This document shows positions 1 through 64,000 of a stretch of 64,000 bases of DNA, in pieces; positions within the stretch are counted from its first letter, which is position 1; every line of letters begins with the position of its first letter. This DNA is from Candidatus Polarisedimenticolaceae bacterium. GTDB lineage: Bacteria > Acidobacteriota > Polarisedimenticolia > Polarisedimenticolales > DASRJG01. Under the pieces are notes generated by a model. It did no database searches. It saw only the letters and a list, made by a program, of their open reading frames with translations, and was not told the origin of the DNA. The stretch lies in assembly GCA_036275915.1 (NCBI GenBank), contig DASUCV010000011.1:1-64000 (forward strand), in the 5' to 3' direction. Both the position numbers and the translations under genes were made by a program.

Positions 1-69
1 ACTGATTCGAACGTTTCCCTTTTTTCATAGAACCCAAGCGCCGGCCCGGCCGGACACCAGGACAATCCC
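1..69. other. Intergenic DNA upstream of atpA, foreign-looking composition
   Basis: This short stretch contains no recognisable gene. In a standard atp operon the end of atpH would lie here, but no frame reads like an AtpH C-terminus. Together with the first third of atpA it looks unlike the rest of the window, as described in the findings. Confidence 0.4.
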
Positions 70-1635
<1,566 letters not shown>

Positions 1636-1642
1636 CGCAACG

Positions 1643-4373
<2,731 letters not shown>

Positions 4374-4380
4374 AACGAGC

Positions 4381-5526
4381 GTGAGCCGCGCGCTCCGCCT
4401 CGCCGTCTTGCTCGCGTCGCTCGCGGGCTGCGGCGAGCCTGCGCGCATCGGCGCGATCGTCTCGCGCTCGGGCGCCGCGGCCGCGTACGGCGAGCAGGTC
4501 CGCCGCGGCTTCGATCTCGCGGTCGGCGAGATCAACGCCGACGGCGGCGTCCGCGGAAGGCAGCTCGAGCTCCTCTACCGTGACGATGCGACGAACCCCG
4601 ACGTCGGCCTCTCGGCGCTGCGCGACCTGGTCGATCACGAGCACGCGCGGATCGTGCTCGGCGCCGTGTCGTCGAGCGTGACGCTCCAGCTCGCCCCTTA
4701 CTGCGAGCGCCGTCAGGTCCTGCTCCTCTCGCCGTCGGCGTCGGCGCCGCAGATCACCTCGGCAGGGGACTTCGTCTTCCGGACCTACCCGTCCGACGTC
4801 TTCGAGGCCGCGTCGATGGCCGACTTCGCTCGCGATCTCGGACTCGACCGCGTCGCCGTTCTCGCCGTCGACACCGACGACGGGGCCTCGCTCGCATCGG
4901 TCTTCGGCGAGCGCTTCCGCGCCTCGGGCGGCGGGGTCGTCGCGGTCCTGACCTTTCCCGAAGGCGACCAGGCGGCGATCCGCGACGCGGTCGAGGCGCT
5001 TTCGGGGTTGAACCCGCGCGGCGTCTACGTGCCGGCGCTCACGTCCGATCTGGCGACGGTGCTGACGCTCCTCCGCTCGGGAAAGTCGCACCCGATCGTC
5101 CTCGGCACGTCGACGGTCACCCCGGATCTCGTGCGTCTCGCCGGTCCGGCGTCGGACAATCTCGTGTTCCCGATGCCCAGCTTCGATCCGGACGCCGACG
5201 ATCCCACCGTCCGAGCATTCGTCTCCGCCTATCGGACTCGATACGGGACGCCACCTGACGTCTACGCGGCCCACGCCTATGATGCGGTGCGCGTCTTGGC
5301 CACCGCCGTCGAGCGCGCCGGGTCCTGGGAGGTCGTCGACGTGCGCGACGCGCTCTTGAGCATCGATCACTACGAGGGCGTCACCGGGCACATGGCATTC
5401 GACCGCAACGGGGACATCGTGCAGTACCCGCGACTCTACGTCGCGAGGGGCGGACGCTTCCTCCCGTACGACCGCTTCATCGAGAACGGCGGCTCGCTCC
5501 CGATCCCGGGCAGGCCGAGCCGATGA
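4381..5526 (+). CDS. Branched-chain amino acid-type solute-binding lipoprotein
   Basis: Likely periplasmic ligand-binding protein of the LivJ/Peripla_BP_6 family. The GTG start gives a hydrophobic signal ending in a lipobox (LAGC near residues 14-17), so the mature protein should be a lipoprotein. The fold signature begins immediately (IGAIVSRSGAAAAYGEQ) and includes NADGGVRGR, the GAVSSS segment and the DVYAAHAYDAV segment common to the family. The length (381 residues) is normal. It follows atpC by 7 bases and overlaps the next gene by ATGA. No permease or ATPase genes are nearby, so the ligand and the partner cannot be told, and a sensory role is as possible as transport. Confidence 0.85.
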   Translation: MSRALRLAVLLASLAGCGEPARIGAIVSRSGAAAAYGEQVRRGFDLAVGEINADGGVRGRQLELLYRDDATNPDVGLSALRDLVDHEHARIVLGAVSSSVTLQLAPYCERRQVLLLSPSASAPQITSAGDFVFRTYPSDVFEAASMADFARDLGLDRVAVLAVDTDDGASLASVFGERFRASGGGVVAVLTFPEGDQAAIRDAVEALSGLNPRGVYVPALTSDLATVLTLLRSGKSHPIVLGTSTVTPDLVRLAGPASDNLVFPMPSFDPDADDPTVRAFVSAYRTRYGTPPDVYAAHAYDAVRVLATAVERAGSWEVVDVRDALLSIDHYEGVTGHMAFDRNGDIVQYPRLYVARGGRFLPYDRFIENGGSLPIPGRPSR

Positions 5527-6296
5527 GAGCCGGCCTCTCCTCCCGTCCGTTCCTCACCGTCCTGATCCCCGCCTACAACGAGGAGGCCCGGCTCCCGGCG
5601 ACGATGGCCCGGATCGCGAGCTACCTCGACGCCTCGGGCACCGAGGCGGAGATCCTCGTCTGCGACGACGGCTCGAAGGACCGTACGGCGGAGCTGGCGG
5701 CGGCGAGCCTCGCGGGGCGCCGGGGCCGCGTCCTCAAGAACGCCGAGAACCGCGGCAAGGGACACGCGGTCCGCACGGGGATCCTCGAGGCGCAGGGACG
5801 CTTCGTGCTCGTCACCGACGCCGATCTCTCGACACCGATCGAGGAGCACGCGAAGCTCGCGGCGGCGGTCCGCGACGCCGACCTCGACGTCGCCATCGGC
5901 TCGCGCGGCCTCCCCTCGTCGGACGTGCAAGTGCGTCAGGGCCGCGTGCGACAGACGATGGGCCGCACCTTCAACCGGATCATCCGGAGCACGACGGGCT
6001 TGCCGTTCCTTGACACCCAGTGCGGCTTCAAGCTCATGGATCGCGAGCGCGTGCGCCCGATCGCCGAGAAAATGGTCGTCGACGGCTTCGCATTCGACGT
6101 CGAGCTGCTCTTCCTCTGCCGACGGTTCGGGCTCGCGGTGAAGGAGATACCGGTGACGTGGCGCGACGCGCCCGGCTCCAAGGTGTCGCTCGTCGGCGAT
6201 CCGGTCCACATGCTCCTCGACGTCGCACGCATCCGCTGGCGTTTCCGTCGAGGCCTCTACAACCCGGAGGCGGCGGAGAGCGCGCCCGCGCGATGA
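5523..6296 (+). CDS. Dolichyl-phosphate glucose/mannose synthase-type glycosyltransferase (GT2)
   Basis: Family 2 glycosyltransferase that probably moves a sugar from a nucleotide donor onto a polyprenyl phosphate carrier. The 257-residue protein starts LTVLIPAYNEE, has the nucleotide-binding CDDGSKDRT motif near residue 46, the metal-binding TDADLSTP near residue 98 and the QCGFKLMDR segment typical of the DPM1/ALG5 group. It lacks the C-terminal membrane helices of GtrB-type enzymes, so it is a soluble or peripheral form. It overlaps both neighbours by ATGA (lipoprotein and mfd), and this places it in one operon without explaining a shared function. Confidence 0.85.
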   Translation: MRAGLSSRPFLTVLIPAYNEEARLPATMARIASYLDASGTEAEILVCDDGSKDRTAELAAASLAGRRGRVLKNAENRGKGHAVRTGILEAQGRFVLVTDADLSTPIEEHAKLAAAVRDADLDVAIGSRGLPSSDVQVRQGRVRQTMGRTFNRIIRSTTGLPFLDTQCGFKLMDRERVRPIAEKMVVDGFAFDVELLFLCRRFGLAVKEIPVTWRDAPGSKVSLVGDPVHMLLDVARIRWRFRRGLYNPEAAESAPAR

Positions 6297-9200
6297 GCAC
6301 CGGCCCCGCCGTCCTGGCGCCGCTCGCCGGGGTGCCCGCCTTCGCGGCGCTCGAAGGCGCGTTGACCGGAGACGCCCCCGCCGCAGTGACGGGGCTCACC
6401 GGAGCGGCGCGCGCCGCGGCGCTCACGCTCGGGGTGCACCGGACGCGGAGGAAGGCGCTCCTCGTCGTGCCGGACGATGCGGCGCTCGCCGCGTGGCACC
6501 GCGATCTCGCGGCGTTCGCCGCGCTCTCGGGACGGGATCCGCAGGGGATCGTCACGCTGCCGGCGCTCGATGCGGATCCGTACGACGACATCCCGCCGCA
6601 CCCCGAAGTCGAGCGCGAGCGCCTGCGGGCGCTCGGCCGCCTGCGGCGGGGCGAGCTCGATCTCCTCATCGTTCCCGCGAGGGCGCTCCTCTCCTGGCTC
6701 CGCTCGCCGGAGGAGATCGCGGCGACCGCACGCGTCCTCAGCGCCGGCGACGACATCGCCCCGGACCGCTTCGTGCTCGAGGCGCTCCATGCGGGCTATC
6801 GCCGCGTCGACGCCGTGGCCGCACCCGGCGAGATCTCGCGCCGCGGCGGCATCGTCGACGTCTTTCCGCCCGAGTCCGACGAGCCGGTGCGGATCGAGTG
6901 GTTCGGCGACACGGTCGAGTCGATCCGGAGCTTTGACCCGGATCACCAGCGCTCGACGGGGGTCCTCTCCCGCGCCGTCATCGGCCCGGCGATCGAGAAC
7001 GCGGCGACCGACGACGCGATGGCTCGCCTCGGCACGTATCTCGAAGGCGGCCTGCTTCGTGCGCGTGAGGCCGACGCCCCGGTCGGGCCGTTCCGTGCGA
7101 AGCTCGACGCGCTGCGCGAGGGGGGGCATCTGCCCGGCATCGAGGCGCTGGCCAAGCTCACCGCGGCGCGTCCCACCGGCGTTCTCGAGCACGCGAAGGC
7201 GCTCGCCCTCGTGCTCGACGAGCCGGAGCGCATCGAGGAGGAGCTGGCCCGGGCCGGGTACGAGATGCGTGCGTCGTACGAGCAGAGCGGCGATCGCGTC
7301 CTTCCGCCGCCCGCCGAGCTCTTCATACCCGAAGGTGACGTCGTCGAGGCGCTGCGCGAGGCCAGCCTCTCGTTTCGCGAGCTCCTCACGGAGGAGTCCG
7401 GGCCCCGGACGGTCGCGTGGCCTGCACGCCGTGCGCGCACCTTCGCGGGACGCATGGCCGAGTTCGCCCGCGAGCTCAAAGAGAGCCCGGGACGCGTGCT
7501 CTGCGTGCTCCGTGCGGCCGGCGCGGCCAAGCGGCTCGTCGAGATCTTCGGCGAGTACGACGTCGCAGCGACGCAGGATCGGACCGCGTCCGCGGGGGTC
7601 GTCGTCGCGGTCGCCGGCCTCCGCGAGGGGTTCGAGCTGCCGGAGCAGGCGTTCACCGTCTACACGGAGCGCGAGATCTTCGGTGAGGAGCGCGCGACCT
7701 CGGAGCGGAAGTCGAAGGGCCGCGCTTCGTTCCTCTCCGACTTCCGCGATCTCAAGATCGGCGATCACGTGGTTCACGTCGACCACGGCGTCGCGCGATA
7801 CGCCGGGCTCGGGCGCCCGAAGGGCGGGAGCCTCAACCGCGACTTCATGATCCTGGAGTTCCAGGGCGGCGATCGCCTCTTCGTCCCCACGGACCGCCTC
7901 GACCTCGTGCAGAAGTACAGCGGCGTCGCCGGGCACGAGCCCGCGCTCGACAGGCTTGGCGGCACCGGGTGGGAGAAGGTCAAGAGCCGCGTCCGCAAGG
8001 CCGTGGAGTCGATGGCGAAGGAGCTGCTCGAGCTGTACGCGCGCCGCCAGGCGGCGAGCGGTCACGCCTTCGCGCCCGACGGTCCGTGGCAGGCCGAGCT
8101 CGAGTCGGGCTTCCCGTTCGAGCTGACGCCCGATCAGGAACGGGCTTTGGGCGAGGTAAAGGGGGACATGGAGCGGGCGAAGCCGATGGACCGTCTCCTC
8201 GTCGGCGACGTCGGCTTCGGCAAGACCGAGGTCGCGGTGCGCGCCGCGTTCAAGGCGATCATGGACGGGAAGCAGGTCGCGCTCCTGGCGCCGACGACGG
8301 TGCTCGCCGCGCAGCACTTCGAGACGATCCGCGAACGATTCGCGCCGTTTCCGGTCAAGGTCGGGATGGTGTCGCGCTTCAGGAGCGCAGACGAGACGAG
8401 GATCCTCCTCCGCGCGCTCGCAGCAGGCGAGGTCGACATGATCGTCGGCACCCACCGCATGCTGTCGCAGGACGTCGCCTTCAAGAACCTGGGGCTCATG
8501 ATCGTCGACGAGGAGCAACGCTTCGGCGTCGCGGCGAAGGAACGATTGAAGCAGCTCGTCCTCGGCGTCGACGTCCTCTCGATGACCGCGACGCCGATCC
8601 CGCGCACGCTCCAGATGTCGCTCGCCGGCGTGCGCGACCTCTCGGTCATCGAGACGCCGCCGCCGGGCCGCTCGGCGATCCAGACGTACCTCGTGCCGTT
8701 CCGCAAGAACGTCATCGCACAGGCGATCCGCCAGGAGATGCGCCGCTCGGGCCAGGTCTTCTTCGTGCACAACCGCGTCGAGACGATCCCGTCGCTCGTG
8801 CGCGCGCTCAGGGAGCTCGTTCCCGAGGCCCGCCTCGTCGTCGCGCACGGGCAGATGCCCGAGCGCGAGCTCGAGCGCGTGATGCTCCGCTTCGTCCACG
8901 ACGAGTTCGACGTGCTCGTGACGACGACGCTCATCGAGAACGGGCTCGACATCCCGCGCGCGAATACGATCCTGGTCAACCGCGCGGACCGTCTCGGGCT
9001 CGCCCAGCTCTACCAGCTTCGCGGACGCGTCGGACGAAGCGACCAGCACGCCTACGCCTACTTCCTCATCCCGGGCCGCCAGGGTCTCTCCGAATCGGCC
9101 CGCAAGCGGCTCAAGGCGCTCCAGGAGTTCAGCGAGCTGGGCTCGGGTTTCCGGCTCGCCGCCGCGGATCTCGAGATCCGCGGGGCGGGGGAGTTCCTGG

Positions 9201-9742
9201 GCTCGCGCCAGCATGGGCACATCGCATCGCTCGGGTTCGACCTCTATTGCCGCATGCTCGAGCAGGCGGTCGCGGCGCTCACCGGGGAGGTCGCCCCCAC
9301 GAGGCCACCGGTGTCGCTCCACCTCGGCATCGACATCAAGATCCCCGACTCGTTCATGTCCGACGTCGGCGACCGGCTCTCGCTCTACAAACGTCTGTCG
9401 GCGACGCGCGAGCCCGCGGACGTCGACCGCCTCCAGGCGGAGACCGAAGATCGTTGGGGTCATCTCCCCGTCGCCGGGAAGAACCTCTTCGACCTCACGC
9501 GTCTCCGCCTCGTCGCCGAGAGCGCGGGGGTCAAGAGCGTCGACGTCGTCGACGCGAAGCTGCAGGTGCGGTTCCTGGCCGAGGCACCCGTCGACCCCGC
9601 GCGCCTCGTCGACCTCGTGGCGCGCCGCCGGGGTGCCTTGACCCCGTCGGGGATGGTGACGCTGCCGGCGCCGGACAAGGCGGCCGATCGCATCCGCGCG
9701 ATTCGCGACGTGCTTCAGGACGCCGTCGCCCCGCCGGCCTGA
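6293..9742 (+). CDS. mfd: Transcription-repair coupling factor
   Basis: ATP-dependent translocase that removes stalled RNA polymerase at DNA lesions and recruits UvrA. The 1149-residue protein has the UvrB-homology region (about 1-450), the RNA polymerase interaction domain around IGDHVVHVDHGVARY (near residue 485), the helicase motor with Walker A GDVGFGKTE (about 638), motif II DEEQRFG, TATPIPRTL, and the C-terminal TRCF domain. The start is the ATG overlapping the upstream stop (ATGA). Length and domain order are standard. Confidence 0.96.
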   Translation: MSTGPAVLAPLAGVPAFAALEGALTGDAPAAVTGLTGAARAAALTLGVHRTRRKALLVVPDDAALAAWHRDLAAFAALSGRDPQGIVTLPALDADPYDDIPPHPEVERERLRALGRLRRGELDLLIVPARALLSWLRSPEEIAATARVLSAGDDIAPDRFVLEALHAGYRRVDAVAAPGEISRRGGIVDVFPPESDEPVRIEWFGDTVESIRSFDPDHQRSTGVLSRAVIGPAIENAATDDAMARLGTYLEGGLLRAREADAPVGPFRAKLDALREGGHLPGIEALAKLTAARPTGVLEHAKALALVLDEPERIEEELARAGYEMRASYEQSGDRVLPPPAELFIPEGDVVEALREASLSFRELLTEESGPRTVAWPARRARTFAGRMAEFARELKESPGRVLCVLRAAGAAKRLVEIFGEYDVAATQDRTASAGVVVAVAGLREGFELPEQAFTVYTEREIFGEERATSERKSKGRASFLSDFRDLKIGDHVVHVDHGVARYAGLGRPKGGSLNRDFMILEFQGGDRLFVPTDRLDLVQKYSGVAGHEPALDRLGGTGWEKVKSRVRKAVESMAKELLELYARRQAASGHAFAPDGPWQAELESGFPFELTPDQERALGEVKGDMERAKPMDRLLVGDVGFGKTEVAVRAAFKAIMDGKQVALLAPTTVLAAQHFETIRERFAPFPVKVGMVSRFRSADETRILLRALAAGEVDMIVGTHRMLSQDVAFKNLGLMIVDEEQRFGVAAKERLKQLVLGVDVLSMTATPIPRTLQMSLAGVRDLSVIETPPPGRSAIQTYLVPFRKNVIAQAIRQEMRRSGQVFFVHNRVETIPSLVRALRELVPEARLVVAHGQMPERELERVMLRFVHDEFDVLVTTTLIENGLDIPRANTILVNRADRLGLAQLYQLRGRVGRSDQHAYAYFLIPGRQGLSESARKRLKALQEFSELGSGFRLAAADLEIRGAGEFLGSRQHGHIASLGFDLYCRMLEQAVAALTGEVAPTRPPVSLHLGIDIKIPDSFMSDVGDRLSLYKRLSATREPADVDRLQAETEDRWGHLPVAGKNLFDLTRLRLVAESAGVKSVDVVDAKLQVRFLAEAPVDPARLVDLVARRRGALTPSGMVTLPAPDKAADRIRAIRDVLQDAVAPPA

Positions 9743-9756
9743 TCTACCATGGCGCC

Positions 9757-10680
9757 GTGAGCGCCCGGGACGTCTTCGCCGTCGCATGCCTCGCCGTGAC
9801 GCTCGGTTGCCGAGGTGCCGGCGAGGACCCCGCGAAGCGGATCATCGCCGAGGTCGGCGGCAAGCCGGTCTCGGCCGCCCAGCTCGACGCCTTCCTCGCC
9901 GAAAACCTCCTTCAAGACCCGGCGGCCGAGCCGCTGCCTCCCGGCGACCTCGCCCGGGTCAAGAGCCGGCTCTTCGACGACTACCTCGACGGCGAGCTCC
10001 TCTACCAGGAAGCGCAGCGCCGCGGCATCGCCGTCTCGGACGCCGAGCTCGCCGATTACCTGACGCCGGAAACGCCCGAATCGCCGGCGACGCCCGAGGG
10101 CCGCGCGCTCGCGCTCCGCGACCTCACGATCCAGAAGCTCCGCGAGTCGGTCGTTCGAGCGCAGCTCCGCGTCGATGACGAGCGGGTCGGCCGCTGGTTG
10201 GCCTTGCATCCGCTTGCCGAGGGAGAAGGCCAGAGCGGAACGCTGCGGACGCTGCGCTTCGCCTCGTACCCCGAGGCGGCACGGGTCCGCTCGGAGATCG
10301 TCGGCAAGAAGCTCTCGCTCGAGCAGGCGGAAGAGGCGTACGGCGCCGACTCCCTCTCGGACATCGACCATGCCGTCGATCTCGGCGCCTTTCCCGACCA
10401 CATCGCCACCGCGGTCAAGGCGCTGGCTCCCGGTCAGGTCAGCCAGCCGCTCCCGTTCGAGTCGAGCGTCCTGCTCTTTCTCCTGGATCCGCCGCAAGAT
10501 CCCGCCGAGGCGGAAGAGCGCCGGCGCGAGCAGGCGCGGCAGGCGATTTCCCTCGACGAGTCCGAGAAGATCGCGGACGCGCTCCTGGAGGATCTCCGGA
10601 AGACGACCCCGGTCGTCCGGCACGCGGACCGGCTCCCGTTCCCCTATGTGGCGGAAGGCTCCGCCGCCCGTGCACAATGA
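9757..10680 (+). CDS. Parvulin/SurA-like peptidylprolyl isomerase lipoprotein
   Basis: Probable periplasmic chaperone or peptidylprolyl isomerase. The GTG start at 9757 gives a signal with a lipobox-like TLGC at about residues 15-18, so a lipid anchor is likely. The sequence then reads IIAEVGGKPVSAAQLDAFL, the start of the SurA N-terminal chaperone domain, with a parvulin-like segment in the second half (AVDLGAFPDHIATAVKALAPGQ). It is 307 residues long. It lies 14 bases after mfd and just before a second SurA-type gene, forming an outer-membrane biogenesis pair. Catalytic isomerase activity is not certain because the parvulin part is divergent. Confidence 0.75.
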   Translation: MSARDVFAVACLAVTLGCRGAGEDPAKRIIAEVGGKPVSAAQLDAFLAENLLQDPAAEPLPPGDLARVKSRLFDDYLDGELLYQEAQRRGIAVSDAELADYLTPETPESPATPEGRALALRDLTIQKLRESVVRAQLRVDDERVGRWLALHPLAEGEGQSGTLRTLRFASYPEAARVRSEIVGKKLSLEQAEEAYGADSLSDIDHAVDLGAFPDHIATAVKALAPGQVSQPLPFESSVLLFLLDPPQDPAEAEERRREQARQAISLDESEKIADALLEDLRKTTPVVRHADRLPFPYVAEGSAARAQ

Positions 10681-10684
10681 GGGG
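10673..10684 (+). promoter_or_regulatory. Putative -10 box six bases before the surA-like ATG
   Basis: CACAAT at 10673-10678 ends exactly six bases before the ATG at 10685, so transcription from it would start at or next to the start codon (leaderless mRNA). It lies within the last codons of the upstream gene. No clear -35 box is visible, so this is a weak call strengthened by the same arrangement at other genes in the window. Confidence 0.35.
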
Positions 10685-11677
10685 ATGATCCGCTCCGGCC
10701 TCCGCCGCGCGCTCGTCCCGGCGATCGCCGTCGCCTTGCTGGCGTCGGGCCGGCCGCGTGCCGAAGTGATCGAAGAGATCGTCGCGAAGATCAACGACGA
10801 CGTCGTCACGAAATCAGACCTCGACACCGAGGAGCAGGGGATCCTCCAGGAGCTCTACCGGAGCCTCTCCGGCGCGGAGCTCGACGCGCAGGTCGCCAAG
10901 GCGAAGAAGCTCGTGCTCCGCCAGCTCATCGACCGGAAGGTCCTCCTCCAGCAGGCGAGCCACCTCTTCGACACCACCAAGATGAAGGACTTCTACCTCC
11001 AGCAGTTCATGAGCCAGCAGAACATCAAGAGCGAGAAGGACCTCGAGAAGATGCTGTCGCAGGAGGGGATGACCCTCGCCGAGTGGAAGCAGAAGCTCGT
11101 CGAGTACTTCGCGCCGAAAGAAGTCCTACGGGCGGAGGTCGGCGATCACATCGCGATCTCCGAGGCCGACACTCGCGCCTATTACGACGCCCATGCCGAC
11201 GACTTCGCGGTGCCGGCCGTGGCGACGGTGCGGGAGATCGTCATCACCGGCGGCTCGAACGCCGAGGCGGCCCGCGCCCGCGCCGCCGCCGCGCACGACA
11301 AGGTGACGGCGCCGGGGGCGGATTTCAACGCGCTCACGTCCGAGCTGTCGGAGGCGGGAACGAAAGCGTCCGGAGGCCTCCTCGGAACGATCAAGCACGG
11401 CGACCTCGCCGCACCGCTCGAGTCGGCGGCGTTCTCGCAGCCGGTCGGATCGATCAGCCCCGTCATCGAGGTCGAAGGCAACTTCTTCATCCTCAAAGTC
11501 GATGCGCGCACCGAGGCCGGGAAGAAGCCGTTCGACGACGTGAAAGACGAGATCGAGACGAAGCTGCGGAACCAGCGGTTCGAGGCCGAGTCGAAGGTCT
11601 ATCTTCAGAAGGCGTGGACTCAGGCGACGATCTGGGTCTCCCCGAAGTACGAGGCGCGGCTCGCCCCCGCAGATTAA
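10685..11677 (+). CDS. surA: SurA-type periplasmic chaperone/peptidylprolyl isomerase
   Basis: Likely periplasmic folding factor for outer-membrane proteins. The start is the ATG of MIRSGLRRALVPAIAVALLAS, a signal peptide, followed by the SurA N-domain pattern VIEEIVAKINDDVVTKSDLD and a single parvulin domain (about residues 180-290, with ASGGLLGTIKHGDL and GSISPVIEVEGNFFILKV). E. coli SurA has two parvulin domains, so at 330 residues this is the shorter form. It follows the lipoprotein isomerase by four bases. Confidence 0.82.
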   Translation: MIRSGLRRALVPAIAVALLASGRPRAEVIEEIVAKINDDVVTKSDLDTEEQGILQELYRSLSGAELDAQVAKAKKLVLRQLIDRKVLLQQASHLFDTTKMKDFYLQQFMSQQNIKSEKDLEKMLSQEGMTLAEWKQKLVEYFAPKEVLRAEVGDHIAISEADTRAYYDAHADDFAVPAVATVREIVITGGSNAEAARARAAAAHDKVTAPGADFNALTSELSEAGTKASGGLLGTIKHGDLAAPLESAAFSQPVGSISPVIEVEGNFFILKVDARTEAGKKPFDDVKDEIETKLRNQRFEAESKVYLQKAWTQATIWVSPKYEARLAPAD

Positions 11678-11708
11678 CGCTTCGTAAATTCGACCGAGGC
11701 CAAACCCC

Positions 11709-11737
11709 TTGCGAGCCCCGGCCCGCGAGGCTACATT
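11709..11737 (+). promoter_or_regulatory. Promoter of hfq
   Basis: TTGCGA at 11709-11714 and TACATT at 11732-11737 are separated by 17 bases, a good sigma-70-type pair. The predicted transcript start is about 11744, seven bases before the hfq ATG at 11751, so the leader is almost absent. The 31-base gap after surA suggests hfq has its own promoter. Confidence 0.6.
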
Positions 11738-11750
11738 AACCACAACTCCG

Positions 11751-12176
11751 ATGGTCAACCGAAAGCTCGTACGTCCCAACTTGGCGGAGATGAAAGAGCG
11801 CTTCGCCCCGCCCCGTCCGCCGCAAGGTGTGGCGGCGCCGGCGGGTGTGCCCGTTCCCGAGCGCGACGCGCCGGAGCATGCTCCGGCGAGCGCTCCCGGC
11901 CCCGGGGCCCCTCAAGGCGGGCCGCGCGACCAGCACAAGCGGCGCCAGGTCCCGCCGGAGAACACGAGCGCAGAGGCGTTCTACTACGTCAAGCAGATGA
12001 CCGGCCGCACGCCGATGGTCGTGATCCTCGACAACGGTACAGAGCTTCGCGGCCACATCGAGTGGTACGACCGGAACTGCATCAAGGTCAATCGGGAGGG
12101 GGCGCCGAACCTCCTCGTCTACAAGCACGCCATCCGCTACATGTACAAGCAGGAAGAAGAAACCCAGGCGCGCTGA
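11751..12176 (+). CDS. hfq: RNA chaperone Hfq with proline/alanine-rich N-terminal extension
   Basis: Sm-like RNA chaperone that pairs small RNAs with mRNAs. The Sm1 motif (MVVILDNGTELRGHIEWYD) and the Sm2 motif with the diagnostic YKH triad (LVYKHAIRYM) fill the last ~70 residues. Before this core is a ~70-residue extension rich in Pro and Ala; ordinary Hfq proteins start only a few residues before the core. The ATG at 11751 is supported by the promoter spacing. A longer in-frame start at 11709 would overlap the -35 box. The core lacks the usual first-helix QDPFLN sequence and has AEAFYYVKQMTG instead. Confidence 0.88.
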   Translation: MVNRKLVRPNLAEMKERFAPPRPPQGVAAPAGVPVPERDAPEHAPASAPGPGAPQGGPRDQHKRRQVPPENTSAEAFYYVKQMTGRTPMVVILDNGTELRGHIEWYDRNCIKVNREGAPNLLVYKHAIRYMYKQEEETQAR

Positions 12177-12192
12177 GCACCCGCCTCCCCCC

Positions 12193-12972
12193 TCACAGCG
12201 TCCGCAGCGTCACCTCGAGCATCGCCGCGTGGAGAGCCGCGCCCGCGGCGACGACCGACCCGGCCGCAAGAGCGTCCGCTCCCCCGTGCACATCGCTCAC
12301 GATCCCGCCCGCCTCGACGACGAGGAGGCAACCGCCCGCGAGGTCCCACGGAAAGAGGCCGACCTCGAAGAAGCCGTCGTAGCGTCCGCACGCGGTGTAG
12401 GCGAGATCGAGCGAGGCCGAGCCGGCGCGCCTCAGACCCGCGGTGACACGGACGAACCTCTCGAACGCCGCGAGGTACCCCGGCAAGTTCGACATCTCGC
12501 GGAACGGAAACCCGGTCGCGAGGAGCGCCGACTCCAGGCCGGGCGTCGCCGCGCACCGGATGGGAACGCCGTTCAGGAACGCACCTCCGCCGCGGACGGC
12601 GTGGAACGTCTCGTCGCGGCACGGATCGAGGACGACACCGGCGAGAAGGCCGTTCGCGTCGGTCAGGCCGATCGAGACCGCGAAGGTGGGAACGCCGTGG
12701 ATGAAGTTCGTCGTTCCGTCGAGCGGATCGACGATCCAGCGGTGCTCGGAGTCCTTCGCGCCGAGCGATCCTTCCTCCGCGAGAATGGCGTGACCGGGCG
12801 TTCTCCGCCTCAGCACCTCGACGATCGCCGCCTCCGCCTCGCGATCGACCTCGGTCACGTAGTCGTGCCGCGCCTTCGTCTCGATCGTGAGACCCCGGTG
12901 CTCGGCGAAGCGCCGCCGCAGCACCTCGCCGCCCGCGGCCGCGGCCTCGAGGGCGACCTCTTCGGAGCTCAA
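12193..12972 (-). CDS. Inositol monophosphatase family protein
   Basis: Magnesium-dependent phosphatase of the IMPase/SuhB/CysQ superfamily; substrates could be inositol phosphate, fructose bisphosphate or PAP. The 259-residue protein has all metal-binding motifs: AEEGS near residue 65, DPLDGTTNFIHG near 82 and WDLAGG near 209. The start is TTG, overlapping the xerC stop by four bases (TTGA). No ATG is available close by. It is the last gene of the trmFO-xerC operon and convergent with hfq. Confidence 0.9.
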   Translation of the reverse strand: MSSEEVALEAAAAGGEVLRRRFAEHRGLTIETKARHDYVTEVDREAEAAIVEVLRRRTPGHAILAEEGSLGAKDSEHRWIVDPLDGTTNFIHGVPTFAVSIGLTDANGLLAGVVLDPCRDETFHAVRGGGAFLNGVPIRCAATPGLESALLATGFPFREMSNLPGYLAAFERFVRVTAGLRRAGSASLDLAYTACGRYDGFFEVGLFPWDLAGGCLLVVEAGGIVSDVHGGADALAAGSVVAAGAALHAAMLEVTLRTL

Positions 12973-13901
12973 CGTTCGTGCTCCCTGGCGCGTCGGCGCG
13001 CGCGCGGGTGGGCGGCGTCGTACACCGCCATGAGCCCTTCGACGCCGACATGGGTGTAGCGCTGGGTCGTCGAGAGCGACGCGTGTCCCAAGAGCTCCTG
13101 GATCGCGCGCAGGTCGGCGCCGGCGCCGAGCATGTGCGTCGCGAACGTGTGCCGGAGGGCGTGCGGCGAGACTCGTGCGGCGATCGCGGCGTCGCGCAAT
13201 CGGCGGTCGAGGATCCGGCGGACGCTGCGCGCCGTCAGGCGCGAGCCTCGCAAGCTCAAGAACACCGCGGCCGCGTCACGACCCGGCCGGCGGATCGGCT
13301 CCGAAGCGGAGAGCCAGCGCCTGAGCGCGGCGGCCGCCTTCCCACCGAACGGCACGATCCGCTCCTTGTTCCCTTTTCCGAGAACGCGCACGAGGCCTCC
13401 CGAAAGATCGATGTCCTCGAGGTCGAGCCGCTCGAGCTCGCCGACGCGCAGGCCCGTGGCGTAGAGGAACTCGAGGAGCGCGCGGTCGCGGAGCGCGGCC
13501 GGATCGGCGTCGCCGATCCCGTCGAGAAGCGCGAACACCTCGTCGACGGTCAGGTTCTTCGGAAGGAGCTTCGGCCGCTTCGGGGTGGGGATCCCGGCGG
13601 CGGGGCTCGTCTCGATGCGGCCCTCTCGCACCGCGTGCCGCAAGAACGACCGAACGGCGGAGAGCTTCCGCGCGACGGAGCTCTTCGCGATCCCCTGCGT
13701 GTGGAGGCGCGCGACGAAGCCGCGCACCGCGAGCGCATCGAGCGCTTCGATCGAGGGAAGGTCGCCGCCGTGCCGCTCGGCGAGGTGCGCGCGGAACTGG
13801 TCGAGGTCGCTCGCGTAGGCCCGGTAGGTCTCGGGCGAGACGTGCCTCTGGTCGCGAAGAGCGGCGAGGAAGCGGGCGACGCCCTCGTCGAAATCGCTCA
13901 T
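12969..13901 (-). CDS. xerC: Tyrosine recombinase XerC/XerD type
   Basis: Site-specific recombinase that resolves chromosome dimers at dif. The 310-residue protein has the N-terminal SAM-like DNA-binding domain (FLAALRDQRHVSPETYRAYASDL) and the catalytic set: Arg in ATGLRVGEL, Lys in GKGNKERIVP, HALRHTFATH, LGHAS, and the Tyr in STTQRYTHV. The ATG at 13901 overlaps the trmFO stop (ATGA). The pairing with trmFO is common in several phyla and favours XerC over a phage integrase. Confidence 0.9.
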   Translation of the reverse strand: MSDFDEGVARFLAALRDQRHVSPETYRAYASDLDQFRAHLAERHGGDLPSIEALDALAVRGFVARLHTQGIAKSSVARKLSAVRSFLRHAVREGRIETSPAAGIPTPKRPKLLPKNLTVDEVFALLDGIGDADPAALRDRALLEFLYATGLRVGELERLDLEDIDLSGGLVRVLGKGNKERIVPFGGKAAAALRRWLSASEPIRRPGRDAAAVFLSLRGSRLTARSVRRILDRRLRDAAIAARVSPHALRHTFATHMLGAGADLRAIQELLGHASLSTTQRYTHVGVEGLMAVYDAAHPRARRRAREHER

Positions 13902-15217
13902 CGGGCCGGCACCTCGGCCTCGAGAAACTTCCGGAGCGACGCGAGCGCGATCCGGGCGCGGGCCTCCCGGCGCTCGCGCTTGCGCTGCTTCGGCAGTTCG
14001 ACGTCGGGGAGCAGGCCGAATGCCGCGTTCATCGGCTGATAGCCGGACGGATCCGCGCTCGAGACGTAGCGTGCGAGCGCGCCGAGCATCGTGTCCTCCG
14101 GGAGGACGATCGGTGTCTCGCCGGCGGCGAGGCGAGCGGCGTTGATTCCGGCGAGGAGCCCCGTCGCCGCGGACTCGGTGTAACCCTCGACGCCGGAGAT
14201 CTGTCCCGCGAAGAAGAGACCCGCGCGCTCCCGCGTCTGAAGGGTCGGTCTCAGGATGCGCGGCGCGTTGATGTAACAGTTCCGGTGGATCTGGCCCAGC
14301 CTCACGAACTCGGCCCCGGCGAGACCGGGGATCGTCGTGAAGATCCGCTTCTGCTCCGGCCACCGGAGCTGCGTCTGGAACCCGACCATGGAGTAGTGCT
14401 CGGCGGCGAGATTGTCCTGGCGGAGCTGGACGACGGCGTGCGGCCGCCGGCCATCGCGGGGATCGACGAGCCCGACCGGCTTCATCGGACCGAATCTGAG
14501 CGTGTCGCGCCCGCGGCGCGCCATCTCCTCGATCGGGAGGCACCCCTCGAAGAACGGCGTCCGATCGAACTCGTGCAGCGGCGCCTTCTCGCCGGCCATG
14601 AGCGCGTCGACGAAGCGAACGTACTCCTCCTCGGTCATCGGGCAGTTGAGATAGTCCGCTCCTTCGCCCTTCCCGTACCGCGACGCCGCGAAGACGACGC
14701 TCCGGTCGAGGGTGTCCGCTTCCACGACCGGAGCGATCGCGTCGAAGAAGTGGAGGTGCCCCTCGCCCGTGAATGCGGCGATCGATGCCGACAGCGCCTC
14801 CGAGACGAGCGGCCCGACGGCGAGGATCACCAGGCCGTCCTGCGGGATCGATCGCACCTCCTCGCGCACGATCTCGATCGCGGAGTGTGCCTCGAGACGA
14901 GCGGTGACCGCGCGGGAGAACGCTTCGCGATCGACCGCGAGCGCGGCGCCGGCCGGGACGCTATGGGCGAGCGCCTCTTCCACGATCAACGAGCCGAGCT
15001 CCGCGAGCTCCGCCTTGAGGAGGCCGTGCGCGTTCGACAGGTCGGTCGACTTCAGCGAGTTCGAGCAGACGAGCTCGGCGCAATCGGCGGTCCGGTGCGC
15101 CGGGGTCGCCACGGCGGGGCGCATCTCGAAGAGCCGGACCGGCACGCCGCGGCGGGCGATCTGCCAGGCGGCCTCGCTGCCCGCAAGGCCGCCGCCCACG
15201 ACGATGACCGGGTCCAA
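13898..15217 (-). CDS. trmFO: Methylenetetrahydrofolate-tRNA-(uracil-5-)-methyltransferase
   Basis: Folate- and FAD-dependent enzyme making ribothymidine at position 54 of tRNA. The N-terminus carries the FAD-binding VIVVGGGLAGSEAAW, followed by the family motifs CAELVCSNSLKS, GEGADYLNCPM and GVEGYTESAATGL. I chose the TTG at 15217 because GGGAGG lies four bases upstream and the protein then starts at the FAD motif with the usual ~439 residues. The frame stays open upstream to 15313, but no family sequence lies there. It heads the trmFO-xerC-phosphatase operon. Confidence 0.93.
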   Translation of the reverse strand: MDPVIVVGGGLAGSEAAWQIARRGVPVRLFEMRPAVATPAHRTADCAELVCSNSLKSTDLSNAHGLLKAELAELGSLIVEEALAHSVPAGAALAVDREAFSRAVTARLEAHSAIEIVREEVRSIPQDGLVILAVGPLVSEALSASIAAFTGEGHLHFFDAIAPVVEADTLDRSVVFAASRYGKGEGADYLNCPMTEEEYVRFVDALMAGEKAPLHEFDRTPFFEGCLPIEEMARRGRDTLRFGPMKPVGLVDPRDGRRPHAVVQLRQDNLAAEHYSMVGFQTQLRWPEQKRIFTTIPGLAGAEFVRLGQIHRNCYINAPRILRPTLQTRERAGLFFAGQISGVEGYTESAATGLLAGINAARLAAGETPIVLPEDTMLGALARYVSSADPSGYQPMNAAFGLLPDVELPKQRKRERREARARIALASLRKFLEAEVPAR

Positions 15218-15324
15218 GATCCTCCCGACCTCCGAAAAAATGGCGCCAAACTGCGCCCGGACGCCGATGATAGCGCAGCGACGAGGGCGGGCCGCCACGC
15301 GTGGACGACACATGGTTCGCCGTG

Positions 15325-15330
15325 TACATT
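15325..15330 (+). promoter_or_regulatory. Putative -10 element upstream of the dsbA-like gene
   Basis: TACATT at 15325-15330 has a weak TGGACG-type -35 17 bases upstream. Transcription would start near 15337, giving a leader of about 64 bases before the ATG at 15401. The call rests on hexamer similarity only. Confidence 0.35.
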
Positions 15331-15400
15331 AAGAGGGATTTCGGGACCGGATCGTCGACCCGTACGATCGCGAGCACCCCGGCATGGGAGAACAGGACCG

Positions 15401-16525
15401 ATGAAGCTCAACAAGTCCACGGCGATTCTGCTTGTCTTGGCGGCGGTCGCGGCGCCCGCGTTCGCGAAGAAGGACAAGAAGGCCGACCCGGCACCGGCGG
15501 CCTCCACGACGACGGCAGCGGCCCCCGCCGCAGCCGCAACTCCGGCCGGCACCGATCTCGCCGCGACGGTGGGGAGCACGAAGATCACGGTGGACGAGCT
15601 CAACAAAGCCGCCGCCAACCCCCTCATGCGCATCAAGCAGCAGGAATACCAGGTCAAGATGGACATCCTCGAAGATCTCATCCAGAACAAGCTCCTCGAC
15701 GATGAAGCGGCCGCGCGCAAGGTCTCGCAGGACGATCTCCTCAAGGCCGAGGTCGTCGACAAGACGCCCGCGCCGACGCAGGACGAGATCGCGCAGTACT
15801 ACGAGAAGATGAAGCCCCGTCTCGGCAACAAGACCCTCGAAGACGCGAAGCCCGACGTCGAGCGCGCGCTCGGGATGCAGAAGCAGAACGACCGCAAGGC
15901 GCAATTCCTCAGGGAGCTCGCGAGCAAGAACGAGGTCAAGATCCTCCTCGACCCGCCGCGCGTCGCGCTCGCGATCCCGCCGACCGCGCCCTCGATGGGC
16001 CCCGCGGACGCGCCGATCGTCATGGTCGAGTGGTCGGACTATCAGTGCCCCTTCTGCAAGCGGGCGGCGCCGACCGTCGAGCAGATCCTGAGCGAGTACA
16101 AGGGCAAGATCCGCTTCGTGTACCGCGACTACCCGCTCCCGTTCCACCAGCAGGCGATGCCGTCCTCGATCGCGGCGCACTGCGCGGAAGAGCAGGGCAA
16201 GTTCTGGGACTATCACAACAACCTCTTCAACAACCCGGGCGATCTCAGCCAGGCCGACCTCACCAAGCGCGCGACCGATCTCGGCCTCGACTCGAAGGCG
16301 TTCGGTGCCTGCATGGACGCGAAGAAGCCGGAAGCGCTCATCAACGCCGCCTACAACGACGGCGCCGCGGTGGGCGTGACGGGCACTCCCGCGTTCTTCA
16401 TCAACGGCCGCATGCTCGTCGGCGCTCAGCCGGTCGATACGTTCCGCGGCGTCATCAACGACGAGCTCGAGCGCAAGGGCCTTCCCGTTCCGAAGGCGCC
16501 CGCCGCGACGGCCGGCACGAACTGA
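15401..16525 (+). CDS. DsbA-family thiol:disulfide protein with SurA-like N-terminal domain
   Basis: Probable periplasmic thioredoxin-fold oxidoreductase. The 374-residue protein has a signal peptide ending AFA near residue 22, a low-complexity Ala/Pro/Thr linker, a SurA/parvulin N-domain-like segment (LAATVGSTKITVDEL to about residue 190) and a DsbA/Thioredoxin_4 domain with the active site CPFC (SDYQCPFCKRAAP near residue 213) and the cis-Pro loop GVTGTPAFFING. A folding-helper N-domain joined to a DsbA domain suggests a combined chaperone and disulfide role. It is a single-gene unit with its own terminator. Confidence 0.85.
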   Translation: MKLNKSTAILLVLAAVAAPAFAKKDKKADPAPAASTTTAAAPAAAATPAGTDLAATVGSTKITVDELNKAAANPLMRIKQQEYQVKMDILEDLIQNKLLDDEAAARKVSQDDLLKAEVVDKTPAPTQDEIAQYYEKMKPRLGNKTLEDAKPDVERALGMQKQNDRKAQFLRELASKNEVKILLDPPRVALAIPPTAPSMGPADAPIVMVEWSDYQCPFCKRAAPTVEQILSEYKGKIRFVYRDYPLPFHQQAMPSSIAAHCAEEQGKFWDYHNNLFNNPGDLSQADLTKRATDLGLDSKAFGACMDAKKPEALINAAYNDGAAVGVTGTPAFFINGRMLVGAQPVDTFRGVINDELERKGLPVPKAPAATAGTN

Positions 16526-16552
16526 TCGCTATCTAACGCACGAACGAAGACG

Positions 16553-16580
16553 ACGCCGCCCGCAAGGGCGGCGTTTTCGT
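16553..16580 (+). terminator. Rho-independent terminator with GCAA tetraloop
   Basis: A perfect 9-bp stem (16553-16561 with 16566-16574) closes a GCAA loop and is followed by TTTCGTTT. It lies 27 bases after the DsbA-like stop and directly before the convergent helicase stop. Confidence 0.88.
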
Positions 16581-16581
16581 T

Positions 16582-18351
16582 TCAGGCCGGCGTCGCCCGC
16601 GCCGTGCAGTCGACCGCGGGCAGCTCCCGCCGGAGGCGGCGAAAGCGCTCGACGCCGGCGAGGCCGGCGAGCGTCTTGGGAAACGCCTCGAACGCGAGCG
16701 GGCTGCCGACGACGATCAGCTTCGTCCGCGCGCGCGTGAGCGTGACGTTCAAGCGCGCAGGCGCGAAGAAGAAAGACGCCGCGTCGCCCCCGAGGTAATC
16801 GGGATCGGAGCCGGCGAGCGACACGATCACGAGCTCGCGCTCCTGCCCCTGGATCCGCTCGACCGTGTCGATGACCGGGAGGACGCATCGCACGCCGGCC
16901 GCGTCGAGTCCGCGGCGGATCAGCGTCCGGATCAGACGAAGCTGTGCGCGGTAAGGAGAGACGACCGCCATCTGCCGTGGATCCCCACGCTGGCGCACGA
17001 TCCGGTCGAGGACGAGATCCGCGACGAGCCGCGCCTCCGCCGGACACCGCATGCGAAACCCTTCGTGGCTCACGAGTGCCAGGACCGCGGGGCGCTCGGG
17101 ATCGAACAGGTCGTCGAACGGCCCGCCGGCCGTCGCCGGAAAACGCGCGGCGGCCGTGGCCGGTGACGCCACGAGCCGGCCTCCGTAGAACATCCTGCTC
17201 GGGAACGCGTTCAACGCCTCGTTCATGCGGTAGGTCGTCTCGAGAACCACCGGTGGATACGACGCGGCCGCATGACCGAAGAGCGACGACCCGGCGAGCG
17301 GATCCGCGTGCCGCCCCTGGACGATCGGTCCGAGCTGGCGATGGTCGCCGATGAGGACGTACCGCTCGGCGGCGAGGAGCGCGCAAGCGGCGAAGGTCAG
17401 AGGCACCTGCGCCGCTTCGTCGACGACGACCACGTCGTACGTCCCGGCTTCCCATGCCGCCCGAGCGCCGAAGATCGTCGTCCCGACGATCTGCCCGCGG
17501 CCGTTCGGCTTTGGCACCTTCTTCATCGACGGGACGGGGACGACGCGCGTCCCGCGGAGGTCGTCGGCGCCGTCCGACTTCCCGGCCTTGATCACCGGCA
17601 CCTCGGTCCCCGTCTCCACGATCTTGCGGAGTGCCTGATTCACGGCGCGGTGCGTGTAGGCGGTGACGAGCACGCGCCGTCCCGAATCGGCGAACGCGCG
17701 AACGATCCGCGCCAGCACGTGTGTCTTCCCGGTGCCGGGTGGTCCTTGCACGAGGGCGACCGGTCTCGCGCTCATCGCCTCGACGAACGCCTCCCGCTGG
17801 CTCGCGTCGAGCGAGCCGCCGGCCGCTCCCGCAGCGGCGAGCGCACGGGTGCGCGCGTTCTCATCCACGACGCGCTCGGCCGCGCCTTCGAGGACGGCGC
17901 GCGCCGTGATCGAAGCACCGCTCCGTCCCCCTCGAACACGGCCCAGCGCTTCGAGCGCGAGCGCCGTGAGCGACTGCACTTCCGGGTCAAGCCGCAGCGG
18001 CCGCAACGGATCGAACGTCCCGCCCGGGCGGAACGGATCGCGGCGAACGATCAGTGTTCCCGAAGCGTCATGGAACGATGCGTAGACGACGCCGGCGCCC
18101 GCACCCCGCTCCTCCGCATCGACGTTCGCGAGGCGCAGCGGATCGCCGCTGCGGTACTTGGCGAGGTTGTCCCCGCACCGAAGGCGGATCTCGCCGTCGG
18201 CCTCGCCGTCCCACACGAGCTCGCTCAGGCTGTCGCCTCGATCGACCCGCTCGTCGATCGGCATCGCCATCAGCTCGCGGTGTCCCGTGTGGATCGCGTA
18301 GTGCTCGCGATGGAGCAGCGCCTCGAGGCGATCGAGCAAGCCGGCGCTCAT
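16582..18351 (-). CDS. UPF1/DNA2-like superfamily 1 helicase
   Basis: ATP-dependent nucleic acid helicase. The 589-residue protein has Walker A GPPGTGKTH (near residue 203), motif II VVVDEAAQ, motif III VLIGDHRQLGP, ETTYRMNE, and motifs V/VI VIDTVERIQGQERE and RLNVTLTRAR, the AAA_11/AAA_12 layout. The ATG at 18351 overlaps the stop of the upstream nuclease gene. In other bacteria this helicase is often the C-terminal half of a single protein with a TM0106-type RecB-like nuclease at the N-terminus, so here the two halves appear as two coupled genes. The target is unknown: DNA repair or defence are both plausible. Confidence 0.85.
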   Translation of the reverse strand: MSAGLLDRLEALLHREHYAIHTGHRELMAMPIDERVDRGDSLSELVWDGEADGEIRLRCGDNLAKYRSGDPLRLANVDAEERGAGAGVVYASFHDASGTLIVRRDPFRPGGTFDPLRPLRLDPEVQSLTALALEALGRVRGGRSGASITARAVLEGAAERVVDENARTRALAAAGAAGGSLDASQREAFVEAMSARPVALVQGPPGTGKTHVLARIVRAFADSGRRVLVTAYTHRAVNQALRKIVETGTEVPVIKAGKSDGADDLRGTRVVPVPSMKKVPKPNGRGQIVGTTIFGARAAWEAGTYDVVVVDEAAQVPLTFAACALLAAERYVLIGDHRQLGPIVQGRHADPLAGSSLFGHAAASYPPVVLETTYRMNEALNAFPSRMFYGGRLVASPATAAARFPATAGGPFDDLFDPERPAVLALVSHEGFRMRCPAEARLVADLVLDRIVRQRGDPRQMAVVSPYRAQLRLIRTLIRRGLDAAGVRCVLPVIDTVERIQGQERELVIVSLAGSDPDYLGGDAASFFFAPARLNVTLTRARTKLIVVGSPLAFEAFPKTLAGLAGVERFRRLRRELPAVDCTARATPA

Positions 18352-19784
18352 CGCCCGGTCAACCAAGCGCGAACGAGGAACAACGACTCCACCGCCTCGC
18401 GACCGAGAGCATCGAACGGGAACTCCACCGTCTCGCCGGAGGCGATGCGCTCGCGCCACGCCTGCAACCGAACGAAGCCTGCGTCTTCCGCCGCACCCGG
18501 CGCGGGCCGCGCGCCGCCGCGCGCCACCGCCACGACCTCGTCGAAGCGATAGTGGAAGACGGGCAGCACGCCCGCGCGCCTGACCCAAGGTGCCAAGTCG
18601 ACGAAGCGCGCACCGATCTCGCCGGCGCGCTGCGGCGACACGCCATTGGCCTCGGCCAACGCATCGAAGGCGCGCACGCCGGTGGACCCGTACGTGAACA
18701 CCGGTGCTTCGCGAACCGCCGGAGATTCGAGGAAGCGCATGAGACGTTCGAACGCGGGCGCGCGATCGGCAGGCGCGGCAACACCGGCGACGCTCACCTC
18801 ACCGACTGCTCGTGCATCCGAAGCCGCTTCGGCCCACGCCATCAACCACGGCTCGCCGCCCTCGAGCGGATCGATCTCGATCTTGAGATAGGCCTCGCGT
18901 CGCACCCCGCGCGGCAACCGAACCCGATGAAGCCGCGGCTGCCCATCGAGCATCGCGCGAGCCTGCGCTTGAGCGCGCTCGAGGCCGTCGGCCGGCACGC
19001 CCGCATCGATGAGCGCGCCGAGATCCGCTCCCGCCAGCGCATCGATCGAGCCGATCCCGTGCCGCCGAAGCACGCGCTGCCGCGCGCGCGTCAGCCCATG
19101 AACGAACGACACGTCGTGCGCGTCCTGCAAGACCGGCAGACACTCGCCGCGCCACCGGCAACGTGCGCATACGGTCGAGTACGACGCGGTCGTTTCCGCT
19201 TCACCCCGCGCGATCGCCTCGGCGCGCTCCACCGCATCGTCGATCGTGCAGCGGATCGCCTCGAGATCGAGCTCCTCTCGCCGCCTATCGCCGAGAATGA
19301 GAAACCCGCTCTCCGGCCGCCGACCCTGGATGGTCTCGAGCAACAGCGCCGCGAAACCCACCTGGAGTACGGCATCGCTTCGAGCCATGCGAGCCGACTT
19401 CACGTCACCCGGGCGGTAGTGATGCTCACCCAGCGCCGATGCCCCGCTCACGCGCTCCAGGAGGTCCGGCCGCGCGAGCCGCGGCCCATCGATGAGCACG
19501 CCTTGGTCGATCCCGTCGACGCCCTCGCGCATGAGCGCCACCGTGCGCTCGAACGCCTCATCCCATTCGCCGCCCCGCACGTCGACCGCGGGATACCCGA
19601 GCGGCTCGACGACCTCACGCTCGAACCGCCGTCCGCGCTCGAACAGCAGCTCCATCGCCGCATCGGGCGGCGTGCGTCGAGACTTGTCGAGCCGCGTGTC
19701 GAGCGTGATCCGATGCTCGCACTCGGCGAAGTCGTAGAGATGATGAGCGAGGATCGTCGCGTCAGTGCGTGTCGGCGACGCCAT
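18348..19784 (-). CDS. TM0106-type RecB-like nuclease with iron-sulfur cysteines
   Basis: Putative PD-(D/E)XK nuclease partnering the downstream helicase. The N-terminal half has a cysteine in FAECEHR (near residue 21), the acidic/lysine pattern PGDVKSA and the triplet C-x2-C-x5-C (CARCRWRGEC). One early Cys plus C-x2-C-x5-C is the layout of the AddB/Cas4-type iron-sulfur staple. The C-terminal half resembles the YprB/RNase H-like exonuclease domain, but where the family usually has D-x-E the sequence reads KIEID, so this second nuclease site may be dead. It is 478 residues long with ATG at 19784, and overlaps the helicase start by ATGA. A strong hairpin lies just upstream. Confidence 0.8.
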   Translation of the reverse strand: MASPTRTDATILAHHLYDFAECEHRITLDTRLDKSRRTPPDAAMELLFERGRRFEREVVEPLGYPAVDVRGGEWDEAFERTVALMREGVDGIDQGVLIDGPRLARPDLLERVSGASALGEHHYRPGDVKSARMARSDAVLQVGFAALLLETIQGRRPESGFLILGDRRREELDLEAIRCTIDDAVERAEAIARGEAETTASYSTVCARCRWRGECLPVLQDAHDVSFVHGLTRARQRVLRRHGIGSIDALAGADLGALIDAGVPADGLERAQAQARAMLDGQPRLHRVRLPRGVRREAYLKIEIDPLEGGEPWLMAWAEAASDARAVGEVSVAGVAAPADRAPAFERLMRFLESPAVREAPVFTYGSTGVRAFDALAEANGVSPQRAGEIGARFVDLAPWVRRAGVLPVFHYRFDEVVAVARGGARPAPGAAEDAGFVRLQAWRERIASGETVEFPFDALGREAVESLFLVRAWLTGR

Positions 19785-19789
19785 GAGGC

Positions 19790-19855
19790 CGGGAGCGTAG
19801 CACGGACATTGGGGGGCCAGTGCGTGCGTGTGGGTGGTGTCCGGCTACGCTCCCG
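19790..19855. repeat. Large inverted repeat between the peptide gene and the nuclease gene
   Basis: CGGGAGCGTAGC at 19790-19801 and CGGACA at 19803-19808 pair with TGTCCG at 19838-19843 and GCTACGCTCCCG at 19844-19855. This makes an 18-bp stem with a single bulged base and a 29-base loop. It starts five bases before the nuclease ATG on the minus strand. It could terminate the peptide transcript or control nuclease translation. No T-run follows, so it is not a classical terminator. Confidence 0.75.
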
Positions 19856-19863
19856 TTGGGGGG

Positions 19864-20127
19864 TTAACTTCGTTGCGTCGCTACTCGTGCGAACCGAGTC
19901 GCTTCGGCAACTACACGAAGCCAAACAAGACGGTACCAGTGGCGGACGGGGTTCGTAACAGTTACCGGGATCTCATCGTCGGTGATTTGGCATGCCACCA
20001 ATGGTCCTTCTGGCGGCGGTCCGGGCGTCGGATCGTGGACACAAGATCCCTGTGATGCGCTTGCGGCAGTTACGCCGATTGTCACCACCAGCGATGCAAA
20101 GAGCGGCCCGATGCGGACTCGATACAT
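19864..20127 (-). CDS. Small exported peptide precursor (87 aa)
   Basis: Unrecognised small protein. The ATG at 20127 has a strong Shine-Dalgarno (GGAGGG, seven bases upstream). Residues 1-24 look like a signal peptide (two Arg, then LFASLVVTIGVTAASA). The predicted mature part starts SQGSC and contains two Cys about 19 residues apart with a Pro-rich stretch (PTPGPPPEGP) between them. The last ~30 residues are basic and aromatic and look less ordered. It is the next gene downstream of the XRE-TPR regulator on the same strand, 81 bases away, in DNA of lower GC. Its function is unknown; a partner or signal for the regulator is an inference. Confidence 0.5.
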   Translation of the reverse strand: MYRVRIGPLFASLVVTIGVTAASASQGSCVHDPTPGPPPEGPLVACQITDDEIPVTVTNPVRHWYRLVWLRVVAEATRFARVATQRS

Positions 20128-20208
20128 GACGCATCCCTCCACAACCACAGAAGGGAATACGACCTGCGTGTCGCTTCAGCAATTGCTCACAGGACGATGG
20201 GTTGCGAA

Positions 20209-21435
20209 CTAGGACTCGCGATGTTGCGAGCCGGCAACGCTCCGCTGTTTTGGCTTACGGTGAATCGCGTAGAGTCGCTTGAACTCAGGGACCTCTGGCT
20301 CGCTTGGTGAGATCCACGGAGCCATTCGGTCGAGTCGGCGACCTAGTGCGTAAAGCACCGTCTTGTTGTCGTGCTCTATCGCGAGCTTGAATAGCTGAAA
20401 CTCAGCCTTGAAATGCACAACTGCATCTCGCGTTGTCCTCGCTATTTCAAGTGCCTCGTGCCACAACGCGGACGCGCGGGCCGGGCGATTCTCGAGAAGC
20501 TCTATCTCTCCCAACAGGATGCGCGAACGTGAGCGGATCGAATCCGCATCGAGTGTGGCCGCGAGCCGATCAGCGGACCGTAGTGCGCGGCGTGCAGCTT
20601 GGAACCGGCGAAGATCGAAGTAGCTCTGGGCGAGGTTGTTTAGAGCGCGCGCGCAATCAACGCGACGGCCGCTGACCTTGTAAGCCGCAAATGCCTTCTT
20701 TTCAAGTTCGATAGCGAGCGCGAAGTTCCCCTCGCGGCCTGCGATGATTGCCTGTGTCTCGATTGCACCGCCCAGGTAGAACCGCTTTGGTGCATTCTCC
20801 GCCAACATCACAGCTTTTCCGGCATGTAGCTTCGCCTCAGAGATTCTTCCGGTATGAACGCAAACGGTCGCAAGCTGTTGATAAACAGTCGGACGGTTTT
20901 CCTCCGGCAGCTCCTCAATGCGCGACGCGACGTGACCCAACTCCGAAAGGCCGAGCGAATATCGGCCCAGTCCCACGGAAGACGAGCCAAAGGAGAGGGT
21001 GCCCGCGATTGACTGCGCAGCGCTCGATTTGAAGTTGCCATAAAGAGAGTCACGTTCCGCCCTTGGAAGCGCATCCCGCAAGCAAACGTACTTGTGCCAC
21101 CTCAGTCCCCGCCGATCAAAGTTGATCGCGAGGTCGGTCAACTCCCCAAACGTCTTCCCCTTCGTCTCCGGCGCATCCCGCATCCGGTCAACTTCCAAGT
21201 CGAGCGCGAGCTTCTCGCCGAACGCATCGAGCGACATCTCGTACGCGTGGGAGAGGGCGACCATCTTCGAGAAGCCGACGCGGGCGAGGCCGCGCTCGAC
21301 GCGCGAGAGGTAGCCCTTGTTGATCGGCTCGGGGTAGGACTTCGTGAGGGTGGCGACGTCTTCGAGCGAGAGCTTGCGCCGCTCGCGCACGAGCTTCAGG
21401 TAGCGCCCGAAGGCGAGGAGCATTTTCTCGGCCAT
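20209..21435 (-). CDS. XRE-family regulator with TPR-like C-terminal domain
   Basis: Probable DNA-binding regulator. Residues ~8-70 form a Cro/C1-type helix-turn-helix (LAFGRYLKLVRERRKLSLEDVA, GYLSRVERGLARV). The remaining ~330 residues are all helical with repeated TPR-like units (EENRPTVYQQLATVCVHTGRISEAK, CARALNNLAQSYFDLRRFQAARRAL, RILLGEIELLENRPARASALW). HTH plus TPR is the architecture of the RRNPP/Rgg group, whose TPR pocket often binds a small peptide. The ATG at 21435 follows a GAGAGGG stretch. The HTH part has GC-rich codons like the chromosome, while the TPR part is clearly AT-richer. Confidence 0.75.
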   Translation of the reverse strand: MAEKMLLAFGRYLKLVRERRKLSLEDVATLTKSYPEPINKGYLSRVERGLARVGFSKMVALSHAYEMSLDAFGEKLALDLEVDRMRDAPETKGKTFGELTDLAINFDRRGLRWHKYVCLRDALPRAERDSLYGNFKSSAAQSIAGTLSFGSSSVGLGRYSLGLSELGHVASRIEELPEENRPTVYQQLATVCVHTGRISEAKLHAGKAVMLAENAPKRFYLGGAIETQAIIAGREGNFALAIELEKKAFAAYKVSGRRVDCARALNNLAQSYFDLRRFQAARRALRSADRLAATLDADSIRSRSRILLGEIELLENRPARASALWHEALEIARTTRDAVVHFKAEFQLFKLAIEHDNKTVLYALGRRLDRMAPWISPSEPEVPEFKRLYAIHRKPKQRSVAGSQHRES

Positions 21436-21610
21436 CAGTCCCGCCCTCTCTGACGGAAGTCTAGCCGCAACGGGGTAGGGGAGGAATCGGAGTGGGTTGC
21501 ATGGAAGCAACGGCTGAAGTCAAGAAAGGCATTAGCTCTTGGATCGAAGTGTGATCCGTGGCAGTGTCTCCGCACTCCGACCGACGTACGGATCGACACA
21601 GGGGGCGACG

Positions 21611-22039
21611 ATGGCCGCGATCGACGACGGGCAGCGGAATCTCGGACGCAGCGTCTTGGCGGTGCTGGCGGGCATGCTCTCGGTCATCGCGCTGTCGCTG
21701 CTCACCGACGAAGTGTTCCACATCGCGAACGTCTATCCGCCCTGGGGAGAGCCGATGTGGAGTCCACATCTGAACGCGCTCGCCTTGTCGTATCGCCTCG
21801 TTTACGACACGTTCGGTGCGTATCTCGCCGCGCGGTTGGCGCCGCGGCGGCCGATGAAGCACGCGATGATCGTCGGAATCGTCGGCTTCCTGCTGAGCGG
21901 GCTGGGTGTCGCGGGCACGATGATGATGGCGCAGAAGCCGGGACCACTGTGGTATCCGGTCGCGATCTGGATCACCGCGTTGCCGTGCGCATGGCTGGGC
22001 GGGCTCTGGTATCGAGCGAGCGCGCGCGGCCGCGTCTAA
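21611..22039 (+). CDS. Small four-helix membrane protein of unknown function
   Basis: The 142-residue protein has predicted transmembrane stretches near residues 12-32 (SVLAVLAGMLSVIALSLL), 60-75, 84-106 (AMIVGIVGFLLSGLGVAGTMMM) and 112-132. The ATG at 21611 is preceded by AGGGGGCGACG. I do not recognise the family. It stands alone after the XRE regulator and converges with the next gene, whose stop overlaps it by four bases. Confidence 0.7.
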   Translation: MAAIDDGQRNLGRSVLAVLAGMLSVIALSLLTDEVFHIANVYPPWGEPMWSPHLNALALSYRLVYDTFGAYLAARLAPRRPMKHAMIVGIVGFLLSGLGVAGTMMMAQKPGPLWYPVAIWITALPCAWLGGLWYRASARGRV

Positions 22040-22569
22040 GTCGGCTCCGTCTCCGTCGTTCGCTTCGTGCCGAGATTCGCCCACAGGATCATCAAGCCGA
22101 GGATGGCGCAGATGACGCAGACGATCATCACGCTGCCGCCGGAGATGTAGCCGAACCACGGCTGGGCCTTCGAAAACGGCCAGAACGGGTGGACGTCGAA
22201 GTGCATCGCGCCGTCGATGATGGAATGGCTGGCGCCGCCGAAGGCGCCGCCGAGCAGCATCGCGTCGAGGGTGAGATCTGAATCGACCGCATCCTTGAGG
22301 GCCGGTGAAGACGGTCTGAACTTCTCGATCGACTTTCGAAGCGGTTTGATCGCGAGCCAAGTCAGCGCGGCGGTTGCCACGCCGACGGCGGTGCCGCCGA
22401 GCAGCGAGTGGAACGGTCCGTGCGCGGGCCAGTGATGGCGGAGGATGTTCGTCGCGGTTTCCGCATCGATGACGATCTGGCTGGCGACGAATCCGGTGAA
22501 TGACAGCCGGCGAATCGCGAGCGATTTCCCGAGCAAGCCGGGTCCGAAGTGAAAAGGGGTGATCGGCAT
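22036..22569 (-). CDS. YdjM-like membrane-bound metal-dependent hydrolase family protein
   Basis: Multi-pass membrane protein of 177 residues that starts MPITPFHFGPGLLGKSL and carries His-rich segments typical of the DUF457/YdjM-type group: HHWPAHGPFHSLLGG near residue 45 and ASHSIIDGAMHFDVHPFWPF near residue 112. The latter resembles the HxxxD and WPFS signature of these putative metal hydrolases. No substrate is known for the group. It is transcribed away from the thermonuclease gene across a 55-base gap. Confidence 0.7.
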   Translation of the reverse strand: MPITPFHFGPGLLGKSLAIRRLSFTGFVASQIVIDAETATNILRHHWPAHGPFHSLLGGTAVGVATAALTWLAIKPLRKSIEKFRPSSPALKDAVDSDLTLDAMLLGGAFGGASHSIIDGAMHFDVHPFWPFSKAQPWFGYISGGSVMIVCVICAILGLMILWANLGTKRTTETEPT

Positions 22570-22612
22570 CCCTTCATCCTCACATCACGCCGTGATCGCG
22601 TCCAGTGGTCGC

Positions 22613-22624
22613 TATACTGCGCGC
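22613..22624 (+). promoter_or_regulatory. Putative leaderless promoter of the thermonuclease-fold gene
   Basis: TATACT at 22613-22618 is followed by exactly six bases and then ATG at 22625. There is no Shine-Dalgarno between them. This predicts transcription starting at the A of the start codon. No good -35 is visible. Confidence 0.5.
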
Positions 22625-23158
22625 ATGTTCGCGGCACTTCTGCTCGCGACCGGTCTCGCCGGAGATCCGGTGCGTCTGGCGTCGCCCGACGGTACGGGCT
22701 TTCCGCTCGAGACCGACGTCCGGGTCGTCTCGGTGCACGACGGCGACACGATCACCGTGAAGACCGACGGCCGGACGGAGAAGGTCCGCCTCGTCGGGAT
22801 CGACACGCCGGAGCTCGACGACGAGCGCGACGCATATCGCGACGAGGCGGTGGCCGCGCGCGAGTTCGTGAGGCTTCGGCTCAAGGGCAAGTCGATCTCC
22901 CTCGAGCGCGACGGACATCAGGGCGACCGGGACGACTACGGGCGCCTGTTGCGCTACGTGATCCTGCCGGACGGCACTGATTTCAACGACGAGCTGGTCC
23001 GCAAGGGCTACGCCCGCGTCTATGATCGTTTCTCTTTCACGATGAAGTCGCAGTTCAAGCGGTCGGAGGCGGAGGCGAAGCGCGAGCACATCGGCGTCTG
23101 GGCGCTGCCGCCGGGCAAGCCGCGGCAGACGCCGGCCTCGCCGCCGCGAACACCATGA
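22625..23158 (+). CDS. Secreted thermonuclease-fold protein (SNase-like)
   Basis: Staphylococcal nuclease-like OB-fold protein, probably exported: a short hydrophobic start (MFAALLLATGLAG) precedes the domain. The domain shows the family landmarks VHDGDTITV, VRLVGIDTPEL with catalytic Arg/Asp positions, DDYGRLLRYV, GYARVY and KREHIGVW at the end. Length is 177 residues. I chose ATG 22625 over an earlier in-frame start at 22559 because the -10 box sits between them. Its stop overlaps the next gene (ATGA). Confidence 0.87.
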   Translation: MFAALLLATGLAGDPVRLASPDGTGFPLETDVRVVSVHDGDTITVKTDGRTEKVRLVGIDTPELDDERDAYRDEAVAAREFVRLRLKGKSISLERDGHQGDRDDYGRLLRYVILPDGTDFNDELVRKGYARVYDRFSFTMKSQFKRSEAEAKREHIGVWALPPGKPRQTPASPPRTP

Positions 23159-24264
23159 CGACGCCCGCGGAGGCACGCCCCATGAATCGAGATCCGAGCG
23201 TCCGGCTCCTGTTCGTCGTCATCCTCGCGGCCGTCTTCTGGTCCGCCCTCAAGGTCATCGGACCGTTCATCGCGGGGTTCACCTGGGCGGCGGTGCTCGT
23301 CGTCACGTTCCGCCCATTCCATGAATGGTTGGCGAAGAAGTTCGGCGGGCGGCGGTGGATCGCCTCCGCCATCGTGACGATTCTCGCGGCGGCGTTCGTC
23401 GTGGTGCCGCTCGTCATGGCGGCGACGCAAGCGACGCAGGGCGCGGTGGCGGCCTATCAGTGGATCATGACGAACTACCAGGCGAGTGGGACCGACCTCG
23501 GGCTCACCGATCGCTGGCCTTGGCTCAACGACCTCGTCACGAGGGCCAAGGATCTCGTCGGGCTGGCGAACGTCGACTTGAACGCGCTGGGAGTGAACGC
23601 GCTCAAGAAGGTGGCGCAGTTCGCCGCCGTGCAGGGCCCGGCGCTCATGGGGAGCGCGTTCAACATGGCGTGGTCGTTCCTGGTCATGCTGGGAGGGATG
23701 CCGCTCTTCTTCGTGCACGGGCAGCGGTTCTCCCGCGCGATCTTCGAGGCGCTGCCGGTCCCTGAGAACGACGCGCTGCGCATTCTCGCCGAGCTGCGGG
23801 ACATGACGCGCACCGTCTTCATCAGCGTCGGGGTGACCGCCGCGGTGCAAGCGGCGCTGATGGGGCTCGCGCTCCTCGTGCTGGGCGTGCCGAGCGTCAT
23901 CCCGCTCGCCGCCGCGACCTTCTTCGCCGCGCTGATTCCGGGAGGCCCGGGCCTGATCTGGATTCCGTGCGCGATCTGGCTCGCGTCCGACGGTCATACC
24001 GTCAAGGCGATTCTCATGGTCGCGTGGGGCGCCGGGGTCGTCGGAACGATCGACAACGTGCTCCGGCCCCTTCTCGCGGGTAAAGGCGTGAAGCTCCCGG
24101 GCGTCATCCTCTTCCTCGGGATGTTCGGCGGGATGATCTCGTTCGGTCTCGTCGGGCTCTTCCTCGGACCGATCGCGCTCTACATGACGCGCGAGCTGGT
24201 CGCGATCCTCCGTCGCGACATCTACGCGCCGGCCGGCCAGGACGTCACCGCTTCGAAGCTCTGA
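23155..24264 (+). CDS. AI-2E family transporter (TqsA/YdiK-like permease)
   Basis: Inner-membrane permease of PF01594 type, 369 residues with about eight membrane segments. The C-terminal half has the family pattern LAAATFFAALIPGGPGLIWIPCAIWL and RPLLAGKGVKLPGVILFLGMFGGMISFGLVGLFLGPI. The N-terminal pair of helices is followed by a large soluble loop (residues ~75-190). Known members export autoinducer-2, act in Na+/H+ exchange or have unknown substrates, so the substrate is open. It is coupled to the thermonuclease-fold gene by an ATGA overlap. Confidence 0.88.
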   Translation: MTTPAEARPMNRDPSVRLLFVVILAAVFWSALKVIGPFIAGFTWAAVLVVTFRPFHEWLAKKFGGRRWIASAIVTILAAAFVVVPLVMAATQATQGAVAAYQWIMTNYQASGTDLGLTDRWPWLNDLVTRAKDLVGLANVDLNALGVNALKKVAQFAAVQGPALMGSAFNMAWSFLVMLGGMPLFFVHGQRFSRAIFEALPVPENDALRILAELRDMTRTVFISVGVTAAVQAALMGLALLVLGVPSVIPLAAATFFAALIPGGPGLIWIPCAIWLASDGHTVKAILMVAWGAGVVGTIDNVLRPLLAGKGVKLPGVILFLGMFGGMISFGLVGLFLGPIALYMTRELVAILRRDIYAPAGQDVTASKL

Positions 24265-24271
24265 AAGAAAA

Positions 24272-24286
24272 TGGGGACTGTCCCCA
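24272..24286. repeat. 15-base palindrome TGGGGACTGTCCCCA
   Basis: Perfect 7+1+7 palindrome between the permease stop and the promoter repeats of the first PDZ gene. Sequences with this core are known to me as recurrent intergenic elements in several phyla, often near REP-associated transposases. No transposase is in the window. It could instead act as a weak terminator. Confidence 0.55.
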
Positions 24287-24292
24287 ATTCCG

Positions 24293-24348
24293 TTTACGAC
24301 TCGTTGACAAGTTTGACCCTTCTTTACGGAGCCCCGTGCGACATTTAC
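24293..24348 (+). promoter_or_regulatory. Phased TTTAC/TTGAC repeats upstream of the first PDZ gene
   Basis: TTTAC at 24293, TTGAC at 24304, TTGAC at 24313, TTTAC at 24323 and TTTAC at 24344 lie at offsets 0, 11, 20, 30 and 51, that is, on one face of the helix. The first four offsets match the block before the second PDZ gene. Phased direct repeats are typical OmpR/PhoB-family operators, and the only such regulator here is encoded next door. Confidence 0.6.
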
Positions 24349-24422
24349 GAGGGCGCTCGGTAGCCTCGTTCTCGCACGCGCGATTCGCAACGACGCGGGT
24401 CGCGAACGTAAGGAGGATCCCG

Positions 24423-24920
24423 ATGCGCCACGCGTTGTTGCTCGCCCCGCTCGCGATGTTCGCCCTGGCCGCCCCGGCTCTCGCCGGCGGCGCCGAGTGC
24501 CAGAAGGCGGCCCAGACCGCCGGGATGGATCACAAGCACTGCACGGCCAGCAAGGAAGAGTGCATGAAGTACATGCAGGATGCCCGCAACCACGGCTGGC
24601 TCGGCATCGAGTACGACCAGACCGAGAACGGCAACATGGTCATCGGGAAGGTCGTTTCAGGCAGCCCGGCGGAGAAGGCCGGGTTCGCGAAGGGCGACGT
24701 CCTCACCGCGTTGAACGGCATCGCGCTCACCGACGCGAACAAGGACAAGCTCGCGGCCGCCCGCAAGGACCTCTGGCCCGGCTCGAACGTGACCTACTCG
24801 ATCAAGCGGAACGGCTATTCCAAGGACGTGAGCGCCACCCTCGGCAAGATGCCCGACGATGTCTATCAGGCGATGGTCACCGAGCACATGAAGGAGCACG
24901 TCGACGTCGCGGCGAAGTGA
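24423..24920 (+). CDS. Small periplasmic PDZ-domain protein, paralog 1
   Basis: The 165-residue protein has a signal peptide ending ALA near residue 17 and an AAGGAGG ribosome site six bases before ATG. The mature N-terminus has the cysteine motif C-x5-EC-M-x2-M, then GWLGIEY, then a PDZ domain ([23 protein letters not shown]). The C-terminus ends TEHMKEHVDVAAK. No protease domain is attached, so it is probably a peptide-binding sensor or adaptor. It is closely paralogous to the gene at 27452 over its whole length, and the two flank a two-component system. Confidence 0.85.
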   Translation: MRHALLLAPLAMFALAAPALAGGAECQKAAQTAGMDHKHCTASKEECMKYMQDARNHGWLGIEYDQTENGNMVIGKVVSGSPAEKAGFAKGDVLTALNGIALTDANKDKLAAARKDLWPGSNVTYSIKRNGYSKDVSATLGKMPDDVYQAMVTEHMKEHVDVAAK

Positions 24921-24964
24921 GCCGCCCCAACGATCCTCTTTCCCTGCTCTAGGCGAAAACACGA

Positions 24965-24999
24965 ACGGCCTCCGGTGCGCCCGCTCCGGAGGCCGTTTC
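24965..24999. terminator. Bidirectional terminator between PDZ gene 1 and the response regulator
   Basis: A perfect 11-bp stem (24965-24975 with 24986-24996) has a ten-base loop. On the plus strand it is followed by TTTCCGTT, and A-rich sequence on the other side (GAAAACACGA) serves the minus-strand transcript. Confidence 0.8.
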
Positions 25000-25001
25000 C
25001 G

Positions 25002-25682
25002 TTATCCGGTGAACTTGTAGCCCATCCGGTGGACGGTCACGATGTGCTTCGGGTCCGCGGGATCGGTCTCGATCTTCTTCCGCAGCTTCGCGACGTGCAT
25101 GTCGACGGTGCGGGTCAAGGGTGCGCCGTCGTACTCCCAGACGCGGTCGAGCAGGCGCTCCCGCGCGACGACCTCGCCGCGGTGGGCGATGAAGAACTCG
25201 AGAAGCTTCAATTCGCGCGCCGTGATCTCGACGAGCGCGCCTGCCTTGCGGAGCTCACCCTTCTTGAAGTCGACGACGACGTCGCCGAACGAGCAGACGT
25301 CGGCATGCCGGCCGGCGCCGGCGACGCGGCGGAGCAGCGCTTCGACCCGCGCGAGCAGCTCCATGAAGCCGAACGGTTTCGTGACGTAGTCGTCGGCGCC
25401 GAGCTTGAGGCCGAGCACCTTGTCGATCTCCTGCCCGCGCGCGGTGAGCATGATGACCGGGATCGCGCTGCCTTCCGCTCTCAAACGCTGAAGCACGTCG
25501 AGCCCCGAGAGCTTCGGCAGCATGACGTCGAGGATGACGAGGTCCGCGGTGCGCTCGCGCGCGAGGCCGAGCGCCGCCTCGCCGTCCTTCGCGTGGAGGA
25601 CCTCGTGCCCCTCGAACGCGAACCCGTCGCGGAGGGCGGTGCCCATCGCCTCGTCGTCTTCCACGATCAGGATCTTCGCCAT
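25002..25682 (-). CDS. OmpR/PhoB-family response regulator
   Basis: Two-component DNA-binding regulator of 226 residues. The receiver domain has the acidic pair EDD near residue 9, the phosphoacceptor Asp52 (VILDVMLP), the LTARG switch Thr and the VTKPFG Lys. The C-terminal winged helix ([52 protein letters not shown]) is the Trans_reg_C type. It is translated directly after its kinase with an ATGA overlap. The phased repeats before both PDZ genes are the obvious candidate binding sites, and those before PDZ gene 2 also lie in front of the kinase, so autoregulation is likely. Confidence 0.93.
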
Positions 25683-27301
25683 CAGACGCGCCCCTTCGGC
25701 CCCGAGATGGGCAGGCGCATCGTGAAGACACTGCCGTCGCCGGGCTTGCTCGCGACCTCGACCGAACCCCCGTGCGCCTGGACGATGTGGCGTATGAGGG
25801 AGAGTCCGAGGCCGCTGCCCTTGACGTCGTGCACGAGGCCCGTCCCGACGCGGTGAAAGCGCTCGAAGACCTTGCGCTGCTCCTCCGGTGCGATGCCGAT
25901 GCCGAAATCCTGCACCGCGATCGAGACCGCGGCGCCCTCGCGCCCGAGGCGGACGAGGACGCTCTTGGACTCGCCCGAGTACTTGACCGCGTTGTCGAGA
26001 AGGTTGTGGAACGCCTGCGCGATCGCATCCGGATCGAGCCTGACCGGGGGCAACGGCTCCGTCTCCACGGTCACGGAGATCGTGAAGCCGAGAGGCGCGA
26101 GCCGCACCTCGAACGTGCGGACGACGTCGTCGACGATCGCGCGCAGGTCGGACTCCTCGAACCGGTACTCCTTGCGGCCCGACTCGATGCGGGAAAAGTC
26201 GAGGATGTTGTCGATCAGCCGCGAGAGGCGGCGACTCTCGGCCTCGATGTACTCGCCGTACTCGCGGATCTTCTCCGCCGTCTGCGCGCGCCCGGTGCGC
26301 AGGAGCTCGCCGAAGACGCGAATCGAGGCGACCGGCGTCCGCAGCTCGTGGCTGACGTTCGAGACGAAATCGGATTTCATCGCGGAGAGCTTCACCGCGC
26401 GATCCGCGGCCCGGAGCGCGAGGCCGACGCCCGCCAGGAGCGCCGCCGCGAGGAGGCCGGCGAGGGACGCGTTGAAGAGGAACCCGGCGCGCGCCCACTG
26501 CTCCGGCGTCGCGCGCGGGCTGTACAGCGCCATCTCCCAATCGGTGAAGACGAACCCCAGGCGCGTCTTCGCGACGACCTTCCGGCCGTTCGCATCGCCG
26601 ACGCACACGACCGGCTGCCCCTTGCCGTCCTTCACCATCACTGCCAGCTCGTCGCGCGCCGACGGGAAGTAGGCGGCGATCGCCTTGTCGATCGCCGCGG
26701 GGAGGAGCGTCGTCCGGAAGTAGTCCTCGTCGAGGATCATCCCCGCGAGCCCGACCACGCGCCCGGCGTCGTCGAGGATCGGATTCAGCACGATGCGGTA
26801 GTCCGGATTGCTCTCGTAGACGGTGAGCGCCGCCGACTCCATCCCGTGCTGGCGCATGTTGAGCATGTGCAGCGGGTTCGCCGCCAGGATCATCGCGAGC
26901 GATTCGTCCGAGGCGACCGGCGTGTAGAGGCTCGCCTGGTCGGGGTCGAAGGCAAGGAAGTGGCCGAATTCTTCCTGCGTGAAGTCGACGAGGAAGAGGC
27001 GCTTCGCGCCCTTCGCGGGCCGCTGCTTCCAGTAGTACGCCGCCTTCGCCACGTGGTCCTGGGTGAAGAGGCTCGCCGGCAGGTTGAGGCTGCGCTCGGC
27101 GGTCTCCCGGTACGCGTATTCGATCTGCGTTCCGACCGACCCGAGGAAGCTCTCGAGCGCCGCCTCGTGCGCGATCGCTTGCGCGCGCTCCAGGCGCACG
27201 AGCCAGACGAACTGCACGCCCAGGAGGACGACGAGGGGCAGGACGACGGCGAGGAGTCCCGCGACGAGGGTATGCCGCTTGAGGAATGCGCCGAACCCCA
27301 T
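25679..27301 (-). CDS. Membrane sensor histidine kinase
   Basis: Sensor kinase of 539 residues. TM1 is near residues 12-34 and TM2 near 279-303. Between them lies a ~240-residue periplasmic domain with no fold I recognise; it contains a dCache-like ending ([23 protein letters not shown]). The kinase core has the H-box SHELRTP with His318, the N-box [11 protein letters not shown], the G1 box [11 protein letters not shown] and the G2 box GSGLGLSLI. There is no HAMP domain of obvious type. Its stop overlaps the regulator start. It is divergent from PDZ gene 2 with ~150 bases between the starts. Confidence 0.92.
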
Positions 27302-27353
27302 CGACGGACTATAGCCTCGACTTCCGGCCCGGGCAGCCCCGCGCGCCCACGTC

Positions 27354-27388
27354 TTTACAGCGCTTTGACAACTCGCACATGTTTTTAC
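27354..27388. promoter_or_regulatory. Phased TTTAC/TTGAC repeats between kinase gene and PDZ gene 2
   Basis: TTTAC at 27354, TTGACA at 27365 and TTTAC at 27384 are at offsets 0, 11 and 30, the same as at 24293. A degenerate unit (CGCAC) occupies offset 20. The block lies in the divergent region and could serve both the PDZ gene and the kinase-regulator operon. Confidence 0.58.
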
Positions 27389-27451
27389 AGGGCGGGGGAG
27401 GCATTCGGTTTCCTTCGGCCTTACGATGAGCGGCGAGCCGGAGGTCGAGTC

Positions 27452-27934
27452 ATGACCATGCGCAGGGCCCTCCTGGCCCTTGGAACGATCGTCATCGCGG
27501 CGGGTGTCGCGCGCGCCGGAGGCTCCGGGGCGAAGTGCAACGTCCCGATCCAGGAGTGCCTGAATCACATGTCGTCGGTCCTCAAACAGAGCGGCTGGGT
27601 CGGCATCGAGTACGAGCCCGGCACCAGCGCCGCCGGCGGCTACTACGTGAACAAGGTCGTCCCGGGAAGCCCCGCCGAAAAGGCGGGCCTGCAGCCCGGC
27701 GACGTGCTCACCGCCTTGAACGGCGTCCGCCTCGCGACGGACAACGAGGCCGCGCTCCAGAAGGTGCGGCAGGGATGGAAGCCGGGACAGTCGGTGACGT
27801 ACACGGTGAAGCGGCAGGGTCAGGACCGCGACATCACGCTCACGCTCGCTCCCATGCCCGCCGACATCATGGCGAAGTGGATCGGCGAGCACATGATGGA
27901 GCACGTGGCGGCGAACAACGTCGCTTCGAAGTAG
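27452..27934 (+). CDS. Small periplasmic PDZ-domain protein, paralog 2
   Basis: The 160-residue paralog of the protein at 24423 has a signal peptide ending ARA near residue 22, GGAGG seven bases before ATG, mature N-terminal Cys motif C-x6-C-L-x2-M, GWVGIEY, PDZ core [23 protein letters not shown] and the C-terminal IGEHMMEHV. The shared first and last motifs outside the PDZ domain show that the whole protein, not just the domain, is the conserved unit. It ends immediately next to the convergent efflux operon, with no bases between the stops. Confidence 0.85.
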
Positions 27935-30900
27935 CTACGCCGGCAGCGACTTCCCGCGCCACATCGCGTACACCGGCGGATAGACCAGAAGCTCGAGGAT
28001 GAACGAGGTCACGAGGCCGCCGATCATCGGCGCCGCGACCCGCTTCATCATGTCGGCGCCCGTCCCCGTCGAGAACATGATCGGCAACAGTCCCGCGAAG
28101 GCGGCGGTCACCGTCATCAGCTTCGGCCGGACACGCTTGACGGCACCCTGGATGATCGCCTCCCGCAGGTCGGCCTTCGTCCGCATCGTCCCCGCGGCGA
28201 CGCGCTCGTCGTACGCCAGGTCGAGGAAGAGCAGCATGAACACGCCGGTCTCGGCGTCGAGCCCCATGAGCGCGATGAGGCCGACCCAAGTCGCGATCGA
28301 GACGTTGTAGCCGAGCGCGGCCAGGAGCCACACGGCGCCGACGGCGGAAAACGGGACCGCGAGCATGACGATCGTCGTCTTCGCCGCCGACTTCGTGTTG
28401 AGGTAGAGCAGCACGATGATGACGGCGAGCGTCAGCGGGACGACGAGCTTCAGGCGCGATTTCACGCGCTCCATGTTCTCGTACTGCCCGCTCCACTGGA
28501 GCGAGGTGCCGGCCGGAGGGTGGACGGAGGCCGCAACGCGCCGCTTCGCCTCCTCGACGTATCCGCCGATGTCGCGGCCCGCGACGTCGACGAAGACGTA
28601 GCCGGCGAGCAGGCCGTTCTCGTCGCGGATCATCGCCGGGCCGGTGCGTGTCCGGATCTCGGCGATCTGCTCGAGCGGCACCGAGCCCCCCGAGGGGAGC
28701 GAGATCAAGACCTGCCGCATCGCGGACGGGTCGTCGCGCAGCTCGCGCGGATAACGGACGCTCACGCCGTACCGCTCGCGCCCGGCGAGGATCGTCGTCA
28801 CCGGCTCCCCGCCGATGGCGGAGGTGATGGCGGTCTCCGCCTGTCTCACCGAGAGGCCGAAGCGCGCGAGAGCGTCGCGCTTCAGATCGAAGTCGAGAAA
28901 GTTCCCCCCGGTCGTCCGCTCGGCGAAGACACTGCGGGTCCCCGGCACGTCGCGCAACGCCGCCTCGACGGACGCGCCGACCTCTTCGATGACGGCCAGG
29001 TCACCCCCGAAGATCTTGACGCCGATCGGCGTCCGGATGCCGGTGGAGAGCATGTCGATGCGGTTGCGGATCGGCATGACCCAGGCGTTCGTCACCCCCG
29101 GGAGCTGGAGCTTGGCGTGCAGCTCGGCCTCGAGCTTCTCGCGAGTCATCCCGGGCCGCCACCGGGACATCGGCTTCAGCATGACCGTCGTCTCGACCAT
29201 CGAGAGAGGCGCAGGATCGGTCGAGGTCTCCGCTCGTCCGGCCTTCCCGTAGACCCGGATCACCTCCGGCGTGTCGGCGAGGAGCGCGTCCATGCGCTGG
29301 AGGACGCGCTCCATCTCCGTGACCGACACACCGGGAAGCGTGATCGGCATGTAGACGAGGTCGCCCTCGTCGAGGGGAGGCATGAATTCGCGGCCGAGCT
29401 TGAAGTAGGCCGGCACCGTGATCGCGACGAGCAGGAGCGCGGCGGCAATCGTGGTCTTGCGCCAACGGAGAACGAAGTCGCAGACCGGCTCGTACACGGC
29501 GAACAGGACACGGCTGACCGGATGCCGCTCCTCGGGGTAATAGGTTCCCACAGTGACCCTGTTCCACAGCCACGCCGCCCACCGCGGACGGAAGACCGAC
29601 TCGTGCATCCGCGTGAACATCATCCGGACGGCGGGATCGAAGGTGATCGCCAGGATCGCCGCGATCGCCATGGCGAGGTTCTTCGTGTAGGCGAGCGGCT
29701 TGAAGAGGCGCCCCTCCTGATCGACGAGCGTGAAGATCGGAAGGAACGCGACCGCGATCACGAGGAGCGAGAAGAAGACCGACGGCCCCACTTCCTGGAG
29801 TGCGGCGAGGCGGATCGCGTGAAAGTCGCCCTTCCCCCCGCCGTGCTGCCAGATCTCGAGCTTCTTGTAAGCGTTCTCGACCTCGACGATCGCGCCGTCC
29901 ACGAGCACGCCGATCGAGATCGCGATCCCCGCGAGCGACATGATGTTCGACGTCACGCCGAGGAGGGACATCGGGATGAACGCGAGCAGGACGGAGATGG
30001 GGATCGTGACGATCGGCACGATCGCCGAGGGGATGTGCCAGAGGAAGATCAGGACGACGAGGCTCACGATGACGAGGGCCAGGATCAGCTCGTGCTCGAG
30101 CGTGTGGATCGAGCGCACGATCAGCCCCGAGCGGTCGTAGGTCGGGACGATCTCGACCCCTTCCGGCAGCGAGGCGTGGACGTCGCGCATCTTCGACTTG
30201 ACTCGCTCGATGACGTTGAGCGCGTTCTCACCGCTACGCATGACGACGATGCCGCCGACGGCGTCGCCGCGACCGTCGAGATCGGCGATCCCGCGCCGCA
30301 TCTCCGGTCCGATCGAGACCTCCGCGACGTCGCGGACGAGGATCGGAGTCCCGGACGCGGAAGCGCCGAGCGCGATCGACTCGAGATCGGCGACGCTCTT
30401 CGCGTAGCCGCGGCCGCGGACCGTGAACTCGGACCCCGCGATCTCCACGAGACGCCCGCTGGTCTCGGCGTTCCCGTCACGCACCGCCTCGATCACGCGC
30501 TCCAGCGAGACCCCGTAGGCCCGAAGCCGCTCGGGCCGCACCTGGACCTGGTACTGCTTTTGGTATCCGCCGATCGACGCGACCTCGGCGACGCCGGGGA
30601 CGCTCTGGAGCCAGTAGCGCAGGTACCAGTCCTGGAACGAGCGCAGCTCGGCGAGGTCGTGGCGGCCCGTGCGGTCGACGAGCGCGTACTGGTAAACCCA
30701 CCCGACGCCGGTCGCGTCGGGGCCGATCTCCGTCCGCACCCCCTCGGGGAGGCGCGGCAGGATCTTGCTCAAGTACTCGACGACGCGGCTCCGCGCCCAA
30801 TAGAGGTCGGTCCCGTCCTCGAAGATGATGTAGACGAACGAGTAGCCGAAGTCGGAGAACCCTCGGATCGCCTTCACCTTCGGCGCGCCGAGGAGCGACG

Positions 30901-31108
30901 TGACGATCGGGTAGGTCACCTGGTCCTCGAGGACGTCGGGGCTCCGGTCCCATCGGGAGTAGACGATGACCTGCGTGTCCGAGAGGTCCGGGATCGCGTC
31001 GAGCGGGATCGTCTTCACCGCCTGGACGGCGAAGCCGACCGCGACCAGGGTCAGGAGGATGACGAGCAGCTTGTTCCTCGCCGACCATGCGATGACGCGC
31101 GCGATCAT
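27935..31108 (-). CDS. cusA: CusA/CzcA-family heavy-metal efflux RND transporter
   Basis: Inner-membrane pump exporting metal ions with proton uptake. At 1057 residues with twelve membrane segments it has the normal family layout; IPLDAIPDLSDTQVIVYSRW, the segment NRIDMLSTGIRTPIG and GLIALMGLDAETGVFMLLFLD are family hallmarks. By eye against E. coli CusA, two of the three copper-binding Met positions are kept (in RIDMLSTG and TGPAMIR) while the third is Leu (ARFGLSVRQ). The specificity may therefore differ from Cu(I)/Ag(I). It overlaps the adaptor gene by ATGA. Confidence 0.92.
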   Translation of the reverse strand: MIARVIAWSARNKLLVILLTLVAVGFAVQAVKTIPLDAIPDLSDTQVIVYSRWDRSPDVLEDQVTYPIVTSLLGAPKVKAIRGFSDFGYSFVYIIFEDGTDLYWARSRVVEYLSKILPRLPEGVRTEIGPDATGVGWVYQYALVDRTGRHDLAELRSFQDWYLRYWLQSVPGVAEVASIGGYQKQYQVQVRPERLRAYGVSLERVIEAVRDGNAETSGRLVEIAGSEFTVRGRGYAKSVADLESIALGASASGTPILVRDVAEVSIGPEMRRGIADLDGRGDAVGGIVVMRSGENALNVIERVKSKMRDVHASLPEGVEIVPTYDRSGLIVRSIHTLEHELILALVIVSLVVLIFLWHIPSAIVPIVTIPISVLLAFIPMSLLGVTSNIMSLAGIAISIGVLVDGAIVEVENAYKKLEIWQHGGGKGDFHAIRLAALQEVGPSVFFSLLVIAVAFLPIFTLVDQEGRLFKPLAYTKNLAMAIAAILAITFDPAVRMMFTRMHESVFRPRWAAWLWNRVTVGTYYPEERHPVSRVLFAVYEPVCDFVLRWRKTTIAAALLLVAITVPAYFKLGREFMPPLDEGDLVYMPITLPGVSVTEMERVLQRMDALLADTPEVIRVYGKAGRAETSTDPAPLSMVETTVMLKPMSRWRPGMTREKLEAELHAKLQLPGVTNAWVMPIRNRIDMLSTGIRTPIGVKIFGGDLAVIEEVGASVEAALRDVPGTRSVFAERTTGGNFLDFDLKRDALARFGLSVRQAETAITSAIGGEPVTTILAGRERYGVSVRYPRELRDDPSAMRQVLISLPSGGSVPLEQIAEIRTRTGPAMIRDENGLLAGYVFVDVAGRDIGGYVEEAKRRVAASVHPPAGTSLQWSGQYENMERVKSRLKLVVPLTLAVIIVLLYLNTKSAAKTTIVMLAVPFSAVGAVWLLAALGYNVSIATWVGLIALMGLDAETGVFMLLFLDLAYDERVAAGTMRTKADLREAIIQGAVKRVRPKLMTVTAAFAGLLPIMFSTGTGADMMKRVAAPMIGGLVTSFILELLVYPPVYAMWRGKSLPA

Positions 31109-32373
31109 GGCGTGGGGCCGCCTGCGGCCTGGAACGCCGATCGCAGCCGCGACTCCGAGTCGACGAAGAAGCTCGCCGCGGCGAGGACGCGCTCGCCTGC
31201 CTTCAAACCCGACACGACCTCGTAACGGTCGGCGAGCGCGATGCCCAGCTTGACCTCCCGCGGGTCGAACTGATCGGCGGACGGGCTCACGAAGACGAGA
31301 TCGCGCTCTCCGGTCCTGAGGACGGCGTCCTTCGGGACGGTGAGCCGCGCTCCCAGATCGCCGGAGAGCGCAACGTCCGCGAACATCCCCGGCTTCAAGG
31401 CGAGATCGCGATTGTCGAGGACGATGCGCGCGGCGACGGTCCGCGTCGGCTCGTCGACGAGCGGCGAGACCAGCTCGACGCGCCCGCGATACGTCCTTCC
31501 CGGCAGGAAGGAAAGCGTGATCGTGGCCGGCTGGCCCGCCCGCACGAACGGGAGATCGGACTCGTAGATCGCGGCCTGCAGCCACACCGAGGAGAGGTCG
31601 GCGATGTCGAGGAGGCTCGTCTCGGATTCGATCCTCTCGCCGTGGCTGACGTTCCTCGCGGTGATGGTTCCGGTGAGGGGCGAATAGAGGATGACGGTCC
31701 GCTGCGCTTGCCGCGTACGGACGAGGTCTTCGATCTGCCCCTCGGTCATGTCCTGGAGCACGAGGCGCTTGCGCGCGGCGTCGACGAGCCGCTCGGCGTC
31801 CTCGCGCACGCCCGGGACCGACGACGTCACCGCGCGGGAGCGGTGATCGAGCGCGACCAGGTATTCCTGCTGGCTCGCGAGCAGCTCGGGGCTGTAGATC
31901 TCGAGGAGCGGATCGCCCCGCTGGACGGCGTCCCCCGCGGCGCCGGCGAAGACGTGCTCGATCCAGCCCTGGATCTTCGTGTGGACGTGGAACATCCGCG
32001 TCTCGTCGTAAGACACCTTTCCGACCGTCCGGATCGTGCGGGAGAGCGGCATGGTCACGACCGTCTCGGTGCGCGCGCCGATCAGACGCCGCCCCGTCTC
32101 GGAGATCGTGACGGGGACCCGGCCCGCGACCGGGACGCCCGCTGAAGCGGCATCGCTCGTCGCGTTGGCGACGAGCGTCATCCCGCAGATCGGACAGGCC
32201 CCGGGACGGTCGGAGACGACGCTCGGGTGCATCGGGCAGTGATAGAGCGCCTTGGCGGAGCTCGCCTGCTCGACCGTCCCACCGGCGCGATGCGCGACCG
32301 CGTAGCGATACCCGCCGAGAGCGCCCGCACCGAGGGCGGCCACCACGGCCAGCGCGACCCCGAGCTTCCTCAT
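31105..32373 (-). CDS. cusB: CusB-type efflux periplasmic adaptor with metal-binding domain
   Basis: Membrane fusion protein joining the RND pump to the outer-membrane channel. The 422-residue protein has one N-terminal membrane anchor, then a heavy-metal-binding motif (YHCPMHPSV and CPICGMTL near residues 43-65), then the barrel-sandwich/hairpin domains (KIQGWIEHVFAGAAGDAVQRGDPL, SPLTGTITARNVSHGERI). The metal-binding motif is typical of Cu/Ag adaptors and supports a copper or silver role. ATGA overlaps join it to both neighbours. Confidence 0.9.
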   Translation of the reverse strand: MRKLGVALAVVAALGAGALGGYRYAVAHRAGGTVEQASSAKALYHCPMHPSVVSDRPGACPICGMTLVANATSDAASAGVPVAGRVPVTISETGRRLIGARTETVVTMPLSRTIRTVGKVSYDETRMFHVHTKIQGWIEHVFAGAAGDAVQRGDPLLEIYSPELLASQQEYLVALDHRSRAVTSSVPGVREDAERLVDAARKRLVLQDMTEGQIEDLVRTRQAQRTVILYSPLTGTITARNVSHGERIESETSLLDIADLSSVWLQAAIYESDLPFVRAGQPATITLSFLPGRTYRGRVELVSPLVDEPTRTVAARIVLDNRDLALKPGMFADVALSGDLGARLTVPKDAVLRTGERDLVFVSPSADQFDPREVKLGIALADRYEVVSGLKAGERVLAAASFFVDSESRLRSAFQAAGGPTP

Positions 32374-33617
32374 GGCGTCACCTCGACGATCGTGGTTCCC
32401 GTCGCCGCTTCGAGACGCGCCAAAGTCTGAAGGCGCGCCGCTTCGAGATCGGTCGCGTCGCGGCGGTCGGCGAGAAGACGGTTGAGGGCATCGAGGACCA
32501 CGCCCAGCTCGGACCGCCCCGCCGAAAGCTGCGCGCGCGCGGCCTCGAGCCCTGCCACGTCCTCGGGAATCAACGCCTCGCGGTAGAGGACGAGGCGTCG
32601 GTCGGCCGAGGCGACGTCGTTGACCGCCGCGAGCGTCTCGGCGCGGGCCCTGAGGGCGGCCGCGTCGCGGTCGTGGCGCGCGGCGGTCAGATCGGCCTCG
32701 GACTGGACGATCCCGCGTGCCTGGTCCCGCGACTTCCACACCGGGAGGCGCAAGGAGATCCCGCCGACGACCATCGGATCGAGCCCGCCGCGGTACTGGT
32801 ACGCGGCGAGCCAGGAGAGCTCGGGCTTCCCGGCGGACTTGGCTTCGGTCAACGCCGCCTCGGCACGCGCGGTCCGCCCCGCGGCTTCGCGGACGAAGGG
32901 CGAGGAGTCCGACCCCGCATTCGCGAGCGACGTCGCATCCGCGGGGAGCGTCGCGGAAGGCAGCGACGCCGCCGCACCGATGGCGGCTCCAGCGTCGCGC
33001 CCGAGGGTCGCGCAGAGCTCCAGCTCGACATCGCGCCGGTCACGGGCGGTCTCTTCGAGCTGCACATCCAGCCGGCGCTTCGCGGTCTGCGCGCGCAACA
33101 GGCTCTCCTGCGTCCCCATTCCCGACTCGTAGCGTGCCCTCGCCGCCGCAAGCTCGGTCGCGAGGATCTCTCCCGTCTCCCCGAGAAAAGCCGCCGTCCG
33201 ATCGAGCCGGTAAAGATCGGCGTACAGGCCGATCACGCGCGCCCGAAGACGTGCACGCATCGACTCGACCGACAGGCTCGCGATCGTGGCGTCCGCCTTC
33301 GCGACACCCGACGCCGCGTCGCGCACGCTCCTCCGCGGGACGTCCTGCTCCCAGCCGACCGTGACGTTCGAGAACTCCGAGCTGCCGAGCGTCAGCCGAT
33401 CGAGACTGTCGTTCGTGTACGAGACCGAGAGCTTCGGCTCCGGGAGCGCTTGCCGCCTCTCGGGCACTTCCCGCGCGCCCTGCGCGCGCGCGATTCCCGC
33501 GAGCAGGTCGGGATTCGCTGCGTCGAGCTCGGCGAGCATCGCGGCGAGATTCGCGGGCGGCGGATCGGCGGCATGGCCGAGCGACGTGGCGAACAGGATT
33601 GCGGCAACGACTCTCAT
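32370..33617 (-). CDS. cusC: TolC/CusC-family outer-membrane efflux protein
   Basis: Outer-membrane channel of the metal efflux complex. The 415-residue protein has a signal peptide (ends GHAA near residue 16) and two OEP repeats of long amphipathic helices, each with typical ARARYESGMGTQESLLRAQ and AARAQLSAGRSELGVVLDAL segments. It is the second gene of the operon, after the Cys-rich protein, and overlaps the adaptor gene by ATGA. Confidence 0.87.
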   Translation of the reverse strand: MRVVAAILFATSLGHAADPPPANLAAMLAELDAANPDLLAGIARAQGAREVPERRQALPEPKLSVSYTNDSLDRLTLGSSEFSNVTVGWEQDVPRRSVRDAASGVAKADATIASLSVESMRARLRARVIGLYADLYRLDRTAAFLGETGEILATELAAARARYESGMGTQESLLRAQTAKRRLDVQLEETARDRRDVELELCATLGRDAGAAIGAAASLPSATLPADATSLANAGSDSSPFVREAAGRTARAEAALTEAKSAGKPELSWLAAYQYRGGLDPMVVGGISLRLPVWKSRDQARGIVQSEADLTAARHDRDAAALRARAETLAAVNDVASADRRLVLYREALIPEDVAGLEAARAQLSAGRSELGVVLDALNRLLADRRDATDLEAARLQTLARLEAATGTTIVEVTP

Positions 33618-33692
33618 GGATCGACTCCTCCACGGACGACACGGTCTCGCGGACGGCGGCGTCCGCGCGGCTCACGGGTCTCGCGCGAGGGG

Positions 33693-34061
33693 TCAGATCA
33701 GGAGGGAGCGGTTCAGGCTCAGGAGATCGGGCGGGGAATCGTCGGGCGAAGCGGCGCGGTGGCTGCGGCGCGCAAGACGCGCGGCCTCCGTCGGCGTGAT
33801 CGTGAACGAGATCATCGTGACGGGAGCCGACGTCGCCGCGGCCGCGAGCCCGGCAAGGGTGTCCTTGGCGCGCGCCGCGGGCCGCGGGGTCGCCGGAGCC
33901 TTGCAGCAACCCTTCGGCATGGGGGACGCCGCCGTGGTCGCGCAGCATGCGGGACGCTTCGGCGTCTGAAGCTTGAGGCAGCATGCGGGACGCGCCGCCG
34001 CCAGCGTGGGGACGAGCACGCACGACAGGAGGAGCGCGGCGAGCCATCGGGAGCGCGGCAT
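33693..34061 (-). CDS. Small exported Cys-rich protein of the metal efflux operon
   Basis: The 122-residue protein heads the cusCBA-type operon, 75 bases upstream of the channel gene. It has a signal peptide (LAALLLSCVLVPTLAAA) and three adjacent CC pairs within 30 residues after it (ACCLK, ACCAT, GCCKA). The rest is Ala/Ser/Arg-rich with a hydrophobic end. The CC pairs suggest metal binding in the periplasm, perhaps as a sensor or carrier for the pump. I recognise no family. The ATG at 34061 is chosen for the signal peptide; no clear ribosome site is present. Confidence 0.65.
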   Translation of the reverse strand: MPRSRWLAALLLSCVLVPTLAAARPACCLKLQTPKRPACCATTAASPMPKGCCKAPATPRPAARAKDTLAGLAAAATSAPVTMISFTITPTEAARLARRSHRAASPDDSPPDLLSLNRSLLI

Positions 34062-34113
34062 CGAGAGGGAAGATACCGGCGTCCCCCCGCCGGGGGCAAG
34101 CGCGCGAGCGTGG

Positions 34114-34126
34114 GACAATCGGCGTC
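34114..34126 (+). promoter_or_regulatory. Putative near-leaderless promoter
   Basis: GACAAT at 34114-34119 precedes the ATG at 34127 by seven bases, and no Shine-Dalgarno lies between. It resembles the arrangement at five other genes. Confidence 0.35.
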
Positions 34127-34912
34127 ATGGCCGGCTCCTGGACCCTGTCACCCCCGTATTTCCTCGCGTTTTCGTTCCTTTGTGGGGTCGTCGGATTCAG
34201 GATGGGATGGCGCATGAACAGCCGCGCGGCCCTTCCCCTGTCCCAGGGGGTCCTCGGGTGGGTCGCCTATCTCGCCGCCGGGTCGTTCCTCGGAACGGCG
34301 TGGTCGGCCGCGGCGGTCGGCGCCTGGGCGGTGGGAACGTCGGTCGCGTCGACCTACGTATTCTTTCGCAATGCCACCGAGGTGGACGATCGCGTCCTCC
34401 GCGCCAAGCCGTACCGCGAGGAGATGCTGACGTGGCTCGAGTCGGGTCGCGGCCCCGAGGCGCGGCCGCTCGAGACGCTCGCCAGGCACACGCGCGAGCT
34501 GATCTGGTACGTCGCCGCGGCCGTCATGACCGCGAACCTCGGCGCGCTCGTCATGGGCGCGATCCTCCTCAACTACATGAACGCGTACGTCGCCACGATC
34601 GTGCGCGCCGCCACGAGGCCTCTCCGCGCCGCCGCGCTCGCGTGGAACGTCTGGAGCGTCGTGCGCGTCGCCGCCTACATCGCGCTCGGAGCGGCGGGGG
34701 GCTCGCTCGTCCTGCGCTTCCTCTCGTTCCGCGTCGACGCCGCCGCCATGCGAGGGCTGGCGATCGCGGGCGCCGCCGGCGCCGTCCTCGATCTCACGCT
34801 GAAGCTCGCGCTCTCGCGCCCGCTCGGTCGCGCGCTCGCCTCGTCGATCGATCTCGCCGCCGCGCGAGAGAACCGCTTCGTCCAGCCGACGCTGGCGCTC
34901 CACCTCGAGTGA
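34127..34912 (+). CDS. Multi-pass membrane protein of unknown function
   Basis: The 261-residue protein has roughly six hydrophobic segments ([93 protein letters not shown]) and a hydrophilic stretch at residues 90-125. No family is recognised. Its stop shares a base with the start of the MBL-fold gene, so they are translated together and may act together. Confidence 0.72.
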
Positions 34913-35943
34913 TGCGCGGGCTCTTCCATCCGGCGTTCCTGCACCCGCCGACCGGCGACCCGGGCGTCTGGGTCGACATGCCCGACGAGGGGCGCGCGCT
35001 CCTCCTCGACCTCCCCGCTCTCACCCACGTGACGCACCGCAAGCTGCTCCGTGTGGCCCACGCCGTCGTCACTCACACGCACATGGATCACTTCGTCGGC
35101 TTCGATCATCTCCTCCGCATCGCGCTCCGCCGGGAGGACCTGCTCACGGTCACCGGCCCCGAGGGATTTCTCTCGAGCGTACGCGGGCGCGTCGCGGCAT
35201 ACGCGTGGAACCTCATCGCGAGCTATCCCGTCCGCCTGCGCGTTCAGGAGGTCGCGGGCGCCGTCCTCCGCGCCGAGGAGTACTCCGGCGCCTCGGAGAT
35301 GCGGCCGGAGCCGCTCCCCGACGTCCCGTTCACGGGGACCGTGCACGCCGAGCGGGCCTTTCGCGTCGACGTCGCGACGCTCGATCACGGTCTTCCCGTC
35401 CTCGGGATCGCGGTACGCGAGGTCGAGCACCTCGCGGTCGATCGCGACCGGCTCGATCGCCGGGGGCTCGTGCCGGGGCCGTGGCTCGCGCGCCTCAAGG
35501 ACGCGATCCGCCGCGGCGAAGCCGGCGACACCCCGATCGCCGCCGAGCGCGACGATGGGACCTCCGTCACGCTGTCCCTCGGCGAGATCGGCCCGGAGGT
35601 CGTGCGGCGCGGGCCGGGCCAGGCGCTGGGCTACCTCACCGATCTGGCGGGGACCGAGGTGAACCTGGCGCGCGCCGCCGAGCTCGTCCGCGACGTCGAC
35701 CTCCTCCTCTGCGAGGCGGCGTTCCTCGATGCCGATCGCGATCTCGCATCGGAGCGGCATCACCTCACCGCCGCCCAGGCGGGACGGCTCGCGCGGGACG
35801 CGGGCGCGAAGCGCCTCGCGATCTTCCATCTCTCGCCGCGCTACGAAGGGCGGGAGCGCGATCTCTTCGACGAAGCCGCCGAGGCGTTCGGGGCCCCGAC
35901 CCTCGAAATGCCGGTCGTTCCGGCTGCTACAATCCGCGCATGA
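34912..35943 (+). CDS. MBL-fold metallohydrolase, RNase Z-like
   Basis: Zinc hydrolase of 343 residues. The THTHMDHF motif near residue 56 gives the H-x-H-x-D-H metal site, and later histidines lie in [13 protein letters not shown] and [10 protein letters not shown], the pattern seen in RNase Z/ElaC relatives. An insertion of ~100 residues between the first motif and the C-terminal part makes it unlike canonical tRNA 3' processing enzymes. It sits between a membrane protein and purE. The substrate is unknown. Confidence 0.78.
35928..35939 (+). promoter_or_regulatory. Putative leaderless promoter of purE
   Basis: TACAAT at 35928-35933 is followed by six bases and the purE ATG at 35940. A weak TCGAAA -35 lies at 35903. 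It lies inside the end of the MBL-fold gene. Confidence 0.5.
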
Positions 35944-36455
35944 AGCCGCTCGTGGGCCTGATCATGGGTTCGCGCTCCGATTGGGAGACTCTGCAGGAAG
36001 CGGCGGAGACCTTGGAGCGGCTCGGCATCGCCCACGAGGTGAAGGTCGTCTCGGCCCACCGCACTCCCGATCTCCTGTTCGAGTACGCCGGGTCCGCCGA
36101 GGCGCGCGGGCTCGAGGTCATCATCGCGGGCGCGGGTGGGGCGGCCCATCTTCCCGGCATGACCGCCTCGAAGACCTCGCTCCCGGTCCTCGGCGTCCCG
36201 ATCGAGTCGAAGACGCTCAAGGGGGTCGACTCGCTCCTCTCGATCGTCCAGATGCCGGCCGGCGTGCCCGTGGGGACGCTCGCGATCGGGAGATCCGGCG
36301 CCGTGAACGCGGCGCTCCTCGCCGCGGCGATTCTCGGCAATCACCACCCCGAGATCCGCGCGGCGCTCAAGAACTTCCGCGTCGCGCAGACCGAGCGCGT
36401 CCTCGACAGCCCGGACCCGCGCCAGCCGGAAGGCCAGGCCCGAAGAACGACATGA
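35940..36455 (+). CDS. purE: 5-(carboxyamino)imidazole ribonucleotide mutase
   Basis: Purine biosynthesis: moves the carboxylate of N5-CAIR to give CAIR. The 171-residue protein has the substrate-binding MGSRSDW, catalytic SAHRTP (His near residue 41) and [11 protein letters not shown] motifs of class I PurE. Its stop overlaps the purK start (ATGA), the usual arrangement, and it starts inside the end of the MBL-fold gene (ATGA). Confidence 0.95.
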
Positions 36456-37558
36456 CGGTTGTCGGCGTGCTCGGCGCGGGTCAGCTCGGAAGGATGCTGG
36501 CCCTGGCGGGGTATCCCCTCGGCTTGCGCTTCGTCTTCTACGACCCGAGCGCCGAAGCTCCCGCGGGCCATCTCGCCGAGCTTCGCTCGTCGTCGTGGGA
36601 CGATCACGACGCGCTGGTCGCGTTCGCCGGCGAGGTCGATCTCGTGACCTACGAATTCGAGAACGTCCCGGTCGCGGTCGCGAGCCGGTTGGCCGAGCGC
36701 GTTCCCGTGCACCCGTCGCCGCGGGCGCTCGAGGTCGCGCAGGATCGTCTCAAGGAGAAGCACCTCTTCCGCGACCTCGGCTTCGGAACGGCGCCGTTCG
36801 CCCCCGTCGACACGCGCGACGATCTCTCCCGTGCGGTGGAGGCGCTCGGACTTCCCGCCGTCTTGAAAACGCGCACCGAGGGGTACGACGGCAAGGGCCA
36901 GCGCGTGCTCCGCCGCCCGAGCGACCTCGACCCCGCGTTCGCGGCGCTCGGAGGTCGGCCGCTCATCCTCGAGGGGTTCATTCCGTTCACGCGCGAGCTG
37001 TCGATCCTCGCCGCGCGCGGGCGGAACGGCGATACCGCCTTCTGGCCGCTCGTCGAGAACGTCCACCGCGACGGCATCCTGCGCCTCTCGGTCGCGCCGG
37101 CACAGGTCGCCCCGACGCTCGCAGAGAGCGCGATGGGCCTCGCCGGTCGCGCGCTCGAGGCGCTCGACTACGTCGGCGTCGTCGCGATCGAGCTGTTCGA
37201 GCACGAGGGGCGCCTCGTCGCGAACGAGATGGCTCCGCGCGTCCACAACTCGGGGCACTGGACGATCGAGGGCTCGCGCACGAGCCAGTTCGAGAACCAC
37301 CTGCGCGCGCTCCTCGGCCTTCCCCTGGGCGACACCGCGATGAACGGCGTCGCCGCCATGGTGAACCTGATCGGGGAGACCCCGGACCCGGCCTCGCTCC
37401 TTGAGATCGAGGGCTCGCATCTCCATCTCTACGGGAAGCCCGCGCGACCCGGACGGAAGCTCGGCCACGTGACCCTGGTCGAGCCCGATCGCACGGCGCT
37501 TGGCGCGGCGCTCGCGCGCGTCGCGAGCGTGGTGGACGAGCCCTCGTTGTCTCGATGA
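36452..37558 (+). CDS. purK: 5-(carboxyamino)imidazole ribonucleotide synthase
   Basis: ATP-grasp enzyme making N5-CAIR from AIR, bicarbonate and ATP, the step before PurE. The 368-residue protein starts [16 protein letters not shown] and has the nucleotide-binding [13 protein letters not shown] and the metal-binding [14 protein letters not shown] with the substrate Arg/His. ATGA overlaps connect it with purE and with the unknown gene downstream. Confidence 0.95.
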
Positions 37559-38682
37559 GTGCCCTCCGGTGGATCTGGCCGCTCCTGGCGGTCGCCCTCG
37601 CGGTGCTGATCCCCTGGGCCGGGTACGAGTGGCGCCCGGCACGGCCGCTCCCGCTCGTCGTCCTCGACAAGACCGTGCCGTTCCGTAACTGGATCGAGCA
37701 CCGTTCGCTGTTCTGGCTGCTCGAGCACGACCGGATCGTCCACGCCGACGGCACACCGTACGCCTTCGATCGCGATTATCTCGGGGCTCATCCACCGCCC
37801 CTGGCGGGCGACCCACCCGAGCGGACGCGTGACCTTGCCGCCGAGGACGTCCGCGGCGCCCGCCTCGTCTATCTCGCCGACACCTACGGCGTCTACCGGG
37901 ACGATCTCAGGAGCGGAGCCCGTATGGCGGCGGCCCTCGAGCGCAGCCCGAAGATCTACGGCGGGCTCACGACGGCCGAGGCCGAGGCCGCGGCCGAGGC
38001 GCCGCGGCAGGGAAAGACGCTCGTCGCGGAGTTCAACACGCTCGGAAGCCCGACCGGCGCGGACGCACGCGGCATCCTCGAGTCGGCACTCGGGGTGAGG
38101 TGGACGCGCTGGATCGGCCGGTATTTCCCGCATCTCGACGATCGCGCCGAGGTGCCGCAGTGGATGAGGGAGGACTACGAGCGCGAGTGGAAGAAGCCGT
38201 GGCAATTCGAAGGGCCCGGCTACGTCCTCATGCAGGACGACGAGCACTGCGAGGTCCTGCGGATCGGCCCGGAGGCCGAGGCGATCGGCCTCACGATCGA
38301 GCGCGATGAGAAGAAAGGCACGCTCGACCACGCCGCCGATCTCGTCCCGTACCCCTACTGGTTCGACGTTGTCGAGGAGCGCGGCGCCACGCGCCTGGCC
38401 TCGTTCCAATGGCATCTCACCGAGGCGGGGAGGAGCCGGCTGGCGGCGCGGAAGCTCCCCGCGCGCTTTCCCGCCGTGACCCGGATGGGAACGGCCTGGT
38501 ACTTTGCCGGCGACTTCGCCGACAATCCGATGGACCCGAGGCCCGTCCCGTTCCTCGGGTACACGGTCTTCCGGCGTTTCGCCGAGGGGATGAAGTTGGC
38601 ACCGTCCGAGACCGCGTTCTACTGGAGGTTCTACGTGCCGATGATGCAAGCGATTCTTCGCGACGCGCAGGCCGCGCGATGA
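37555..38682 (+). CDS. Membrane-anchored periplasmic protein of unknown function
   Basis: The 375-residue protein has one N-terminal hydrophobic helix (WIWPLLAVALAVLIPWAGY) and a large soluble part. Visible segments are KTVPFRNWIEHRSLFWLLEH, VYLADTYGVYRDD, EFNTLGSPTGADARG and FPAVTRMGTAWYFAGDFADN. I do not recognise the family. It overlaps purK and the M23 peptidase gene by ATGA on both sides. Together with the peptidase this suggests a cell-envelope or polysaccharide role, coupled to purEK only by transcription. Confidence 0.7.
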   Translation: MSALRWIWPLLAVALAVLIPWAGYEWRPARPLPLVVLDKTVPFRNWIEHRSLFWLLEHDRIVHADGTPYAFDRDYLGAHPPPLAGDPPERTRDLAAEDVRGARLVYLADTYGVYRDDLRSGARMAAALERSPKIYGGLTTAEAEAAAEAPRQGKTLVAEFNTLGSPTGADARGILESALGVRWTRWIGRYFPHLDDRAEVPQWMREDYEREWKKPWQFEGPGYVLMQDDEHCEVLRIGPEAEAIGLTIERDEKKGTLDHAADLVPYPYWFDVVEERGATRLASFQWHLTEAGRSRLAARKLPARFPAVTRMGTAWYFAGDFADNPMDPRPVPFLGYTVFRRFAEGMKLAPSETAFYWRFYVPMMQAILRDAQAAR

Positions 38683-40088
38683 AACGACGCTCCTCCTACG
38701 ATCGCCGCTCGCGCGGCGGCGGCCTCCTGCCCAAGGTTCTCCTCGTCCTCATCCTGCTCGCGGGCCTGGTGCTCGGCGTGCGCGGCGCAGTGCGCACCGG
38801 CGGCGTTCCGGAGATCGCGATCGTGCCGGCCGCCAAAGCGATCGGCGCCAAGACTCCGGTCACGGTGACGGTGAAGGAGCCGGCGCGCGGCCTGACCGGC
38901 GTGAAGATCGAGTTCGTTCAAGGGGACCGGAAAGACGTCCTCGCGGAAAAAACGTACGTTCCGGAGGCGGCGTGGTCGTTCGGCGGCGCCAAGACCCCGG
39001 AGGACACGTTCAAGCTGGAGCTGGGGCGCGATGCCCAGAAGGGGCTCAAGGCCGGCAATGCGACGGTCCGCGTGACCGCCTCCCGCGCCGGGAGCTGGCT
39101 CCGCCACCCCGAGGCAGTCAGCCAGGAGGTCACGCTCCCGGTCCGTCTCACGCCGCCGTCGCTCGCGGTCGTCTCGTCGTTCACCTACATCAATCAGGGC
39201 GGCTGCGAGGCGGTCGTCTACCGGGTCGGAGAGACATCGGTCAAGGACGGTGTCGTCGCCGGGTCATGGTTCTTCCCCGGATTCCCGCTTCCCGGGGGCG
39301 GCAAGGACGACCGGTTCGCGTTCTTCGCCGTTCCCTACGATCTCGGCGACGCGTCGGAAGTGCGCCTGACCGCCGAGGACGAAGTCGGCAATGCGTCGCA
39401 CGTCGCCTTCATCGACAAGTTCTTCGCGAAGCCGCTCCACCGCGACACGATCCCGCTCGACGACAAGTTCCTCGCCAAGGTCGTGGGGCCGATCATGTCG
39501 CAGACCCCCGAGCTCGCCGACAAGGGCAACCCGCTCGACAACTACCTCGAGATCAACCGCAACCTGCGGAAGATCGACAACGCCAAGCTCATCGAGCTCG
39601 CGAAGGGATCGCAGGCGAAGTTCCTCTGGAACAAGCCGTTCCAGGCGATGGGCTCGACCAAGGTCATGGCGCACTTCGCCGACCGCCGCAGCTACGTGTA
39701 CAAGGGCAAGAGCGTCGATCAGCAGGACCATCTCGGGCTCGACCTCGCGGGGGTCTCGCGCGCGCCCGTGCCTGCGGCGAACGACGGCGTCGTCGTGCTC
39801 GCGAGCTTCCTCGGGATCTACGGCAACGCCGTCGTCATCGACCACGGCTACGGGCTCATGTCGCTCTACGGCCACCTCTCGTCGATCGACGTCAAGGAGG
39901 GCCAGACCGTGACCCGCGGCCAGGTGCTCGGCCACAGCGGCGACACCGGCCTCGCCGCCGGCGATCATCTCCACTTCGCCATTCTTCTGCAGGGGCTCCC
40001 CGTCAGCCCGGTGGAGTGGTGGGACCCGCACTGGCTCCAGGACCGCATCGCCCGGAAGCTGGGGCGCGGCTTCCCGCTCGGCTCCTAG
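38679..40088 (+). CDS. M23-family metallopeptidase, membrane anchored
   Basis: LytM-type murein endopeptidase or divisome activator of 469 residues. It has a basic N-terminus, a membrane helix (LPKVLLVLILLAGLVLGV near residues 17-35), a ~300-residue beta-rich linker region and a C-terminal M23 domain with the zinc ligands H-x3-D in DHLGLDLAG and HLHFAI. Both active-site elements are intact, so it is probably catalytic rather than an EnvC-like activator. The final CTAG is shared with the stop of the convergent ankyrin gene. Confidence 0.88.
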   Translation: MKRRSSYDRRSRGGGLLPKVLLVLILLAGLVLGVRGAVRTGGVPEIAIVPAAKAIGAKTPVTVTVKEPARGLTGVKIEFVQGDRKDVLAEKTYVPEAAWSFGGAKTPEDTFKLELGRDAQKGLKAGNATVRVTASRAGSWLRHPEAVSQEVTLPVRLTPPSLAVVSSFTYINQGGCEAVVYRVGETSVKDGVVAGSWFFPGFPLPGGGKDDRFAFFAVPYDLGDASEVRLTAEDEVGNASHVAFIDKFFAKPLHRDTIPLDDKFLAKVVGPIMSQTPELADKGNPLDNYLEINRNLRKIDNAKLIELAKGSQAKFLWNKPFQAMGSTKVMAHFADRRSYVYKGKSVDQQDHLGLDLAGVSRAPVPAANDGVVVLASFLGIYGNAVVIDHGYGLMSLYGHLSSIDVKEGQTVTRGQVLGHSGDTGLAAGDHLHFAILLQGLPVSPVEWWDPHWLQDRIARKLGRGFPLGS

Positions 40089-40729
40089 CGGACGAGCGCG
40101 AGCAGGTCGGAGCATCCGCGCTGCTCGGCGGCGCGGCGTGCCTTCTTGCCGGCCTCGCCGGTGAGCGCGAGGTCGGGTGCCGCGCGGAGGAGCGCCTTGA
40201 CGGTCGCGACGTGCGCCTCGCACGAGCCGTACGCGTAGTCGATGTCGAAGGCGCCGGCGGTTGCGACCGACAGCGGTGTCTCGCCGTCCTTGGCGTAGTG
40301 AGGATCGGCGCCGCGTGCGAGGAGCGCCTGGACCGCTTCGGCCTCGGCGTACCCGGCCGCCATGAAGAGCGCTTGGTCCAGCTCGTGCGAGGGCGCGGTG
40401 CAGGTCGCCGCGAGGCGGATCGCCGCGGGCATCTGGCCCTTGTGAAGGGCGTGAAGGAGCGGCGTCCAGCCGTTCACGCCGCTGCCGCGGTGCGGATCGG
40501 CGCCGCGGGCGAGGAGCAGCTCGATCGCATCGACGTGTCCCGTGCGGGCGGCGAGCGCGAGCGGGGAGATCGTGAAATGTCCCCCGGCGTTCGGGTCGGC
40601 GCCGGCGTCGAGAAGGGTCTTCATCGCTGTGAGATCGCCGCCGGCGGCGGCGCCGCCGAGGGGCGTGGCGCGGCAGCCGAAGGTGAGGGACCCCGCGAGG
40701 GCGAGCAAGGCGAGCGTGCGGATGTTCAT
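40085..40729 (-). CDS. Ankyrin-repeat lipoprotein
   Basis: Exported protein of 214 residues with a lipobox (LTFGC near residue 17-21) and four to five ankyrin repeats (LKTLLDAGADPN-type: AMKTLLDAGADPNAGG, AIELLLARGADPHRG, AVQALLARGADPHYA, TVKALLRAAPD). Two extra cysteine pairs lie in the repeat region. GGAGGA precedes ATG 40729. Ankyrin repeats bind proteins; the partner is unknown. Confidence 0.85.
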   Translation of the reverse strand: MNIRTLALLALAGSLTFGCRATPLGGAAAGGDLTAMKTLLDAGADPNAGGHFTISPLALAARTGHVDAIELLLARGADPHRGSGVNGWTPLLHALHKGQMPAAIRLAATCTAPSHELDQALFMAAGYAEAEAVQALLARGADPHYAKDGETPLSVATAGAFDIDYAYGSCEAHVATVKALLRAAPDLALTGEAGKKARRAAEQRGCSDLLALVR

Positions 40730-40765
40730 GGCCGTTCCTCCGCGGCCAACATACTGCAAACTACT

Positions 40766-42193
40766 TTACGATGCAAAGTTTCGTAAGTACGGCTTCACGT
40801 CCATCTTCCGGGCGGTGGACCGGGAGCTCATGAACCGCACGACGCCGAAGACCGGCCGCTCGGGGCCCCACGGCCGGTCGAACCGGCCGAGCACCCAGAA
40901 GATCCCCGAGTACGAGTTCGGGTCGCGGCCGTCGAGCGCGTACTTGTTGTTCAGCTCGATGAGGACCGAGAGCGCCGTCTCGGGATCGGGGGTCCATTCG
41001 AGGATCTTCTTCCCCCACAGCATGCGCAGGTAGTTGTGAATCCGTCCCTCGCGAACGAGCTGGCGCTGCGCCGCGTTCCAGAGCGGATCGTGCGTCGATG
41101 CCGCCTCGAACGCGTCCAGCGTGTACGTCGCGTCGCGCGGGTCGCTCGCATGCTCGGCGAGCGTCCGCAGCGCCCAAGGCGGCAGAGCCTCGAAGCGATC
41201 GTAATCGTCCCGGCGCGCGCAGAAGTGGTAGCCCAGCTCGCGCCACGTGACCGCCTCGTCGAGGAACGCCTCGGCCGATCGTGACATGCCCCAGAAGCCC
41301 TCGCGCTTTCCGGCGCGCTCCCTGCCGAGACGATCGGGCGTCCACTGCTCGCGCGCCGCGATCGCCGTCAAGACCTCGTGGATCGAGAGGTGGCCGAAGT
41401 GGAGGTACGGCGAGAGCCGGCTCGAGACGTCGAGATTGACGTCGTTCCGGTCGTCGGCGTAGCGGTCGAGCTTCTCCTCGATGAACAGCTCGAGGCGTGC
41501 TCGCGCGCTCTCCGCACCGCCGCGGAAATCCTCGACCGGTGGAACGCCGTTCAACTTCGGAGCTCCTCCCGCCGGCCATCGCGCGAGGATCTCCTTCGGG
41601 ATCGATGCCCCGCGCACACGGGCCGCGCGTGCCAAAGGGTCGCCCGCCGGGAGCTCGTGGAGGCGCTCGGGAAGCCGCTTCTGAAGATGGCGCCGGAACG
41701 CATACGCCGTCGGGAATTCCTTCTCGGCATCGTCGAGAGGCAGCAGGCCGGTCGAGTCGATCGATTCCAGCGACACGTCGAGCCGCTCCGCCGCGCGCCG
41801 GATCATCCGTGGCAGGAAGAAGCAGGGATATCGGTCGGTGACGACGAGAGCGGCGTCACGCGCGAGCGTGGGCAAGAGGTCCGACCCATCTCCGGGCACG
41901 GGCTCGACATACGGGTGATACGTGATCCCGGCAGCGCCGAACCGCTTGCCGTTGTCGGCCATCCCGTCGATGACGAAATTGTGAAAGCGGTCGCTCGCCC
42001 ATCGGTACCCGCAGCGAAGCGGCTCGAGCACGAGGAGAGGCTTCCCGATCGCGAGCGCGGCCTCGATCGCGCGCTCCAGGCCGAAATTCGAGCGGGTTCG
42101 GCGCGCGGCGATCATCCAGTAGAGAACGAACGCGCGCTCGGGCCGCACGGGTGCCTCGTTCTCCTTCCTGATCCGGGATACCGGGACGCTCAT
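40766..42193 (-). CDS. phr: Class II CPD DNA photolyase
   Basis: Light-driven repair of cyclobutane pyrimidine dimers using FAD. The 475-residue protein has the class II hallmarks: RAFVLYWMIAARRTRSN at the start, SRLSPYLHFGHLSIHEV, the WRELGYHF segment, LRMLWGKKILEW, NNKYALDGRDPNSYSGIFW and RPVFGVVRFMS. The start at ATG 42193 is supported by a -10 box exactly six bases upstream. The frame is open further upstream to 42310, but that part has no family similarity. Confidence 0.92.
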   Translation of the reverse strand: MSVPVSRIRKENEAPVRPERAFVLYWMIAARRTRSNFGLERAIEAALAIGKPLLVLEPLRCGYRWASDRFHNFVIDGMADNGKRFGAAGITYHPYVEPVPGDGSDLLPTLARDAALVVTDRYPCFFLPRMIRRAAERLDVSLESIDSTGLLPLDDAEKEFPTAYAFRRHLQKRLPERLHELPAGDPLARAARVRGASIPKEILARWPAGGAPKLNGVPPVEDFRGGAESARARLELFIEEKLDRYADDRNDVNLDVSSRLSPYLHFGHLSIHEVLTAIAAREQWTPDRLGRERAGKREGFWGMSRSAEAFLDEAVTWRELGYHFCARRDDYDRFEALPPWALRTLAEHASDPRDATYTLDAFEAASTHDPLWNAAQRQLVREGRIHNYLRMLWGKKILEWTPDPETALSVLIELNNKYALDGRDPNSYSGIFWVLGRFDRPWGPERPVFGVVRFMSSRSTARKMDVKPYLRNFAS

Positions 42194-42205
42194 GCGCGCA
42201 TTATG
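42194..42205 (-). promoter_or_regulatory. Putative leaderless promoter of the photolyase gene
   Basis: On the minus strand CATAAT (42205-42200) is followed by GCGCGC and ATG, the same six-base spacing and even the same six bases as at the thermonuclease gene. No strong -35 is seen. Confidence 0.45.
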
Positions 42206-42256
42206 GGTCGGCGTTTTCGGCAACGGGCAGGCGCGACGTAGAAGATGCGCGCCCGC

Positions 42257-42290
42257 TTGACGGAAAGTCGATTCACCGTACATCAGATCC
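42257..42290 (+). promoter_or_regulatory. Leaderless promoter of the coiled-coil gene
   Basis: TTGACG at 42257-42262 and TACATC at 42279-42284 are 16 bases apart, and the ATG at 42291 follows after six bases. This is the best supported leaderless case because both hexamers are visible. Confidence 0.6.
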
Positions 42291-42704
42291 ATGGCGGCGC
42301 GGAAGATCACGCTCGAAGAATCGATCGCGCGTCTCGCGAGAGAGACCGGCGCTTCGGAATCGTTCGTCGAGAAGGTGCGCGCGCTGTTCCTCGGTCGCGG
42401 GATCGATCTCGAAGACAGCTCGGAGCCTTACACGCACGCCCTCGTCGATGCTTTCCGCCGCCATGCGAGCCTGCGGCAGCAGCTCGACGACGCGCGCGCC
42501 TCGCTCGTGAAGCTCCACACCAACCTCGCCGAGATGGGGGAATCGTTCCAGGGCCAGCTCGGGCGCCTGCGCGCGCTGCGCGATTCGCTCGAGCGCAAGA
42601 GCGCGGACATGCGCCGCGTCGCGATCGGCGACGGGAAAAGCTTGCGACTCGTCCCCGGAGAGCACGATCGCGCGATCGTGCCGGGCCCGGACGAGATCCA
42701 ATAA
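42291..42704 (+). CDS. Coiled-coil protein of unknown function
   Basis: The 137-residue protein has no signal peptide or membrane helix. Residues 60-115 form a clear heptad pattern (FRRHASLRQQLDDARASLVKLHTNLAEMGESFQGQLGRLRALRDSLE). The N-terminus is helical and acidic. I recognise no family. It is divergent from the photolyase gene and has its own promoter. Confidence 0.65.
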   Translation: MAARKITLEESIARLARETGASESFVEKVRALFLGRGIDLEDSSEPYTHALVDAFRRHASLRQQLDDARASLVKLHTNLAEMGESFQGQLGRLRALRDSLERKSADMRRVAIGDGKSLRLVPGEHDRAIVPGPDEIQ

Positions 42705-42740
42705 GGGCCGTCGAAGGACTGGGGGTGCCGCTGGTGCCGG

Positions 42741-43640
42741 TCAGCTCTTGATCGGCACCGGCGGCGATTTCGCCGCGACCGCGACCCCGGCGATGACGAG
42801 CAGCCCCCCGATCAGGAAACGCACCGTGAAATGCTCGTGGAGCGCCACGACGCCGGTGACGACCGCGATGACGGGCGTCAGATAGGCGATGAGCGCGACG
42901 CGGTTCGCGCGCACGTGGCGGAGCAGCCAGTAATACAGCGTGAAGGTGACCGCCGATCCGCACACGGAGAGGTACGCCAGCGATCCGATCGTCGCAGGCG
43001 TCCAGGCGATGGGCTGTCCGCGCTCGAAGATGAGGGCCAGCGCTCCCATGACCGCAGCCGCGATCGCCATCGGAACCGCGGCCAGCGAGATCGGATGGAT
43101 CGCGGCACCGTAGCGTTTGACGAGCACGCTCGACAGCGACGACACGAGAGGGGAGAGCAAGAGGACGGCCGCGGCGTGGGCCGCCTTCGGACCGCCGATC
43201 TTCGCGAGGTCCTCGGAGAAGATCACCACGATCCCCGCGAACGCGACGACCGCGCCGACGCCGGCGGCGGCCCTGAGCGGCTCGTGCGGCAGAATCCAGT
43301 GCGCGAAGAGGGTGACGAGCAGGGGGAAGGTCGCGAAGAGGATCGACGCGAGCGCGGAGGGCACGTACAGCTCGCTCCAGTAGACGACGCCGTAGGAGAC
43401 CGAGAAGAACAGCAGGCCGTTGACGAACCACAGCGTCTTCTCGTGCGGCTGCCTCCCGAGCTCGACCTTCGAGGCTCGGGCTATCGCGAGCAGGATCGTC
43501 GTGGCGATCGCGAACCGGATCGCGACCGCGGTGAACGGCGGAAGCCCCGCGAGACCGACACGGATCGCGGCCCACGTCGTTCCCCAGACCAGCGTGAGCA
43601 CGGTGAAGACGGCCGCGACGACGCGGCGGCCGGGGTTCAG
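42741..43640 (-). CDS. EamA/DMT-family transporter
   Basis: Drug/metabolite-type transporter with ten predicted membrane helices and two EamA repeats ([27 protein letters not shown] and [24 protein letters not shown]). Length is about 299 residues if translation starts at the CTG at 43640, which overlaps the rmlA stop (CTGA) like the ATGA overlaps elsewhere. No ATG, GTG or TTG lies at a better place, so the start is uncertain. The substrate is unknown. Confidence 0.8.
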
Positions 43641-44512
43641 GCGCTCTCCTCGTCCAGCATGCGGCGGAGGTAGTCGGCGTACGCGCCCGCGCCCATCCGC
43701 TCGGCGAGCCGGGACACCGCGGCGCGGTCGATGAACCCCATCTTGAACGCGACCTCCTCGAGGCATGCGACGCGGAGCCCTTGCCGCTCCTGCAGCGTCT
43801 GGATGAAGTTCGACGCCTGGAGCAGCGAGTCGTGCGTGCCGGTGTCGAGCCACGCGAACCCGCGGCCGAGGATCTCGACCTGGAGGGTGCCCGCCTCGAG
43901 GTACGCGCGGTTGACGTCGGTGATCTCGAGCTCGCCGCGCGGCGACGGCTTCAGCCGCTCCGCGATCTTCACGACGTCGTTGTCGTAGAAGTAGAGACCG
44001 GTCACCGCGAAGCTCGAACGCGGGTGGGCCGGCTTCTCCTCGATGGCGAGCGCCCGGCCGTCGCGATCGAAGCTGACGACGCCGTACCGTTCGGGATCAC
44101 GGACGCGGTAGGCGAAGACCGTCGCTCCCGACGTGCGCGCCGCGGCGCGCTTCAGGACGGCGGCGAACCCCTGACCGTAGAAGATGTTGTCGCCGAGCGC
44201 GAGCGCGACCGCATCGCTCCCCACGAACGCGCGCCCGATCAAGAACGCCTGCGCCAGCCCCTCGGGCCGCGGCTGGACGGCGTACGCGATGCGGAGGCCG
44301 AGCGATCGCCCGTCTTCGAGCAGACGCTCGAACGATGGCCGATCCTCGGGCGTTGTGATGACGAGGATGTCGCGGATCCCGGCGAGCATGAGCGCCGAGA
44401 GCGGGTAATAGACCATCGGCTTGTCGTAGACCGGCAAGAGCTGCTTGCTGATCCCGCGGGTCACCGGGTACAGGCGCGTGCCCGCGCCGCCGGCGAGGAC
44501 GATGCCCTTCAT
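43637..44512 (-). CDS. rmlA: Glucose-1-phosphate thymidylyltransferase
   Basis: First step of dTDP-rhamnose synthesis. The 291-residue protein starts [18 protein letters not shown] and has the RmlA motifs [25 protein letters not shown] and EEKPAHPRS, with [13 protein letters not shown] near the end. It overlaps rmlB by ATGA. rmlC and rmlD are not in the window, so the final sugar could be another dTDP-deoxyhexose. Confidence 0.95.
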
Positions 44513-45537
44513 GCGCCGAGCCGCTCCCGCGTGTACTGCGCCTTGGCCTGCACCGCATCCACCCATGCGCGATTCTCGACGTACCAGCGAACGGTCTCGG
44601 CCAGACCCGCGGCGAACTCGCGCGACGGCGCCCAGCCGAGCTCGCGACGCGCTTTCTTGGAATCCACGGCGTAGCGGCGGTCGTGCGCGCTGCGATCGAC
44701 GACGTGCGTCTTGAGCTCGCGGTACGGACGCTTGCCCGACGGCACGATCGACTCGAGCGCGCCGCAGATCATGTCGACGAGCGCGAGGTTCGTCCGCTCG
44801 TTCCCACCGCCGATGTTGTAGCGCTCGCCCGCCTTGCCGCGATCGAGCGCGGCGAGGATCCCCGCGACGTGATCCTCGACATGCAGCCAATCGCGCACGT
44901 AGAGCCCGTCGCCGTAGATCGGCAGCGGACGCCCGTCGAGCGCGTTCAGGATCGTCAGTGGGATGAGCTTCTCGGGAAACTGATACGGACCGTACGTGTT
45001 GCTCCCGTTCGTGATGACCGCAGAGAGGCCGTAGGTCCGTGCGTAGGCGCGCACGAGGTGGTCGGCCGCCGCCTTCGTCGCCGCGTACGGCGAGTTCGGC
45101 GCATAAGGGGTCGACTCCAGGAACGACCCATCGTCGCCGAGCGCGCCGTACACCTCGTCGGTCGAGACGTGGACGAAGCGTACCGCCGGATGCCGGCGGC
45201 GCATCGCCTCGAGCAGCTCGAACGTACCGACGACGTTCGTCGCGACGAAGTTTCTCGGCCCGTCGATCGACCGATCGACGTGGCTCTCGGCGGCGAAGTT
45301 CACGACCGCCGACGGCGTGTGCTCCGCCAGGAGCTTCTCGACGAGAGCGCCGTCCGCGATGTCGCCTTCGACGAACGTGAAGCGGGAGTCGCCGCTCACG
45401 TCGGAAAGGTTCAGCTTGTTGCCCGCGTAGGTGAGCTTGTCCAGGACGACGACGCGGCGGGAGGGCTCACGGAGGGCGGCCCTGACGAAGTGGCAGCCGA
45501 TGAAACCCGCGCCGCCCGTGATCAGCCAGCAGTCCAC
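44509..45537 (-). CDS. rmlB: dTDP-glucose 4,6-dehydratase
   Basis: NAD-dependent SDR enzyme making dTDP-4-keto-6-deoxyglucose. The GTG start at 45537 is preceded by GGGAGG at five bases and places the Rossmann motif ITGGAGFIG at residue 6; 342 residues is normal. Catalytic features: STDEVYG with Thr-Asp-Glu, [10 protein letters not shown] with Tyr and Lys, and [24 protein letters not shown] box lies 22 bases upstream of the start (45565-45560, minus strand), possibly its -10, within the divergent region with the aminopeptidase-like gene. Confidence 0.95.
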
Positions 45538-45591
45538 CCCAGCCTCCCTGAGGCCGGGCATTGTAGACTGCCGCCCCGAATCGAGGTTCTC

Positions 45592-46695
45592 ATGAAGCAC
45601 GCGTTCGATCTCGAGAAGTTCCTCATCGACGTCTTCGCGCCGGTCGCGGGCGAGAAGACCGGCGTCGTGATCGACACGCCGACGGCGAAGACGCCCGACA
45701 ACCCGGCCTGGAAGGAACGGCGCGCGATGGCGGCGGAGTGGCGCGACGGCCTCGAGAAGCTCGGCAAGAAGATCGGCTTCGAGACCCTCCCGCTCGTCAC
45801 CTTCCCGTGCAACGGGACGAGCGGCGCCGATTTTCCCGAGATCGGCGAGATCGGCGGCAAGGCCGCGAAGATGGCCGATGTTCTCGACGGGACGAGCCTC
45901 CTCCTCGTCCTCACCGAATACTCGATGACCGCCGCCCTCTGCGACGTCTGCGCGCGGCGGCCCGGCGCGCACGTCTTCCGCTCGGCGAGCATGCCCGGTG
46001 TCCAAAAGTGGATGGAGGAGACGTCGCTCGCCGCCGACTACAACGTGGTCGCGAAACGCTGCCGCCTCTTGAAGCAAGCGTTCCTCAAGGCCGATCACGC
46101 CGAGGTCGAGTTCTCGACCGGACACAAGTGCCTTTTCGACCTCCGCCACCGCGTCTGCGAAGCCGACGACGGCTACCTGCACCGCGACAAGGACGACGAC
46201 ATCCCGGTGATCAACCTCCCGAGCGGCGAGACCTTCCAGGTCCCCTACGAAGGCGAGATCGCCGGCGACGCGTCGCGCACCGCCGGCGAGCTTCCCGTTC
46301 ACGAAGACGGTGAGCAGCTCGTCTTCCTCGTGGCCGGCAACAAGATCGTCGAGGTGAAGGGGACTGGGAAAGCGGCCGAGCGCTACCGCGAGTTCTTCGC
46401 GCTGGACGCCGCACGCGCGAACGTCGCCGAGATGGCGTTCGGCTGCAACGACGACGCGCGCGTCACCGGCAACGTCCTCGAAGACGAGAAAGCCGGCTTC
46501 CACTGGGCGTACGGCCGGAGCGACCACTTGGGCGGCAAGATCGGCATCAAGGACTTCAAGTCGCCGGCGAACCTCGTCCACCAGGACATCGTCTACGCCA
46601 AGGACAGCCCGATCGCGGTGAAGCGCGCCGACCTTGTCGAGGCGAACGGCAACCGAATCTCGATCATCAGGGATGGAGCGTACGTCCTGTGGTAG
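45592..46695 (+). CDS. M29-type (thermophilic) aminopeptidase-like protein
   Basis: The 367-residue protein matches the M29 metallo-aminopeptidase layout in its last half: NLPSGETFQVPYEGE (one metal-binding Glu), TGNVLEDEKAGFHWAYGRSDHLGG (second Glu and His) and LVHQDIVY, where the family normally has HWD. The N-terminal half is also of the right length. Activity is likely but not proven because of the HQD variant. It is divergent from rmlB and 7 bases from the racemase gene, a pairing consistent with peptide or amino acid turnover. Confidence 0.75.
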   Translation: MKHAFDLEKFLIDVFAPVAGEKTGVVIDTPTAKTPDNPAWKERRAMAAEWRDGLEKLGKKIGFETLPLVTFPCNGTSGADFPEIGEIGGKAAKMADVLDGTSLLLVLTEYSMTAALCDVCARRPGAHVFRSASMPGVQKWMEETSLAADYNVVAKRCRLLKQAFLKADHAEVEFSTGHKCLFDLRHRVCEADDGYLHRDKDDDIPVINLPSGETFQVPYEGEIAGDASRTAGELPVHEDGEQLVFLVAGNKIVEVKGTGKAAERYREFFALDAARANVAEMAFGCNDDARVTGNVLEDEKAGFHWAYGRSDHLGGKIGIKDFKSPANLVHQDIVYAKDSPIAVKRADLVEANGNRISIIRDGAYVLW

Positions 46696-46702
46696 GAGCG
46701 AC

Positions 46703-47842
46703 GTGCTGAACTGGGTCGAGGTCGACGCGGCGGCCCTCACGAACAACGTCGCGGAGTTCAGGCGGCGCCTCGGCACGGGCCCGAAGTTCGGCGCGGTCGT
46801 GAAGTCGAACGCCTACGGCCACGGCATGCGCGAGGTCGCAGGCATCGTCGAGAGCGCGGGCGCCGACTGGCTCTGCGTCAACAACATCGACGAAGGGGTC
46901 GCGCTCCGCGCCACCGGCACGAAGCTGCCGATCCTCATCATGGGCTACGTCGAGCTCGCGTCGCTCCACGCCGTCGTCGAGAACCAGCTCGATCCCATCG
47001 TCTACAACGATGAGACGCTGGACAAGCTCGAAGCGCTGGCCGCCGCCGCGAGAAAGAAGATCGGCGTCCACGTCAAGGTCGAGACCGGAACGCACCGCCA
47101 AGGGGTGCTGGAAAGAGATGTCCCGGCCTTCGTGAAGCGAATCCAAAAGAGCAACGCCCTGACGCTCGCCGGCGTCTCCACGCACTTCGCCAACATCGAG
47201 GACACGACCGACCACGGCTTCGCCGAGCAGCAGATCGCCGCCTACACGCGCATCCTCGAGAGCATCTCCGTGATCGGCGCGTGGCCGCTCCTGCGCCATT
47301 CGGCCTGCTCCGCGGCCGTCCTCCTCTTCAACCGCACCCACCTCGACCTCGCCCGCGTCGGCATCTCGCTCTACGGCCTGTGGCCTTCGAAAGAGACCTA
47401 CGTTTCGTGCCTCGAGCGCGGCAAGGCCTCGCTCGACTTGAAGCCGGTCCTCACCTGGAAGACGCGCATCGCCCAGGTGAAAGACGTCCCCGAAGGCGGC
47501 TACGTCGGCTACGGCCTCACCTGGCGCGCCACGCGCCCGACGAGGATCGCCGTCCTCCCCGTCGGCTACTACGAAGGCTTCAACCGCGAGCTCTCTGGCC
47601 TCGCCCACGTTCTCGTGCGCGGCAAGCGCGCCCCGATCCGCGGCCGCATCTGCATGAACATGTGCATGGTTGACGTGACCGACATCCCGAGCGCATCACT
47701 GGAAGACGAGGTCGTGCTCCTGGGCAAACAAGGCGACGAAAAGCTCACCGCCGAGCAACTCGCCGCCTGGTGCGGCACGATCTCCTACGAGATCGTCTCG
47801 CGCATCCACCCCAGCTTGCCGAGAGTTCTAGTGGGACAGTAA
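46703..47842 (+). CDS. alr: Alanine racemase
   Basis: PLP enzyme converting L- to D-alanine for peptidoglycan. The GTG start at 46703 has AGGAG five bases upstream. The protein (379 residues) carries the PLP Lys34 in VVKSNAYGHG, the HFANIED barrel segment, LDLARVGISLYGL, the catalytic Tyr in YVGYGLTW and RGRICMNMCMVDVTD. Standard length and domain order. Confidence 0.94.
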   Translation: MLNWVEVDAAALTNNVAEFRRRLGTGPKFGAVVKSNAYGHGMREVAGIVESAGADWLCVNNIDEGVALRATGTKLPILIMGYVELASLHAVVENQLDPIVYNDETLDKLEALAAAARKKIGVHVKVETGTHRQGVLERDVPAFVKRIQKSNALTLAGVSTHFANIEDTTDHGFAEQQIAAYTRILESISVIGAWPLLRHSACSAAVLLFNRTHLDLARVGISLYGLWPSKETYVSCLERGKASLDLKPVLTWKTRIAQVKDVPEGGYVGYGLTWRATRPTRIAVLPVGYYEGFNRELSGLAHVLVRGKRAPIRGRICMNMCMVDVTDIPSASLEDEVVLLGKQGDEKLTAEQLAAWCGTISYEIVSRIHPSLPRVLVGQ

Positions 47843-47916
47843 CCGGGTTTTTCTTACATCGTCCCGTGCGCCGAGCTGGAGAACGAGGATGGGATCCGCA
47901 ATGCGCGCACGCCCTC

Positions 47917-48597
47917 TTAGTGCCTCGCCGTCACCACCAACGCGCCCTCGCGCTCGTACAGTTCGCGCGCTAGGCGGATCGCCGACCACGGTTGGCCCAG
48001 GAAGGCGGCAGGGTTGAACGGCCGGCGATCGTAGAAACGATAACGATGCACGTCCTTGAGGCCGGCCCTGTCGAGGAGCAGCTGCCACTGCACCCCCGAC
48101 AGGAACTGCGGGTAACCGTGCTCGCGCGTCACATCGTCGATCAACGAGTCGGCGACACGGCTCTCCCGGTAGATGTGAGAGATCGAGCACAGCAGGCCGC
48201 CCGGCTCGAGGGCCTCGGCCAAGGCGAGGAGCGTCGACTCGAGGTTCGGCACGAAGTAGAGAGCATCGAGCGCGAAAACGTGCGTGAACTTCGCCCCGTG
48301 AAGAGCGTCCGTCAACGATTGTCCCATCTCGATCCGATGGAACCGAGCGTGCGGGACCCCGGCCGAGCGCTTCTGGGCCTGAGCGATCCCCTCGCTCGAA
48401 GGATCGACACCCAGGTAACGGGCGCCGCTCGCCGTCAGGATCGGGGCGGTCCACCCCGTCCCGCACCCGAAATCGAGAACCCTCGCCGAAGGCGACAGCC
48501 CCATCAGCAGATCGACGACCTGGCGGACCACGTCTTCCTTGCCCGCCTGCCACGTGACCGCGCCGCCCTGACGGTACAAATCGTCGAAACCGACCAT
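47917..48597 (-). CDS. SAM-dependent methyltransferase (class I)
   Basis: The 226-residue protein has the SAM-binding motif VLDFGCGTGW near residue 40, motif II LGVDPSS, and FTHVFALDALYFVPNLESTL. The substrate cannot be told. GGAGGGG lies four bases upstream of ATG 48597, and a TAGAAT box sits on the minus strand at 48620-48615. It is divergent from the UPF0158-like gene across a 68-base region. Confidence 0.85.
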   Translation of the reverse strand: MVGFDDLYRQGGAVTWQAGKEDVVRQVVDLLMGLSPSARVLDFGCGTGWTAPILTASGARYLGVDPSSEGIAQAQKRSAGVPHARFHRIEMGQSLTDALHGAKFTHVFALDALYFVPNLESTLLALAEALEPGGLLCSISHIYRESRVADSLIDDVTREHGYPQFLSGVQWQLLLDRAGLKDVHRYRFYDRRPFNPAAFLGQPWSAIRLARELYEREGALVVTARH

Positions 48598-48626
48598 CGC
48601 CCCTCCGCCGCGCCATTCTATCCGGC

Positions 48627-48655
48627 TTGATTCTCATCCACGGACAGCGTTAAAT
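48627..48655 (+). promoter_or_regulatory. Promoter of the UPF0158-like gene
   Basis: TTGATT at 48627-48632 and TTAAAT at 48650-48655 are spaced 17 bases apart. The predicted start near 48662 leaves only about four bases before the ATG at 48666, another near-leaderless case. Confidence 0.55.
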
Positions 48656-48665
48656 TCCGGGCGGC

Positions 48666-49142
48666 ATGAAGCACAAGCCCCTCCACATCAATTGGGACGA
48701 GTTGGAAGCTGCGTTCGAGAACCGCAGCGACGACCTCGTCTACTACCTCGACCTCGTCACCGGCCAGATCGTCCTCGAAGGGGAAGGCGAAGACGCCCAC
48801 TTCGACGATGACGATGAGATGGACGAAGCCGTCGACGAAGGCAACGGCACCAACCGTCCCCAGGTGACGCGCCTCTACGTCGTGACCTTCACGAACGACG
48901 ACGAGCTCGACTGGATGGACGAGTTCCTCGAAGGCGACGGCAAGCTCGAAGACGGTCTCAAGGACAAGCTCATCGAGTGCGTCACCCAGGAATCACCGCA
49001 GGCGTTCAAGGACGGCCTCCGGAACCACGCCGAGGTGCGCGACCGCTGGTTCCTCTTCCGCACCGAGCGCCTCCACGAGGTCATGGACGCCTGGCTCGAC
49101 GAGCACAAGGTGAACCCGGCGAGTAAGCCGCCCTGGAAGTGA
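48666..49142 (+). CDS. UPF0158-family-like protein
   Basis: The 158-residue, very acidic protein starts INWDELEAAFENRSDDLVYYLDLVTGQIV, the usual opening of the UPF0158 group, and ends with the alternating aromatic/acidic pattern VRDRWFLFRTERLHEVMDAWLDEH. Function is unknown for the group. It has its own promoter. Confidence 0.7.
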   Translation: MKHKPLHINWDELEAAFENRSDDLVYYLDLVTGQIVLEGEGEDAHFDDDDEMDEAVDEGNGTNRPQVTRLYVVTFTNDDELDWMDEFLEGDGKLEDGLKDKLIECVTQESPQAFKDGLRNHAEVRDRWFLFRTERLHEVMDAWLDEHKVNPASKPPWK

Positions 49143-49428
49143 AGCAGCGCAGAGTCGGTTAAGCCGACCCCCTCCGAACCGTCCCTCCACCGACATCACG
49201 CGGCCTCAACCGCCCCGCCGGAAGCTACTCCCTCGTCTTACCCCTCGACCTCACGCGTGAGGGCAGCTACGGGACCGACTCTTCAAACAACGAGCGGCCA
49301 CCTTCGATCACCACGTGCGGCCTCGGGAGCCACCGCACCAGCTGCCCCTGATTTCGTCAGATCCCCGGATCTCCACCGACTAGTAGGACGAGGCCGTCAC
49401 CACGCCCGCCTACCCAGGAGGTGGTTCC
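49143..49428. other. Intergenic region before the secreted metalloprotease gene
   Basis: 286 bases without a gene. It contains a perfect 14-base palindrome CCTCACGCGTGAGG at 49249-49262 and an AGGAGG ribosome site just before 49429. No promoter pair is obvious. Confidence 0.5.
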
Positions 49429-52404
49429 ATGAGTGCCCGCACATGGCTGCGTCGCTTCGCTCCGCCAGCGCTCCTGCCGCTCTTGATCGTGCCGCTCGTC
49501 GCCGGAACGGCGGCGGCGCAAGAGAACCTGAGATCCCCGGCGACTCTCGTCTCGTTCTCGGTCGGCCAGCCCGTCAAGGGGATGGCCGACGTCTCAATCG
49601 AGGTGGACGTGCTCGCGCCCGGAAGCGCGACGCTCGACTTGGATGTTCCGAAGGACGTCGGAATCGTCGCAAAGGACATGCAGTCCTCTTTTGCCACGCC
49701 CGCCCGGATCAAAGCGACGTGGAGCGTGGCGTTGCCGGCCAAGGGTGAGTACTTCCTTCAGGCACTCCTGCGGGTTCCGCAGGACGCGCCGATCGCGACG
49801 CGCGAGTTCGTGGGGTTCCAAACGTTCGCGCTGTACGTCGAAATGGACCAGGGCTCGATCAGGTGGCAGGACAACGCGCCCAATCCCAAGCTCAAGGAGC
49901 CGCTGCGGATCCTCGATCGCAAGGAGTTCTCGAAGTCCTCGGCCGCTCCCGTTCGGTCGGATCCCAAGGACACCGTGGTGCGAATCCAGCAGAAGACGAT
50001 CACCCAGCCCGGATCGCTGGCCTCGTACGACATCTACGTCTACATCGCGGGCAGGATCCAGTTTCCCCAGGGTGACGGGCCGTGCGCCGGGGACCCGTAC
50101 CAGGGCGTTCCGAATTCGCGCGTGTACCTCGATTGGGACTACGACCATGACACCACGACCGGCTACACGCCCTACTTCGCCGACAACATCCGGCACGCCG
50201 GCTACGACGACACGGCGATGGACGGCTCTTACTACTTTTATTTCCATTTCACGAGCAGCGTGCCCGCGAGCGCCTATTCGGACATCATTCGCGTCTACGC
50301 GGGTAAGTACAACGGGCACGCCTACAACGGCGACGACGTCGGGCTCTACTTCCCGTCCTACTACTACGTGAACATCGCCCAAGCGGTGGATTCGATCAGC
50401 GACGGCGCGGCGAACGTCAACGTCTGGGCGCCCGACGGCGGTGCGTTGCGCTACCTCTATCGCGTGCGTCTGTTCTGCAGCGCCGAGATGGGATGGTCGA
50501 CGTCGAATCAGAACCGCTATTACATTCGAGAAAGCGCGTCGACGTCGTACTTCTGCGGCGCCGGCAGCGGGTGCCCCGGCGGCCCCAGCCCCGGCGTTCC
50601 CTACATTCTCTTCAACTACACCCCCAACGCGGACCTCGCCTATCACGAGCAGGGACACTTCGTGGACTGGTACAACCAGTACCACATCCCGACCGACGGC
50701 GGCGCGCACTGGTTCGAGCTGTCGACCACGCAGAAGACCGCCTGGGTCGAAGGCTGGGCGGAGTTCTACAACGCGGCGGCGCAGCTCTACTGGGCGGGGG
50801 TCGAGCAGCCGGCGTACATCGAGTACAGCAACGTGTACGGAAAGGAATACCAGTTCCTCGAGGACACCCAGTCGATCCTGCCGACCGGCGTCGATCGGAA
50901 GACGGTGGAAGGCGCGATCGCGTCGTTCGCGTTCAACCTCTACGACAAGGTCTCGCCGCGACATCCCGGCTATCGCGGCGACAACGACAACATCGGCGCA
51001 TCCGGGAGCACGATCCTGTCGGCGTGGAATGCCGCGGAGTTCGACAGCTGCAACGTCCAGACGAGCCTCTGCACGAACATGGTCGCGGCGTTCAACAGTC
51101 GGATGCAATCCGCGCTGGGATCGCGTTGGGCGCCGTCGGTACAGGCGATGTACAACTACTTCATCGGCGCGTCCTCTTCGCCCCCGTACTCGGCGACCCC
51201 GTCGACCGTCGCCGTGAGCGGATCGGACCTCGCGCGGACCCTGACCTGGAGCGACGACACGTCGCCGGCATCGGTGCCGTATTCCTGCTACACGGTCTAC
51301 CCCGATCAGAACAACGAGAGCGGATTCCACGTCTACCGAAAGGCGGGGGGCGGCACCTGGGACGGCACGCTGACCGGCTACACGCTGGTGGGCACGACCG
51401 GTTCCAACGTGACGACCTTCAGCCACACGCTGAACGACCGGACGGCCCAGAGCTATGTCGTGGTCGCGTACAACGCGACCGGCGAGTCCGTCCCGTTGGC
51501 CCAAGCGGTTTGGCCCGAGGCTCCTGCTCCGGCGATCACCGGCCCGCCGGGAATCGCCACGGGTGTCACGGCGAGCTGGAACGGCGCCGCGAGCGGCGGA
51601 ACGGCCCCCTACGCCTTCCGGTGGTATACGGGACCGTATTCCTGCCAAGGGACGTGGACCCTTCGTTCGACGTCGGCGACCTTCTCGACCTCGGCCACCT
51701 CCGATTTCTGCATCAAGCTCGAAGCCCAGGGCGCCAACGGCTCGACCGGCACGGCCACCCTTCCGGTCGACGTCGGCTACGTCGATTGCGGATCGGGCTG
51801 CGCCGACCTCGCCCTTGGCAAGCCGGTCAGCGATTCCGGTCTCTGGGATCCGACGAACAGCCCCGCGACGAAACTCAACGACAACAACACGGGAACGACG
51901 TCGACGTGCGAGGGGGCGCAAGGGTACTGCGCCATCGCCTGCGACCCCGGCCACGCCCAAGCGGTCGGGAACTTCTTCCAGATCGACCTCGGCGAGCTCA
52001 AGAGCGTGAACAGCGTGATCGTGTACGGACGGCGCGACACGGCGCTGACGCAGGCGCAGAACCTCAAGCTGCGGCTCTCGCGTGATGGGGTGAGCTGGTT
52101 CGACTACTTCATGGCGGACACGACCAGCCCGAGCGGGCTGACGGTTCCCACCGGCCGATTGGCCCGCTACGTCAAGGTCGAGACGACGACCGTCGTCTAC
52201 CTGTCGCTCTATGAAGTCAAGGTGATGGGGCCGTCGACGTGCGGGAACGGAATCTGCGAGCCCGATGAAGGCGAATGGTGCGACAGCTGTCCGCAGGACT
52301 GCCAGTACACCACCGTCAACATTCCCAGGAACCAGTGCGTGATCTGCGACAGGACGGGCGAGACCCGGTGCGGACCGGGAATGTCCTTGTGGTGCTGCTA
52401 CTGA
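49429..52404 (+). CDS. Secreted multidomain metalloprotease-like protein with discoidin domain
   Basis: The 991-residue protein has AGGAGG upstream and a signal peptide ending AAAQ near residue 31. Residues ~35-330 are beta-rich. The zinc motif HEQGH is at residues 406-410 with EGWAE at 441-445, which fits a gluzincin-type H-E-x-x-H plus downstream Glu. A fibronectin-III-like part (about 600-760) is followed by an F5/8 type C/discoidin-like domain (ADLALGKPVSDSG to YEVKVMG, about 790-935). The C-terminus has ten cysteines in 55 residues, beginning CGNGICEPDEGEWCDSCPQDC-like and ending CCY. It is probably an extracellular or surface protease acting on a glycan-bearing target. Confidence 0.75.
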   Translation: MSARTWLRRFAPPALLPLLIVPLVAGTAAAQENLRSPATLVSFSVGQPVKGMADVSIEVDVLAPGSATLDLDVPKDVGIVAKDMQSSFATPARIKATWSVALPAKGEYFLQALLRVPQDAPIATREFVGFQTFALYVEMDQGSIRWQDNAPNPKLKEPLRILDRKEFSKSSAAPVRSDPKDTVVRIQQKTITQPGSLASYDIYVYIAGRIQFPQGDGPCAGDPYQGVPNSRVYLDWDYDHDTTTGYTPYFADNIRHAGYDDTAMDGSYYFYFHFTSSVPASAYSDIIRVYAGKYNGHAYNGDDVGLYFPSYYYVNIAQAVDSISDGAANVNVWAPDGGALRYLYRVRLFCSAEMGWSTSNQNRYYIRESASTSYFCGAGSGCPGGPSPGVPYILFNYTPNADLAYHEQGHFVDWYNQYHIPTDGGAHWFELSTTQKTAWVEGWAEFYNAAAQLYWAGVEQPAYIEYSNVYGKEYQFLEDTQSILPTGVDRKTVEGAIASFAFNLYDKVSPRHPGYRGDNDNIGASGSTILSAWNAAEFDSCNVQTSLCTNMVAAFNSRMQSALGSRWAPSVQAMYNYFIGASSSPPYSATPSTVAVSGSDLARTLTWSDDTSPASVPYSCYTVYPDQNNESGFHVYRKAGGGTWDGTLTGYTLVGTTGSNVTTFSHTLNDRTAQSYVVVAYNATGESVPLAQAVWPEAPAPAITGPPGIATGVTASWNGAASGGTAPYAFRWYTGPYSCQGTWTLRSTSATFSTSATSDFCIKLEAQGANGSTGTATLPVDVGYVDCGSGCADLALGKPVSDSGLWDPTNSPATKLNDNNTGTTSTCEGAQGYCAIACDPGHAQAVGNFFQIDLGELKSVNSVIVYGRRDTALTQAQNLKLRLSRDGVSWFDYFMADTTSPSGLTVPTGRLARYVKVETTTVVYLSLYEVKVMGPSTCGNGICEPDEGEWCDSCPQDCQYTTVNIPRNQCVICDRTGETRCGPGMSLWCCY

Positions 52405-52421
52405 GCTAGGTCAGTTTCGAT

Positions 52422-52455
52422 GCGGGGTCTCGCGCGTGCGCTCGCGGGACCCCGC
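52422..52455. terminator. Terminator-like hairpin between convergent genes
   Basis: A 13-bp stem with one T-G mismatch pairs GCGGGGTCTCGCG (52422-52434) with CGCGGGACCCCGC (52443-52455). It lies between the metalloprotease stop and the topA stop and could serve both strands. There is no clear T-run. Confidence 0.6.
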
Positions 52456-52466
52456 CTGTCCGTCCG

Positions 52467-55052
52467 CTACGCCGTCGCCGGCGTCTCCTCGACCTGCTCG
52501 ACGTAGCCGCACCCTTCCTGCTCGCACATCAAGCGTCGCCCGTCTTTCTTGGTGACCTTCTCGACGAGGTAGGGGGCTTTGCACTCGGGGCATGCTTTGG
52601 CAACAGGGCGGTTCCACAGGACGAAGGCGCAGTCGGGATACCGGTCGCAGCCGAAGAAGAGTTTGCCGCGCTTGCTTTTGCGCTCGACGATCTTGCCCTT
52701 GCCGCACTCGGGGCAGTCGACGCCGGTTTCCTTCATCTTGATGTAGCGGCACTTCGGGTAGTTCGAGCATGAGGTGAACTCGCCGAAGCGGCCCTGCTTG
52801 ACGGCGAGCTTGTTGCCGCACTTCGGACAGAGCTCGTCGAGGAGCACTTCGGCCTTCGCCTCGGCCTTGCCTTCCTTGCCGACGACGATCTTGCGCGTGG
52901 TCTTGCACTCCGGATAACCGGAGCACGCGAGGAAGGCGCCGAAACGCCCGCGCTTCAGGACCATCGGCCGGCCGCACTTCTGGCACGGCTCGGCTTCGGT
53001 CTCGATCGGGTCGGGGGCGGCGGCCTTGATCTTCGCGGTCTTCGCGGCGGCGGGGACCGACGCATCCGGGGTCGGCGCCGACGGATCCGCGACGCCGCCG
53101 ATCTCGCGCGTGTTCTTGCACTCCGGGTATCCCGAGCATGCGAGGAACTGGCCGAAACGGCCCCACTTGAGGACCATCGGCTTGCCGCACTTGTCGCAGA
53201 TCTGGTCGGTCGGGATCGCCTCGCGCTTGACGTCGCGCATCTCCTTCTTCGCGCGCTTCAGGTCGGACTCGAACTTCTTCTGGAATTCCTTGAGCGCCTG
53301 AATCCAGTTGAGGCGCCCTTCCTCGATCTCGTCCAGCTCTTCTTCCATCCGCGCGGTGTAGCCGACGTCGACGATATCGCCGAACGACGCGACCATGAGG
53401 TCGTTCACGAGGAAGCCGAGCTCGGTCGGGTGGAAGCGGCCCTTCTCCTTGTCGGCGTAGTTGCGGTCGACGATCGTGCTGATGATCGCCGCGTACGTCG
53501 ACGGGCGGCCGATGCCGTTCTCTTCCAGCTCCTTGACGAGCGTCGCTTCGGAGAAGCGCGGCGGCGGCTGCGTGAAGTGCTGGCGCGGGAGGAGCGACTT
53601 CAGGTCGAGCTCGTCGCCCTCCTTGAGGCGCGGGAGCCGGCGCTCCTCCTCGTCGTCCGATTCTTGGTCGGCGACACGGGTGTCTTCCTTGGGGGCGTCT
53701 TCGTCCTTGCCCTCTTGGTACACGGCGAGCCAGCCGGCCGACTTGAGGACGGAGCCGGTCGCGCGGAACGTGTACGGGCCGGCGTCGATGTCGGCGCGCG
53801 TCGTGTCGAAGACCGCCGCTTCCATCTGCGACGCCACGAACCGGTTCCAGATGAGCTGGTAGAGACGGAACTCGTCGCGGCCAAGGAAATCCTTGACGCG
53901 GTCGGGCGCGTAGTCGAGCGACGTCGGACGGATCGCCTCGTGCGCTTCCTGCGCGGCCTTGCCGACCTTGAAGCGGCGGATCTCTTGAGGGAGAGCCTTC
54001 GCGCCGTAGGTCGCCTCGACGTACTCCCGCACGGCGGCGAGGGCTTCCTCGGACGTCCGCGTGGAGTCGGTACGCATGTAGGTGATGAGGCCGACCGTGC
54101 CCGCGTCGCCGATCTCGCGGCCTTCGTAGAGGCCCTGCGCCAAGCGCATCGTCTTTGCGACCGGGAAGCCGAGCTGGCGCGCGGCGTCTTGCTGGAGCTT
54201 CGACGTGATGAACGGCGGCGCCGGGTTCTTCTTCTTTTCCTGCGCCGTGATCTTCACGACCTTGAACGGCGTCGGGTCGGGCCGCGCCGCGCGCACGTCG
54301 AGGACGAGCGCCGTCGTGTCTTCACCCGCCGGGCGCGCGGCCGCGACTTCCCAGCCGAGCTCGCGGAGGACCGACGTCATCTCGTCCTGCGAGACAACCT
54401 CGACCTTCTTCCCGCCCTTGGCGATGAGCTTCGCGCCGAACGGCGGCGGCTCCGAGGCGGCGACCTGCGCCGTGAGCGACCAGTACTCCTTCGGGACGAA
54501 CGCTTGGATCTCGCGCTCGCGCTCGACGATGATCCGCATCGCGACGCTCTGGACGCGGCCGGCGGAGAGCCCACGGCGCACCTTGTCCCAGAGGAGCGGG
54601 CTGATCTTGTAGCCCACGAAGCGGTCGAGGATGCGGCGCGCCTGTTGGGCGTCGACCTTGTGCTCGTCGATCTCGCGCGGATGCTCGAAGGCTTCCAGGA
54701 TCGCCTTCTTCGTGATCTCGTTGAAGAGGACGCGCTGGAACGGAACCTTCGCGTCCTTTTCGAGCTCTTCCTTGAGGTGCCAGCAGATCGCTTCGCCTTC
54801 GCGATCGGGGTCGGCGGCGAGGAAGATCGTGTCGGCTTCCTTGGCCGCCTTCTTCAGCTCGGTGAGGGTCTTCTTCTTTTCCGCCAGGGCGACGTACGTG
54901 GGCTCGAAGGTTTTCTCGTCGACCCCGAGCGTGCGCTTGGGCAAATCGCGGACGTGGCCCATCGAGGCCTTCACGACGAAGCCGCGTCCGAGGAATTTGT
55001 TGATCGTCTTCGCCTTCGCGGGGGACTCGACGATCACGAGCGACCGTGCCAT
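52467..55052 (-). CDS. topA: DNA topoisomerase I with five C4 zinc ribbons
   Basis: Type IA topoisomerase relaxing negative supercoils. The 861-residue protein has the TOPRIM start SLVIVESPAKAKTI, DPDREGEAI, the active-site Tyr in GLITYMRTDSTR and the GRPSTYAAIISTI region. After residue ~600 come five CxxC...C-x(4-5)-C ribbons. I prefer ATG 55052 over an in-frame GTG at 55067 because the family begins MxxxLVIVESPAK. dprA lies just upstream with a slight overlap. Confidence 0.95.
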   Translation of the reverse strand: MARSLVIVESPAKAKTINKFLGRGFVVKASMGHVRDLPKRTLGVDEKTFEPTYVALAEKKKTLTELKKAAKEADTIFLAADPDREGEAICWHLKEELEKDAKVPFQRVLFNEITKKAILEAFEHPREIDEHKVDAQQARRILDRFVGYKISPLLWDKVRRGLSAGRVQSVAMRIIVEREREIQAFVPKEYWSLTAQVAASEPPPFGAKLIAKGGKKVEVVSQDEMTSVLRELGWEVAAARPAGEDTTALVLDVRAARPDPTPFKVVKITAQEKKKNPAPPFITSKLQQDAARQLGFPVAKTMRLAQGLYEGREIGDAGTVGLITYMRTDSTRTSEEALAAVREYVEATYGAKALPQEIRRFKVGKAAQEAHEAIRPTSLDYAPDRVKDFLGRDEFRLYQLIWNRFVASQMEAAVFDTTRADIDAGPYTFRATGSVLKSAGWLAVYQEGKDEDAPKEDTRVADQESDDEEERRLPRLKEGDELDLKSLLPRQHFTQPPPRFSEATLVKELEENGIGRPSTYAAIISTIVDRNYADKEKGRFHPTELGFLVNDLMVASFGDIVDVGYTARMEEELDEIEEGRLNWIQALKEFQKKFESDLKRAKKEMRDVKREAIPTDQICDKCGKPMVLKWGRFGQFLACSGYPECKNTREIGGVADPSAPTPDASVPAAAKTAKIKAAAPDPIETEAEPCQKCGRPMVLKRGRFGAFLACSGYPECKTTRKIVVGKEGKAEAKAEVLLDELCPKCGNKLAVKQGRFGEFTSCSNYPKCRYIKMKETGVDCPECGKGKIVERKSKRGKLFFGCDRYPDCAFVLWNRPVAKACPECKAPYLVEKVTKKDGRRLMCEQEGCGYVEQVEETPATA

Positions 55053-55063
55053 GGGTCCGTTCC

Positions 55064-56194
55064 TCACCTTTCTTGCGGCCCGTGCCCGGGGACTCGGGGC
55101 CGCGCAACATAGTACCCACCCTGCAAGGGATCAATACGCCGGCGGACCGCCAGGCCGAAGAGCGCGGCCTGGAGCCGGGCGATTCCGAAAGGTGCCGCGT
55201 CGGCCAAAATGTCGACGTGGACTTCGTCATGGCCGGCGAAAAGGCCCAGAACGGCCAGCTCGTCCGGGGTCAGGGGCGTGTCGTCGACCTGAGCGGCCTC
55301 GGATTGGGGCAGCACGTTCCGGTACATCGGGGACAGCTCCTCCAGGATCTCTTCGGGTGACTGAACCAGCTTCGCCCCCGCCTGGATCAGGCGGTGGCAG
55401 CCCGTGGACTGCTCGGAGTCGATCCGGCCCGGGACGGCCATGACCTCGCGCCCCTGCTCGAGCGCGAAGCGCGCGGTGATGAGCGACCCCGAACGACCCG
55501 CAGCCTCGACGATGACCGTCGCCGCCGAGAGGCCGGCGATGAGCCGGTTCCTCTGCGGGAAGTTCTCGGGATGCGAGGCCATCTCCATCGGAAATTCGCT
55601 CACAAGCGCACCGTTCTCGGCGATCTTTTCGAACAACGACCCATTTTCGGGCGGATAGACGCGCCCCAGGCCGTTTCCCATGACCGCGACCGTCGTCCCC
55701 CCGGCGTCGAGCGCGCCGCGATGCGAGAGAGTGTCGATGCCGCGCGCGCCTCCCGAGACGATCTCGACGCCGACGGCAGCGAGGCCTGCGGCAAGGCGTC
55801 CGGCGGCGAATTTGCCGTAGAAGGTCGAGCGCCGGGATCCCACCATCGCGACCCGGACCCGGGCCGCCGGGAGCGATCCACGCACGTAGAGCACGAGCGG
55901 CGCGTCGGGAAGCTCGGCCAGAAGCGGCGGGTAGTCAGGGTCGTCCCGCGATAGGATGCTGACGTTCGCGCGAACGGCAGCCTCCCACTCGTTCGCAATC
56001 TCGTCGAGAAGCTTGGGGCGCTTCTCCACGATCTTCGCACCGTCGACTCCCAGCTCCCTCCAAGCCGACGGTGACCAGTTGAGGGCAGCATCGAGGGGAT
56101 CTCCACTGAGTTCGACAACGCGCCGGGCCGTCAGAGGCCCGATGCCCGGCAGGAGATGAAGGGCTAACCAGGGGATCAAACGCTCCGGGGGCAA
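55064..56194 (-). CDS. dprA: DNA-processing protein DprA
   Basis: Loads RecA on incoming single-stranded DNA during transformation. The 376-residue protein has an N-terminal SAM-like part, the Rossmann core AMVGSRRSTFYG, VSGGARGIDTLSHRGAL, NFPQRNRLIAGLS and VEAAGRSGSLITA, and a C-terminal winged-helix part after residue 310 (LTPDELAVLGLF). The TTG start is preceded by GGAGG at nine bases and by a good promoter. The dprA-topA order is common in bacteria. Confidence 0.93.
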   Translation of the reverse strand: MPPERLIPWLALHLLPGIGPLTARRVVELSGDPLDAALNWSPSAWRELGVDGAKIVEKRPKLLDEIANEWEAAVRANVSILSRDDPDYPPLLAELPDAPLVLYVRGSLPAARVRVAMVGSRRSTFYGKFAAGRLAAGLAAVGVEIVSGGARGIDTLSHRGALDAGGTTVAVMGNGLGRVYPPENGSLFEKIAENGALVSEFPMEMASHPENFPQRNRLIAGLSAATVIVEAAGRSGSLITARFALEQGREVMAVPGRIDSEQSTGCHRLIQAGAKLVQSPEEILEELSPMYRNVLPQSEAAQVDDTPLTPDELAVLGLFAGHDEVHVDILADAAPFGIARLQAALFGLAVRRRIDPLQGGYYVARPRVPGHGPQER

Positions 56195-56223
56195 TCGAAA
56201 GAACCTCCGGAGGAGGCACCACC

Positions 56224-56252
56224 ACTATCGGATCGCCTCGCCGTAAGATCAA
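56224..56252 (-). promoter_or_regulatory. Promoter of dprA-topA
   Basis: On the minus strand TTGATC (56252-56247) and GATAGT (56229-56224) are 17 bases apart. The transcript would start near 56217, 23 bases before the TTG start codon, leaving room for the GGAGG ribosome site. Confidence 0.6.
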
Positions 56253-56327
56253 GGCGCGGGGGCCGAACGTCCGTTGCAGCCAATGAACCCAATGCGCCGA
56301 ACGTTCCCCAATGCTGTTCAAAGCAAG

Positions 56328-58751
56328 ATGCATATGGAAATAATGACATTGTACATATTCGTCACTGGAGGCCTTTTTTCCATGGCGGCCGAAACGCCCT
56401 GCGCGCAGCTGCACGGCGATGACCGCGGCTGGTGCCTCTACCGCGCGGGTGACTTCCAGGACGCTGCCGAGGCGTTCGGTTCCGATCCCCTCTCCGTCGG
56501 CGGCGCGTACGCCGCCCTCCAGCTCGGCCAGGTCGAAGCCGCACGCGCGCGGTTCCGCGGGATCCTGAAGCTCCATCCGGACGAGAAGGACGCGCGGCAC
56601 GGTCTGGCCCTCGCCGCGCTGCGCGAGCCGGTCGAAGAGCTGCGATTCGAGCGCGACGCCGACCCGGCGAGGCCGATCGCGGTCCCTGCGCGCGCGCTCA
56701 AGGACGTCTTCGAGGTTCGTACCTCGTCCGGCGCGTACGAGCCGATCTTCATCAAGGGGGTCAATCTCGGCGCCGCGCTCCCCGGGAAGTACCCCACCGA
56801 GTTCCCTCGCGATCTCTCGCTCTATCTCAAGTGGTTCGACACGATCGCCGAGCTCGGCGGCAACGTGGTCCGCGTCTACACGCTCATGCCGCCGGAGTTC
56901 TACAGCGCGCTCTCGACGCACAACGCGCTCGCGGGCGCGCGGAGGCTCTGGCTCGTGCAGGGAATCTGGGCCGAGCTTCCCGACGACGGGAACTTCGACG
57001 ATCCGGACTTCCTCGCGGAGTTCCGCGCCGAGATCGACCGGGTCATCGACGCGGTCCATGGCGATCTCGTCTCGCCGCCGCGGCCGGGGCACGCCGGCGG
57101 CATCTACGAGACCGATGCGTCGTCGTCCCTCCTCGCGCTCATCCTCGGGCGCGAGTGGGAGCCGTACGCCGTCAAGGCATTCGATGCCGGGAAGCCGCCG
57201 GCGTCGTTCGCGGGGACGTACTTTCGCGCCTACAAAGTTCCGGCGATGGAAGTGTGGGCGGCCGGCATCTGTGAGGCTGCCGCCGCGCGCGAGGTCAAGC
57301 GCTACCGCACGCTCCATCCGCTCGCCTTCGCGAACTGGCCGACGCTCGATCCGCTGCGTCACGACACCGACGCCGATCGCGCGGAAGAAGACGCGTGGAA
57401 GAAGAGGTACGGCGTCCCGTTCCCCGAGGCCTACCGCGATGCGCCGTGGGAGAACGACGCCGTCTCGCTCGATGCCACGAAGATCGTCCCCACCGCGAAG
57501 ATGCCGGCCGGCTTCTTCGCGGCTTATCACATCTACCCGAACTATCCGGACTTCCTGAACCTCGAGCCGGCGTATGCGCGCGGTCCGAACCGGTACTCCG
57601 CGTACCTCGCCGATCTGAAGCGTTACCACGGCCATCAGCCGCTCCTCGTCGCCGAGCTCGGGATCTCGACGAGCCGCGGCGTGGCGCACGTGCAGCCGGA
57701 AGGTTGGGACCACGGCGGCCAGGACGAGAGGCGCCAGGGCGAGCTGCTCGGGACGATGTTCTCGGCCCTCCACGAGAACGGCTACGCGGGCGGCATCGTC
57801 TTCGAGCTGATCGACGAGTGGTTCAAGGGGACGTGGTCGGTCGCGCCTCTCACGATCCCCGCCGAGAGAAGGCGGCTGTGGTTCAACGCGGAGAGCCCCG
57901 AGCAGTCGTACGGCCTTCTCGCGTACCGGCCGGCGGAGCCGATCCGCGTCGACGGCGACCCGTCCGACTGGCTCGGACCCGCCTACCTCACGGCAAAGAA
58001 CGCGAACGCTTCCGGATGGGGAACGATCAAGGAGACGCGCGTGACCTCCGACGAGGGGTACGTCTACCTGCTCCTCCGCACCGCGGGCGGCCCGAAGCCG
58101 CCGGACTGGACGACGACCTCGTTCCACGTCGCGATCGACACTTACGACCCGGGGCGCGGCGCGACCCACGTCCCCGAGCCGATCGCAACGGGCGCCGAGT
58201 TCCTGATCGAGCTCCACGGCCCCGGCGCGAGCTTCGTCACCGTTGCGGCGCCGTACGAGCCTTACCAGGCGATCGAGAGCGGCCCGGTCGCATCGCCCGA
58301 GGCAGGGGACGACATCACCTTCACGCACCTCCTCATGGAGACCAACCGCGAGCGTTTCGGCCGCGACGGCACGCGCTACCCCGCGATCGTCGTCGATCGC
58401 GGCGCCCTGCGGTTCGGCTCCGTGGCGACCGACACGCGCACCGACGTCGCGGTCGGCGCGGCCTCGGGAGCGATCGAGCTTCGCATCCCGTGGCAGCTCC
58501 TGAACGTCACCGATCCCTCGTCGCGGCGCGTCCTCCACCAGACGACCGAGCACGACGCCCCTCTCGACACGGTCGTCACCGACGGCTTCCGCTTCTACGC
58601 TTTCGCCGACAAGTCGAGACTGCCCGCCGAAGGCGTCAAGGCTCCGCTCTACACGTGGCCGACGTGGGACGTGCCCAAGTATCGAACGCGCCGGAAGGCC
58701 GGTCTCGACGCGCTCCGCGAGGCGTGGAAGGCGATTCCCGATGCGCGCTAG
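56328..58751 (+). CDS. Exported glycoside-hydrolase-like TIM-barrel protein
   Basis: First gene of the polysaccharide operon, about 807 residues. After a likely signal peptide (MTLYIFVTGGLFSMA) comes a short TPR-like region, then a glycosidase-like barrel: FIKGVNLGAALPG, GGNVVRVYTLMPPEFY, AYHIYPNYPDF, LLVAELGISTSRG and VFELIDEWFKGTW, with Glu residues where clan-A glycosidases keep their acid and nucleophile. A C-terminal beta-rich part (from VDGDPSDWLG, about 545) resembles a carbohydrate-binding CBM9-like domain. The start is uncertain: ATG 56328, 56334 and 56343 keep the signal peptide, while ATG 56382 has GGAGG but no signal. A role in trimming or releasing the polymer made by the GT2 gene is inferred. 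Confidence 0.75.
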   Translation: MHMEIMTLYIFVTGGLFSMAAETPCAQLHGDDRGWCLYRAGDFQDAAEAFGSDPLSVGGAYAALQLGQVEAARARFRGILKLHPDEKDARHGLALAALREPVEELRFERDADPARPIAVPARALKDVFEVRTSSGAYEPIFIKGVNLGAALPGKYPTEFPRDLSLYLKWFDTIAELGGNVVRVYTLMPPEFYSALSTHNALAGARRLWLVQGIWAELPDDGNFDDPDFLAEFRAEIDRVIDAVHGDLVSPPRPGHAGGIYETDASSSLLALILGREWEPYAVKAFDAGKPPASFAGTYFRAYKVPAMEVWAAGICEAAAAREVKRYRTLHPLAFANWPTLDPLRHDTDADRAEEDAWKKRYGVPFPEAYRDAPWENDAVSLDATKIVPTAKMPAGFFAAYHIYPNYPDFLNLEPAYARGPNRYSAYLADLKRYHGHQPLLVAELGISTSRGVAHVQPEGWDHGGQDERRQGELLGTMFSALHENGYAGGIVFELIDEWFKGTWSVAPLTIPAERRRLWFNAESPEQSYGLLAYRPAEPIRVDGDPSDWLGPAYLTAKNANASGWGTIKETRVTSDEGYVYLLLRTAGGPKPPDWTTTSFHVAIDTYDPGRGATHVPEPIATGAEFLIELHGPGASFVTVAAPYEPYQAIESGPVASPEAGDDITFTHLLMETNRERFGRDGTRYPAIVVDRGALRFGSVATDTRTDVAVGAASGAIELRIPWQLLNVTDPSSRRVLHQTTEHDAPLDTVVTDGFRFYAFADKSRLPAEGVKAPLYTWPTWDVPKYRTRRKAGLDALREAWKAIPDAR

Positions 58752-60240
58752 CGCCCTGCTCCTCGCCCTCTTCCTCGCGACGACGGCGCGCGCGGACATC
58801 GCCTCGGCCGACGCGGCGTTCGACGACGACGATCACGTCCAGGCGCTGAAGCTCTACGACGAGGTCCTCGCGGAGGATCCGTCGAACGTCCATGCGCTCC
58901 TGCGCTCGGGGATGCTCCTCTCGTGGGACAAGAAGTACGACGACGCGCTCGCCCGCTACGAGCGCGCGCTCACCCGCGAGCCGAAGAACCCCGACGTCCT
59001 CCTCGAGCGCGGCAAGGTCTTCCTCTGGAGCAAGCGCTACGACGAGGCGATCGACAGCTACGCGAAAGTGCTCGAGCAGAGGCCCCACGACGCCTGGGCG
59101 CTTCTCGGCACGGCGCAGGCGTACGCGTGGCGCGGGCGCTCCGCTGAGGCGCGGCCGTTCTACGTGCGCGCGGTCGAGGCCGATCCGGACCTCAAGGATG
59201 CGCGGATCGGTCTCGCCTACGCCGATCTCGAGACGGGGAACGCTCCCGCGGCGCGCGAGGCCGCGGCGGCCCTCGCCGTGAAGTACCCCGACGATCCCGA
59301 GGTCAAAGCGTTGAACGAGGCGGCGAAGAAGTCGAGCGCCGCGTGGGTCCAGGTCGGCTACGAGCACCTCGACGACTCCGACGAGAACCGCATGAACGGG
59401 TACATCGCCGAAGGGGGCTTCGGCTTCGCCACGCGTTTCGACCTGCGCTTCGGCTACCGGCACGACGACTTCAACGGCCCGGTGCCGGGGAACGCCGATG
59501 CGAACGGCACCGCCGATCTTCTCTATGGCGTCCTCGGGTGGGACCCGCGCCCGCGGCAGAGGGGCGAGCTGCGCCTCGGCGCCGCGCGCCTCACCGATAG
59601 CGGGGGCAACGACCGCACGACCGCGATCGGCGGTCTCTCGTATTCGTTCCCCATCGGAACGTGGACCGGGCGTGCCGGGGCGGCGTACGACCCGTTCCTC
59701 TACTCGCCGCAGATCCTCGACAACGACATCGACGTCACCTCCGTGACCTTCTCCGCCGCGGGGCTTGCCAGCAAGCATGTCCAGGTCGAGGCCGGCGCTG
59801 GGTACGGCCACTTCTCCGACGGCAACACACGCTTGAACGCCGACGCCGGTGCCTGGTACGTCTGGACGTGGCCGGCGCGTCGCCTCCTCGCCGGCGGTGT
59901 CGTCCGCTACCTCGATTTCGCGGATGACCTGAACCACGGCTACTTCGATCCGTCGAACCTGGTCGCCGGCTTGGCCTCCGTCCGCTCGAACGGAACGATC
60001 GGCCGTTCCAGGTGGGAATACGAGACCACCGCGGAAGGCGGTGTGCAGCGCTACACCTTCAACGGCGCGACGAACACCGGAAAGCCGCTCTGGAACTTCT
60101 ACGGCCTCCTCGCGCATCCCCTCGGCCGCGGCTTCTCGTTCCAGCTCGACGCGAACTATGGCAACTCGTCGGCCGCGTCGGGCCCGGGCTTCAACTCGAT
60201 CTTCTTCGGCGCGGGGGTGCGCTACACCTTCGGAGGCTGA
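58741..60240 (+). CDS. TPR plus outer-membrane beta-barrel protein (PgaA/BcsC/YaiO-like)
   Basis: The 499-residue protein has a signal peptide (LLLALFLATTARA), about five TPR units in residues 20-200 (ALKLYDEVLAEDPSNVHAL, ALARYERALTREPKNPDVL, AIDSYAKVLEQRPHDAWAL) and a C-terminal beta-barrel (alternating strands from VQVGYEHLDD to GVRYTFGG). This TPR-barrel design is that of PgaA, BcsC and YaiO, the outer-membrane exporters of synthase-made polysaccharides. It overlaps the glycosidase-like gene by 11 bases. Confidence 0.85.
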   Translation: MRASALLLALFLATTARADIASADAAFDDDDHVQALKLYDEVLAEDPSNVHALLRSGMLLSWDKKYDDALARYERALTREPKNPDVLLERGKVFLWSKRYDEAIDSYAKVLEQRPHDAWALLGTAQAYAWRGRSAEARPFYVRAVEADPDLKDARIGLAYADLETGNAPAAREAAAALAVKYPDDPEVKALNEAAKKSSAAWVQVGYEHLDDSDENRMNGYIAEGGFGFATRFDLRFGYRHDDFNGPVPGNADANGTADLLYGVLGWDPRPRQRGELRLGAARLTDSGGNDRTTAIGGLSYSFPIGTWTGRAGAAYDPFLYSPQILDNDIDVTSVTFSAAGLASKHVQVEAGAGYGHFSDGNTRLNADAGAWYVWTWPARRLLAGGVVRYLDFADDLNHGYFDPSNLVAGLASVRSNGTIGRSRWEYETTAEGGVQRYTFNGATNTGKPLWNFYGLLAHPLGRGFSFQLDANYGNSSAASGPGFNSIFFGAGVRYTFGG

Positions 60241-60242
60241 GG

Positions 60243-60626
60243 GTGGGCCTCGCGAAGACGATCCTCGTGGCCGAGGACGATCCGGTGACCCGCCGGTTCG
60301 TCGTCTCGCTCCTCGAGGAGCGCGGCTACGAGGTCCTCGTCGCGGAAGACGGCGAGCACGCTCTCGAGCTGGCGAAGAGCGCCTCGCCCGATCTCCTCGT
60401 GAGCGATCTCGTCATGCCGTACCGCGACGGCTTCGAGGTCCTCCGCGCGATCCGGAATGACGCGAAGATCGCGCACCTGCCCGTTCTCATCCTCTCCATG
60501 CGCGACCACGAGGACGACATCGTCCGCGGCCTCGAGTCGGGGGCCGACGAGTACGTCGTCAAGCCGTTCAACGCGCGCGAGCTGGTGGCGCGCGTCAAGA
60601 AGCTCCTCGAACCGAGGCGGGCCTGA
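60243..60626 (+). CDS. Stand-alone receiver domain protein (CheY-like)
   Basis: Single response-regulator receiver of 127 residues with no output domain. It has the acidic pair AEDD near residue 10, phosphoacceptor Asp55 (LLVSDLVMP), LSMRD at the switch position and VVKPFN Lys. The GTG start lies two bases after the barrel gene stop, and its TGA overlaps the HEAT gene ATG. In this operon it may switch polymer synthesis by binding a partner rather than DNA. Confidence 0.85.
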   Translation: MGLAKTILVAEDDPVTRRFVVSLLEERGYEVLVAEDGEHALELAKSASPDLLVSDLVMPYRDGFEVLRAIRNDAKIAHLPVLILSMRDHEDDIVRGLESGADEYVVKPFNARELVARVKKLLEPRRA

Positions 60627-61876
60627 TGTTCCAGGTCCTCGTCGCGGCGATCATCGCGACCGCGGGGGTCTTCCTCGCGCTCACGCTCTTCATCGTGTCG
60701 GGAAAGGCCGTGCGCGAAATCCGCGATGCGCGCCGGCGATCGCGACGGAACGCGCTCGAGCCCTCGATCCTTCGTTATGTCCACGGAGAAGATCCTTCGA
60801 TCCTCGCCGCGCTCCGGGGCGGTCTCGCGCGCAGCGACCGACCGGTCGTGGAGACGATCCTGCTCGACCACGTCCAGCGGGTGCGCGGGGTCGAGCGCGA
60901 GCGCCTCGCGCGAGGGCTCGACGAGCTGGGCTACGTGGACGCGTACATGGACGCGCTCGGGAGCACACGCTGGTGGACGCGCGCTCATGCGGCGGAGAAC
61001 CTCGGCCTCGCCGGCGCCAAGCGGGCGACGTCGAAGCTCGTTTCCGCGCTCGGCGACGACGTCGCCGAGGTCCGGCTCCGCGCGGCGAAATCGCTCGGCC
61101 TCGTCGGCGGCCGCGCCGCGGTGCGCCCGCTCCTTCAAGCGCTCGGCGAGCCGAACCGCTGGTCGACGATCCGCATCGCCGACATCCTGAGCGACATGGG
61201 AAGGGAAGTCGTCCACGAGCTGATGGAGGCGTACCCGGAGCTGAACCGCCACGGCCGGCTCGCAGCGCTCGACATCGTCGGCCGCGTCCACGCGCTCGAA
61301 ACGATCGGCTGGCTGCTCGCGCGTCTCGACGACGACGATGCCGACATCCGAGCGCGCGCCGCGCATGCGCTCGGCGCGATCGGCGTGCTCGAAGGCGCGC
61401 CGAGACTCAGAAGCGCACTCGCCGATCCCGCGTGGCCGGTGCGTGCGATGGCCGCGAAGGCGCTCGGCCGCATCCACGACGCGGAAGCGATCCCCGAATT
61501 GTGCGCGACCCTTCGCGACCGCGAGTGGTGGGTGCGCGCCAACGCCGCGGAAGCGCTCAAGCAAGCCGGGCCGATGGGAATCGAAGCGCTGGAAGGCATG
61601 CTCGCCGACGAGGATCTCTACGCGCGCCACCAGGCGTGCGTCGTCCTCGAAGCCGCGGGCATCCTCGAGCGAAGGGTCGCGCAGCTCGGGTCGACCGGCA
61701 CGGTCAGGGACAGCGCCGAGCGTGTCATCCAACGCTTCGTCGCGGCGGGTCAAACCGGCCGCCTGCGCGAGCTGGCGGTGACCCACGGCGATCCCGGCGT
61801 GAGGAACGCCCTCGCGCGCCTCCTCCCGCTGGACAACGCTCCGATGGAGAGAGACCGGGAGGAGGTGCAGCGATGA
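60626..61876 (+). CDS. Membrane-anchored HEAT-repeat protein
   Basis: The 416-residue protein has one N-terminal membrane helix (VAAIIATAGVFLALTLFIVSG) and cytoplasmic HEAT/PBS-lyase-type repeats from residue ~110 to 370 (RAHAAENLGLAGAKRATSKLVSAL, LRAAKSLGLVGGRAAVRPLLQAL, IRARAAHALGAIGVLEGAPRL, RAMAAKALGRIHDAEAI). Such repeats bind proteins. Its place between the receiver and the synthase suggests a scaffold that passes the receiver signal to the synthase. It overlaps both neighbours. Confidence 0.85.
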   Translation: MFQVLVAAIIATAGVFLALTLFIVSGKAVREIRDARRRSRRNALEPSILRYVHGEDPSILAALRGGLARSDRPVVETILLDHVQRVRGVERERLARGLDELGYVDAYMDALGSTRWWTRAHAAENLGLAGAKRATSKLVSALGDDVAEVRLRAAKSLGLVGGRAAVRPLLQALGEPNRWSTIRIADILSDMGREVVHELMEAYPELNRHGRLAALDIVGRVHALETIGWLLARLDDDDADIRARAAHALGAIGVLEGAPRLRSALADPAWPVRAMAAKALGRIHDAEAIPELCATLRDREWWVRANAAEALKQAGPMGIEALEGMLADEDLYARHQACVVLEAAGILERRVAQLGSTGTVRDSAERVIQRFVAAGQTGRLRELAVTHGDPGVRNALARLLPLDNAPMERDREEVQR

Positions 61877-63303
61877 CCTTCACCGGCTTCCTCGCTCAGG
61901 CGCTCCTGTACTTCAACATCTTTGTCTTGATCTACTTCCTCGCATTGAACTCGATCTACCTCATCCTCTTCGTGATCTCGCTCTTCGAAGTTCTGAGGTT
62001 CGTGCGACGGACCTTCTTCTCCGACTACCGCCAGATCATGCAGTCCGACATGACGTGGCCGATCTCGGTCCTCATCCCCGCGCACGACGAGGAGAAGACG
62101 ATCGTCGAGACCGTGCGCTCGATGCTCATGGTCAACTACGGCGAGTTCGAGATCGTCGTCATCAACGACGGCTCGAACGACAAGACGCTCGCTCGCCTCG
62201 TCGAAGCGTACGAGCTGCGCCGCACCGACCAGCCGTACCGCCGCGTGATCCCGACGCAGCAGGTCCGGGCGGTCTACCGCTCGCTCGCGCACCCCAACCT
62301 CGTCGTCGTCGACAAGGAGAAGGGCGGCAAGTCCGACGCGCTCAACGCCGGCATCAACCTCGCGCGCTACCCGCTCTTCTGCTCGATCGACGCCGACTCC
62401 GTCATCGAGGACAACGCGCTCCTCCGCGTCGTGAAGCCGTTCATGGAGAAGCCGCACGAGACCGTCGCCGCCGGCGGCATCGTCCGCATCGTCAACGGCT
62501 GTGAGGTCAAGGAAGGCCGCGTCACCCGCATCGCTCTTCCCGACCGCGCGATCCCGATCTTCCAGGTCGTCGAGTATCTCCGCGCTTTCCTCACGGGCCG
62601 CGTCGGCTGGTCGAACCTCCAGTCGCTCCTCATCATCTCGGGCGCGTTCGGCATCTACAAGAAGCAGGAGGTCGTCGAGATCGGCGGCTACACGCACGAC
62701 ACCGACACCGAAGACCTCGAGCTCGTCGTGCGCCTGCACGAGCACATGCGCCGCAAGAAGCAGCCCTACCGCGTCGTCTTCGTGCCCGATCCCGTCTGCT
62801 GGACCGAATCGCCCGAGTCGCTCCGCGTGCTCGCGCGCCAGCGCAACCGCTGGCACCGCGGCCTCCTCCAAACGATCTGGATCCACAAGCGCATGTTCCT
62901 GAACCCGCGCTACGGCACCGTCGGCATGTTCGCCTTCCCGTACTTCGCCATTTTCGAGCTGCTCGGTCCGTTCATCGAGACGTTCGGCTACATCGCCGTC
63001 ATCTTCTCTTACCTGCTCGGCATCCTCGACGTGCAGTACTTCCTACTCTTCCTCGCGGTCTCGGTGCTCTACGGCGTCTTCCTCTCGATCGCCGCGGTGC
63101 TTCTCGAGGAGATCTCGTTCCGCCGCTACCCCGGTTGGACCGATCTCGCCAAGCTCGTCGCCTACAGCGTCCTCGAGAACCTCGGCTACCGGCAGCTCCT
63201 CTCCGCGATCAAGGTCAAGGCGTTCTGGGACGCGATCCGCAGACGTCGAGCGTGGGGGAAGATGCAGCGGAAGGGGTTCCAGCCGGCGAGGGTGGAGAGC
63301 TAG
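61873..63303 (+). CDS. Processive GT2 membrane glycosyltransferase (polysaccharide synthase)
   Basis: The 476-residue synthase has N-terminal membrane helices (residues ~5-40), a catalytic domain with VINDGSNDKT, SIDADS (the D-x-D metal site), DTDTEDLEL (TED catalytic base) and QRNRWHRG (Q-x-x-R-W), then several C-terminal helices (AFPYFAIFELLGPFIETFGYIAVIF onward). These are the signatures of processive synthases like PgaC, BcsA and HasA. There is no C-terminal PilZ domain, so direct c-di-GMP control as in BcsA is not seen. It is the last gene of the operon. The polymer sugar is unknown. Confidence 0.9.
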   Translation: MTFTGFLAQALLYFNIFVLIYFLALNSIYLILFVISLFEVLRFVRRTFFSDYRQIMQSDMTWPISVLIPAHDEEKTIVETVRSMLMVNYGEFEIVVINDGSNDKTLARLVEAYELRRTDQPYRRVIPTQQVRAVYRSLAHPNLVVVDKEKGGKSDALNAGINLARYPLFCSIDADSVIEDNALLRVVKPFMEKPHETVAAGGIVRIVNGCEVKEGRVTRIALPDRAIPIFQVVEYLRAFLTGRVGWSNLQSLLIISGAFGIYKKQEVVEIGGYTHDTDTEDLELVVRLHEHMRRKKQPYRVVFVPDPVCWTESPESLRVLARQRNRWHRGLLQTIWIHKRMFLNPRYGTVGMFAFPYFAIFELLGPFIETFGYIAVIFSYLLGILDVQYFLLFLAVSVLYGVFLSIAAVLLEEISFRRYPGWTDLAKLVAYSVLENLGYRQLLSAIKVKAFWDAIRRRRAWGKMQRKGFQPARVES

Positions 63304-63317
63304 CTTCGGAGGTGCAG

Positions 63318-63712
63318 ATGAGATCTCCCGTTTGGTTGCTAGGTGCTATAGGAATCGGGGCAGCGATCGCTGGGACAAGGCCCCCGGCGAGACTCACTCA
63401 AGAGGATTTGGACAAAGTCCTCAAGATCCGGTTTTCAGCAGATGGTGCAATCTCAGAAATCTCTGCGCACGACCATACCGTCTCCGAATCAGCGAGCTCG
63501 ACACAGCCCACGGACGAGCGACCATTGAGCTCTGGGAGGATGGCAAGGTGGTATGTCTCCGCTGGTACAACTCGAAGGACGGGCCTCCGTTCGGTGGAAC
63601 GCTCTACTTCGACGGCGTTCCGGTCACCGCCGCGTGGGGACCTTACCGAGAGAAAGAAGCAGCGGAGGAATTGCGGCGCATGGACGAGCAGTTGAAAGCT
63701 AAGAAGCCCTGA
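63318..63712 (+). pseudogene. Small exported protein broken by a frameshift
   Basis: GGAGG five bases before ATG 63318 opens a frame with a signal peptide (VWLLGAIGIGAAIAG) and a natural-looking domain start (LTQEDLDKVLKIRFSADGAIS). Near 63480-63500 that frame turns into low-complexity sequence, while another frame takes over with a credible C-terminus (RISELDTAHGRATIELWEDG to EELRRMDEQLKAKK) ending at 63712. One missing base would join them. Either the gene is dead or there is a sequencing error. GC is lower than in the neighbours. No family is recognised. Confidence 0.6.
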
Positions 63713-63726
63713 ACGATGGCGTCGAG

Positions 63727-64000
63727 CTAAGTCGGCAAGATCTCATTGCGCTTACGCGGCAGCGCGCCAGTGTGCCACGCCAGCTCGATCGCCGAGTCGA
63801 GCCACTCGAGTCGCTGTGCGGGGCTCGCGGCCAAACCGCGGATGAGCTGGTCCTTCCGGTGCGCTTCCCAGCCGCCACCGTACGACTCGGACACCGCACC
63901 TCTTTGATTCTTGGCGATGATCTCGAGTGCGTCGATGTCCAGCAGATCTTGCGGACGACCTGCGGCTCGCTTCATTCGGATGAGGTGAGGAATGGAGGCG
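63727..64000 (-). CDS. C-terminal part of a nucleotidyltransferase-like protein fused to a GWEAHR-type tail (partial)
   Basis: The frame runs past the right edge of the window. The visible part starts IPHLIRMKRAAGRPQDLLDIDALE, a typical ending of AbiEii/MNT-like nucleotidyltransferase or toxin-related proteins. The same frame goes on into SYGGGWEAHRKDQLIRGLAASPAQRLEWLDSAIELA, which I know mostly as a separate small protein that follows such genes. A GTG with AGAGGTG before it lies at the junction, so a second start within the fused frame is possible. A toxin-antitoxin type role is only suggested. Confidence 0.55.
   Translation of the reverse strand, partial: ASIPHLIRMKRAAGRPQDLLDIDALEIIAKNQRGAVSESYGGGWEAHRKDQLIRGLAASPAQRLEWLDSAIELAWHTGALPRKRNEILPT

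Follow-up and report, generated by a model that had tools for sequence, protein, structure and literature searches.

The five adjacent genes at positions 56328-63303 of the window, the stretch of 64,000 nucleotides of DNA that was analysed, raise the question of whether they encode one of the described types of polysaccharide secretion system or a system of another kind. The first-pass annotation had described a tightly spaced operon with the parts of a synthase-dependent secretion apparatus, and the open reading frames are indeed present in the order that it gave, all on one strand and abutting or overlapping, with junctions, in gene order, of -11, +2, -1, and -4 bases (Table 1). The start of the glycosidase gene is the least certain of the five, there being an in-frame TTG upstream at 56274. 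Pfam and NCBIfam models identify Response_reg (E 4e-30), HEAT_2 (E 5e-31), and Glycos_transf_2 (E 4e-21) domains, and also TPR motifs, in the products. With the same models, no PilZ, deacetylase, BcsB, or MshEN domain was found in any of the five proteins, which agrees with the earlier statement that PilZ and a deacetylase are absent. Genes on the opposite strand upstream of the operon read as topA and dprA, and the downstream genes are apparently unrelated; no kinase gene is present in the examined part of the operon's neighborhood.

Table 1. Genes of the operon, with positions in the window and the main features of each product
Product	Position	Strand	Features
Clan GH-A glycosidase-like protein, 807 aa	56328..58751	+	N-terminal TPR-like stretch, TIM barrel with E276/E443, C-terminal beta domain
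Predicted outer-membrane exporter, 499 aa	58741..60240	+	Signal peptide, TPR stack, 16-stranded beta barrel
Stand-alone response-regulator receiver, 127 aa	60243..60626	+	GTG start; D12/D13, D55, K107
HEAT-repeat protein, 416 aa	60626..61876	+	N-terminal membrane helix (residues 6-24), then basic stretch
Processive GT2 synthase, 476 aa	61873..63303	+	D99, D173xD175, E280-D281, QxxRW (323-327), flanking membrane helices

The GT2 synthase has membrane helices on both sides, and its D99, D173xD175, E280-D281, and QxxRW residues are invariant across 14 diverse members of the family, which extend from Acidobacteriota to Bacillota and the haloarchaea. The best NCBIfam match is PgaC_IcaA (TIGR03937), which hits all 14 of the members tested, and the operon could accordingly be viewed as a divergent Pga-type poly-GlcNAc system in which PgaB and PgaD have been replaced. 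The resemblance of the exporter barrel to PgaA and the presence, in Halosolutus, of glmS and a nucleotidyltransferase gene after the GT2 are consistent with such an origin, but the window protein scores only 121.6 bits where the curated cut-off is 422.3, and the profile of the family itself separates members, at 416 bits or more (apart from the diverged, HEAT-associated protein of locus L070, at 291), from PgaC/IcaA, at 150 or less; all other synthases tested score 203 or less. In the tree, PgaC and IcaA also form a pair that falls outside the family, the nearest structural relatives of the glycosidase act on beta-1,3-glucan, and in a Legionella locus a nucleotide-sugar dehydrogenase and epimerases flank the GT2. 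We regard a Pga derivation of the operon as improbable.

Other synthases are also distinct from the window GT2. The score with the cellulose synthase model (TIGR03030) is 41.9 bits against a cut-off of 699.1, and in the tree PgaC/IcaA, BcsA, YaiP, PssC, XrtG-linked, and NodB-fused synthases cluster on a long branch that is separate from the family members. The same-phylum relatives of the window GT2 group with Geothrix and Terriglobia in this tree, so that the genome is probably one of the Acidobacteriota. NfrB, whose branch is very long, falls at the midpoint root, and its position is unsure. Because the outgroup branches of NfrB and BcsA are long and their exact place is unsure, the gap in profile scores was used in addition to the tree. 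Orthology of the GT2 with PgaC, BcsA, NfrB, YaiP, PssC, and the XrtG-linked synthases was rejected by the cut-offs, the tree, and the score gap taken together, and by these sequence comparisons the window GT2 belongs to a group of its own that excludes all of them. The annotation had named clear orthology to BcsA or PgaC as one of two findings that would count against its view, and none is seen; its statement that the operon lacks the usual Pga, Bcs, Alg, or Pel gene set is supported.

The distribution of the family was examined by a profile scan of 84,980 species genomes, from which 80 loci were listed; with relatives and plasmids, these make up a set of 119 loci that are not independent of each other. 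About 17 phyla, including haloarchaea, are represented among the loci listed (phylum being taken from the record title, with plasmid records counted); a single record that carries the label Klebsiella probably reflects a binning error. Cultured carriers of the system include Flavobacterium, Stutzerimonas, Paenibacillus, Deinococcus, and Geothrix. In 113 of the 119 loci a HEAT gene is directly upstream of the GT2, typically with an overlap or a gap of no more than a few tens of bases. The six exceptions involve contig ends, a fusion, or rearrangements: the contig ends in L115, L137, and L152, a HEAT-GT2 fusion whose HEAT part is below the profile threshold in L143, a HEAT protein of 1212 residues encoded after the GT2 in L066, and a HEAT gene about 6 kb from the GT2 in L095. 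The density of HEAT genes is 0.224/kb just upstream of the GT2 as compared with 0.001/kb elsewhere in the same loci, and the 12 control loci that contain other synthases had none. Since the HEAT gene adjoins the GT2 so consistently and the companion genes recur, the five-gene set is not a chance cluster, and the scatter of orthologs among other genomes that the first-pass annotation had allowed for is not what is found.

The HEAT protein is thus a near-obligate partner of the synthase, and in three loci (L120, L135, and L143; one from Sphaerochaeta and two from Bacillota) the two form a single chain. This adjacency and the three fusions suggest that the HEAT protein may contact the GT2; it might also be a scaffold, as the annotation had called it. 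An N-terminal membrane helix is present in 46 of 48 HEAT proteins and is followed, on average, by a basic stretch; because of this stretch, the repeats are predicted from the positive-inside rule to be cytoplasmic.

The receiver is a less constant component. A receiver gene on the same strand is located near the GT2 in 92 of the 119 loci, and under the criteria used there is none nearby in 27, so that the receiver is not obligate. The window receiver retains the acidic pair D12/D13, the phospho-acceptor D55, and K107; among the aligned receivers, the phospho-Asp equivalent to D55 is present in 78 of 89 and the Lys equivalent to K107 in 82 of 89. Stand-alone proteins with no output domain make up at least 59 of the 88 receivers, and this, with the gene order, suggests that the receiver may contact the HEAT protein. 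Rap-type TPR proteins, which bind receivers, are a precedent for an interaction of this kind. Genes for hybrid kinases or Hpt proteins adjoin the operon in many relatives, among them Mesorhizobium, Kaistella, Stutzerimonas, and Flavobacterium. In some Bacillota, Actinomycetota, Myxococcota, and Spirochaetota, the receiver gene encodes an Hpt-REC-GGDEF-REC or similar chain; the GGDEF motifs of these fused receivers are mostly degenerate by eye, but that of L112 is an intact GGEEF.

These fusions bear on the view of the annotation that the system seems to be controlled by phosphorylation and not by c-di-GMP. In the window, the receiver retains the phospho-acceptor set and the operon has no recognised c-di-GMP domain, but these features do not establish the view, and its second part holds only locally, as a statement about the absence of recognised domains from the window operon, because several relatives carry GGDEF-fused receivers. 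It could be argued that the system is real but is driven by c-di-GMP or another nucleotide that is sensed elsewhere, with the receiver feeding that pathway or gene expression and the HEAT protein acting as an assembly factor. The GGDEF-REC fusions of four phyla, including the intact motif, are compatible with this, as is the activation of the Bcs, Pga, and Nfr systems by c-di-GMP (PMC8669469); however, the degeneracy of most of the GGDEF motifs and the absence of c-di-GMP domains from the window proteins argue against it, and a transcriptional or cyclase role for receivers that mostly stand alone and have no output domain would need another partner. We consider a nucleotide-driven system to be unlikely, although it is the most probable of the alternatives.

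The structural model of the exporter (based on 21 sequences, pLDDT 92) combines a stack of TPR motifs with a barrel of 16 strands, and its N-terminal residues resemble a signal peptide. Among solved structures, BcsC matches best (Z 27.5), followed by the PgaA barrel (Z 26.2, with 276 residues at 2.6 A) and PelB (Z 25.4); together with the motifs of the synthase, this fold substantiates the resemblance to synthase-dependent secretion systems. The YaiO model (TIGR04390) is matched by 25 of 38 exporter homologues, and for the window protein it falls outside the 25 best-scoring models. A barrel gene is found near the GT2 in 84 of 98 diderm loci and in none of the 21 from monoderms or archaea (Fisher P 2e-14, for loci that are non-independent and whose envelope type was taken from organism names). 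The occurrence of the family in monoderms and archaea that have no barrel would also fit a GT2 that makes a short lipid- or protein-linked glycan in place of a secreted polymer, with the barrel and glycosidase serving other substrates. In some Bacteroidota, an LTA-synthase-like sulfatase domain is fused to the GT2, which could point to envelope glycopolymers. Nevertheless, the motifs of processive synthases, including QxxRW, are invariant, and in diderm loci the GT2 is accompanied by an exporter of the BcsC/PgaA/PelB fold; there appears to be little chance that a short glycan is the product.

No Pfam model covers the window glycosidase, although one member of its family weakly matches GH72, and a single-sequence search for solved relatives gave none up to E 1. 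In its structural model (mean pLDDT 85), the protein has a TIM barrel of clan GH-A, of the GH157/GH2/GH5/GH72 type, and the closest structure is that of a GH157 endo-beta-1,3-glucanase, LaGH157, which aligns over 314 residues at 2.4 A (Z 33.6) with 19% identity; the match to the GH157 profile is weak (E-value 0.096), and the window protein differs from LaGH157 in having extra N- and C-terminal parts. E443 aligns with E224 of LaGH157, which is mutated in the complex of that enzyme, and E276 is the likely acid/base; these candidate catalytic residues are kept in 31 (E443) and 30 (E276) of 32 homologues. Among 100 relatives, the glycosidase accompanies the GT2 in 19 of the 37 genomes that have the latter and occurs in only 1 of the 63 that do not. 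It is seen in 30 of the 119 GT2 loci and is therefore an accessory component. There is no clear signal peptide, and this putative glycosidase may be periplasmic or otherwise extracytoplasmic.

Of the described systems, the closest by design is Nfr of E. coli, NfrB-NfrA-YbcH, in which a GT2 synthase, a TPR beta-barrel exporter, and an extracytoplasmic accessory protein are encoded by overlapping genes (PMC8669469). This minimal synthase-dependent layout is common to both, but NfrB has a C-terminal c-di-GMP-binding MshEN domain that the 476-residue window GT2 lacks and is placed outside its family, and the Nfr operon has neither the HEAT protein nor the receiver. With PgaABCD, the window operon shares a distantly related GT2 and a similar exporter barrel, but it has the HEAT protein and receiver in the stead of the PgaB deacetylase and PgaD. 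The Bcs system also has a processive GT2, a BcsC exporter of similar structure, and a glycosidase, BcsZ, in the operon; the window glycosidase, however, is of another fold family, PilZ and BcsB are lacking, and the synthase is far below the cellulose synthase cut-off. In loci of the Listeria Pss type, with which the Bacillus YdaJKLMN locus is comparable, the GT2 is beside a GGDEF regulator (L163), as in some of the GGDEF-bearing relatives, but these loci encode BcsB-like and DUF2334 proteins and no HEAT protein, and PssC is outside the window GT2 family. The best reading is that the operon represents a variant of the synthase-dependent exopolysaccharide systems that is not a member of Pga, Bcs, or Nfr. 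The first-pass annotation knew of no described system with this set of five genes, and we found no description of a HEAT/GT2/receiver polysaccharide system in the open-access papers that were searched.

From the computed gene set, folds, catalytic motifs, conservation, and fusions, we favor, with a probability of about 0.6, a synthase-dependent exopolysaccharide system with a HEAT co-subunit, a receiver switch, export through a barrel, and trimming by a GH-A enzyme. The GT2 would polymerise sugar at the inner membrane, and the HEAT protein, with its one-helix anchor and cytoplasmic repeats, would bind the synthase as a co-subunit, a role that may be likened to those of BcsB, PgaD, or Alg44 in other systems. 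The receiver would be phosphorylated by a kinase encoded elsewhere in the genome and, depending on its phosphorylation state, might bind or release the HEAT domain and so turn synthesis on or off. The polymer would leave through the TPR/16-strand barrel, and the glycosidase may trim or release it outside the cytoplasm. A wider proposal, that this widespread synthase family is gated post-translationally by a phospho-receiver, through the HEAT co-subunit and with no second messenger, is tentative, and we rate it at somewhat less than an even chance. The substrates of the polymerases probably differ between lineages because the hints conflict, the genes beside the GT2 in Halosolutus and Legionella, the likeness to a beta-1,3-glucanase, and the sulfatase fusion of Bacteroidota pointing in different directions.

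Much of the present understanding of synthase-dependent polymers comes from c-di-GMP and a small number of systems. A core of HEAT protein and GT2, usually accompanied by a receiver and distributed over about 17 phyla, would be a large uncharacterised class of systems for extracellular polymers, and it would offer a testable case in which a helical-repeat adaptor links a receiver to the enzyme complex on which it acts. Gating by the phospho-receiver, if true, would place polymer synthesis under direct two-component control.

The nucleotidyltransferase-like gene just past the window operon, on the opposite strand, looks unrelated to it. Synthases of the family to which the window GT2 belongs are paired in tandem at two loci, where a long TPR/barrel protein follows, and at two Paenibacillus loci a tandem pair of glycosidase paralogues lies upstream of the HEAT and GT2 genes; neither exporter nor receiver was detected at these Paenibacillus loci. 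Genome G006 carries an extra, diverged family GT2 (∼40% identical) upstream of a 1212-residue protein composed of HEAT repeats almost throughout, and genome G008 likewise has a second family copy.

Loci discussed, with coordinates in each locus
Feature	Location
Nucleotidyltransferase-like gene, 221 aa	window 63727-64000 (-); L038:9728-10393
Tandem GT2 genes	L142:8422-11464; L146:9992-13038
Paenibacillus loci	L032:1552-7943; L079:3705-9945
Extra GT2 with the 1212-residue HEAT-repeat protein, G006	L066:5039-10201 (-)
Halosolutus plasmid copy	L034:7244-12568
Bacteroidota ORFs containing GT2, 1139-1178 aa	L117:9959-13378; L123:9884-13312; L131:9953-13381; L133:6063-9599

The archaeal copy on a Halosolutus plasmid is accompanied by receiver and HEAT genes, and the sugar nucleotidyltransferase and glmS downstream of it hint at an amino-sugar polymer. 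Among the long Bacteroidota ORFs, three (L123, L131, and L133) were assigned alongside L117 from length alone; in the L117 ORF an LTA-synthase-like sulfatase domain makes up the C-terminal part, suggesting a phosphoglycerol-type modification.
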